Shown here: positions 1 through 41,288 of the stretch, in pieces | Layout: each line of letters opens with the position of its first letter | How positions within the stretch are numbered: position 1 is the first letter of the stretch | Source: Phycisphaeraceae bacterium | GTDB taxonomy: Bacteria; Planctomycetota; Phycisphaerae; Phycisphaerales; Phycisphaeraceae | Length of the DNA stretch: 41,288 bases | Reading direction: 5' to 3' | NCBI GenBank assembly: GCA_020831765.1 | Contig: JAFIFY010000041.1 | Span: 1-41,288 of the forward strand | Made by a program: the position numbers and the translations under genes | Notes under the pieces: model-generated | The model's input: only the letters and a program-made list of their open reading frames with translations | What the model was told of the DNA's origin: nothing | Databases searched by the model: none

Positions 1-1079
1 TCGCGCGTAGTCTGGACGATCGCCGGGAAGCCGAATGTTTGCGCTTGGCCTGCGATCTCCTGGCACAGCTTGTCCGCGCGCCCGTGGCAACCGCCGCTGA
101 TCGCCTCCTCGAGCTTGACCAGCAGGTCCTCAAGCGCTTCAAGGTAACGCAGGATCAATGGCCTGATTGCTTCGTTCGTCCAGTGAGTGCTCAGCAGTTT
201 TGAACCATCGTGCCCGCCTCGGCCTGTCTTGCGGAGAAAGCGGTTCAACGCTCCTCGCAGCGTCTCAAAGCCACATGACTGGTCAAGGATCAGGTCAGCC
301 CCAAACTGCATGAATCGCCGAGCGATCAGCGGCTTGCACGTCGCCAGCCAGACCACCACCGGGCCGGAGTAGCCGACATGACGGATCGCCTTGATATTGG
401 CCAGCGACTCTCCGCTTACTTCCCGAAGATTGACAACCAGTAGCTCGGTTTCATGTTCCTTGATCCGTTGCATGGCCTCCTGGGCGTTGGCCGCCGACTG
501 GACCTGCGCCCCGGCTTCAACAAGCTGAAACCGCATCAACTCGCGTTGTACATCGCAAGCATCAAGCAACAGGATGTGGCCATCAAGAGATTCCGGCCCG
601 GTGTCGGCAAAACCACCGGATTCGGCATCCTCCGGATCAAGGAAATCCTCAAGATTGATCGGCCGATCAAACTTGACCCCGACTTCATGAATGCGACCGC
701 CAATCAGTCGGCAGTGGCGCACCGTCCCTCTCACCACCTCGGCCCCATTCGCCGCCGAGCCGCCATTCGCGCGGCTCTTGAGAATCACAAAGCAAGGTGA
801 ACCCGGGTAGACGAACGAGCCGTGTAGAAACCCGATGCCCGAACGGCTCAGGCTCCGGGGTCGCACCAGACACCGGAGCTGGCTTCGCCCGGGATGCTCG
901 ATCCCCACCATCAGCCCTCCGGCCGGTCGAAACGGGTAACGGGGGTCCTCACGGCGACTGGTGCTCGAAGCGACGCCGGCCTGTGAATCCAATCGCCTCA
1001 GTATTTCATGCTGCTCCCTGTCGGAAAGTCGAAGCAGGTCCTGACACTTATGATTGTTCTGCAAGCTCGTATAGTCCAT
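1..1079 (-). CDS. PilZ / degenerate receiver / HPt-like protein (3' truncated by window edge)
   Basis: The frame is open from an ATG at 1079 to the window edge (359 codons visible), so the C-terminus is missing. GGAAG lies 9 nt before the ATG. Residues ~42-140 look like a PilZ domain: an RREDPRYPFRP stretch matches the RxxxR c-di-GMP motif, and SLSRSGIGF matches DxSxxG with the Asp replaced by Ser. Residues ~167-283 look like a response-regulator receiver (LLLDACDVQREL). The phospho-acceptor position reads LLVVNL, with Asn217 instead of Asp, and the conserved Lys near the end appears to be Gln. Residues ~300-359 resemble an HPt helix bundle, but AHxLKGxA reads CQEIAGQA, so the phospho-His is absent. 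The order suggests a cytoplasmic c-di-GMP-linked scaffold or sensor without phosphotransfer chemistry. The PilZ and receiver calls are fairly safe; the HPt call is weaker. Confidence 0.75.
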   Translation of the reverse strand, partial: MDYTSLQNNHKCQDLLRLSDREQHEILRRLDSQAGVASSTSRREDPRYPFRPAGGLMVGIEHPGRSQLRCLVRPRSLSRSGIGFLHGSFVYPGSPCFVILKSRANGGSAANGAEVVRGTVRHCRLIGGRIHEVGVKFDRPINLEDFLDPEDAESGGFADTGPESLDGHILLLDACDVQRELMRFQLVEAGAQVQSAANAQEAMQRIKEHETELLVVNLREVSGESLANIKAIRHVGYSGPVVVWLATCKPLIARRFMQFGADLILDQSCGFETLRGALNRFLRKTGRGGHDGSKLLSTHWTNEAIRPLILRYLEALEDLLVKLEEAISGGCHGRADKLCQEIAGQAQTFGFPAIVQTTR

Positions 1080-1372
1080 GGATTGAGCTTCCGAGATTCC
1101 GTGGGAAACAACCCGGAAGCCGCGATCTGAAACCATACCCGGCCGGCCTGCCTGCCGCCGAACCAGATGACCATAAACCAGAACGGCTGCCTCTGGCGCA
1201 GGCGCTAATCTTCCAATTCTTTCGTCTTGGAAGGGAGCCTCATTAAGTCCTAACCACAAAATCGGGGCTTTCCCTGATTCACCCAAGGGGGCGATCCCTT
1301 GAGCACCTGACGACCGATAACGGTGAATACCGAGCCAGAGCGGAAGTGCTCCCACGTCGCCAGATTCCGGGC

Positions 1373-2794
1373 TCATGATGGTCCGACGGTTTGCCAGGCC
1401 GAGTTCTTTGCCGACCATCTACGCGCCTGCTCGTTGACAAGCTGGTAGACCGAATCAAGGATTCGGCGGTACGCCCACGCCCGCTGGGCATCATTCTCGA
1501 TCGCCCGGGCGCGGCCAAAGGCTTCGACGACCTGACGGTGCGCCGGCTCGCCCAGGATATCCCGGACCTGGCCGATCAAGCCTTCGATCGCCACTTCGTA
1601 GATCGCCGCGCAAGCCTCGTGTTGCCCGGCATTGAAGATCGGCACACCCCGACGGATCGCCAGTTCGATGATCGAGCGCATCCGCTCAATCTGGCTGGCC
1701 GGCTCTATAGCGGACTCAGCCGGAAGCAACACCCGATCAATCCGGACAATCACCCACTTTCCGGGGTTCCGGCGATATTCCTGGACGTTCGCATCGCCAA
1801 TCTTGACCGTACCAGCCGCCGCGATCTCAACCTCCCGCCCACCCAGGGTGCGGACGGCCTCAGTGCCAAGCAGCAGTTCGCCGGAAACCACGTGGTTCAG
1901 AAGCAAAGCGCGGAGTTGATCGCGACCCGCCGCCGAACCCAGAAATTCGAGAGTCGCTCCATCAACAGCGCCAAAGGCATCATCGCCCGGGGCAAGCAGT
2001 GTGATCGATCCCCGTCCGGCCAGTTCTTCGGAAAGGCCCGAGGCGGTCAGGAGCTGAGCCAGCACGGACAGTTCCGGGTCAGCCTTCACACCTTCAACGA
2101 CTGAAAGAGCAACCCGCCGACCATGGTCCCCATTTGCATGGTCCGTTGCCGAAGTCTCCGTCGCATCCGGTGCTGAGCCCGCCGCGTTCTCCGGACTTTG
2201 TCTGATCGCTTCAATTCGATCAATCTCCAATCGGAAGGCACCGTCACTGCCATCGTAGATAGTCAAACCCAGCGAACGGATATCGCGTGCCCTCAAGGCC
2301 GGTGCTCGCCGCACTTCCCGACCGAACACTGAAAACTGGAACTTCGAAAACGGCAGAACGATCTCGGACCATTCCCCCGCTTCGGTGGCGAACGACTGCC
2401 GATATGAGCCTGCCGCCAGACGATCGGTTGTTCTCAAATCGAACCAATAGCTTCGGCCATCCCCGCGAACACGGACTCGGATGGCATCAAAATCCTCCAG
2501 ACCGTCGAGCATCGGACGGGTGCGTATCTGCGAGAACCCACCATTGTTGTCCAGCGAAAGGATGCCGCCGAACATCAGCGTCCGGGATGAGGTTATTCGA
2601 AAGCCGCCCTGCGAGACCCCGCCCATGACGTTGTCGTTAACGGTCTGCCATACCGCGGATTGCCGCTCATCCGCAAAATCGAACAGGACACGGGCATCAT
2701 CCGAAGCCCGGGCCATACCCGCCGCGAATGTGCAAAGGGACACGGCAGCGGCCAGGCCCGCGACGGCGGGGATCAATCGAAAAAACATTTCCAT
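1373..2794 (-). CDS. Secreted CIA30-fasciclin two-domain protein
   Basis: 473 aa. The start is ATGGAAATG at 2794, preceded by AAGGAG at 8 nt. Residues 1-30 form a signal peptide ending near GMARA. Residues ~35-193 match the CIA30/NDUFAF1-type jelly roll (for example VNDNVMGGVSQGGF, FDAIRVRVRGDG, RDIRSLGLTIYDG). Residues ~228-356 match a fasciclin (FAS1) domain (SITLLAPGDDAFGAVDG, LLNHVVSGELL, IVRIDRVLLP). The final ~115 residues are mostly helical and unassigned. CIA30 domains occur in complex I assembly factors and in bacterial carbohydrate-binding-like proteins; FAS1 domains mediate adhesion. The product is most likely periplasmic or extracellular. It is divergent from mfd and appears monocistronic. 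Its substrate or partner is unknown. Confidence 0.8.
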   Translation of the reverse strand: MEMFFRLIPAVAGLAAAVSLCTFAAGMARASDDARVLFDFADERQSAVWQTVNDNVMGGVSQGGFRITSSRTLMFGGILSLDNNGGFSQIRTRPMLDGLEDFDAIRVRVRGDGRSYWFDLRTTDRLAAGSYRQSFATEAGEWSEIVLPFSKFQFSVFGREVRRAPALRARDIRSLGLTIYDGSDGAFRLEIDRIEAIRQSPENAAGSAPDATETSATDHANGDHGRRVALSVVEGVKADPELSVLAQLLTASGLSEELAGRGSITLLAPGDDAFGAVDGATLEFLGSAAGRDQLRALLLNHVVSGELLLGTEAVRTLGGREVEIAAAGTVKIGDANVQEYRRNPGKWVIVRIDRVLLPAESAIEPASQIERMRSIIELAIRRGVPIFNAGQHEACAAIYEVAIEGLIGQVRDILGEPAHRQVVEAFGRARAIENDAQRAWAYRRILDSVYQLVNEQARRWSAKNSAWQTVGPS

Positions 2795-3000
2795 TTTCTA
2801 GCTCCTTGGAGGACGCTTGCCTCCGAGAACGTTAGCCCCGACCCCGGAGAAAATCAATCATAACGTTCAAGTCGTTCATAACGCTCTTTCCTCAGGGCCG
2901 GATATCCGCTCCCAGGAGCCCGGACCACGCTCATCGCTGGCCACAGACCGCCGCGCCCAGTGACAGCCACGCCGCGCACCCGTATCCTTCACCACCAAGC

Positions 3001-6000
3001 ATGCGATCCGCATCGCCCCAAAGCTGGCCGGAAATGCTTCTGGCCGATGAGAAAACCGGCGAACTGGCCAGCCGTCTTCAGGCGGGCCAGGAAGTTGCTG
3101 TGCGCGGATTGGCGGGGTCGAGCGGCCACTTGCTGGCTTCGCTCCTGGCTCGAAAGCTGGGCCGTTGCATCCTTCTGGCCGTCGCCCATCTCGATGAGGC
3201 CGAGGATGCTTACGAAGATGCCCGGCTCCTGGATGCCCGCCTCGGACCGATTCCCCTGATGCGATTTCCCGCCCTCGAGCAGTTGCCCGGCGAGACAGGC
3301 ATCAGCCTGGAACTGGTCGGCGAACGTCTGGCCATGGTCGACCAACTGACCAGGGCACCCAGGGAAGCCCAGCCGCGTCTGGTCATCGCATCGATCAGCG
3401 CCCTGATGCAGAGCGTGCCCTGTCCGCAAGACCTCGGCTCGTTCCAATTTCAGATCGCCCGCGATCAGCCGCTTCAGCCCGGCGCGCTGATCGACTGGCT
3501 GGACCGCGCCGGCTACCAGCGCACCGAAGCCATTGAACAGCCGGGCGACTTCGCCATGCGCGGCGGGATCATCGACATCTTCGTACCCTCGACCCAAGTC
3601 GACGAGGACGATCCGACCACCTCGGCACCGCTACCCATCCGGCTCGATTTCTTCGGCGATGAGGTCGAATCGATCCGCATCATCGACACACAGACCATGG
3701 GATCGGGCAGGCAACTCGACCAGATTCGCATCATCGGCGCCTCGGCCGGAGCCTTGCAGTCCGATGCCCGAACCGTCAACCTCATCGATCTGCTGCCTTC
3801 GGATCACATCAGCCTTCTGCTTGAACCCATGGAGTTGGCCGAACAGGGCCGAGGCTATTACGAACGTCTTGTCGATCCACGGGGCATCTACCCCCCCGCC
3901 GCCGTGCTACAGAAACTCACCCGGGGCGCTCATGCCCAGGTCAGCGGCATGATCATCGGGACCAACACCCAGCCGCTGACGTTGCCGGTCCGTCCGCTCG
4001 AGCCGTTCGATCAGGATCGAACCGGCACCATCCATGAACTGGTCCAACGCGCTCAACAGGCCAGGCTGGTGGTGCTCTGCGGCAAGCCGGCCGAGGAATC
4101 GCGGCTTGGCGAGTTGATTGATGAACATCATCCTGATGTGGATCCGCGACCGGCCATCGAGCCGGGTGAACTGCACCGGGGCTTTGTCTGGGGCGATCTG
4201 CATCTGGTCTCGAACGCGGAGATTTTCCATCGTTACCAGAATCGGCGGCGCGTCCGGCGCCTGGGCACCGTCGGCCTGCCGACGCCCGATCGGCCGATGG
4301 ATGTCTTTTTTGATCTTGAACCGGGCGATGCGGTGGTACACATCGACCATGGTGTTGCGATCTTCAAAGGCTTGAGAACGTTGCGCCGCAAGGGAGAGGC
4401 GCACGAGGTACTGACCCTCGAGTTCCACGGCGGAGCCCTTCTGCATGTACCGGTCAGCAACATCGAGCAGGTGCAGAAATACGTCGGTGGCATGCACGCC
4501 ACGCCGCCGTTGAGTGTGCTCGGGGGTCGGCGCTGGTCGCGCCAGAAGCAGGAAGCGGCCCATGCCGCGCGTGATCTGGCCCGGCAGATGCTTCAGATTC
4601 AGGCCGCGCGCAACGCCATGCCGGGCATCAGCTATCCGGCCGATACCCGCTGGCAGCGCGAGTTTGAAGCGGCGTTCCCCTATGAGGAGACCGAAGATCA
4701 ACTCGCCGCCCTGGCCGAAATCAAGAAGAACATGGCCGATCCGCGGCCGATGGATCGACTCATCTGCGGTGATGTCGGGTTCGGCAAGACAGAGCTGGCC
4801 ATCCGCGCCGCCTTCAAAGCCGTCGAGAGCGGCCGGCAGGTCGCCGTTCTCGTGCCCACCACGGTGCTGGCCGAACAGCACGAACGCACGTTCAACGAAC
4901 GCATGGCCGAGTATCCCTTCCGGATCGAGTCGGTCAGCCGGTTCAAGACCGGATCGGAACAGGACCAGATCCTGGCCGAACTGGCGGCGGGAAGGGTGGA
5001 CATCATCATCGGCACGCACCGGTTGCTGAGCGGGGATGTGAAATTCGCCGACCTGGGCCTGGTGGTCATTGATGAGGAACAGCGCTTCGGGGTGGAACAC
5101 AAGAATCGGCTCTTCCAGTTCCGGTTGACCGCCGATGTGCTGACGCTCAGCGCCACGCCGATTCCGCGAACACTGCACATGTCCATGCTTCGCCTCCGCG
5201 ATATCTCATCACTGGCCACGCCCCCCGCCGACCGCCGCGCGGTGGTCACCGAGGTCATGGCCTACAACGGCGATCACATTCAACAGGCCATTCGCCGCGA
5301 ACTTGCCCGCGATGGCCAGGTATTCTTCGTCCACAATCGCATCCACAACATCCAGCGGATCGCCGACCGCATCCAGGCACTGGTGCCCGAGGCCCGCATC
5401 GTCATCGGCCACGGCCAGATGCCCAGCCGCGAGCTCGAGGCGGTCATGCTCAAGTTCATGCGCCACGAGGCGGATGTCCTGGTCAGCACGACCATCATCG
5501 AAAGCGGCATCGATATCCCCACCGCCAACACCATGTTCATTCACGAGGCCGATCACTTCGGCCTGGCCGATCTGCACCAGCTTCGTGGCCGCGTCGGCCG
5601 TTATCGCAACAGGGCCTACTGCTACCTGCTGCTGCCCGAGGATCGGCCCGTGACCGACAGTGCGCGGAAGCGGCTACGGGCGATCGAGCAGTTCGCCATG
5701 CTGGGCGCCGGGTTCAAGATCGCGATGCGGGATCTGGAAATCCGCGGCGCCGGAAACCTCCTTGGCAAAGAACAGAGCGGCCACATTGCCGCCGTGGGCT
5801 ATCAGATGTACTGCATGCTGCTGGAACGGGAAGCGGGCAAGCTCCGCAATGAAGAGGCCCTCGAACCGCCGTCGTCGCATCTGGAGCTGGGCATCACGGC
5901 GGTGTTGGATAAGGCCTGGATTCGCAGCGATAAGTTCCGCATGGATGCCTACCGCCGACTCGGCCGCGCCGCGACCCTGACCGACCTTGACCAGGTCATC

Positions 6001-6468
6001 AACGCGCTGATCGAGGCCTACGGCGAGCCTTCACCGGTCGCCCAGCTCTATATCGATCTGGTCGAACTCCGCGTCGCCACGGCCATCCATCGCATCGATT
6101 CGCTCAAACGCGATCAGCAGGACCTGATCTTCACCACGGCCCAGCCACGCGAGCTCGAACCCCTGTTCGCCCACGCGCCCGGACGAACCAGCTTGATCGA
6201 TCAGCACACCGTTTACTGGCGGCCGCCCCCGGCCTACATGGACAACACCTCCACCATGCTCGCCGTGCTGCGCAAGCTGCTGGTCCGTCCCTTGCGAGAC
6301 CGCGACGGCCCGCGGGATGCCACCACGCCCGCGAGGGCGGCCGATGGTCAGGAGCGATCAACCCCGGCCACGGCCAATGAAGCATCGGCGACATCTCGCT
6401 TGGCCGAGATTCGGCGCGGCAGGAAAGCCGATGCGCCAAGCCAACCCAATGCCGCCCCACCGCCGTAA
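3001..6468 (+). CDS. mfd: Transcription-repair coupling factor Mfd
   Basis: 1155 aa, the usual length for Mfd, the ATP-dependent translocase that removes stalled RNA polymerase at lesions and recruits UvrA. Residues ~20-340 are the UvrB-like N-terminal region (FAMRGGIIDIF, IRLDFFGDEVESIR). Residues ~435-500 are the RNA-polymerase-interacting CarD-like domain (GDAVVHIDHGVAIFKGL). The motor has Walker A GDVGFGKTE at ~590, DEEQ at ~691, and the second helicase lobe with STTIIESGIDIPTANT and the QLRGRVGR motif. The TRCF C-terminal domain spans ~960-1045. The last ~55 residues are a low-complexity Ala/Pro/Arg tail that overlaps the opposite-strand VanZ gene. No strong Shine-Dalgarno precedes the ATG, so the start is less certain than the gene. 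Confidence 0.97.
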   Translation: MRSASPQSWPEMLLADEKTGELASRLQAGQEVAVRGLAGSSGHLLASLLARKLGRCILLAVAHLDEAEDAYEDARLLDARLGPIPLMRFPALEQLPGETGISLELVGERLAMVDQLTRAPREAQPRLVIASISALMQSVPCPQDLGSFQFQIARDQPLQPGALIDWLDRAGYQRTEAIEQPGDFAMRGGIIDIFVPSTQVDEDDPTTSAPLPIRLDFFGDEVESIRIIDTQTMGSGRQLDQIRIIGASAGALQSDARTVNLIDLLPSDHISLLLEPMELAEQGRGYYERLVDPRGIYPPAAVLQKLTRGAHAQVSGMIIGTNTQPLTLPVRPLEPFDQDRTGTIHELVQRAQQARLVVLCGKPAEESRLGELIDEHHPDVDPRPAIEPGELHRGFVWGDLHLVSNAEIFHRYQNRRRVRRLGTVGLPTPDRPMDVFFDLEPGDAVVHIDHGVAIFKGLRTLRRKGEAHEVLTLEFHGGALLHVPVSNIEQVQKYVGGMHATPPLSVLGGRRWSRQKQEAAHAARDLARQMLQIQAARNAMPGISYPADTRWQREFEAAFPYEETEDQLAALAEIKKNMADPRPMDRLICGDVGFGKTELAIRAAFKAVESGRQVAVLVPTTVLAEQHERTFNERMAEYPFRIESVSRFKTGSEQDQILAELAAGRVDIIIGTHRLLSGDVKFADLGLVVIDEEQRFGVEHKNRLFQFRLTADVLTLSATPIPRTLHMSMLRLRDISSLATPPADRRAVVTEVMAYNGDHIQQAIRRELARDGQVFFVHNRIHNIQRIADRIQALVPEARIVIGHGQMPSRELEAVMLKFMRHEADVLVSTTIIESGIDIPTANTMFIHEADHFGLADLHQLRGRVGRYRNRAYCYLLLPEDRPVTDSARKRLRAIEQFAMLGAGFKIAMRDLEIRGAGNLLGKEQSGHIAAVGYQMYCMLLEREAGKLRNEEALEPPSSHLELGITAVLDKAWIRSDKFRMDAYRRLGRAATLTDLDQVINALIEAYGEPSPVAQLYIDLVELRVATAIHRIDSLKRDQQDLIFTTAQPRELEPLFAHAPGRTSLIDQHTVYWRPPPAYMDNTSTMLAVLRKLLVRPLRDRDGPRDATTPARAADGQERSTPATANEASATSRLAEIRRGRKADAPSQPNAAPPP

Positions 6469-7904
6469 GCGATGCAATCGGTCAGGCTCGGCGTTGGCGA
6501 ACCGTAGCGATCCGACTCCATCACACCCTGGAGCATCTCCACCGCCAACCCGAAGCCCAACACCAGTCCAACCACCAGCCAAATTGCCCGGCCCGGCCTG
6601 AGCCTGCCATCGAGGGCGAACGCGAAGAACGCTCCGGCCGGCGCCATGAGCAACATCATGATCGTGAACTTCTGCAACGCCCGCCATTCACCAGCCCAGT
6701 ACATCGAAGCAAACGGCCAGTCAATCATGCTCATCCAGCGTTCCTGGATATAGCTCCATTCCAGGCGAAGCCGCCAGGGCCGGGTCAGCAGGCCGCCGAC
6801 CACCGCAAGATAAAGCCAGCCAAAAGCCATCCCGACTTCGAACCTCAACCCACTGGACCAGTGCTTACCCATGCGAAGGCCGCCGCGCTGATCCACCACA
6901 CGGCCGATCAACAGGTGGGCCAATAGCGCGGCCATGATGCCCAACAGCGGCGAGGTCACATCGCTCATCGCCGACGCCAGTGGCAGCCGAGCGATCTCCA
7001 CCATCACCGTGAACACCGCCATCAACACCGCCGTTTCGCCCAGGGTTCGAGGGCCGAGGCGGAAGTAATCCCAGCCCAATCGAAGCCACAAAGCCACCGG
7101 AAGCCAGATCAACAGCTTCCTGATGTGGTAGAACCACCACGCCCATGCAGCATCCGGGTCATAAGCGAAGGGACGGAGGATGATCAGTCCATCGTTCCAT
7201 TTCCGCTCGAGCACGCTCAGATTGAGCCGTAGATCGAACGGAAGCAGCAGGAAAAACACCAACGCCAGCGGGTAGATCGAAAGCAGCGCCTTACGCGCTT
7301 CGGCGCGGCGGAATGGATCGACCATGGCGCCAAGAGCACGGAGAATCGCCGCTCCCGACAGCCCCCCGGCCGCCCAACCCAGGACCAGACCCACCCAACC
7401 GGTATAAACATCGCTCCAGGTGCTTACCCGGACGGTGGCCCAAAGCTGTGTGAATTCGATGGCGATCGGGAACAGAACGATGATGAGCCACGCCAGGGCA
7501 CCGAAGACCAACTTGGCGGCCGGATCACGGAAACTGAGAATGCCGATCGCCAGCAGGAATCCCAACGGCAGCATCGCGACCAAATGGGTCATCAGCCCGG
7601 GGAGCCGCTCTTGCGTGCGAGCCAGGAGCGGAAGCTCGGTGAATTGACGCCAGCCTTCGGCAAGCGTGAAGCGTTCAAACTCCATCGGAACCAGGGCCAG
7701 ATACCAGACCAGCAGCATGTAACCCAGCGCACACAGCGTCATGATCCCCGGCCTGCGGACCATCGCGCCGTCCCCCACCTCGCCATCCGGGTTTCGCTCA
7801 CCGATCACCGGCGGGCGATTGGAAACCCGCGACGAGCCCCCGTGAGGCCCGATGCGCTTCCCGCGCCCGGCTGTGCGACCATCACCCTTGGCATTTTCCG
7901 ACAT
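6348..7904 (-). CDS. VanZ-family integral membrane protein with two VanZ-like repeats
   Basis: 518 aa from the ATG at 7904; AGGGG lies 10 nt upstream. A GTG at 7925 would add 7 residues. After a basic N-terminal tail of ~55 residues the protein is dominated by membrane segments, about ten or more. Two regions look like VanZ repeats. The N-terminal one runs from LVWYLALVPMEF to FTQLWATVRVSTWSDVYTG. The C-terminal one ends with VEMLQGVMESDRYG and LTDCIAYGGGAALGW. Each keeps the E/Q...D...G pattern of the family. VanZ proteins are linked to teicoplanin resistance and other envelope roles, but most members have no known function. The last 121 bp overlap the 3' end of mfd on the other strand. Confidence 0.8.
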   Translation of the reverse strand: MSENAKGDGRTAGRGKRIGPHGGSSRVSNRPPVIGERNPDGEVGDGAMVRRPGIMTLCALGYMLLVWYLALVPMEFERFTLAEGWRQFTELPLLARTQERLPGLMTHLVAMLPLGFLLAIGILSFRDPAAKLVFGALAWLIIVLFPIAIEFTQLWATVRVSTWSDVYTGWVGLVLGWAAGGLSGAAILRALGAMVDPFRRAEARKALLSIYPLALVFFLLLPFDLRLNLSVLERKWNDGLIILRPFAYDPDAAWAWWFYHIRKLLIWLPVALWLRLGWDYFRLGPRTLGETAVLMAVFTVMVEIARLPLASAMSDVTSPLLGIMAALLAHLLIGRVVDQRGGLRMGKHWSSGLRFEVGMAFGWLYLAVVGGLLTRPWRLRLEWSYIQERWMSMIDWPFASMYWAGEWRALQKFTIMMLLMAPAGAFFAFALDGRLRPGRAIWLVVGLVLGFGLAVEMLQGVMESDRYGSPTPSLTDCIAYGGGAALGWLGASAFLPRRISAKRDVADASLAVAGVDRS

Positions 7905-8183
7905 CGATAACAAACCCCTGCCCACCGCCGGTTACAGACTATCACGCAGCACCCGGGCATGATGCACCAGCCACCGGGACCTCAAGACACCCTTCCGAAG
8001 CAGCCATTCCCATGGGCCCGTGTGCGATCGACCGGCTCGCTGCGATTTCAACGCACCGCCAGGCCGCAGTTCCCAACGGCCCTGGCCCATCAACTCGATG
8101 CATCAAGCACTTCCGCCCGGTATCGTGGAAGCACACAACAAGGTTGACGCCCTCGCCGACCGTTCATAGCATGACCGTTGCCT

Positions 8184-8256
8184 TGGCCCGTAGTTCAATC
8201 GGTAGAATGCCTGACTCTGGATCAGGAGGTTCGTGGTTCGAGTCCACGCGGGCCAG
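8184..8256 (+). tRNA. tRNA-Gln (anticodon CTG)
   Basis: A full cloverleaf can be drawn. The acceptor stem TGGCCCG/CGGGCCA has discriminator G. The D arm is TTC/GAA with loop AATCGGTA. The anticodon stem CCTGA/TCAGG encloses loop CTCTGGA, giving anticodon CTG. The T stem CGTGG/CCACG encloses TTCGAGT. The gene is 73 nt with no encoded CCA. It decodes CAG, a likely preferred Gln codon in this GC-rich genome. No neighbouring tRNA is visible. Confidence 0.96.
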
Positions 8257-8566
8257 TTTTCGGGTTTTGTTTGGTATGGGAAATCTCCCGAAATTTCGCG
8301 ATAAGTGCAGCACTTTTTGAACTTTGCGCGATCGGATGTCCGACGATCGTCCCGTTACGTTGCTTTTCATTTCCGAAGGTTGCACGCGGTTGCCGCGTTG
8401 TTTTTTGCGTCGGTGATGCGGGGGACGGGTTGGCGGGTTTCTCAACTGCGGCGTTGTCATTGCGTCCGTTGTGAGCTTCCCCGCGACTGGTGGGCGCACC
8501 GGCGATGGTCTTTGTGATGGCCTGAGCTCGATTGCCCTCCTGCTCTCCTGTTTGCCTTGCGCCCCA
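8257..8566 (+). other. Intergenic stretch without recognised gene
   Basis: About 310 bp lie between the tRNA-Gln and the 3' end of the next minus-strand gene. Open frames here are short and lack ribosome-binding sites or recognisable products. A T-rich stretch follows the tRNA (AGTTTTCGGGTTTTG) without a clear hairpin. I see no repeat or other element. Confidence 0.5.
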
Positions 8567-9796
8567 CTATTGGTCGGCTCGGATGTCGTAGGCGATCAGA
8601 TCGGAGCCACGGCGAACGAACAAGAGACCTTCGGCGATGGTTGGATGAGCCCACAATCTTTCCCGATCTCGAGGCAGAGTGACGCGGCCGACGATGCGCG
8701 CTCCCGATTCGGTGATTTGAGCGATTCCGAACTCGCCTCGCTCGGCGAACCAGTACAGCAGACCATCGGCGCGGGCGATGGCGCCCTTGGTGATATCCGC
8801 CGCTTCACCCACCTTGCGCCCGCTGGCCGCATCGAGAACCACCAGCGATGAATCCATACCGTAGATGCGGCCATCCACCTCAACCAATCCGCCGAGTTGG
8901 ACCGCCAGATCGTCATTCCGCCAGGCAACCGTCGCGCTTGAGCCATCTTCGCTCAAACGCACCGCCATGCTTCCATACCCGTATCCCGAGGACGTGATCA
9001 CCAACCCGTCGTAATACAACGGTGTCGTGGTGTGAACACCGTGACGATTGCGGTAAGGGATGCTCCACAGGAGTCGGCCATCGGAGGCATCGACGGCGAC
9101 CAGAGCATGCGAGAGGTGGGTTACGATCAGCCGTCTTCCGTTATGTTCGATCAGAGCCGGGCTGCAATAGGCGCTGACCATCGGTCCGCCGGGGCCGGCC
9201 ACGGGAGGTGTGGCCCAGACCTGTTCGCCATTTCGAACATCCAAGGCGACGATGCTCGCGCGCGTGCCACCGGGTGTGAAAACCACCTTGCCGTCGTAGA
9301 CCAGTGGCGACTCAGAGATACCCCACTGAATATTGCGGCCCCCGAATCGGCCCAGCAGGTCGATATTCCATAACTCACGTCCATTGGCCGCATCGATGGC
9401 CACGGCTCTGCCTATCCCACTGACCAGGAAGATACGTCCATCGGAGACGACCGGCGTGGAGCGCGTCCCGCTATAGCTGCGTGTCCATTCGGGACCGTAG
9501 GATCGCTTCCATCGGAGGTTTCCCTTCAGATCAATCGCGTAGAGATAGCCGGTCTGCCCTTCTTCGATCCCGGCAGTGTAGATCGTGTCGCCAGCGACGG
9601 ACACACTTGAGTAGCCGTGTCCGATGGCGATCGACCAGGCTCTTGGTGGTCCGTTGGCCGGCCAGCTCTGCATCAGATCGGATGCGGGGAACTGCCCCGT
9701 GCGGTCCGGTCCGCGCCAGTCGGGGCTGGATGTGGCAAAGGCCATTCCGGCCGCGAGCAACCCCGTGATGCCGAGAGTCACCATCATGCGGAACAT
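8567..9796 (-). CDS. Secreted PQQ-like beta-propeller repeat protein
   Basis: 409 aa from the ATG at 9796, chosen because GGAAGGAATCACA precedes it and because the signal peptide (~1-21, ending AGMAFA) then starts at residue 1. The frame extends 22 codons further upstream without a good start. The mature part is a run of propeller blades with the quinoprotein-like pattern (VSDGRIFLVSG, AIDAANGRELWNI, VYDGKVVF, AVDASDGRLLWSI, VLDAASGRKVGEA). The opening DWRGPDRTGQFP is typical of this large family. No PQQ-dehydrogenase catalytic signature is seen, so binding or scaffolding in the periplasm is more likely than alcohol oxidation. It lies 176 bp downstream of the electron-transfer operon on the same strand and may be read from it or from its own promoter. 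Confidence 0.85.
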   Translation of the reverse strand: MFRMMVTLGITGLLAAGMAFATSSPDWRGPDRTGQFPASDLMQSWPANGPPRAWSIAIGHGYSSVSVAGDTIYTAGIEEGQTGYLYAIDLKGNLRWKRSYGPEWTRSYSGTRSTPVVSDGRIFLVSGIGRAVAIDAANGRELWNIDLLGRFGGRNIQWGISESPLVYDGKVVFTPGGTRASIVALDVRNGEQVWATPPVAGPGGPMVSAYCSPALIEHNGRRLIVTHLSHALVAVDASDGRLLWSIPYRNRHGVHTTTPLYYDGLVITSSGYGYGSMAVRLSEDGSSATVAWRNDDLAVQLGGLVEVDGRIYGMDSSLVVLDAASGRKVGEAADITKGAIARADGLLYWFAERGEFGIAQITESGARIVGRVTLPRDRERLWAHPTIAEGLLFVRRGSDLIAYDIRADQ

Positions 9797-9836
9797 TGTG
9801 ATTCCTTCCTTAGTGGCCCGGAACAGCCCACCGATT

Positions 9837-9856
9837 CGATTCGCACAAGCGAATCG
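9837..9856 (-). other. Perfect 8-bp hairpin in the leader of the PQQ-like gene
   Basis: CGATTCGC and GCGAATCG flank the 4-nt loop ACAA, between the end of the operon at 9973 and the propeller start at 9796. No T-run follows on the minus strand, so it is not a canonical terminator. It could be an RNA-processing or stability structure between the operon and the propeller gene. Confidence 0.4.
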
Positions 9857-9972
9857 GAGCACGGGAGAAACTCAATAAACATACCATTTTATCCTGATAA
9901 CGTCCGGTGGGGTCAGCGGATTGCATCGTTCTGCGAACGCGGTGGCGGGGGCGACGGAATGCACTTCACCGA

Positions 9973-11586
9973 TCAGGGCATTGGCTCAGCGCCTGGGATG
10001 CTGGTGGTAATCTGAACCGGCTGGCTCGACGGATCAAACTGGAGCGCGGATGTGGGGCAGGCCAGCACGCAAGTCTGTGCCGCGTGGCCGAGTCCCTGGG
10101 CAATCGATGCTCCATCTGGCGCGGCCAGATGGATATCAAAACCGCGGCCGACGAAGGTCACACCCGTCGGCTCGCCGAGCTGCCGCGCGATGGTGACGCA
10201 CAGTCCGCAACTGATGCACTTGCCTGGTTCGAAGACAACCCCACCTTCACGCTGGACACGGGCATACGGCCGCCGCGTACCTCGGTAACGTTTCAGGTCA
10301 CAACCGTACTCCGTGGCAAGCTGACGAATGCGGCAGTCACAACCGCCGCCGCAACTGCATTGCAGACAGCGCGCGGCCTCGGTACGCGCTTCATCGGAGT
10401 TGTAGCCGCGCTGAAGCCCCCCGGCGGGCGTCAGGCGACGATCGGGCGAGGCGCGGAGCATGAACTCGACCAATTCCTGCTCTTCCAGCCGCCCCATCGC
10501 CACGCCGACCGTCGGGTTGACGTCCGCCGGATCATGGCCGGCGAGGTAGCGGTCGATGCACTTGGCCGCGGCCTTGCCTTCGGCCACACTGCGAACGGCC
10601 AATCGCGTGCGCCGAACCGCACCACCGGCGGCGAACACATCAGGCCAGTGCGTCTGAAAGGTGCGGCCATCGACGGTCACCCCCCGACGCGTTGTCGGCA
10701 GGTTCAGCTCGCCATCCTGCTCATCGATCGCACCAATCGCCAGTAGCACGGCCTCGTGTTCACGGCGCAGATCGTGGACGCTCCCATCCCGGCCCAGCCG
10801 CCAGTTCATGAAGAAGCTGGCACCCAGTTGGCGGATAATGTCGATTTCACCATCCAGCACGTGCAGCGGCAGCAGGTCACGGTCGATCCCATAGCGCATG
10901 GCGCCACCGGGTTGATCGTTGGCATCGTAGAGCATGCACGCATACCCGCGCAGTTGCAGGTAGTAGGCCGCGGACAGACCGGTCGGCCCCGTGCCCACAA
11001 TGGCGATGCGGCCGCCGGTGGCCGGGGCGCAGTCAGGCAGGAAGGGGTCGGCGGCGGCAAGGTCCTGTTCGGCGACGAAACGCTTGAGCAGGCAGACGGC
11101 GACGGGCCCATCTCCGGCCTTGCGGCGACAGCCTCCTTCGCAAGGAGCGGGACAGATATAGCCGAGCACCGCCGGCAGCGGGATGTCCGCCTTGACCGTG
11201 GCGATCGCGCCCGGCAGGTCATCATCAATGATCTGCCGCATCATCAGTGGCACATCCATGTTCGCCGGACAGTTGTTGCGGCAAGGCGCGACGCAGTCAC
11301 CTGCGTGGTCGCTCAGCAGCAGCTCCAGGGCCGTGCGCCTGGCCGCACGAACCTCATCAGATTCAGACTCGATGACCATGCCATCACTTACGGGCAGTGA
11401 GCACGCCGGACGCAGCCGGGTGGCGCCGTTGACCTTGACCACGCAAACCATGCAACTGTTCTGGGCCGGAAAACCGTCGTAATGGCAGAGCGTGGGAATA
11501 TCGATTCCCGCCTGGCGTGCGGCGGTCAGCACCGTGGTATCGGCGGGGATATCCATCACATGCTGGTCAATGGTGATGCGCGGCAT
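9973..11586 (-). CDS. [2Fe-2S] / GltD-like FAD oxidoreductase subunit lacking the NADPH-binding subdomain
   Basis: 537 aa from the ATG at 11586; its GGAG overlaps the stop codon of the upstream gene, so the two are coupled. Residues 1-75 are a [2Fe-2S] domain (C34, C45, C48, C62). Residues ~95-175 match the GltD N-terminal iron-sulfur domain (C98, C102, C106 and YICPAPCEGGCRR with C145, C149, C153). The FAD fold starts with IVGTGPTGLSAA at ~196 and ends with DVFAAGGAVRRTRLAVRSVAEGKAAA. Between AIGA (~283) and this end only ~30 residues remain; in GltD relatives a full NADPH-binding Rossmann fold sits there. C-terminal Cys groups (C407-C418; C457, C460, C463, C506, C510) suggest further clusters. 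It is probably the cytoplasmic electron-distributing partner of the NuoEF-like subunit. Confidence 0.82.
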   Translation of the reverse strand: MPRITIDQHVMDIPADTTVLTAARQAGIDIPTLCHYDGFPAQNSCMVCVVKVNGATRLRPACSLPVSDGMVIESESDEVRAARRTALELLLSDHAGDCVAPCRNNCPANMDVPLMMRQIIDDDLPGAIATVKADIPLPAVLGYICPAPCEGGCRRKAGDGPVAVCLLKRFVAEQDLAAADPFLPDCAPATGGRIAIVGTGPTGLSAAYYLQLRGYACMLYDANDQPGGAMRYGIDRDLLPLHVLDGEIDIIRQLGASFFMNWRLGRDGSVHDLRREHEAVLLAIGAIDEQDGELNLPTTRRGVTVDGRTFQTHWPDVFAAGGAVRRTRLAVRSVAEGKAAAKCIDRYLAGHDPADVNPTVGVAMGRLEEQELVEFMLRASPDRRLTPAGGLQRGYNSDEARTEAARCLQCSCGGGCDCRIRQLATEYGCDLKRYRGTRRPYARVQREGGVVFEPGKCISCGLCVTIARQLGEPTGVTFVGRGFDIHLAAPDGASIAQGLGHAAQTCVLACPTSALQFDPSSQPVQITTSIPGAEPMP

Positions 11587-11593
11587 GGGTGAT

Positions 11594-13945
11594 TTACTCC
11601 ACGTTGATGGCCTGATCCCGGCAGACCTGGCGACAGGCGTCGCAGCGGGTGCATACCGCATCATCGATGCGGTGGCGCTGGTACGGGGTCATGGCGATGG
11701 CCTCGACGGGGCACGCCTGGGCACACAGCGTGCAGCCGGTACAGCGGTCAGTGACGCGGTAGTGGATCAGATCCACACAGCGGCCGGCGGGACAGCGGCC
11801 CTCCAGATGCTTCAGGAACTCATCACGAAAGTAGCGCATCGTGGTCAGCACCGGGTTGGGTGCGCTGGCGCCCAACCCGCAAAGGCTGCCCGATGCGACC
11901 TGACCGGCCAGCGCGAGCAGGTCGTCCAGATCCTGGTGCCCGCCCTCGCCCTGGCAGATGCGCATCAGCATGTCATGCATGCGGCGTGCGCCAATGCGGC
12001 AGAAGCTGCACTTGCCGCAGGATTGGTTCTGTGTGAACTCCAGGAAATAGCGTGCCAGATCGACGATGCAATCGCGATCATCGAGCACCACCAGCCCGCC
12101 CGATCCCATAATGGCCCCGGCAGCGGTCAGCGCCTCGTAGTCGATCGGCGTATGGGCCAGCGAAGCGGGCAGACAGCCGCCGCTGGGGCCGCCGATCTGC
12201 ACGGCCTTGAATCGTCGCCCATCGACGATGCCGCCACCGATGTCGTACACGACCTGATGGATGGTGGTGCCCATGGGCACCTCGATCAGCCCGCCCCGTC
12301 GCACCTTGCCAGCAAGGGCGAATACCTTGGTCCCGCGGCTGCGCTCGGTGCCGAAGCGGGCGAACGCCGCGGGCCCGTGGCGGACGATCCAGGGCACGTT
12401 GGCCAGCGTTTCGACGTTGTTGACCAGGGTCGGCGCACCCCACAGCCCACGCTCGACAGGGTAGGGCGGCCGCAGGGATGGATTGCCGCGGCGCCCTTCG
12501 ATCGAGGCGATCATGGCCGTCTCTTCCCCGCAGATGAACGCACCCGCTCCTTCACGCACCGATAGGCGCAGGTCGACCCGGCCGCCCATCGCGCCAGTGC
12601 CGATGATGCCCGCCTCCTGGCACAGTTTGATGGCGCGGCGGATGCGGCGCAGCGCCAAAGGGTACTCCTGCCGGATGTAGAATACCCCATCCCTGGCGCC
12701 GATACTGTGGGCCGCGATCGCCAGACCCTCGATGATTCGAAAGGGGAAGGACTCCATCAGGGTGCGGTCCATGAAGGCGCCCGGATCGCCCTCATCGCCG
12801 TTGCAGATGGCGAATTTTCGCCCCGCATCCTGACGGCGGGCCGTGTCCCATTTTCGCCCCGTCGGATAACCGCCGCCCCCGCGCCCGCGCAGGCCCGAGG
12901 CGATGATCGTCTCGATCGTTGCCGCCGGGTTGGCCACCTCAACGACCTGCCGCCAGGCGGCAAAGCCATCGCAGGAGCGGTAGCCGGGCAGGTCCAGCGG
13001 GTCGAGCCGGCCGTAATGCTCGGTGGCGATGCGGACCTGGGTGGCCTCAAGCCGAGCGTGATCAGGCTCACGACAGGCTGGATCATGAGCATGCTCCGTT
13101 TGCTCGGATGCGCCCGCAATCATCCAATCGAGCGCACGGCCAAACCAAAAGCGGCCCCGCCCCAGCACGCCCGTGGCAAAGTGCCTGTCCAACAGACTGT
13201 CAACATCCGCCGTGTCGATGCCGGCATAGGACAGCGTACGTCCGCTCGCCTCGACCACTTGCATCGATGGGCCATGGCGGCACAGGCCGGAGCAGCCGAC
13301 ACGGCGAACACCGACCGGCATGCGGCGCCGCCGCAGATGATCGAGCACAGCGCGATACAGCGTACCCCCGCCACTGACCAGGCAACAGGAATCCAGCGGA
13401 ATCCGCACCTGGCACTGGCCGTTCTCCTTGCCGATATCCGCTGAATCATCGGACCAACCCAACGTCTGTTGCTCCGCCTCCGCACGCATCACCGCCGCGG
13501 TGACCGTCCGCGTATCCAGGTGCCCCAGGGTCAGATCATCGACCTGCACCACCGGCGCAAGCGAGCAACAACCAACACATGCCACTCGCGCAACCGTGAA
13601 CCGCGCATCCGGATCGGTGTCCTCGCCGTCGGGAATGCGCAGGTCACGCCGGAGAGCTTCTTCCAGCCGTTCACTCCCGCGCACATGGCAGGCCGTACCA
13701 TGGCAGATGCGCACGGCGTGAGCTCCGGCCGGCCGGTGGCGAAAGCGGTCGTAGAACGTCGCGACGCCAAGCAGATCGGATGGATGAATATCAGTGACCT
13801 GACTGATGCGCGCAAGCGCCTCGGCGGGCAGATGGCGATACTGGTCCTGAACGGCGTTGAGCAGGGGTACCACCTGGTCGCGCTCCCGGCCGCAGCGCGC
13901 CACCAGTTGATCGACGAACGCTCGGGGATCAGGCTGGTCAATCAT
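11594..13945 (-). CDS. NuoE-NuoF fusion, NADH-binding flavo-iron-sulfur subunit (HydC-HydB-like)
   Basis: 783 aa from the ATG at 13945, which overlaps the upstream stop by 8 nt and has a GGGGGAAAAGAGC leader. Residues 1-155 are a NuoE/HydC thioredoxin-like [2Fe-2S] domain (C81, C86, C123, C127). Residues ~178-255 are a second thioredoxin-like ferredoxin domain (C187/C188, C218, C222). Residues ~320-700 are NuoF: the FMN/NADH glycine loop GRGGGGYPTGRKW at 354-366, CNGDEGDPG at 381, and the [4Fe-4S] ligands C643, C646, C649 and C689. Residues ~730-780 carry two [4Fe-4S] ferredoxin motifs (C735/738/741/745 and C765/768/771/775). This is the architecture of the NADH module of bifurcating hydrogenases and formate dehydrogenases, but no hydrogenase or formate dehydrogenase catalytic subunit is nearby. 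Expected role: NAD(H) oxidation or reduction in the cytoplasm. Confidence 0.93.
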   Translation of the reverse strand: MIDQPDPRAFVDQLVARCGRERDQVVPLLNAVQDQYRHLPAEALARISQVTDIHPSDLLGVATFYDRFRHRPAGAHAVRICHGTACHVRGSERLEEALRRDLRIPDGEDTDPDARFTVARVACVGCCSLAPVVQVDDLTLGHLDTRTVTAAVMRAEAEQQTLGWSDDSADIGKENGQCQVRIPLDSCCLVSGGGTLYRAVLDHLRRRRMPVGVRRVGCSGLCRHGPSMQVVEASGRTLSYAGIDTADVDSLLDRHFATGVLGRGRFWFGRALDWMIAGASEQTEHAHDPACREPDHARLEATQVRIATEHYGRLDPLDLPGYRSCDGFAAWRQVVEVANPAATIETIIASGLRGRGGGGYPTGRKWDTARRQDAGRKFAICNGDEGDPGAFMDRTLMESFPFRIIEGLAIAAHSIGARDGVFYIRQEYPLALRRIRRAIKLCQEAGIIGTGAMGGRVDLRLSVREGAGAFICGEETAMIASIEGRRGNPSLRPPYPVERGLWGAPTLVNNVETLANVPWIVRHGPAAFARFGTERSRGTKVFALAGKVRRGGLIEVPMGTTIHQVVYDIGGGIVDGRRFKAVQIGGPSGGCLPASLAHTPIDYEALTAAGAIMGSGGLVVLDDRDCIVDLARYFLEFTQNQSCGKCSFCRIGARRMHDMLMRICQGEGGHQDLDDLLALAGQVASGSLCGLGASAPNPVLTTMRYFRDEFLKHLEGRCPAGRCVDLIHYRVTDRCTGCTLCAQACPVEAIAMTPYQRHRIDDAVCTRCDACRQVCRDQAINVE

Positions 13946-15737
13946 GCTCTTTTCCCCCGATCGCATGAACCGCCTTGCCGGTGCGCATGTAGAGGCGACC
14001 GCCGAGAAGCGCCGGCGATGCCCGAGTCGGCTCGCCCAACTCGCCCTTGCCCACCACCTGTGGCGGATTGCCGCTTACATCGAGCACGGTGGTGAGGCCA
14101 TCGACGTTGGTCACGTACACCAGTGTGCCCGCGGAAGCCGGTGATGCCTCGAATCGTCCCTGAAGTCGATGATGCCAACGCTCCCGCCCATCGGCCATAT
14201 CGATCGCGGTCAGTCGCCCACCATCACTGAGGACAATGGCCAGGTCGCCGATGATGATCGGGCTGGCGATCTCCGGCTGGTGATCCTCGAACGTCCAGAG
14301 CAGACGATCGTCATCGAGCGGACCGGTTTCGGTCGTCGGCAAGGCGTACATCTCCCACGCCGGGCTGATGACAAGCACGCGAGAATCATCGGCCACTGGA
14401 CTGGAAGCGATGTCACCTTCAGGACCGTTCCAACGCCACAGCTCACGCCCATCGGCCGGATCGTAAGCGATGGTCGCCCTATGGCTGGTGATGATCAATT
14501 GCATGCGATCGGCGGTCTGGACCACCATGGGACTGGCCCACGATGCGCCGGCATCATGCTCGATCGTCCAGATTTCGTCCCCGCTTGCCGCATCGAGGGC
14601 GAGGATACGGTTGACATTGTGGTGATCCCACTGCACGAACAGGCGACCATTATGGACAGCGAGGGAGGAAGCGTAGCCGTAAATGTTCTCCGCCTCGCCC
14701 AGCGGCTTGGCCCAGACACGGCGGCCCTGCATGTCGCAGGCGATCAGATCACCGTTGGCGAAAATGGCAAAGACCAGACGGCCATCGGTGGCACAGGTGG
14801 GCGCGGCGAAACCGGTGTGGGGCAGAATCTCCGGCGGCCACGCGCCGCCACCGGGCAACACCGGCACACGATGCTCCCAAAGTGGAAGGCCATCGCGAAC
14901 ATCAAAGGCATAAATCTTCCGGCTGCGCTGGTCAGCGCCGGTGATGAACAGCCGATCGCCCCAAACCACCGGGGAGTTATGACCGGGCAGGTCGATCGGA
15001 GCGCGCCAGAGGATATTCCTTCCGGAGTCGGTTTCCCATTGCACCGGCCAGGTGATGGCATCGTCATCAAAGGCGCGCCCGGTGCCGTGCGGGCCTCGGA
15101 AGCCCGGCCACTGCTGTGCGGTGTTCAGGCCGCTCTGGTCGCCGATGCCATCGGCGGCATCCGGCGGATCAATCGTGGCGGGGGTGTATGGTTGGTCCAC
15201 TTCATCCGCCAGCGCGATACGCGCTCGGTCGAGTTCGCGCAGTTCGCCTCGCCACGCGATGGCCAGAACCACCGCCAGCATGGCGATGGTCAAACCCGTA
15301 CCCGATAATGCATAGCGAATGGCCGGTGCCTGCCGCACTCGCGGTGGGGTTGGATGTGCTCGCAGTTCGGCCAGGGTAGGTGGCCGCGCTTCGGGCCGAT
15401 GCCAATGCGCGGCCAGAAGCGCCAACGCCACACCAGCCAGCAGCAGCCAGCCGCCGGTGGCATAGTCGCGCTGGCTCTGGAAGTAGCGCCCGCGCAGTTC
15501 GGCATCAAGTCGGCGATATGAATCGATCAACGTCTCGTTGCCCGGCTCACTGCGCAACTGCTTCTTCATCGCCATCAACTCGGGATGGTCCAGTGGGTTC
15601 GCCCGCTGCAACCACCAGCCGTTAAACACCAGCATCGCGCCCACGATGCATGTGAATGCGGCCAGAATCAGCGCCACACGTCGTGCGGTCGTGGCATGGT
15701 GTGGTGGTGATGGGATGGGCAGCGTGGGCAACATCAC
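13938..15737 (-). CDS. Membrane-anchored PQQ-like beta-propeller protein of the electron-transfer operon
   Basis: 599 aa if the GTG at 15737 is used (GTGA overlap with the upstream stop); an ATG one codon later is equally possible. The N-terminal ~165 residues contain three hydrophobic segments (about 19-42, 93-112, 146-163). The rest is a PQQ-like propeller beginning WPGFRGPHGTGRAF, with blades such as AFDVRDGLPLWEH, ALDAASGDEIWTI and AYDPADGRELWRW. The propeller probably faces the periplasm. No dehydrogenase active-site residues could be identified. Its place between a membrane polyferredoxin and the NADH-binding subunit, with overlaps on both sides, implies it is a structural or redox-docking part of the same complex and not a stand-alone enzyme. 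Confidence 0.85.
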   Translation of the reverse strand: MMLPTLPIPSPPHHATTARRVALILAAFTCIVGAMLVFNGWWLQRANPLDHPELMAMKKQLRSEPGNETLIDSYRRLDAELRGRYFQSQRDYATGGWLLLAGVALALLAAHWHRPEARPPTLAELRAHPTPPRVRQAPAIRYALSGTGLTIAMLAVVLAIAWRGELRELDRARIALADEVDQPYTPATIDPPDAADGIGDQSGLNTAQQWPGFRGPHGTGRAFDDDAITWPVQWETDSGRNILWRAPIDLPGHNSPVVWGDRLFITGADQRSRKIYAFDVRDGLPLWEHRVPVLPGGGAWPPEILPHTGFAAPTCATDGRLVFAIFANGDLIACDMQGRRVWAKPLGEAENIYGYASSLAVHNGRLFVQWDHHNVNRILALDAASGDEIWTIEHDAGASWASPMVVQTADRMQLIITSHRATIAYDPADGRELWRWNGPEGDIASSPVADDSRVLVISPAWEMYALPTTETGPLDDDRLLWTFEDHQPEIASPIIIGDLAIVLSDGGRLTAIDMADGRERWHHRLQGRFEASPASAGTLVYVTNVDGLTTVLDVSGNPPQVVGKGELGEPTRASPALLGGRLYMRTGKAVHAIGGKEHD

Positions 15738-17143
15738 AAGGGCTCTTTCTCCCTGGTCAGCTCGACCAACCTCGCCTCATTACCTGGATGGTGCGGACAC
15801 AATGCAAGGCATCGGGCACAGGCCACACAGCGTGGCTGGTGAATCACAAACTCATCACTGCGTCGGCGCCGGGCCTGCTGGATCAGCTTGGCGGCGAGCA
15901 CCAATCCGATGAAACCCCCCAGCAGCGGGCCGCCCCACGCGTAGATCGATGTGATTCGCTTGGTTTCGGTGGCGAGCTCGGTTCGCGAATCACCGCGCGA
16001 GCGAAACGCCGCGGTCGCATCCGTATGACCCTCGACCCAGCCCATGTCCTCGGCCAGCAGCCGGTCGGCAAGGCGGACTCGCTCGTTCATCCGGGTCAGC
16101 GCTGGCGTCAACCCGTGTCCAAGAAGCGCACCAATGCTGATCACCATCGGAGCCGCGATCAGCAATACGGCCATACGGCGGCGATCGCGACGGTGCGCCC
16201 CCGGACCCACCCCCGGACCTACCCCCGGACCTGCCCGAAGGCCCGCTTCCGGCCCCGGGAGCATGGGTCCGCCCGTTCCTCCGCTTCCCGCCGGTGACGG
16301 CACGTCAGGCACATCGATGGCGTTGATCGGACAGCCATCGCGGCAGAGCTGGCACTGGATACAGCCGACCGGGTCTATGCGAGGCTGCCACACCGCTCCC
16401 GGTGCGATCCACGACATAAGCACACCGTAGGGGCACAGCCAGCGGCAATACGGACGGGCGAAGAACATGCCAGCAAGAAGGAACACCGCGCCCAGACCGA
16501 GCATGAATGTCGTCCCGCTCATTCGGAACAGGCCTACGAAGGGGTCGTACTCACAGATGATCCACGCGCTGCCTGTCGCCGCGAACAGCACCGCAGCGCC
16601 CAGGTACACATACGCCAGCATCCCCAGCGCATGCTCAAGCCACATGGGCACACGCAGCGGCTTGATGACCACCACATCCTGGATCGCGCCCAGCGGACAG
16701 ACCCCGGCGCAGTAGACACGGCCGAACATGATCGTCGCCAACAGCGGCAGGAGGAAGAACGCGGCAACAACCAGCGGTAGAGCATGACCCGGATCGGCCA
16801 GCGCCGCCGTCACGTTCTGGATCGCACCGATCGGGCAGACGCAGCCGCCTCGCCAGAAACCGAAATAGATCAGTGAGAAGACCACCAGAGCAAGCACGCC
16901 ACGCCTGCTGCGGCGGACCAGCACCAACCAGGCGGCCAAACCAAGCGCACCGGCAAGTACCGCGACATCCAGCACATCGCGCCACGGACCATCCGGCGGC
17001 GGCGTCGTCGTTACGGGTAGCGCGTGATCCGTTTCAAATTGCGGCGGCGGGAAGCGTTGCATCGCCCCGGTCGGGACCGGCAGGCCAATCCAGAACGCAG
17101 CCCCCAACCCCCAGCCAAACCAATGGCCGATCGCCGATTTCAC
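15734..17143 (-). CDS. NapH/NosR-like membrane polyferredoxin
   Basis: 469 aa from a GTG at 17143, chosen because it overlaps the upstream TGA (GTGA) and has AGGTG 9 nt upstream. About six to seven membrane segments carry three CxxxCP motifs of the NapH/NosR type (GGCVCPIGAIQ, YCAGVCPLGAIQ, YCRWLCPYGVL). A [4Fe-4S] motif follows (CIQCQLCRDGCP, ~277-288). Then come a Gly/Pro-rich linker encoded by a short tandem repeat, two more hydrophobic segments, and a final CVACARCLALCP motif. The FMN-binding domain that begins NosR is absent. Such proteins pass electrons across or along the membrane between quinols, periplasmic ferredoxins and cytoplasmic clusters. The position between the Tat-exported ferredoxin and the NADH module fits that job. 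Confidence 0.88.
   Translation of the reverse strand: MKSAIGHWFGWGLGAAFWIGLPVPTGAMQRFPPPQFETDHALPVTTTPPPDGPWRDVLDVAVLAGALGLAAWLVLVRRSRRGVLALVVFSLIYFGFWRGGCVCPIGAIQNVTAALADPGHALPLVVAAFFLLPLLATIMFGRVYCAGVCPLGAIQDVVVIKPLRVPMWLEHALGMLAYVYLGAAVLFAATGSAWIICEYDPFVGLFRMSGTTFMLGLGAVFLLAGMFFARPYCRWLCPYGVLMSWIAPGAVWQPRIDPVGCIQCQLCRDGCPINAIDVPDVPSPAGSGGTGGPMLPGPEAGLRAGPGVGPGVGPGAHRRDRRRMAVLLIAAPMVISIGALLGHGLTPALTRMNERVRLADRLLAEDMGWVEGHTDATAAFRSRGDSRTELATETKRITSIYAWGGPLLGGFIGLVLAAKLIQQARRRRSDEFVIHQPRCVACARCLALCPHHPGNEARLVELTREKEPL
16199..16234 (-). repeat. In-frame 3 x 12-bp tandem repeat encoding a Gly-Pro linker
   Basis: On the plus strand, three consecutive 12-mers read CCCCGGACCCAC, CCCCGGACCTAC and CCCCGGACCTGC. 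On the coding strand they give GPGV-type repeats inside a flexible linker of the polyferredoxin. The length is a multiple of three, so changes in copy number would keep the frame. Confidence 0.85.
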
Positions 17144-17715
17144 GGTTCGTTCACCTGTTTGAGCAGATACGGCTGGTCGGCCGGGACGCGGCGGATCGCC
17201 TGTGTGGGACAAGCGCGGGCGATCGCGCAGTCGTTGCAGTCCACGCACCGGTCATGACGGATCTGGAGATACATCGACCCGTTACCGAACGCCGCGCAGC
17301 CGGCCACGCACTTGGCGCAGCCGATGCACTGATTCTCCTTGATGCGGTACTCGTAGTACGGCTCTTCGATCAGCGTCCGCTCGATAGCGCCCGTGGGACA
17401 TAGCTGATTCTCAGCGCCTTCGTGCAGATTGGGCGCATCAGGCTCGAAGAAACCGGTGCATAGCTCGCAATAGCCACACATGCCGTGGCTGTGGACACAC
17501 TTGACGGCCGAGGGCATAAGCACGCACTCGACGGCACAGCGACCGCACATGGTGCACTTGTGAGGATCAATCTGCCAGACGGTGCGTGCGGCCTGGGCAC
17601 GTGTGGCAAGTAAGCCGAGTGTTGCGCCTCCTGCAAGCAAGGCCATGCCGCGTACCATGCCACGGAAGAAGCCGCGCCGATCGCTGGAGGGTTCAGACCG
17701 CGTTGCTTCAGCCAT
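17140..17715 (-). CDS. Tat-exported multi-[4Fe-4S] ferredoxin (NapG-like)
   Basis: 191 aa from the ATG at 17715, which has a textbook GGAGG at 6 nt and overlaps the upstream stop by 8 nt. The twin-arginine signal is DRRGFFRGM (12-20) followed by a hydrophobic stretch to ~42 (ATRAQAA). The mature protein has Cys clusters C54/C57/C60/C64, C73/C80/C83/C86, C106, C130/C133/C136/C140 and C157/C160/C163/C169, enough for about four [4Fe-4S] centres. The layout matches NapG-type periplasmic ferredoxins, which are folded in the cytoplasm and exported by Tat. Its partner is almost certainly the NapH/NosR-like membrane protein encoded next, with which it shares a GTGA overlap. Confidence 0.9.
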   Translation of the reverse strand: MAEATRSEPSSDRRGFFRGMVRGMALLAGGATLGLLATRAQAARTVWQIDPHKCTMCGRCAVECVLMPSAVKCVHSHGMCGYCELCTGFFEPDAPNLHEGAENQLCPTGAIERTLIEEPYYEYRIKENQCIGCAKCVAGCAAFGNGSMYLQIRHDRCVDCNDCAIARACPTQAIRRVPADQPYLLKQVNEP

Positions 17716-17983
17716 CGGCCACCTCCGTTCGCGATTGCGCGCCATCCGCTTCTGCGTTTTCGGCCTTCGGGTCCACGGCCCGCGCGGCCCGGGCACGGGG
17801 AAGATCGCAACCGCGATAGGCGCCACATGTTCGGCAGATCGCAGTCGGCTGGCAGAAATCGCCCTGATTTCGTCCGCCACGCACCATCGCACCGATCGTG
17901 ATCAGTACCAGGGCTCCGCCCGCCGCCAGGTGCGGCAGCCGGGCCAGGAAGGCACGACGAGTGGTGATCGTTGACCGGTCCAT
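17708..17983 (-). CDS. Small Tat-signal protein with a four-cysteine motif
   Basis: 91 aa. The ATG at 17983 overlaps the upstream stop (TGATGG arrangement), and the stop overlaps the ferredoxin start by 8 nt, so translation is coupled on both sides. The N-terminus has TTRRAFLARL followed by a hydrophobic segment (~17-33), typical of a Tat signal or anchor. After it, C44, C50, C53 and C59 form a compact C-x5-C-x2-C-x5-C pattern. The remaining 32 residues are charged and Ala-rich. The cysteines could bind an iron-sulfur cluster or another metal on the periplasmic side. I do not recognise the family. Conservation of the overlap architecture is the main reason to call it a real gene. Confidence 0.75.
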   Translation of the reverse strand: MDRSTITTRRAFLARLPHLAAGGALVLITIGAMVRGGRNQGDFCQPTAICRTCGAYRGCDLPRARAARAVDPKAENAEADGAQSRTEVADG

Positions 17984-19011
17984 CAGGAAACCTCATCGGG
18001 AGCTTGAAGTATGTGAAGACCGCCGTTACGCGGATGAAGCACGGCGACTCTGTCTTGGCCAAGTCCGGCCACCAACGGGCCGGGGGAAACGCGATTCTGC
18101 TGCTCGGCGATGCCCACTGGCTTGTTGACATCAATGCCCAATGCCGAAGCGTTGATGACCAGCGCAATGGCCTTGCCGTCGGCGTCGTGCAGCTTCACGC
18201 GATGCAGTCCTTTCTCCGCGGTGATGAACCGTCCATCGCTGAGCAGCGCAAAGTGACAGGGATTGCAGCAACCGCTGAAGCCCGTGATCGCAAACCCCGC
18301 TTCTCCCCATGAGCGGATCAGGTCGGCGGTGTGGTTGTAGGCTTCCAGCCTTTGGCGGCCGGTGTGGGCGACCCAAAGCAGGTTGTCCGGTCCGATGGCA
18401 AGGTCGAAATACGGGCTGGGCACATGGAAGCCTTCGAGTTGCCAGACGCGATCGCCACCTCGATAACGGCTGACCGTGCGGTTACCCGCATCAGCGACAA
18501 AGAGATCATCACCCGCCGCCGCAATGCCGGTCAGCCGCGCCCGCTCATTGCCGACCATCCAGCTTTCCAGTCGTCGGCCGGCGGGGTTATGGAGATGCAC
18601 GTGCCGGGTATCAGCGATCAGCACGCTTTGGTCGTCGGTCACGTGCACAGCCAACACACGATGATCGGTGGACCATCGCCGTACGATGTCGCCAACGGGG
18701 TCGAGCACGATCACTTCCTGGTCGTGAGCAACCGCAAGGGTGCCACCAGGCGCGGCGGTCAGCGCCGCAGCGCCGATCAGTCCGGTCTGAACCGACCGGA
18801 TGCTCTGGAAATGGGGCAGGCCGCCATCATCGGCGGCAAGCTGGGTAATGTCGTAGCGGAAGGCCTGAGGAACCTCGCGTGGCGGGCAACTTTCGCTGCG
18901 GTCGCAGCCCGCCTTGATACCGGCGATTGCACCCAACCCCAACAGTGATAGCGTTCGAGTGACCAGCGCGCGACGGGTTAGCCATTGGAAGCTCACTGTG
19001 TCGACTCCCAT
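17983..19011 (-). CDS. Tat-exported NHL-type beta-propeller protein, first gene of the electron-transfer operon
   Basis: 342 aa from the ATG at 19011; the frame continues to an ATG at 19077, which would add 22 residues. Neither start has a clear Shine-Dalgarno. I prefer 19011 because it gives a normal Tat n-region. The signal is LTRRALVTRTLSLLGLGAIAG, ending at AGC (Cys36), a non-canonical lipobox. The mature protein has NHL/SMP-30-like blades (VLAVHVTDDQSVLIAD, ITGIAAAGDDLFVADAGNRTV-like, FDLAIGPDNLLWVAH) and a conspicuous GFSGCCNPCHFALLSDG stretch with three close Cys. That stretch may bind a cofactor or contact the ferredoxin. The product is probably periplasmic and membrane-associated. 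Confidence 0.8.
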   Translation of the reverse strand: MGVDTVSFQWLTRRALVTRTLSLLGLGAIAGIKAGCDRSESCPPREVPQAFRYDITQLAADDGGLPHFQSIRSVQTGLIGAAALTAAPGGTLAVAHDQEVIVLDPVGDIVRRWSTDHRVLAVHVTDDQSVLIADTRHVHLHNPAGRRLESWMVGNERARLTGIAAAGDDLFVADAGNRTVSRYRGGDRVWQLEGFHVPSPYFDLAIGPDNLLWVAHTGRQRLEAYNHTADLIRSWGEAGFAITGFSGCCNPCHFALLSDGRFITAEKGLHRVKLHDADGKAIALVINASALGIDVNKPVGIAEQQNRVSPGPLVAGLGQDRVAVLHPRNGGLHILQAPDEVS

Positions 19012-19062
19012 CAAGCCGCGGCCGCAACCGCGTACCTGTCTTGAGAAAATCGTCACCAGGTG

Positions 19063-19081
19063 ACAATTCATTATCATTCTA
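19063..19081 (-). promoter_or_regulatory. Candidate Fur-type operator upstream of the electron-transfer operon
   Basis: The minus strand reads TAGAATGATAATGAATTGT, matching the 19-bp Fur consensus at about 12 positions, with a further GATAAT just upstream. It lies between the divergent NHL and PEP-CTERM genes and overlaps a candidate promoter for the latter. Iron control would fit an operon encoding many Fe-S centres. AT-rich promoter DNA in a GC-rich genome can mimic such sites, so this is tentative. Confidence 0.3.
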
Positions 19082-19100
19082 TCTTATTATCTGCTATAAT
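19071..19100 (+). promoter_or_regulatory. Candidate sigma70-type promoter for the PEP-CTERM gene
   Basis: A perfect TATAAT at 19095-19100 has TTATCA at 19071-19076 as a possible -35 box, spaced 18 bp. It faces the PEP-CTERM gene starting at 19189 and would give a leader of about 80 nt. Confidence 0.5.
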
Positions 19101-19122
19101 GGTAGTCCAGGCATCGCCGGCT

Positions 19123-19145
19123 GCCGGTTGGGCCGGCTTTGCTTT
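19123..19145 (+). other. Leader hairpin with T-rich tail (possible attenuator)
   Basis: GCCGG-TTGGG-CCGGC is followed by TTTGCTTT. It sits about 16 nt downstream of the expected transcription start and 44 nt before the PEP-CTERM start codon. The position suits a 5' leader structure or weak attenuator. The stem is only 5 bp. Confidence 0.3.
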
Positions 19146-19188
19146 GCCTTAAGTGTTATTCAGGAAGAGATTTAGATTGGAGAGTGCC

Positions 19189-19998
19189 ATGCGAGGAGTA
19201 CGGTTCAAGCCACGATCGCCCGATGCTGTCGCCGCCGGATTCTTGTTTTTCGCCTTCGCCACCGCTTCTTACGCCCAACCCCTCGACCTGCCCAACCATT
19301 CCTTTGAGTTGCCTGATGCCAGCGCTCCGCACTGGGAGGGTTTGCCCGCCGTACCTTGGATCGACGACTGGATGCGGTCCGGGCCCAGCTATGAGGACCC
19401 CGTATTCGACCAGTCCGGCCTGCTCGACACCGGCGTCTTCACTAACCCGCCCGAGGACTCGCCGATGCATCTGGCCGGCGTTGATGGCCAGCAGATGGCC
19501 TTCATCGCTGCGCGGGACCCAGCGAATATTCCGTCCGGTGAGTCGTCGATTGCCATCCATCAGACGCTTGGCCACAACTACCAGCAGGGCAAGCACTATG
19601 TGCTGACCATCGGCGTGGCGCCGGCGAGCGATCTGATGTACCCAAGTGCCCCACGGGCCTACAACCCCAACAATCCCGACCCTGATGCACCACCCGCCGA
19701 GTTGACCTTCCGGCTTTACTATGAGCATGATCAGCAGCGCCTGACCGTGGCCAGTGCCACGGTCCTGAGCACGCAGGTACAGCAGAATGTGATGATCGAC
19801 TTCGAACTGATCTCCACGACGGTCGATGCGTCGGACCCGTGGCTGGGCCAGCCGATCGGTATTGAGATCGCCCCCACACTGGGGCTGAGCGGTTACTGGA
19901 ATCTGGACAACGTGCGCCTAACCCAAGTGCCCGAGCCGGCGACCGCGACGCTTGTCGGCCTGGCCGGCCTGGCACTGCTCCGGCGACGACGGCAATAG
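19189..19998 (+). CDS. PEP-CTERM sorting-domain protein
   Basis: 269 aa from the ATG at 19189, chosen over a GTG at 19153 because GGAGAGTGCC precedes it and the signal peptide then starts at residue 1 (cleavage near ASYAQ, ~29). The C-terminus carries the sorting signal [23 protein letters not shown]-type arrangement: PEP, hydrophobic helix, Arg cluster. These are processed by exosortase at the cell envelope. The body begins with [18 protein letters not shown] and ends with a [11 protein letters not shown] strand, the pattern of a carbohydrate-binding-like jelly roll. It is probably an extracellular or surface protein. No exosortase gene is in the window. The prepilin-like gene follows 49 bp later. 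Confidence 0.88.
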
Positions 19999-20047
19999 TG
20001 TTGCCGGGGTCCGGGGTCCGGAGTCCGGGAGGATGCGAGCAAGGCCC

Positions 20048-20806
20048 ATGCATCATGCACCCCGACAGGCCGGCCTGACATTGATCGAGCTGCTGGTGGT
20101 CGTGGCCATCATCGCTGTCCTGGTCGGGCTGCTCATGCCAGTGGCCGCGCAGGTGCGTGATACGGCACGACGGACGACCTGCATGGCCGGACAGCGCCAG
20201 ATCGGCACGGCCATTCACAATTACGCGCACGACCACCGGGACATCATCCCCTTCGGGCCCATCGCCCCACCCGTCATCATCACCAACCTCTACCTCTTCA
20301 CCGGCCATGTGACCAATCTGATCAGCCTCCAGAGCGGTCAACCGGTTGGCCTGGGACTGTTGATCGATCAGTACCTCGCGGTTCAGCCCCAGGCACTGTT
20401 TTGCCCAGGCAATGATCAGCCGATCATGACCGAACAGGAGATCGCCGCGGTCGCCAATCGCCAGGTGCAGTCGAGCTACTTCTACCGGCATGGTTCAGTC
20501 GTCAGTTTCAGCTACCCCCCGAGTACTGAGCACATCAAGCTTTCGAATCTGGGCATCAATCGCCGGGGTGATCCGGTGCGGGCATTGGTGATGGATGGCA
20601 ACCTGCTGGCACCATCGGCGTTCCACGCCTTCGGTATACGTACGCGAACCAATCACCGTACGCGGGATGTGAACACCCTGTATGCCGATGGCCATGTCAC
20701 GACGCTGGACAATACCGACGGCCCACTGACCGTTGACTTGGCTTCCAGTCCGCACGAGGCGCCGAAGCGCATTCTCGAAGCGCTCGAGTTCGCTGATGGC
20801 CATTGA
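20048..20806 (+). CDS. Type II prepilin-like protein (N-terminal methylation domain)
   Basis: 252 aa from the ATG at 20048; an ATG at 20033 is an alternative directly behind GGGAGG. The signature [14 protein letters not shown] lies at residues ~9-22, with Gly before the cleavage point, Glu at +5 and a long hydrophobic helix. It resembles the planctomycete pseudopilin family, including a late YADGHVTTL segment like the H-x9-DG region. It is processed by prepilin peptidase and exposed on the periplasmic side or assembled into a pseudopilus. It is probably cotranscribed with the PEP-CTERM gene. Confidence 0.88.
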
Positions 20807-20934
20807 TTCCTGAGCGCTCGCTCGCGGGCCCGAGGGCATTGAGGCGCAAGGAAGGAGTCGGCCGAGAGTGAGCGCGCGTTGGCCGCCCTCCTGTTCGATC
20901 AGCCTGTTGACCCATCGTAAAGCCCCCCCGGGGT

Positions 20935-20955
20935 GCTGCCGACAATTCCGGCAGC
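20935..20955 (+). other. Hairpin between convergent genes
   Basis: GCTGCCG and CGGCAGC surround a 7-nt loop. The hairpin lies between the 3' ends of the prepilin-like gene and the opposing FtsX-like gene. No T-run follows on either strand, so intrinsic termination is uncertain. Confidence 0.3.
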
Positions 20956-21017
20956 GCAACCGGCGATTAATTATTCGTGATCGGCGGCATCGTCCGTGAG
21001 CGTCGGGGGCCGCTTGG

Positions 21018-24000
21018 TCATTCATGTCGAAGCGCATCAAGCAGCGAGCCTCGTGTGGCCCACCATGCGGCCAGGCCGATCCATGCAATCAGGCTTGCCA
21101 GGATGATCGCCAGCACCAGGGACAGGGAAAACCAGGGAACGTCCAGACCGCCGCGCAAGGCCGGGCCCAGGGCCACGAGCGTCGCGGCCATGCCCGCGAC
21201 TAGACCGATGGCCACAAGCCCAAGATGCTCAATCATCACGCCATACATCAGACTGAGACGGCTGAAGCCGACAGCACGCAGCAGACCCAACTCGCCGCGC
21301 CGATCCATGACCTGCCGCAACACCACCACACCCAGACCCAGACTGCCCAGCGCCACCCCCAAGCCACCCAACATCAGGAAAATCGAGACATAAGTGTTCT
21401 CCAACGCCTGGAAACGGGTCATCACTTCGGTGGTTGTTACGATCGACGGGCCGCGATCCGCGTGGGCACGGGCGATGAGCTGCGCCGTGTCGTCCGGATC
21501 GGTTTCCGGCCGGCGGACCAGGAAGCGGCCGTAACCTTCAAGAGAGGGGTAGCGCTCGAGCAATCGCGATTCATCAACAAGCAGCATGCCCTGCAACACG
21601 GAGGATTCGAGCATGGCGACGATCCTGACCTCAAAGGTGCGGCCACGTTCATCGGTGAACGTCAGCCCATCACCCGGAGCCAGTCCCAACGCCCAGACAA
21701 GTGTCGGCTGATCGGCGATCGCCGGAAGCACATCCGGTCCCAGATCGGCATGCAAGAGGTTCCAGGACTGATCCTCGCCACGCAACCCCGGCGCAATCGA
21801 GATGAAGCTGAAGGCCCGCCGGGCTGCCAGTGCGGCTGAGTCCACACCCGCCAACCGCGGCTGGGCCGGCCGGTTGAGGTTATCGCACGATGCTTGCGGT
21901 CCTGAGGTCAGGCGCATGGCAAGCACCTCGCTGCCCGCCCACGCAGCATCGGCCGTGCCATCCGGCCGCTGGTTCAGGCGATGGGCCAGCGGATGCGTAA
22001 GGTTGACCATGAGTTGATAGCCGCCGGTCGGCCCGGCGCCTTCGAGCGGATCGCTCGGTGGCGCTTTACGGTTGGCCCCGATCGCCAGCGTGAGAAACAG
22101 CCCAGTGGCGAGCACGGTGATGACGGTGAGGCTGCGGCCCGCCCGCCTTCCCACCGCGCGCCAGGACAGGCCCGCCCACGTCAGCCGCATGGCCGCGCCG
22201 CTGGCCCCCACGCCGCTGTCCACTGCGCGCTCACTTCCGAGGGCCTCGGCCAGCCGGCTGAGCCACCTTCGGACCAGAAGTAGCGCGGCGATGAGCGTGA
22301 GCGCCCCTGCGCCGATGAAACCGGCGGCCTGCATGTCCGCTGTGGCATCATGACCCCATGCCGCCAACACCAACGCGCCTGCCAGGCAAATCGTGGCCGC
22401 CGGCCATTCATACCAAGCCCGGCGGGAAGAAAGGTCGGCCACATGGGCCCCGGGTGCGCGCAGCAGTTGGGCCGGCTCGGTCCGCATCAGTCGCCATGTG
22501 CTCAACATGATCGCCAGCACCGACGCCAGCCATGCGATCGCCGCTCCGCCCACCATGCTGCCCACCTTGGCATGAAAGTTGATGGGTGTCGAGCCGACCG
22601 CATCGGCCCAGACCGTGCGAAGGGCAAGCAGCATCAGTTGTGCGTAGCCCAGCGCTGCGGCGATGCCCAGCAGCGATCCCAACAGCGCCAGCACAGCGCC
22701 TTCGGCAACAAGCAGTCGGCGCACCTGCCTGCCGGTAAAACCCAAGGCCACGAGCAGCCCAACCTGCCAGCCTCGCTGCTCGACACCAAAGACGAATAGC
22801 ATGGCGGTGAGCATGACCGCGGCGCCGATGAGGAACAGGCTCAGACCGGTGAACAGGCCGCCAAAGTATCGCGCTGGGCCCTGGCCGGCTGCGGCCAGCG
22901 CTTGCCGGCGCACCGGCTGGAACATCCAGCCAAACTGCGCCGGATCGAGTTGAGCACCGATGGCCCGGCTCGCATCATCCACCGATGCGAATCGCGAGGC
23001 ATCAAACCGGATCGCCGTGCAGTCGCCAAAGCGATTGCCCCACAGATCACGGGCGACATCAATCGCGATGAACGCGCGCGGCGTGCCGCGATACAGCCGC
23101 CAGTATTTTTCATCACGTGGCCGGATCCGACCCAGGTCGATCGAAACACCCGGGTTCCAGTCGGCATGGTGCTCCGCATCAGCAATGCCGGCAAAAGGAG
23201 GCATCAGCTCCCGGTCCACAAAACGACCGCCCATCGGCACGATGCGGCCAATGCGAAAGCTCGCGCTGCGCTCCGCCAGACGGCTGTCGGCCGATTCAAT
23301 GTAATAACGCATCGTCAGCTCATCCCCAACCGTCGCGGCGAGATCCTGTTCATCCGCCGCCCAGTCGTTGAGCCAGATCGTGTGGCTCTTGATGCCTCCT
23401 TCGAGCTCGCTCCCAATGCCTTGGTCGAAAGACGCGAACCACTCATCCGGCATGCCGGCGACGATGGCGTAAGGTACTCGTCGATCACCGACCATCAATT
23501 CATTGGCCAGATAGCCGAGGATGGGTTGGCCATCCAGCGGCCGCTCCACGGCGTATCGGACGTGATCGGGCAGGAATACGTGACGGCTCTGGAGCTGATA
23601 GCCGCGCCCGTCGCCGAGGTCAGTCACCGAGAGGCCGATATCTTCGATCCGCCACCGAGCGGCGAGCGCCCGGTTGAACTGCGCGCCGTCCAACTCACCG
23701 CTCGAGGCGCGTTCACCGCCGACCAGCAGCAGGTTGGCGCGGCCGTGCTGATCCATGGCCCCTGCCAAAGCCGGGAGGGCGACAAAGGCATTGGCCACCG
23801 GTTGCCCGCTCGCCTCAAGATCGAAGCGACCAAGGTTGTCATCGTCGACGATCATCGCCACTCGCACACGCATCGATCCACGCCGATCCTCCAAGTCACC
23901 GAGGACGGCATCGGCGGGCAGCGTCGCGGGCTTGTCAAAGCGCACTACCAGCACATCACCGACCGCGGCGCCAAGCCGCTCGGCCGAGTACCGATTCAAC

Positions 24001-24407
24001 GCCACCTCATCGGATCGCAGCTCAATCGCCGCGCGGCCGAGTTGCCAGAATCGCTCATCAACGCCGAGCAGTCGCACCGCGACGGACGGGGCCGTGCCGG
24101 CCGGGTCGGCGGCGGTGCCATGGGTCATGATGGCTGGGGCGATCCAGCCCCCATTCAGGTCGTCGCCCAACTGGTCCATCAATTCTTCGGCCAGCGCCTG
24201 GCGGAAGTAGCGGTCGCCGGTCAGCAGCGCTTCGGTGGTTTGACCGAGCCGTTGCAGGGCGATGGCGCGCAGGCTCTGGCGTAATGAGTCGCCAAGGCTA
24301 AGCGCCCCCACCAGGACCGCGGTGGCGATCATCACACCAAGCACCACGCCGAGGTGAGTGCGGCGATCGTGCCAGAGTGTTGCGCGGATCAGTGACCAGC
24401 GATTCAA
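21018..24407 (-). CDS. FtsX/MacB-family ABC transporter permease, double-length
   Basis: 1129 aa. The N-terminal transmembrane segment (LGVVLGVMIATAVLVGALSL, ~19-38) is followed by a ~450-residue periplasmic region. Next comes an FtsX core (~515-670), then hydrophobic segments around 690-760 and another near 800. A second periplasmic part and a second FtsX core (~1000-1120, ending LLDALRHE) complete the protein. The two-core layout resembles the DevC/LolC-like long permeases that move lipids, lipoproteins or peptides with mechanotransmission instead of substrate channels. The start ATG overlaps the stop of the ATPase gene (ATGA), so the two are translationally coupled and form one transporter. 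The substrate cannot be read from the sequence. Confidence 0.9.
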   Translation of the reverse strand: MNRWSLIRATLWHDRRTHLGVVLGVMIATAVLVGALSLGDSLRQSLRAIALQRLGQTTEALLTGDRYFRQALAEELMDQLGDDLNGGWIAPAIMTHGTAADPAGTAPSVAVRLLGVDERFWQLGRAAIELRSDEVALNRYSAERLGAAVGDVLVVRFDKPATLPADAVLGDLEDRRGSMRVRVAMIVDDDNLGRFDLEASGQPVANAFVALPALAGAMDQHGRANLLLVGGERASSGELDGAQFNRALAARWRIEDIGLSVTDLGDGRGYQLQSRHVFLPDHVRYAVERPLDGQPILGYLANELMVGDRRVPYAIVAGMPDEWFASFDQGIGSELEGGIKSHTIWLNDWAADEQDLAATVGDELTMRYYIESADSRLAERSASFRIGRIVPMGGRFVDRELMPPFAGIADAEHHADWNPGVSIDLGRIRPRDEKYWRLYRGTPRAFIAIDVARDLWGNRFGDCTAIRFDASRFASVDDASRAIGAQLDPAQFGWMFQPVRRQALAAAGQGPARYFGGLFTGLSLFLIGAAVMLTAMLFVFGVEQRGWQVGLLVALGFTGRQVRRLLVAEGAVLALLGSLLGIAAALGYAQLMLLALRTVWADAVGSTPINFHAKVGSMVGGAAIAWLASVLAIMLSTWRLMRTEPAQLLRAPGAHVADLSSRRAWYEWPAATICLAGALVLAAWGHDATADMQAAGFIGAGALTLIAALLLVRRWLSRLAEALGSERAVDSGVGASGAAMRLTWAGLSWRAVGRRAGRSLTVITVLATGLFLTLAIGANRKAPPSDPLEGAGPTGGYQLMVNLTHPLAHRLNQRPDGTADAAWAGSEVLAMRLTSGPQASCDNLNRPAQPRLAGVDSAALAARRAFSFISIAPGLRGEDQSWNLLHADLGPDVLPAIADQPTLVWALGLAPGDGLTFTDERGRTFEVRIVAMLESSVLQGMLLVDESRLLERYPSLEGYGRFLVRRPETDPDDTAQLIARAHADRGPSIVTTTEVMTRFQALENTYVSIFLMLGGLGVALGSLGLGVVVLRQVMDRRGELGLLRAVGFSRLSLMYGVMIEHLGLVAIGLVAGMAATLVALGPALRGGLDVPWFSLSLVLAIILASLIAWIGLAAWWATRGSLLDALRHE

Positions 24408-25090
24408 GGTCCACCCCGCCAGGGATGCAACCGCCCATCACGAAGCTCGCGCACCTCGCCCAGTCGTAATGCCAGTTCGACCGAGTGCGTCACCATAATC
24501 AGCGCGCACTGCTCCTGCTTATTGAGTTTGACCATCAGTTCGACCAGCCTGGATGCATTGGCGTGATCCAGCGATCCGGTCGGCTCATCCGCCAGCAGCA
24601 CCGCAGGCTGGTTGATCATTGCCCGGATGACGGCCACGCGCTGACATTCGCCGCCGGAAAGCTGACCTGGCCGATGATGACGGCGATCGGCCAGACCCAT
24701 ATCATCGAGCAGTTGCTCAGCGCGGGCCAGATCGGCCGACGAGGCCCCACGCACCAATGTGGGCACCAATACGTTCTCCAGCACCGTACATTGTGGTAAC
24801 AGGTGATGAGCCTGAAAAACAAAGCCGATCCGCTCATTGCGCAGCTTGGCCCGTTGACGATCATCAAGACCCGCCACATCACGACCATCGATCATCACCC
24901 GCCCCGCACTGGCCTGATCCAGCGCGCCCATGAGGTTGAGCAATGTGCTCTTACCACAGCCGGAAGGGCCGATGATCGCCAGAGCATCGCCGCACAGAAT
25001 GCGCAGGCTGATGCTGTCGAGCACGGTGATCGAAGCGCCGGCCGTCGTCGCATAGTACCTACCCACATTGTCCAGTTCGATGACGGTCAT
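24404..25090 (-). CDS. ABC transporter ATP-binding protein (MacB/LolD type)
   Basis: 228 aa from the ATG at 25090. It is complete, with Walker A GPSGCGKST (41-49), Q-loop Gln93, signature LSGGE (144-148), Walker B VLLADE (164-169), D-loop SLD and switch His202. The size and the family motif LADEPTGSLD are typical of MacB/LolD/FtsE ATPases that pair with FtsX-like permeases. It overlaps the permease start by 4 nt. No strong ribosome-binding site is visible, and a longer frame continues upstream into the neighbouring intergenic DNA, so the start is the probable rather than the proven one. Confidence 0.93.
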   Translation of the reverse strand: MTVIELDNVGRYYATTAGASITVLDSISLRILCGDALAIIGPSGCGKSTLLNLMGALDQASAGRVMIDGRDVAGLDDRQRAKLRNERIGFVFQAHHLLPQCTVLENVLVPTLVRGASSADLARAEQLLDDMGLADRRHHRPGQLSGGECQRVAVIRAMINQPAVLLADEPTGSLDHANASRLVELMVKLNKQEQCALIMVTHSVELALRLGEVRELRDGRLHPWRGGP

Positions 25091-25223
25091 GATAAAAGCC
25101 GGGCACGGACTTGGCAGCGAAGCACGAGCCCGGAAACAACAGGCAAGGTCGCCGGATCCCACCTGGGAATGCCGGGTCGCGTTGATGGATCGATTCGCGT
25201 TTTCGGACCACTGTGGATCAACA

Positions 25224-26570
25224 TCAGCCCTCCTCACGGTGCGGGGAAAGTGTCGCGGCCACGCCGCGCAGGATACGGGCGAAATCCCGGGCCATGTGGC
25301 GATCCGTGAACCGGTCATCCACAGCCTGGCGCCCCCGAAGACCCCGCAGCCGAGCCTGCTCGGGATCAGCCAGGGCCTCGTCCAGGCAATCGACCAACTC
25401 GGCGGGCTGCTGGGGATCGTAAAGCCAGCCGCCGCCGATCGAGTGTAGCTCCGGCAAAGCGCCGATCCGCGGGAAGACCACCGGTATACCCCGGCTCCAT
25501 GCTTCAATCACATAAAGACCGAAGGCTTCGGGAACCGTCACCGGCACACACAACGCGGTGAGCTGCCCCAGCATTCGCTGCTTGTCGGCGTGATTGAGGT
25601 TAGGCCGCCATTCAACGGTGTGACCCAGGCCAGATGCATCAAGTCTGGCCCGCTGCTCGTTCACGAAGCCCCGATCCGACCGCGTCATCGCGCCGGCGAT
25701 AATCAGCTTTGCCGGGGAACGGTCTTGCCGGCCAGCCAAGGCAATCCAAGCATCGATCAGTAAATCGAGCCCCTTGCATGGATGCATCCGTGCCAGATAA
25801 CCCATGGTGGGCGTCATCGCGCCGGGTAAACCATCCATGCTTTCATCTGACGGCATGATGCCGTTGTAAACCGTTTCGATCAACGATGGCGAACATCGCA
25901 ATCGTTGAGCCATGTGCGCGGCATACCAATGGCTGGGCGCGACCAGTTTCGCGGCTTGCGGAACCCGGCTGGCGATGGCCTCCCACGTCTGCTCTCGCCA
26001 GGGCTGCGGCAATTCATCAATGAACGCATCCTCGCCCTGTAACGAACACACGATCGGCCGATTCAGCCGGCGGCCGATCTCGATGCCGATACCGATGAGC
26101 ATGCTGTTGCCAAGACACAGAACCTCCGGCGAGCCATCACGCTCGATGAAACGGGTAAGTCGCTGGATTTCATGACCATGCGTTCGCGTGGCGTGTTCGA
26201 TCATGGATACGCTGAGCCGTCCCACATCATTCGCACGAGTCATGTGGCTGAATCTCGCTGTCCAGCGCAGTAAGGCCGGCGAGTCGAGCGCCCGGCGCAG
26301 TGGACCGGGCAGGTGCGGTGACCAACGCGTGGTGGCATCCAGAAAGGTGTTGATGCCACCGAAGAAAATCGGTGCCTTGCCCGCTTGATCGCCACCGTCA
26401 CCATCACCTCCCATCGAATCGTGCGACTGCTCGACCATCCAGGGCAGGTAAAGCGGTATGGCGACGGCCTGACAGCCCTCATTGCGCAGTGCCCGCATCA
26501 GCGTATGATCGCGCAGGCAACTCCCGCAGTAGAAGTCACCCGTGCCGGGAATCAGGAACATTGCCTTCAT
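25224..26570 (-). CDS. Glycosyltransferase, GT-B fold (GT4-like)
   Basis: 448 aa from the ATG at 26570; GGAG lies 8 nt upstream. The N-terminal Rossmann-like half begins MFLIPGTGDFYCGSCLRDH. The C-terminal half has the retaining GT motif EAFGLYVIE (E-x7-E) at about 347-355 and typical GT4 segments (VYNGIMPSDE, GYLARMHPCKGLDLLIDAW). Such enzymes transfer sugars from nucleotide donors to lipid, glycan or small acceptors in the cytoplasm or at the inner membrane. The donor and acceptor cannot be assigned. It lies 133 bp upstream of the ABC exporter on the same strand, so the two might share a transcript. Confidence 0.88.
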   Translation of the reverse strand: MKAMFLIPGTGDFYCGSCLRDHTLMRALRNEGCQAVAIPLYLPWMVEQSHDSMGGDGDGGDQAGKAPIFFGGINTFLDATTRWSPHLPGPLRRALDSPALLRWTARFSHMTRANDVGRLSVSMIEHATRTHGHEIQRLTRFIERDGSPEVLCLGNSMLIGIGIEIGRRLNRPIVCSLQGEDAFIDELPQPWREQTWEAIASRVPQAAKLVAPSHWYAAHMAQRLRCSPSLIETVYNGIMPSDESMDGLPGAMTPTMGYLARMHPCKGLDLLIDAWIALAGRQDRSPAKLIIAGAMTRSDRGFVNEQRARLDASGLGHTVEWRPNLNHADKQRMLGQLTALCVPVTVPEAFGLYVIEAWSRGIPVVFPRIGALPELHSIGGGWLYDPQQPAELVDCLDEALADPEQARLRGLRGRQAVDDRFTDRHMARDFARILRGVAATLSPHREEG

Positions 26571-26630
26571 GCAAGGGCTCCAGACTGGCGGGCGTCTCCG
26601 ATGGCATGGCCCGATCGCGTCGTTCTCTGA

Positions 26631-26670
26631 CTGCTTCCGGGGGCTTCCGGGGGCTTCCTGGGGCTTCCGG
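26631..26670. repeat. 4 x 10-bp tandem repeat (GGGCTTCCGG)
   Basis: Four exact-length decamers (CTGCTTCCGG, GGGCTTCCGG, GGGCTTCCTG, GGGCTTCCGG) lie between the stop of the PQQ-like lipoprotein gene and the glycosyltransferase start. They would lie in the 5' leader of the glycosyltransferase if it is cotranscribed, and copy number could affect spacing or structure. Confidence 0.85.
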
Positions 26671-26682
26671 CGGCCAAATCCG

Positions 26683-27948
26683 TCACTGACGATCGGGATC
26701 GCCGAAGCAGAACAAAGCGCCACCCGCGGTCGCCACCAGCAAGCGATTGCCGGCAAGGGCCGGACCATCGCTGACCGTATCGCCCACATCGTATTGCCAG
26801 ACCACCTCGCCGCCACCCAGTGTCAGCAGGTAAAGCCGCCCATCATCGGACGCGGCGATGACCCGATCGCCAATGATCACCGGTGCGCTGTCCACGCTGG
26901 CCGAGGTTTCATGGCGCCACAACCGGCCACCGCCATCCAGATCAATCGCATGAATCGCACGGTCGCGGCCCCCGATGACGACGACACCTCCGCCAACCGC
27001 GGCGGCGGCGAAGAATCCCTGGTCCGTCTGGTCATAGGACCATTCTTGATCGCCATCCTTCAGCGACAGGCAGACAACGGCTTGGCCGTGATGCCCAACC
27101 AGCACACGCCCATCAGCCAAAGCCGGCGTCGCGATGATCGGCGCCTTGAAATCGCGCTCCCACCGCGGCCGCCCCTGCTCCACATCGACTACACGCAGCA
27201 AACCGTCACAACCGCCGAACACCACCATGTCACCATCGATCGCGGGCGATCCATGGACGTAGTGATCGCTGGTGACCGACCACAGTCGATCGCCCGTGTC
27301 GGCATCGAGTGCATACAGATGATGGTCATAGCTTCCGACCACGATGCGCACCTGGCCCGAAGGATCAACATGCACATTCGCCGAACCGTGAATACGATCA
27401 TCCGTGGCATGCCGCCATCGCTGCTCGCCCGTAGCGGCATCGAAGGCGTAGAGAACACCATCGCGCCCCCCGATGTAAACCGTACCGTCATGAACCAACG
27501 GTGGGGCGTCGACCGCGCGTGGTCGGTCTTGATCGCCGATGGCGACGTGCCAGAGCGTGGCTCCATCCTCCAGGCGCAGTGCCCTGAGAAAACCGGAATC
27601 CGAGCCGATGTAGATCACGCCTCCGGCCGCCACCGGCGCGGTCAGCGCCTCGTCGCCGATCCGCACCTGCCAGTGAAGCACGAGGCGGTCGCTGATGCTG
27701 CCCTCGACGGCTCCGGTCATCGCGCTGGAGCCGCGCCAAATCGGCCAGTCGGCGGGCGTGGTGGTGGCGATGTCGGGCGTTTCGGATGGGGCTTGCTGAG
27801 GTGGCTCAGCGCCACAGGCGACAGGGAGCAGCGCGGCGATCATGGCGAGGCGGAACCAAACCCAGGATCGGTCGGGTCGGGGCGAGCGCGGAGCTGAGTG
27901 AGGCCTGGGCGCAGGAACACGCGACGGTGTTGGATGAACTTGATCCAT
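26683..27948 (-). CDS. PQQ-like beta-propeller lipoprotein (BamB-like fold)
   Basis: 421 aa. After a basic N-terminus of ~32 residues, a hydrophobic stretch ends in LLPVACGA, a lipobox-like site with the lipid-carrying Cys at ~45. An ATG at 27843 would give a shorter, more usual lipoprotein leader, but neither start shows a ribosome-binding site. The mature part has seven or eight blades with very regular quinoprotein motifs (DWPIWRG, RALRLEDGATLWHV, AFDAATGEQRWRH, ALDADTGDRLWSV, VVDVEQGRPRWER, AIDLDGGGRLWRH). It is periplasmic and membrane-tethered. BamB-like outer-membrane assembly is possible, but this family is broad, so the role is unknown. It is divergent from another PQQ-like gene. Confidence 0.85.
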   Translation of the reverse strand: MDQVHPTPSRVPAPRPHSAPRSPRPDRSWVWFRLAMIAALLPVACGAEPPQQAPSETPDIATTTPADWPIWRGSSAMTGAVEGSISDRLVLHWQVRIGDEALTAPVAAGGVIYIGSDSGFLRALRLEDGATLWHVAIGDQDRPRAVDAPPLVHDGTVYIGGRDGVLYAFDAATGEQRWRHATDDRIHGSANVHVDPSGQVRIVVGSYDHHLYALDADTGDRLWSVTSDHYVHGSPAIDGDMVVFGGCDGLLRVVDVEQGRPRWERDFKAPIIATPALADGRVLVGHHGQAVVCLSLKDGDQEWSYDQTDQGFFAAAAVGGGVVVIGGRDRAIHAIDLDGGGRLWRHETSASVDSAPVIIGDRVIAASDDGRLYLLTLGGGEVVWQYDVGDTVSDGPALAGNRLLVATAGGALFCFGDPDRQ

Positions 27949-28042
27949 GGGACGCTGGATTCTATCACAAAGGACAGTCGGATAGAATAATCCTGAACCT
28001 AGCGCCGATGCCCGGTCGGCACCTTGTCAGCGAAAGCCAGCC

Positions 28043-29497
28043 ATGCGACCATCCTGGGAAATCATCGCCCCGCTCGTGACCGCCCTGGTCGCCGCGCTCG
28101 TGCTGGCTTTCTGGGGCCTGCACAGCCGAGCCGTCCCTGCCGATTGGCGCGTCCCATTGGATCACCCGGCCGCGGTGATCGACACCGGTGCCCACGGCGC
28201 CGGGCCGCCCGTACCCCAGTTAGCGCTCGGGCCCGGCGAGCCGGGCCGTGATCGCGGGCAGTGGCCTGGGTTCCGCGGCCCCGACGGTGCCGGCTGGATC
28301 GAGCCGACGGCGGAACTGGCGCGTGGCTGGCCAAGCGATGGGCCACGCCGCGTCTGGCACCGGGATATGGGTGAGGGATACGCCGCGCCGGCTGTCTGGG
28401 ACGGTCGTGTCTACCTCATCGACTACGATGCCGAAGCGCAGGCCGATGCGCTTCGCTGCCTATCGCTTGATGACGGCCGCGAAATCTGGCGCAAGAGCTA
28501 TTCGGTACGGATCAAACGCTCGCACGGTATGTCGCGCACCGTGCCGGCCGTCGCCGATGGTGTGGTGGTGAGCATCGGCCCTCGTTGCCACGTCCTGGCC
28601 GTTGATGCGATCACCGGCCAGCTTAAATGGTTCATCGACATGGTCAGGCAGTTTGATACCACGGTCCCGCCCTGGTACGCCGGCCAGTGTCCGCTGATCG
28701 ATGATGGCCGCGTCATCCTCGCGCCCGCCGGGCCCGAAGTCCTCATGACCGCCGTTGATCTGCACAGCGGCGATACGCTCTGGACCACGCCCAATCCCAT
28801 GGGCTGGTCGATGACCCACGTATCCATCACGCCAATGGAACTCGACGGGCGGCGGATGTACATCTATTGCGGCAGTGGCGGGGTTGCCGGTGTCGATGCC
28901 CGGACCGGCGAGCTGCTCTGGCATACCGATGCCTGGCGCGTGCCCATCGCGACCATCGCCTCACCGGTCGTCGTCGGACCCGGCCTGGTGCTCTTCAGCG
29001 GCGGGTACAACGCCGGCAGCATGCTCATGCGCATCAGCACAGACGCCCCCCAATACGGGGAGCATGATGATGCCAGTGATAACGGTGAAAAGCCACGCGA
29101 AGTATTTTTCAAAACCGAGACAGTCTGGCGGTTGCCGGCCGAGCAGTTCGGCGCTACACAGCAGACACCGATCTACCGCGATGGGCATCTGTTTGGTATC
29201 CGGCCCGATGGACAACTGGTCTGTCTAAATCTCAATGGCCAGATTGTGTGGGCCAGCGGACCGCGCGTCCGCTTTGGTATCGGTCCCCTGCTGATCGCCG
29301 GCGACCTGATCTATCTCATGGATGACCATGGCCGCCTGACCATCGCCGAGCTGTCAACGCAAGCCTACCGTCCGCTGGCCACCGCGCGCGTGCTCGATGG
29401 TCACGAATCATGGGGCCCCATGGCCCTGGCCGGCGACCGTCTCCTCGTCCGCGACCTGACCGCCCTGCGCTGCCTGGATGTCGGTACCCGGCCTTGA
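28043..29497 (+). CDS. Membrane-anchored PQQ-like beta-propeller protein
   Basis: 484 aa. The N-terminus (IIAPLVTALVAALVLAFWGL, ~7-26) is a signal anchor. The opening QWPGFRGPDGAGW and the blades (AAPAVWDGRVYLI, SLDDGREIWRK, AVDAITGQLKWFI, VDLHSGDTLWTT, GVDARTGELLWHT) place it in the same family as the propeller in the electron-transfer operon. It diverges from the lipoprotein gene at 27948, with 94 bp between them that must hold both promoters. It is probably periplasmic. No quinoprotein catalytic residues were recognised. Confidence 0.85.
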   Translation: MRPSWEIIAPLVTALVAALVLAFWGLHSRAVPADWRVPLDHPAAVIDTGAHGAGPPVPQLALGPGEPGRDRGQWPGFRGPDGAGWIEPTAELARGWPSDGPRRVWHRDMGEGYAAPAVWDGRVYLIDYDAEAQADALRCLSLDDGREIWRKSYSVRIKRSHGMSRTVPAVADGVVVSIGPRCHVLAVDAITGQLKWFIDMVRQFDTTVPPWYAGQCPLIDDGRVILAPAGPEVLMTAVDLHSGDTLWTTPNPMGWSMTHVSITPMELDGRRMYIYCGSGGVAGVDARTGELLWHTDAWRVPIATIASPVVVGPGLVLFSGGYNAGSMLMRISTDAPQYGEHDDASDNGEKPREVFFKTETVWRLPAEQFGATQQTPIYRDGHLFGIRPDGQLVCLNLNGQIVWASGPRVRFGIGPLLIAGDLIYLMDDHGRLTIAELSTQAYRPLATARVLDGHESWGPMALAGDRLLVRDLTALRCLDVGTRP

Positions 29498-29832
29498 GAG
29501 TTTCTGCAGGGCGCTGATATTCGTGGTGTGGACAAGCACACCGGGTCATCAACGATGGAGTGTTCTCGTATTTCACAGCTCTCTTGCGTCTGCCCACGCA
29601 ATCCGGGACCGCTGGCCACGGTCGGAGCGAGGCAGGTCGTGGCAGTCCAGGGGTGCCCCGCACTGGTTGGTCAAGAGCGAGCCCTCGGCGTGGTCGTGAA
29701 GCGACCATCGCAAAAGCGGGGACGAAACCGACCTTGGCGAGGTTTTTACAACCACAGGGTCGCTGTATTTGAGCGCCAAGCCGTTCAATCAGTCGCCTCG
29801 GCACGTTCCGCGGTGCAGCCGGTCGCATCGAT
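29498..29832. other. Intergenic stretch between convergent genes
   Basis: 335 bp with no convincing coding frame. A weak stem (ACCT-TGGCG-AGGT) with five Ts occurs near 29734-29751 on the plus strand and could help end transcription of the propeller gene. Nothing else is recognised. Confidence 0.4.
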
Positions 29833-30495
29833 TCAAGCTGATTCCAGCGTGGTCACCGCATCGAGAAGAAATTCCATGTCCGGACCGGTGCGGTGTCGGT
29901 AACGGTGGGCGAGTTGCCGCAGGGCTTCGGGATCGATCGAGTTTGGTCGGGTGAGCAGATGCGGATCGCGATCCATAGCCTGACGCATCAGCCGCGCGGC
30001 GGCCACATCCTGGTTGCGCATCGCCGCCGACAGCGCATGGCCCAGCAGCGCATCGGCATGGTCGGGATGCTCGCGGGTCAGCCGGGCGAACGCATCCAGT
30101 GACCGATCGTGGTGGCCTTCATTGAACAGCGTCCACGCCTCACCGGCCGCGGCGGATGCGGGGTGAACCTCGACAACGACAATCACGCGCCTCTCGATCA
30201 TGGCCACCCGCCTGGGGCATGGCCTTGAGGCATCCGTGGTGCGGGCCTGATGACAATCCATCGCCGCTTCGTGAAGCCGAACCGCCCGCTGATGTCTCAT
30301 CAGCGCCTGACTGTGCCGACGCGATGCGGTCCGCTGGGCTTGGCGGTCCGGTTCGGCCTGCCGCTGATCCGCCGACTTCGCCGATGACGACTCATCGGCC
30401 CAAACCCGAGTGCCGGCACCAAAAAACAACGGCAGGGAAACCAACAGCGCAGTCAGCCCCGCTCCTCTGGTCCAATCGTGATGGATCGCCTTCAT
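29833..30495 (-). CDS. Secreted TPR-like protein of unknown function
   Basis: 220 aa from the ATG at 30495; GGAGG lies 6 nt upstream. The frame extends 31 codons further upstream, but this start has the better signals. A signal peptide runs to about residue 33 (GTRVWADES). A charged, Gln/Arg-rich region follows (~35-105). Residues ~115-180 look like two TPR-type helical repeats (AWTLFNEGHHDRSLDAFARL and HADALLGHALSAAMRNQDVA). TPRs are protein-binding scaffolds, so a periplasmic adaptor is likely. It is isolated and monocistronic. Confidence 0.65.
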   Translation of the reverse strand: MKAIHHDWTRGAGLTALLVSLPLFFGAGTRVWADESSSAKSADQRQAEPDRQAQRTASRRHSQALMRHQRAVRLHEAAMDCHQARTTDASRPCPRRVAMIERRVIVVVEVHPASAAAGEAWTLFNEGHHDRSLDAFARLTREHPDHADALLGHALSAAMRNQDVAAARLMRQAMDRDPHLLTRPNSIDPEALRQLAHRYRHRTGPDMEFLLDAVTTLESA

Positions 30496-30874
30496 CGATG
30501 CCTCCAGGTCTGATTGCCAAGCGCGGCCGACTCGTGCCGCACACCTCATGTTAGCCCGCAAAACACCCCCCTTCCGCATCCCAGCCACAACGCGAACGAC
30601 CTGGGCGAATGCCAGGCGACCCAGGCCTGTCCCCTCTCGACGGCACGCGCCATCCAGCCAAGCAAGCGCGGAGTCCGGTTCAACGACGCCACATCGGAAT
30701 CCGAACCATGACGCGGCCTTCCCGTTGACCAGCTCGCGACCGAAGCTTCGACATCACCCCTTCGCAGCGGCATATCAGGCGAACGACCGCGCCGAATCGT
30801 CCCTCCTGATGTCGCCCGCGGTGGGGCGAAAACGGGGCTGGAATTTCAAACTCGACTGGACGATCGACCCGATG

Positions 30875-30904
30875 TTGATTCATGGGTGTCGTTCTGGATA
30901 AGAT
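30875..30904 (+). promoter_or_regulatory. Candidate promoter before an isolated terminator
   Basis: TTGATT (30875-30880) is followed after 17-18 bp by ATAAGAT (30898-30904). Transcription would start near 30911, only about 10 nt before the terminator stem. Confidence 0.35.
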
Positions 30905-30920
30905 TACGACAGTTCATGAA

Positions 30921-30965
30921 AGCCGCGCATCGTGCGCTCCGACGCGATGCGCGGCTGTTTTAGTT
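30921..30965 (+). terminator. Strong rho-independent terminator without an obvious upstream gene
   Basis: A perfect 12-bp stem, AGCCGCGCATCG / CGATGCGCGGCT, with a 12-nt loop is followed by GTTTTAGTT. Orientation by the T-tract is plus. The nearest plus-strand gene ends 1.4 kb upstream, with an opposite-strand gene between. It may end a small RNA or shield the SDR gene downstream. Confidence 0.75.
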
Positions 30966-31168
30966 AACGAGCCCATCACGCCGCGCTATCGAGCTTGACC
31001 CTGATCGAATGATCCATGTCGCTCCAATGGTTCGGCACCATCGGCGCTGACCGGCACCGATGATTGAAAAGGCCCTTCAACGTATGATGCTCAAATGACC
31101 CGCCGACCGTGCGCCCGGCGAATCGCCGGCGGTCGATCATCCCGATCTCTCCTGGACCACGCCTTGCC

Positions 31169-32074
31169 ATGATGACCAACCTGTTTCGATCTCCCCGCAC
31201 ACTGCGTGGCCGCGCCATCCTGATCACCGGCGGCGGTAGCGGCATCGGACGAGCCACGGCCCTGGCATGCGCCGAAGCCGGGATGCGGGTGATCGTCACC
31301 GGCCGCCGCGCCCAGAAGCTTGATGAAGTCGTCAGCCACATCACAACCCGCGACAGCGCGGCACTGGCGATCCGGGCCGATGTCAATCATCGAGAGGAAG
31401 TCGAGCGCATGTTTGAGGAAGCGATCGCCTGGAGTGGCGGCCTGGATGTGGTCTTTGCCAATGCGGGCTTTGGCGTATACGCACCGATCAGTACCGTGGA
31501 CGAAGACCTGGTGCGATCGATGTTCCAGACGAACTTCTATGGCAGCCTCTATTGCGCTCAGTCCGCGATCGGACATTTCAAAGCTCGGATGGGCACCAAA
31601 GCCGGGATGGAAACAGCATCCCCGGACACCTCTTCATCAGCTCGAGTCCCGGCTTTCGACGGCGGCCACCTGCTCTTCTGCATCAGTGCGCTCAGCGAGA
31701 TTGGCCTGCCGTATCACGGCATTTACAGTGCCACCAAGGCCGCGCAGGATGCGCTGGCCGGGGCGCTGCGCGCTGAGGTCGCGCCCCTGGAGATTTGCAT
31801 CAGCTCGGTCCATCCCATCGGAACCCAAACCGAGTTCTTCGACATTGCCCGACAACAGGGAAGCGAATCAGCGCCGACGCCGCGAGGCGAAGCCAAGCCC
31901 CACACGCCCGAATTGGTCGCACGATCCATTCTCCGCTGCCTTCGGCGACCGGTGCCGGAGGTCTGGCCCAGCGGCTGGACTCGCCTGGCACTGGCATTGC
32001 TCACGGCCTGGCCCGGACTTTCGGCCTGGGCGATGGCCCGACATGCCCGCAAAACTTCCGGCCCGGAGACCTGA
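31169..32074 (+). CDS. Short-chain dehydrogenase/reductase
   Basis: 301 aa from the ATG at 31169. It has a classical SDR fold: cofactor loop TGGGSGIG (20-27), NAG (98-100), Ser173, and YSATK with Tyr186 and Lys190. Arg46-Arg47 after the second strand (VTGRRAQK) suggests NADP(H) preference. The segment ~140-168 is longer than usual and may be part of the substrate lid. The C-terminal ~40 residues contain a hydrophobic stretch (LALALLTAWPGLSAWAM), so membrane attachment is possible. The oxidised or reduced substrate cannot be assigned. Confidence 0.9.
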   Translation: MMTNLFRSPRTLRGRAILITGGGSGIGRATALACAEAGMRVIVTGRRAQKLDEVVSHITTRDSAALAIRADVNHREEVERMFEEAIAWSGGLDVVFANAGFGVYAPISTVDEDLVRSMFQTNFYGSLYCAQSAIGHFKARMGTKAGMETASPDTSSSARVPAFDGGHLLFCISALSEIGLPYHGIYSATKAAQDALAGALRAEVAPLEICISSVHPIGTQTEFFDIARQQGSESAPTPRGEAKPHTPELVARSILRCLRRPVPEVWPSGWTRLALALLTAWPGLSAWAMARHARKTSGPET

Positions 32075-32274
32075 GACACATACGCATCCGGTCGGCCCCC
32101 GAGCGGCGAGGCCCCGCATGCCCGGGCCGACACCGCCACGGTCACCCCGGATGAATCAGCACCTTTTGCGGCCAAGCGGCTTGGGCTATACTTACCCGTT
32201 CGCGTTTTCGTCGGCATGCATGCGGCCGACGGTCCTTGAATCCGGCCCACGACGCCCGGCCTGGAGCTCACCTT

Positions 32275-34392
32275 ATGCTTAAGTTTTTCAGGACTTACAA
32301 CAAATACATCCTGGCCGTCGGCATGGCACTGCTGATGGTCGCCTTCCTGATCGGGCCGGCCCTGGAGACCGCCGGTCGAGGCGCGGCCAGGGTCCAGCGC
32401 GAGGAAGCCGAAGCCAGCGCCCAGATTCAACTCCTGCAGGAGCTCGATCGCCTGGTGGTGATCCAGATGCGCGAAGGCAGTCTGCCCGAGCGCGATGGCC
32501 TGTTGCCCTTCTGGCAAGCCAGGCTGTATCTGAACCGGATGGACCTGGACCGCGATCCCACCAGCTTCCGCCTGATTCAGCGGGAGATGGAACTGCTGGG
32601 CATCGGGGCCAGTCGCGAACGCATTGCCCGGTATTTGGGGGAATCCAACATCGGTTTCGACGGCCTTCAACGCATTGCCCGTCAGCGCGGCATTCCTTTT
32701 GAAATGGCGCTGGATGCACTGGGCACGGCTCTGGCGGTGCCGGATTATTTCTACGCCGTCACCGGGTTCCGCGCCCACGAGGCATTCGCTTTCAGCCCCG
32801 AGGCGGTCAATCGGTTGCTCCACCCCGCCGCGGTCAAGCGTCTGGCCATGGATCGGGAACCCACCACCGCGATCCGCGCCCTGCCCATCCCGCTCGAGCC
32901 ATACCTGGAAGCGGCCAGCGAAGCCGTCACCGACGAAAAGATCAACGAGTTGTTCGAACGCTTCAAAGATGTTCTGCCCGGCGAAGGTCACCCGGCGGTT
33001 CTCGGGTATGCGGTCCCGCGGGCGGTCAAGCTCGAATGGATCGAGATTCCCTGGGATCAGGTCCGTCGTCGTATCACCGCCCCGGATTCGCCCCGTCGCA
33101 TCACCATGGCGGATATTCGTGATGTCTTCGAGGCCGGACCCATGGAGCGGTTCAGTGATTCGCTCGAGGGGATGCCCGCCGATTCAGAAGCCGATCCGGA
33201 CCTGTTCGCAAGCCAACTGGCGAGCGTCGAGCGTCGAATACGCCGCGAACTGGAGACCCGAGCCGCACGGGAACTGTCGCAATCCATCGGCCGCATGATC
33301 GAAGACATGGTCAAGCGCCCCGAGAATCGGCTTCAGCCGCTTGAAGGTCGCCTCACGGGATATCGCGTTGTCGATGAAGACTTCGAGCCGGTCTCGCTGG
33401 ATGAGGTTGCCCGGGAAATTCAACGTCGCGAAGGGGTGCTGCCCAACGTGGAGCGGCGCGATCGGGATTGGCTGACGCCGGAGCAGTGGGCCCGAGTCAA
33501 CGGGCTGGGCCCGGCCGCGCTGGAACTGGACACCCAGCGTGGGGTGAGCTTCGTCCAATACCTGGCTTCGACGATCGAGCTGCTCGATGGCCAGCAGACT
33601 CAGCCACCGGAAGTCACGGATCGGAACACATGGGAGTCGATCCTGACCTTCCCGCTTCAGCGCGGGCTGATCAGCCATTCTCTTCGTGATGTTGATGACA
33701 ACCGCTTTTACTTCCGCGTCATTGATGCGCGGCCGCGCAGGGCCGCCGAACTCGATGAGGTGCGCGATCAGGTCCGGGCCGATGCGATCCGTCTTGAAGC
33801 GTTCAGGTTGGCCAAGGCCGATAAGGAAACGTGGCTCAGCCGCACCCGCGAGGTCGGCATGCGGGCTCTGGCCGAGGAAAGCAATGCCCCACTGATCGCC
33901 ACCGAGCGATTCGCCCGCCGTGCCACCGAGCCCCGTTTTCGAATCGAATGGCGAGCCCAGACCGACGAACATGGCCCCCCACTTCGCCCGACACGCATCC
34001 CCGAAGGTTACTTCGACTACGAAGCGCCGCCCATTCATCCCCGGATCAATGCCGATCGCGCGCTGGTCGATGCGATCATCGATTTCGCCGAGGAAATCGG
34101 GATGCGCGGCGGCTTGGGCGTCGTTCCGCACACGGACCGGTTCACCGTGCTTCCCCACGAGGAGCAGCTTACGCTCTGGGCCGTGGAGATCACCGAGTTC
34201 TGGCCGCTGACCGACTTCGAACTCGATGATGCCGTGCTGCGCATCAGTGATCCACGTTCTGAACAGACCATGCTCACCATCCAGAGCGTGACCACGTTCA
34301 AGGGACTGGATCAGGTCTTCAGCCGTCGGGCCATCGCCAAGCGAATCGGCGAAGAACTGCCCGAGTTCACCGACGACGATGGTATTGATTGA
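32275..34392 (+). CDS. PpiD/SurA-like membrane-anchored periplasmic protein
   Basis: 705 aa from the ATG at 32275; GGAG lies 8 nt upstream. Residues ~8-32 form a signal anchor (YILAVGMALLMVAFLIGPAL), leaving a large periplasmic domain. The helical part at ~85-200 and VTDEKINELFERFKDVLPGE (~223-242) match the SurA_N-like chaperone domain of PpiD-type proteins, with the usual PRAVKLEWIEIPW strand after it. A clear parvulin-type catalytic domain is not visible in the remainder, which is charged and mixed alpha/beta. A role in folding or quality control of exported proteins is likely. The enzyme activity is doubtful. Confidence 0.7.
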   Translation: MLKFFRTYNKYILAVGMALLMVAFLIGPALETAGRGAARVQREEAEASAQIQLLQELDRLVVIQMREGSLPERDGLLPFWQARLYLNRMDLDRDPTSFRLIQREMELLGIGASRERIARYLGESNIGFDGLQRIARQRGIPFEMALDALGTALAVPDYFYAVTGFRAHEAFAFSPEAVNRLLHPAAVKRLAMDREPTTAIRALPIPLEPYLEAASEAVTDEKINELFERFKDVLPGEGHPAVLGYAVPRAVKLEWIEIPWDQVRRRITAPDSPRRITMADIRDVFEAGPMERFSDSLEGMPADSEADPDLFASQLASVERRIRRELETRAARELSQSIGRMIEDMVKRPENRLQPLEGRLTGYRVVDEDFEPVSLDEVAREIQRREGVLPNVERRDRDWLTPEQWARVNGLGPAALELDTQRGVSFVQYLASTIELLDGQQTQPPEVTDRNTWESILTFPLQRGLISHSLRDVDDNRFYFRVIDARPRRAAELDEVRDQVRADAIRLEAFRLAKADKETWLSRTREVGMRALAEESNAPLIATERFARRATEPRFRIEWRAQTDEHGPPLRPTRIPEGYFDYEAPPIHPRINADRALVDAIIDFAEEIGMRGGLGVVPHTDRFTVLPHEEQLTLWAVEITEFWPLTDFELDDAVLRISDPRSEQTMLTIQSVTTFKGLDQVFSRRAIAKRIGEELPEFTDDDGID

Positions 34393-34491
34393 TGCGACGG
34401 TTCGGTGAGCGAGAGCGCTGCGCTCGGATCATAGGCACCCGGCCAATCTGGCCCGCGGGCTCACCTTGAGTCGCCGCGCTCAGTGACCGTT

Positions 34492-35937
34492 TCAGAAATC
34501 CACCTTCCCGGCTGACGGTCGGCCTGTCCGGATCGGCCTCAGGCACCAGACCCGGTAGCTTTCGGCATCGGAAGCGTGGGAGCGGAGCACATCGGACTTG
34601 GCTGGCCGCCCCGATAAATCCCAGGTCAACTCGGCCAGATCGGCCAGAAGCGGCTTACACGTTGGATGGATGAGATACCGCACCTGGCCATCGAGGTCCT
34701 TGAGCGCTGCGTTCATCGCATCGACCCGTTCGCGGATCGGCGGGTTGCGCGCCGGCACACGCAGTCGGTGAGGCCAGCCGTGGTGATGCATCCATTGCCC
34801 GATCAGGTGGTAGCAACTCTCGGAGGTGCCCGCCCAGCGCTGGTTGCCCGCCGCATCCCCGAAGACCTCGAGCACGGGAAAGCCTGTCCTGTCCAGGCCC
34901 GGCCGCCGCGGTCCGAGCCACTGGGCCAGTTGATCGAGCAGGCCGCGCACCGTCAAGCCCTGGCCGAAGAGCACGTGTCGGACGGTAAACCGCTGGGCAT
35001 CGGTATCGAACTGGCCGACACAGCCGTGCATGCCCGGCACGATGTTGAAATCCAGGGAAAGGTGGAGCGGCAGATTGATGTCCAGCTCCAGCTTCGGATC
35101 GACGTTGTGATTGCCGAAATTTTCGTAAACCCGCGCGGCCGAGGTGTGGACGGGTTGCTGCTGGAACATGGCCTGCCAGGTGCCCGCTTCGCCCATGGCA
35201 TGGCGCATGGCCAGCAGCGCGCCCGTGCCGTACCGTGATGGCGCAAGCGCCGCCCCGATCGGCCGACCGATCATGTCGTCGCCATCGGCCAGGGCCGGCA
35301 GCCGCATCAGTTCCCACGGATCGCCATGACGGGTCAGAAGCCAGTTGGTCAGATCATCCTCATGCCATCGGGTCATGGTGACGACGATCGATGCGTTCGG
35401 CTCACCGCGCGTGTAGAACGTGGTCATGAACCATTCGATGAGCCGCTCTCGCTTCCGGGCACTGCGAGCCTCTTCCCAGTTCTTCACCGGATCATCGAGG
35501 ATCAGAAGATCAGCGCCGAATCCGGTGATCGGGCCACCCACACCCACCGCCAGAACCCCACCACCGGCCGCCGTATGCCAACGGTGAGCCGAGAGGCCCT
35601 TGCGTCGGGGCATATCGACATGGCCGAACGCGGCGAAGAAGTTGCGAAGATCACGACCGAACTTGCCCGAGGCCAGCTCAGCCCCGTACGCGCTGATGAT
35701 CACCCTTCGCTTCGGCTCCCGTGAGAGGAACCATGCGGGCGTCCAGAAGGTGGTCATCTCACTCTTGCCGTGGCGGGGAGGGGCATTGACGATCAGCCGC
35801 CCACCGCCGGCAAGCAGCAAACCGCCGATCTTGCGCCCGAGGATGCGTTGATACATCAACGGCCGCCACCGCCGCCCGCTGATCATCTGGGCGAATCGAT
35901 CCGGCGAATCAACGCCCAACGCGGTGTCATGCAGCAC
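34492..35937 (-). CDS. Phage-type terminase large subunit (TerL), apparently intact
   Basis: 481 aa. Walker A-like NAPPRHGKSE (51-60), Walker B LLILDDP (144-150) and coupling motif VVTMTRWHEDD (185-195) form the DNA-packaging ATPase. The C-terminal RNase H-like nuclease keeps three candidate catalytic acidic residues: Asp296 (LSLDFN), Asp361 (FGDAAGN) and Asp457 (SHASDAESY). In phages TerL packages and cuts DNA with a small terminase and a portal. No small subunit, portal, capsid or tail gene is in the window. The gene starts 3 nt after the stop of an ABC-ATPase/GNAT gene, so the two form one unit. It may be domesticated, a phage remnant, or part of a gene-transfer or defence device. Confidence 0.88.
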   Translation of the reverse strand: MLHDTALGVDSPDRFAQMISGRRWRPLMYQRILGRKIGGLLLAGGGRLIVNAPPRHGKSEMTTFWTPAWFLSREPKRRVIISAYGAELASGKFGRDLRNFFAAFGHVDMPRRKGLSAHRWHTAAGGGVLAVGVGGPITGFGADLLILDDPVKNWEEARSARKRERLIEWFMTTFYTRGEPNASIVVTMTRWHEDDLTNWLLTRHGDPWELMRLPALADGDDMIGRPIGAALAPSRYGTGALLAMRHAMGEAGTWQAMFQQQPVHTSAARVYENFGNHNVDPKLELDINLPLHLSLDFNIVPGMHGCVGQFDTDAQRFTVRHVLFGQGLTVRGLLDQLAQWLGPRRPGLDRTGFPVLEVFGDAAGNQRWAGTSESCYHLIGQWMHHHGWPHRLRVPARNPPIRERVDAMNAALKDLDGQVRYLIHPTCKPLLADLAELTWDLSGRPAKSDVLRSHASDAESYRVWCLRPIRTGRPSAGKVDF

Positions 35938-35940
35938 GAA

Positions 35941-37095
35941 TCACCCTCCTGGAATCAACGTCTCCCGGTGTCCACCGCGATCCGGCGCCCTGGCGTTGGG
36001 CAGATATGCAAAGGAGCTGACCACCGCCTCGCTCATCCTGCGCTCGGTCAGCAGACCCTGGTGCGGCCGCCGACGACATCGCCTGATGAATCGCCACATC
36101 GGCGAACGGCTCAGGGCACCGGCGAGTCCCGGATGCCGTGTGACGATGGAAAGGCGGTCTCCGCCAACCGTTTCGACCTCGGCCAGCATGTTCAGAACAT
36201 TGATGCCCAATCCCAGACCCTGGCAGACCGGATCGATCACCAATCGAGTAACCCGCCGGAAGCCCCGCTTGCCGGGCACCTGCAAGGTGGCGACGAAGCC
36301 GACCGGAACTCGATGCCATCGGACCAGGTAAGCGCGTGCCGATCGGTGCAGCGTTTCATCAAGGAAATGCGCCCAGGCGAAGTTCGACCAGCACCGCCGA
36401 CTGGTTCGCTCAAGCGTCAGCTTGCCGGAGGAGAATCGGTCATCGGCCTCATCGGGCTTCGGGGGCGTCCGGCGCCGGATCGTCCCGTCTCGCCCATCCA
36501 TGATCCAATCCGGAGCAAGCCAACGGGCCAGAGCGCTCCAAGCGCTGATCACAACCAATCGTGGTGTTCGATTGATCTGGGCGCCATCGGCCCGGCGGCG
36601 AACGGTGGCGATTAATCGTTGCCGCATGGTCATGGCCAGGAGTTTCGCCCTTCGTCGATCCATCGTTGAACCAAACTCATCAGCGATCCACAAACCCCGA
36701 CCCTCGATGAACATCGGCAGCAATGAAGCGAGAATCCGCTGGCCGCCACTGAGCCGGTCCGGCGGGCAGAACCACTGCCGTGGTGAACCAAGCCCGCATC
36801 GCATCAAACTCGCCACCCGCTCGGCTTCGGTCAATCCACCGGTGAGATCGAACAGCGATTCAGCCGCATGGGGCGTCGGATCGAGCCATCGCGCTTCGGG
36901 GAACACGGCACGGGCGAGCGTGGTCTTCCCGCAACCGGAAGGTCCGGTGATCAGACCCAGCGTCCACGGCCTTCCCAGCCGCGCCAGGTTCACCGCCCAT
37001 CGCTGCACTCGGGAGGGCAATCCCATGGCTTGCGCCAGCGCCCGGGCCGAAACGCTGCCGGTGATCGGATATGGCTGCTCGACGATCAACTTCAT
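35941..37095 (-). CDS. ABC-type ATPase fused to a GNAT acetyltransferase domain (COG2401-like)
   Basis: 384 aa from the ATG at 37095; GGGAAGG lies ~9 nt upstream. The ABC ATPase half has Walker A GPSGCGKT (51-58), signature LSGGQR (115-120), Walker B LWIADE (135-140) and D-loop STMD. The switch-His position reads VVISAW, with no His. Residues ~225-345 form a GNAT-like fold with motif A, RLVIDPVCQGLGLG (284-297), which binds acetyl-CoA in active members. ABC-ATPase/acetyltransferase fusions are known from archaea and bacteria as COG2401, without a settled function. The product is soluble, and no permease is nearby, so it is not a transporter. It is translationally adjacent to TerL. Confidence 0.82.
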   Translation of the reverse strand: MKLIVEQPYPITGSVSARALAQAMGLPSRVQRWAVNLARLGRPWTLGLITGPSGCGKTTLARAVFPEARWLDPTPHAAESLFDLTGGLTEAERVASLMRCGLGSPRQWFCPPDRLSGGQRILASLLPMFIEGRGLWIADEFGSTMDRRRAKLLAMTMRQRLIATVRRRADGAQINRTPRLVVISAWSALARWLAPDWIMDGRDGTIRRRTPPKPDEADDRFSSGKLTLERTSRRCWSNFAWAHFLDETLHRSARAYLVRWHRVPVGFVATLQVPGKRGFRRVTRLVIDPVCQGLGLGINVLNMLAEVETVGGDRLSIVTRHPGLAGALSRSPMWRFIRRCRRRPHQGLLTERRMSEAVVSSFAYLPNARAPDRGGHRETLIPGG

Positions 37096-37337
37096 GGTCC
37101 AAACCTTCCCGTTCGGCCGCCCCACCCTCGGCCAACGCCGGGGCGCGGCCGATCCCATCCCGGCAACCCGTGGTCCCAAACAAGAATTGCTGAAACGCGG
37201 CATTTACGCGCATCTGAAGATTCCGCTCCGATGATCCAGCGGCGCGCCATCCGGAATCCAGCGATTCGCGCGGGAGCCGGCTCCGGGTCGGTATCGAGTA
37301 GAATCGCGGCGGTTCAACCCGAAAAGGAGATCAAGAC

Positions 37338-38345
37338 TTGGATCACTACGCCCTGGTTGGCTGCGCCCACATTCACACGCCCGGATTCATTGAGAAGCTC
37401 AAACAGCGAACGGACCTGAAGGTAACCCGCGTCTGGGACCCTCGACCGGACCGCGCCGCCCAGCGGGCTAAAGAACTTGACGCCCAGGTCGCACCGGAGC
37501 CGCAAACCATCTGGAAGGATGAATCGATTCGGGCGGTGGTGATCTGTTCCGAGACCAACCTGCACGAAGAACTGGTTCAAGGCGCGGTCCAGGCGGGCAA
37601 ACACCTGTTCGTCGAAAAGCCGTTGGGCTTCGCCGGCAAGGATGCCCTTGCCATGGCCAGGGCGATCGAGAATGCCGGCCTTCTGTTCCAGACCGGTTAT
37701 TTCATGCGATCGTCCGCGAATCACCAGTGGCTCAAGAAGGAAGTGGATCGCGGCAGCTTCGGCATCATCTCCCGGGCCAGGCATTCAAACGCCCACTCCG
37801 GATCGCTGGGCCGATGGTTCGATACCGAATGGCGCTGGATGGCCGATCCGAAGATCGCCGGCTGTGGCGGGTTTGGCGATCTGGGAACCCATTCGCTGGA
37901 TATTCTGATGTGGCTGTTGGGTGATGTGAAAAGCGTGGCCGGGGATGTGAATGTGGTGGTGGACCACTACGACGGCTGCGATGAGTCGGGCGAGGCGCTG
38001 ATCAAATTTGAAAGTGGCGCTTTGGCCAGCGTGGCCGGGGCGTGGGTGGATGTGGCCAACCCGTTCACCTGCATGATCAGCGGCACCCAGGGCTACGCCC
38101 ACATTCACGACGGCAAGCTTTACGCCAAGGGTGAAGCGTTCGATGGCGAGGGCAAGAAACTGTCCATCGTCGAAGACCTGCCGCCGAGCAAGCCCCATGC
38201 GTTCGATCTTTTCCTCGATGCGGTGACCCGCGACGATTCCGAAGCCCGGGCCTTCCTGGTTTCCCCCACCGAAGCGGCGGCGCGCAGCATCGTGATGTCG
38301 GCGATATACGAGTCTTCCCGCGAACGGGGCTGGATCGAAGTGTAA
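37338..38345 (+). CDS. Gfo/Idh/MocA-family oxidoreductase
   Basis: 335 aa. The start is a TTG at 37338 with AAGGAG 8 nt upstream. The Rossmann N-terminus reads ALVGCAHIHTPGF, the family motif EKPLGF is at 93-98, and the C-terminal alpha/beta domain has GGFGDLGTHSLDILMWLLGD, which carries the likely catalytic Asp and His. The family oxidises or reduces sugars and inositols with NAD(P). The cofactor loop lacks the usual GxGxxG spacing and has a His, so cofactor preference is unclear. It is monocistronic and divergent from the ABC-ATPase/GNAT gene. The substrate is unknown. Confidence 0.9.
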   Translation: MDHYALVGCAHIHTPGFIEKLKQRTDLKVTRVWDPRPDRAAQRAKELDAQVAPEPQTIWKDESIRAVVICSETNLHEELVQGAVQAGKHLFVEKPLGFAGKDALAMARAIENAGLLFQTGYFMRSSANHQWLKKEVDRGSFGIISRARHSNAHSGSLGRWFDTEWRWMADPKIAGCGGFGDLGTHSLDILMWLLGDVKSVAGDVNVVVDHYDGCDESGEALIKFESGALASVAGAWVDVANPFTCMISGTQGYAHIHDGKLYAKGEAFDGEGKKLSIVEDLPPSKPHAFDLFLDAVTRDDSEARAFLVSPTEAAARSIVMSAIYESSRERGWIEV

Positions 38346-38360
38346 ACCGTCGGGCGATCG

Positions 38361-39392
38361 CTAACCGGGGCTTTCCGAGCGGAGCGGGCGCTGCATCAAT
38401 CTGCTGATCGCCTCCAGCGGGTCGAGGCCTTCAAAGAGCACTTCGTGGACCGCCTCGGTGATGGGCATCTCGACACGGTGGGTCACGGCGAGCGACCGGA
38501 CCGCCGATGTGGTGGGCACGCCCTCGACCACGCCGGGAATGGCCGCCAGCACATCATCGAGCTTGCGTCCGCGTCCCAGCAGTTCCCCGCAGGTTCGGTT
38601 CCGGCCCGTGGGCGAAAAGCAGGTCGTGGCCAGGTCGCCCACCCCGGTCAGGCCGTAAAAGGTTTCGACCGATGCGCCCATCGCCGCGCCAAGGCGCGTG
38701 ATTTCAGCCAGGCCGCGGGCCAGCAGCGCGCTCTTGGCGTTGTTGCCCGCCTGAAGTCCATCAAGAATGCCCGCCGCGATGGCGATGACGTTCTTCAGCG
38801 CGCCGGCCAGCTCCACGCCCAGCAGATCGGGATTGGTATAGACGCGGAACCAGTGTGTGCTGAACAGCTCCTGGATGCGGACGGCAAAGGCTTCGTTCTC
38901 GCTGGCGGCGCATACCGTCGCGGGCAGGCATCGGGCCAGTTCCTCGGCCACCGATGGTCCACTGAGCGCCGCCAGGGGACGCGGTTTGCCGTCCGGATCA
39001 TCCCGGCCGACTTTGTGCAGGCAGTCGCTGATGATCTGGGTCGGCCGAAGCTGCGTGTCGATCTCGATGCCCTTGGCCACGGACACGATCGGCGTCTGGT
39101 CGGGGATCGATTCACCGATCTTCAACCACACCGCGCGAATGTACTGGGTCGGAATGGCGTTGATCACCAGCCGCGCGTTCTCCAGCGCGCGTTGGGTGTT
39201 GGCGGTGAACACCAGGGAATCGGGCAGCCGATGGCCGGGCAGATAACGCTTGTTCTCCCGGGTCTGGATCAGCGTCTCGACATGCTCGGGGATCGGCCCC
39301 CACACGGTGACGCGGTGGCCTTGCGATTCCAGCAGAAGCGCGCAGACCGTCGCCATCGAGCCGTCGCCAATGATCGTGATCGCTTCGCTCAT
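38361..39392 (-). CDS. gpsA: NAD(P)-dependent glycerol-3-phosphate dehydrogenase
   Basis: 343 aa, usual length. It reduces dihydroxyacetone phosphate to sn-glycerol 3-phosphate, the backbone for phospholipids. The Rossmann loop IIGDGSMAT is near residue 7. SVAKGIE carries Lys107. The conserved segment VELAGALKNVIAIAAGI carries Lys200, and GLTGVGDLATTC lies at ~247. It is the third gene of a probable three-gene minus-strand run, 36 bp after the UDP-glucuronate decarboxylase gene. Confidence 0.95.
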   Translation of the reverse strand: MSEAITIIGDGSMATVCALLLESQGHRVTVWGPIPEHVETLIQTRENKRYLPGHRLPDSLVFTANTQRALENARLVINAIPTQYIRAVWLKIGESIPDQTPIVSVAKGIEIDTQLRPTQIISDCLHKVGRDDPDGKPRPLAALSGPSVAEELARCLPATVCAASENEAFAVRIQELFSTHWFRVYTNPDLLGVELAGALKNVIAIAAGILDGLQAGNNAKSALLARGLAEITRLGAAMGASVETFYGLTGVGDLATTCFSPTGRNRTCGELLGRGRKLDDVLAAIPGVVEGVPTTSAVRSLAVTHRVEMPITEAVHEVLFEGLDPLEAISRLMQRPLRSESPG

Positions 39393-39428
39393 GGGTGGAA
39401 CCTCCCGGGCCTCGGACGCCCGCGTCGT

Positions 39429-40424
39429 CTAAAGCCCTGAACTCTTGTGCGCTGTATGGCTGGTGGGCTTTCGGAAGTGTGAGATATCGATCGATTTGAA
39501 GTATTCGATCGTGCGGGCCAGCCCCTGGCGAAGATCGACCTTGGGCTCCCAGCCCAGTTCCTTCCGGGCCAGCGTGATGTCCGGCCGGCGCTGCGTCGGA
39601 TCGTCGGCCGGCAGGGGCAGTTCGATGAGCTTGCTCCTGGAGCCGGTCATGTCAATCACGGTTTCGGCCAGCTCCCGGATGGTGAACTCGCCGGGATTGC
39701 CGATATTGACCGGCCCGATGAACCGATCCGGGCCGGCCATCATGGCCATCATGCCCTCGACCAGGTCATCGACATAACAGAAACTCCGCGTCTGACTGCC
39801 GTCGCCATAGATCGTCAGCGGCTCATCGGCCAGTGCCTGGATGATGAAATTGCTAACCACCCGCCCATCGTGCGGATGCATGCGCGGGCCATAGGTGTTG
39901 AAGATCCGGACCACGCGGATATTGACCCCGTTCATGCGGTGGTAATCGAAGAAAAGCGTCTCGGCGCAACGCTTGCCCTCGTCATAGCAGGCCCGGACGC
40001 CGATGGGGTTGACATTGCCGCGATAGCTCTCGGGCTGGGGATGCACATCCGGATCACCATAGACCTCGCTCGTGGAAGCCTGAAGCACCTTGGCCCGGAC
40101 GCGCTTGGCCATGCCCAGGACGTTGATCGCGCCCAGGACCGAGGTCTTGATCGTCTTGATCGCGTTGTACTGGTAATGAACCGGCGAGGCCGGGCACGCG
40201 AGGTTGTAAATCTCATCGACCTCCAGCCAGATGGGCTGGGTCACATCATGTCGAATGAACTCAAAATGATCGTGCTGGAAGAGATGGACGATGTTGAGCT
40301 TCTGGCTGGTGAAGAAATTATCCAGACAGACAACATCGTGCCCCTGCTCCAGCAGACGCTCGCAGAGGTGTGAACCGAGGAAGCCGGCGCCGCCGGTGAC
40401 CAGAATGCGTTTACTCTCAGCCAT
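39429..40424 (-). CDS. uxs: UDP-glucuronate decarboxylase (UDP-xylose synthase)
   Basis: 331 aa from the ATG at 40424; AGGG lies 8 nt upstream. It is an extended SDR: cofactor loop [11 protein letters not shown] (10-20), catalytic STSEVYG with Glu120, and Tyr147/Lys151 (YDEGK). [14 protein letters not shown] and [18 protein letters not shown] are specific to UXS enzymes. It converts UDP-glucuronate to UDP-xylose for surface polysaccharides. It lies between a hypothetical gene and gpsA on the same strand. The sugar nucleotide may feed the window's glycosyltransferase or others elsewhere. Confidence 0.93.
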
Positions 40425-40488
40425 GGATGAATCCCTGCATCGTCCCGGCATGAACCCGCCACGCGGGTTCCAGAACCACCGGCACCGA

Positions 40489-40923
40489 TTAGTCTTCGAT
40501 CGGCTCGAATCTCGTTCCGCGATCAACATCGAAGGCCACCATCCAGCCTTCGGACATGTCACCGGCTTTCTGGCCGGCCGAAAGGCGGAAGGTCATCGGC
40601 AGGCCGCAAAAGACCGTGATGGCGTTGGCCGAAAGGTCCCGGGCCGTGATCCGGCCCTGAACGCGCCGGGGCCGGCCGAAGACCGGCTCCACGAATCGCC
40701 CACCGGTGCGCACCACATCCACCCGCCGCGCCTGCCCGACGATCCGGCCTCGAACCTGACCAAAAGCATCCGGCCGAGCCGGGGCCGCCTCCACAAGGTG
40801 CAGCTTATAATCCGTCCCGGGAACGCCCAGTTCCATCATGGCCGGTCGATCGCCCGACGCCGGAGTCTGGCCCAGCAACTTGCCCACGACCACATCCCCT
40901 TGACTGCTCACACTTTGGCTCAT
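40489..40923 (-). CDS. Hypothetical protein, 144 aa
   Basis: The ATG at 40923 has AAAGG about 9 nt upstream. The protein is soluble, without signal or membrane segments, and rich in beta-strand-like stretches ([40 protein letters not shown]), so a small beta-barrel is likely. It is the first gene of the run hypothetical - uxs - gpsA, 64 bp before uxs. I do not recognise the family. Confidence 0.7.
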
Positions 40924-41187
40924 GATGTTCGACCTTTCCTGTCCGCTTCGGTCCGGCTTCCGGCCCCTGCGACCGACTCACGCGGCGGCATAGCATAACG
41001 GATGCCATCGAACGGACAGACCCATGGCGATCGTCCGCCGTCAACGTGGAACCCGATCGGGGCTGGGGCGTCGAACAAACAGGCTATCATTGTCGAGGGT
41101 TCGCCAATCCCGAGCCGATGACATCGCGCAACACAAGCCATGACAAAGCCTTATCGGCCAATATCCAGCCAATTTGGAGCAACACCA

Positions 41188-41288
41188 ATGTCAACGACTC
41201 ACCTGAATCGAATCACGCGCCCCTTGGCCCTCGGCGGAGTGCTTGCCGCATTCGTGATCGCCGGCGGCTCAGCACCGCTTGCCGCGGA
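41188..41288 (+). CDS. Secreted protein, N-terminus only (cut by window edge)
   Basis: 33 complete codons are visible. The ATG at 41188 has GGAG 8 nt upstream. The translation has a short basic start (STTHLNRITRP) and a hydrophobic core (LALGGVLAAFVIAGGSA), then PLAA, a signal peptide with a likely cleavage site. The function cannot be judged. It is divergent from the hypothetical gene at 40923, with 264 bp between. Confidence 0.7.
   Translation, partial: MSTTHLNRITRPLALGGVLAAFVIAGGSAPLAA

Follow-up and report, generated by a model that had tools for sequence, protein, structure and literature searches.

The window analysed here, a stretch of 41,288 nucleotides, is the entire contig C166 of the Phycisphaeraceae bacterium genome G000 (4.71 Mb in 193 contigs, 98.4% completeness, 0.06% contamination). 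It carries two co-directional genes separated by 3 nt (Table 1): an ABC-ATPase/GNAT fusion (ABC-GNAT), whose frame stays open as far as an ATG at 37203, followed by a terminase large subunit (TerL). An earlier note on this DNA had described two adjacent genes between chromosomal flanks. The ORF coordinates bear out the first point, and a Pfam scan covering eight neighbouring ORFs of the window, which gave host-type families or no match, agrees with the second. The further remark that no other phage gene is visible holds for these neighbours, but not for the genome, where head genes lie at two other loci. Promoter and terminator scans of 34300-37400 returned nothing, and an Rfam scan of 34000-37800 gave no match.

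Table 1. Features of the window (contig C166) and of the related loci on contig C93 of the same genome.
Feature	Position	Strand	Basis or remark
Terminase large subunit (TerL)	34492-35937	-	481 aa, GTG start; Pfam, PHROG, conserved columns
TerL Walker A, P53-S59	35761-35781	-	residues 53-59 all in conserved columns
TerL Walker B, D148-D149-P150	35488-35496	-	conserved columns
TerL TRWH motif, T189-R190-W191-H192	35362-35373	-	conserved columns
TerL nuclease acid D296	35050-35052	-	conserved column
TerL candidate nuclease acid D361	34855-34857	-	invariant only among the four nearest TerLs
TerL nuclease acid D457	34567-34569	-	conserved column
ABC-ATPase/GNAT fusion	35941-37095	-	384 aa from ATG; Pfam, PHROG, structure model
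ABC Walker A GPSGCGKTT, residues 51-59	36919-36945	-	kept
ABC signature LSGGQ, residues 115-119	36739-36753	-	kept
ABC Walker B D139-E140	36676-36681	-	kept
ABC H-loop position, Trp186 replacing His	36538-36540	-	alignment
GNAT motif QGLGLG, residues 292-297	36205-36222	-	kept
Portal, alone	C93:57.3-58.6 kb		between STAS-domain gene and MazG-domain gene
Protease/scaffold	C93:117716-118984	same as cluster	neighbourhood
Decoration	C93:116965-117651	same as cluster	named by position only
Major capsid	C93:115788-116894	same as cluster	59% identity to G033, 42% to G017
Connector	C93:115228-115650	same as cluster	neighbourhood
Seven further ORFs	C93, down to 111350	same as cluster	neighbourhood

The TerL assignment is supported by matches to PHROG 38, 'terminase large subunit' (1.1e-52), and to Pfam Terminase_6N (1.8e-9), and the sequence carries both the ATPase motifs and the nuclease acids of this type of protein. 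Conservation was judged from columns at least 80% conserved in 66 other TerLs. The Walker A and Walker B motifs and the TRWH motif, which we take to be the probable coupling motif, fall in such columns. The earlier note had claimed an intact TerL with these motifs and three nuclease acids; the motifs, D296 and D457 stand, but the third acid, D361, remains a candidate. The window protein keeps 42 of the 43 columns that are at least 90% conserved in the other TerLs (leave-one-out mean of the others 0.95) and 61 of 73 at the 80% level, which is below the mean of the others (0.91; lowest tenth 0.83).

The ABC-GNAT protein finds its best family in PHROG 11143 (8e-44), of unknown function. The match to Pfam ABC_tran is short, at 26.5 bits against a cut-off of 25 over 18 residues, and that to Acetyltransf_1 stays under the family cut-off. 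A P-loop ABC ATPase fused to a GNAT domain, the arrangement that marks the PHROG 11143 kind, is nevertheless present. A literature search for 'COG2401', the family name that the earlier note had likened the gene to, found no paper. The structure model is of moderate quality (pLDDT 65.5). With it, Foldseek ranks the ATPase-GNAT tRNA cytidine acetyltransferase TmcA first (TM 0.32 on the query), and this resemblance of a predicted model is an analogy only.

Several catalytic motifs of the fusion are kept (Table 1), but only 47 of 72 conserved columns are, against a reference mean of 0.98; this set of 70 rows includes the copy of the sister genus (genome G033; L049), which makes it slightly less strict. 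The 25 lost columns include the H-loop, where 78 of 80 rows have His, the window copy has Trp186 and the G033 copy has Tyr. Loss of this His from the ABC half makes a working ATPase partner doubtful. To judge from these residues, the putative DNA-modifying ABC-GNAT does not look maintained, unlike the head and packaging proteins. Its 35% identity to the G033 copy is hardly nearer than the 30-34% shared with other genera, so the gene may have a history apart from that of the other parts.

Relatives of ABC-GNAT were found by tblastn in 81 of 50,697 phage records, and the surroundings of 12 of the 81 were examined. An annotated terminase lies at most 4 kb downstream in four of the 12 (NHagos, LE3, Pmp13 and SL25), and a terminase small subunit (TerS) lies downstream in a fifth, Jace. 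Four of the 12 (NHagos, Jace, LE3 and Pmp13) have an annotated ParB-like gene just upstream, and the remaining examined phages showed neither a terminase nor a ParB-like gene in the stretch viewed. TerL follows within 4 kb in at least 42 of the best 80 of 581 IMG/VR contigs, a lower bound, as 48 of the 80 have 3 kb of downstream sequence and the TerL types counted are those with profiles. A ParB-like ORF lies within 1 kb upstream in 78 of the same 80. Since ABC-GNAT so often stands just upstream of terminase genes in phages, gene order indicates that the two genes owe their adjacency to the packaging module of a phage.

The closest parallels for the order in the window are Gordonia phage NHagos, Leptospira phage LE3 and Pasteurella phage Pmp13, where ABC-GNAT likewise stands just before the terminase genes. 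These are complete phages with the order ParB - ABC/GNAT - terminase, whereas G000 lacks the ParB and the adjacent TerS and has its head genes elsewhere. In jumbo phages, according to excerpts of PMC7824862, a GNAT coupled with an ABC ATPase is predicted to modify a DNA base with an acyl group; Tenacibaculum phage pT24 is named there. The domain fusion of this pT24-type protein is that of the window gene, and pT24 (hit H30) matches the window ABC-GNAT by tblastn (6e-18), but 25 of the 72 conserved positions, including the H-loop His, are lost in the window copy.

The rest of the head module was found on contig C93 of the same genome. The portal of the sister-genus contig G033:C229 has a single G000 match, C93:57456-58520, at about 59-60% identity; a start at 57309 is possible for it and, by eye, restores the usual portal N-terminus. 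About 53 kb away, a one-strand cluster (111.3-119.0 kb) running from protease through decoration and capsid to connector is flanked by a galactokinase-type gene and, at its opposite end, by a DUF1559 gene. The Phage_cap_E match within it (C93:116004-116819, E 0.001) is under the family cut-off and is supported by its neighbourhood. The TerL, portal and capsid genes match Pfam or PHROG families or viral homologues and are Caudoviricete-derived. G000 thus has three host-flanked loci: ABC-GNAT and TerL on C166, the portal on C93, and the protease-to-connector cluster with seven further ORFs on C93. An intact prophage would hold head, packaging and tail genes contiguously; here the head and packaging genes occupy three loci, and searches found neither MuF nor tail tube. 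The window pair very probably belongs to this dispersed, phage-derived head and packaging set.

Several expected partners were sought. MuF was found in two of six genomes searched, and not in G000, G001, G033 or G017. The tail tube was found in three of five, and not in G000 or G033; for G000 this result speaks against an ordinary long tail. The short phage-type ParB was not found in G000, where ParB-like matches fall in open frames of 372-466 aa. Two related viral contigs encode tape measure proteins (621 and 689 aa); the corresponding place holds a 290-aa ORF in G017, which matches no PHROG, a 70-aa ORF in G001 and no ORF in G000. A 272-aa ORF gave a poor predicted model (pLDDT 48.6). No TerS adjoins the window TerL, but a TerS profile matched at 12 places in G000, each on a different contig (E 3.7e-17 to 4.2e-9).

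These 12 places form a TerS-like repeat family, with TerS-only units that are about 1.3 kb long and share a recurrent left end. A 16-base motif from that left end, also seen about 120 bases upstream of the portal, was rejected as a link: its weight-matrix score is 18.1 at the portal and up to 22.4 elsewhere on C93 outside 60173. A search for an upstream motif common to the three loci gave none beating shuffles.

Related genomes and viruses contain the same genes in longer runs. Searching IMG/VR with the capsid gave six contigs; in five of them, TerL, portal, MuF, protease, decoration and capsid make up a single run. Related, contiguous TerS-TerL-portal-MuF-protease runs occur on G016:C103, G072:C34 and the short contig G074:C452. 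Read from gene order, the ancestral module is contiguous. In the sister genus, G033:C229 has an uninterrupted series of ABC-GNAT, a TerS-like ORF, TerL (56% identical to that of the window) and the portal (Pfam Portal_Mu, 1.5e-16). On G033:C45, protease, decoration and capsid come directly after ScpA, so the portal and protease are parted in this genus too. A second G033 portal copy, on C185, has 95.6% DNA identity to the first and one in-frame TAG; it is the G033 portal copy with a visible host flank, followed by host genes that include dihydrofolate reductase and thymidylate synthase. In G017, one contig holds the run from TerL to the tail genes, which stops at a cobalamin adenosyltransferase gene; a different contig carries ParB-ABC-GNAT with host genes behind it. 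In the few stretches compared, G000 and G033 have different host genes next to the loci, so that the shared break between portal and protease may represent two events. Few genomes carry the set (the portal 6 of 51, the capsid 5 of 301), and most of them are fragmented MAGs.

Conserved residues of the C93 proteins were scored on columns invariant in 7 or 8 reference homologues. The G000 portal keeps 42 of 45 (leave-one-out reference mean 0.89), the capsid 34 of 36 (0.87) and the protease 19 of 22 (0.88). By these counts, residues conserved in viruses are retained in TerL, portal, capsid and protease at about the level seen in viruses themselves, and no stop codon interrupts the G000 matches to TerL, portal and capsid. 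Between two sister-genus species, pN/pS is 0.20 for the capsid, 0.39 for TerS and 0.48 for ABC-GNAT. Between G000 and G033 it is 0.55 for TerL, 0.50 for the portal and 0.52 for the capsid, against 0.38 for gpsA, values that say little at a dS of about 1; one host gene compared with G001 gave 0.46.

The G000-G033 identity is alike at the three loci (TerL 56%, portal 59%, capsid 59%) but only 39-40% for the protease and decoration proteins. The larger genes at the three loci are host-like in GC and codon use, with a 72-aa ORF as a GC3 outlier (z -3.0) and a GC-rich portal (z 2.1). In the trees of TerL, portal and capsid, G000 groups with G033 as its sister (support at least 100/98); for the host protein GpsA, G001 and G033 are nearest to G000 (76%, and also in the tree). 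The portals of G016 and G072 are nearer to that of G000 than the G017 portal is, against the host order. Together with the distant ABC-GNAT copies, the trees suggest vertical descent for the G000/G033 pair of genera only, the one pair open to comparison, and not for every part. The longer branches of the G000 phage genes were discarded as a special signal; host GpsA behaves likewise (0.43 vs 0.09).

We see about an even chance that these genes form an old, dispersed, domesticated head-packaging set working like a gene transfer agent. A caudoviricete head module would have been endogenised and dispersed in the lineage, with the window pair as its packaging-side fragment. The cell would keep the set because heads are still built, and TerL would load them with host DNA without the sequence choice made by the phage's TerS and ParB. 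ABC-GNAT would be a drifting leftover; phage proteins of its kind are predicted to acylate a DNA base. In favour of this reading count the host flanks of all three loci in a nearly complete genome, the contiguous runs in viral contigs, the broken-up set of the sister genus, the trees that pair G000 with G033, the similar identities at the three loci, the retained columns, the capsid pN/pS of 0.20, the host-like composition and the stop-free matches. Against it weigh the eroded ABC-GNAT and its possibly separate history, the low identity of protease and decoration to G033, the differing host neighbours, the TAG in the C185 portal, the TerL count at the 80% level, the lack of a common upstream motif, the G000-G033 pN/pS values above that of gpsA and the small number of genomes with the set. 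Delivery of DNA is doubtful, since searches of G000 found neither MuF nor a tail tube, and neither a short ParB of the phage type nor a TerS next to TerL. A serious contender, with a probability somewhat below even, is a decaying prophage, in which an integrated phage lost most of its genes and rearrangement scattered intact but now functionless pieces. The same missing genes would fit such decay, as would the degenerate ABC-GNAT, the stop in one G033 portal copy, neighbours that differ in each genus and the patchy occurrence. Decay is harder to reconcile with the conserved columns kept by TerL (42/43), portal (42/45) and capsid (34/36) despite 56-59% identity to G033, with the pN/pS of 0.20 in the sister-genus capsid, with stop-free TerL, portal and capsid genes in G000, and with loci that show no visible debris of lost phage genes.

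The remaining readings are improbable to differing degrees. The conserved columns resemble those of live viruses and the assembly is in 193 contigs, as expected if an active phage had been split by misassembly or recent recombination and the conservation reflected selection in phages. We consider this unlikely: host genes lie on both sides at all three G000 loci, a similar break is found in an independent assembly, and several phage genes are found nowhere in the genome. The earlier note had instead proposed that ABC-GNAT and TerL make up a defence or DNA-processing device of their own, which their adjacency, shared direction, 3-nt spacing and retention in a host context would suit. This now looks very improbable. 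The arrangement is common in phages, other head genes lie at two G000 loci, ABC-GNAT is degenerate, and in G033 a TerS stands between ABC-GNAT and TerL with the portal after them. A defence role likewise found no backing in PADLOC, with no family for TerL and two weak matches for ABC-GNAT (mad3, 2.8e-6, over 16 residues of the P-loop, and mad8, 5.9e-4). What survives of that proposal is a domesticated DNA-processing or gene-transfer role, a live possibility given the intact TerL, conserved residues and chromosomal flanks. A more elaborate version is a long shot: a viriform with head genes scattered nearly one by one, in which the 12-place TerS-like repeats, as mobile units, would supply the TerS role in trans, marking many chromosomal sites for packaging by the window TerL and riding in the particles.

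The preferred reading, a domesticated head-packaging set, can be compared with known gene transfer agents. In excerpts of PMC9662315, their criteria include Caudoviricete-derived structural proteins; full endogenisation, often at multiple loci; mostly vertical inheritance with co-diversification of the host; mostly random host DNA in the particles; a genome that is not fully packageable; and delivery to other cells. In G000, the TerL, portal and capsid genes are of Caudoviricete origin, and the three host-flanked loci correspond to full endogenisation. The RcGTA, BaGTA and BhGTA viriforms, as described in parts of PMC9662315 and PMC7947584, likewise have Caudoviricete-derived head and packaging genes endogenised at several chromosomal loci, with RcGTA genes spread over at least five. 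The G000 set differs from them in lying in another phylum and in having no tail tube found, and its TerL, portal and capsid stock is apparently different. FpGTA of Faecalibacterium, in the portion of PMC12946183 used here, is as in G000 a small head and packaging set outside Alphaproteobacteria (TerS, TerL, portal, scaffold, capsid). It forms one 10.5-kb operon and packaged host DNA reads are reported for it, whereas the G000 set occupies three loci and, in this as in the comparison with the viriforms, is known from its genes. The set may work like a gene transfer agent, and we do not file it as one.

The same portion of PMC12946183 counts few gene-transfer-agent-like elements outside Alphaproteobacteria, and no planctomycete gene transfer agent was apparent from the titles and abstract openings of the literature matches listed. 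If the preferred reading is true, the dispersed, conserved head and packaging set of Phycisphaeraceae would add one more independent domestication, in a different phylum, and its possible stages may be visible in relatives as contiguous phage, two loci and three loci. For chromosomal 'orphan' terminases, the case shows that lost partners should be sought across the whole genome before such a gene is called a stand-alone device.

A search with the terminase small subunit (TerS) profile showed that the TerS-like genes of the Phycisphaeraceae genome G000 form a repeat family, with copies on 12 contigs (stretches L146-L157). Complete units are ∼1.3-1.4 kb long, and DNA identity between copies ranges from ∼70 to 98%. 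Each unit holds a single ORF, which comprises a TerS-like domain of ∼105 aa followed by a low-complexity tail. These ORFs gave no Pfam match in the five copies scanned and no PHROG match in the four copies scanned. The same profile gave at most one match per genome in six other genomes.

The left end of the repeats carries a 16-base motif, GAAYCGCCGATCGCGC, which is exact in 7 of the 12 copies and present with no more than two mismatches in 11. An exact copy also lies on contig C93 of G000, at position 57187, ∼120 bases 5' of the lone portal gene, and a second exact copy is found 3 kb further on, at position 60173. These two occurrences are suggestive at most.

Loci carrying the ABC-ATPase/GNAT fusion (ABC-GNAT) were also found in other genomes.

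Coordinates of loci in the compared genomes
Feature	Position	Stretch or source
ABC-GNAT + TerS locus	G001:C17, 2879-8628	L035; sister genus
Second head/packaging cluster	G030:C1, ∼6449.6-6464.6 kb	L257 and L036

At L035, ABC-GNAT and TerS come after a host gene and a relative of a phage ORF from stretches L044 and L029. A relative of this host gene (57% identical) lies in G000 at 98.3-100.6 kb of C93, ∼11 kb away from the capsid cluster.

The second head/packaging cluster, of ∼15 kb, is also present in G016:C27 (L030) and G002:C148 (L032). Besides further ORFs, it holds genes for ParB, ABC-GNAT, a TerS-like HTH protein, the terminase large subunit TerL, portal, protease and capsid. In G030 one end of the cluster carries a LexA-like regulator, a homologue of which is present in G002. 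On inspection, none of the genes was recognised as an integrase. In G016 and G030, which represent two genera, the cluster has argJ and a gene for a class II aldolase as neighbours; the G002 copy occupies a different site.

In phages Komp_PAO1_1 and phage007a_Bg4 (L165 and L167), a gene annotated as phosphoribosylglycinamide formyltransferase directly follows ABC-GNAT. This enzyme is a possible partner of ABC-GNAT in base modification.
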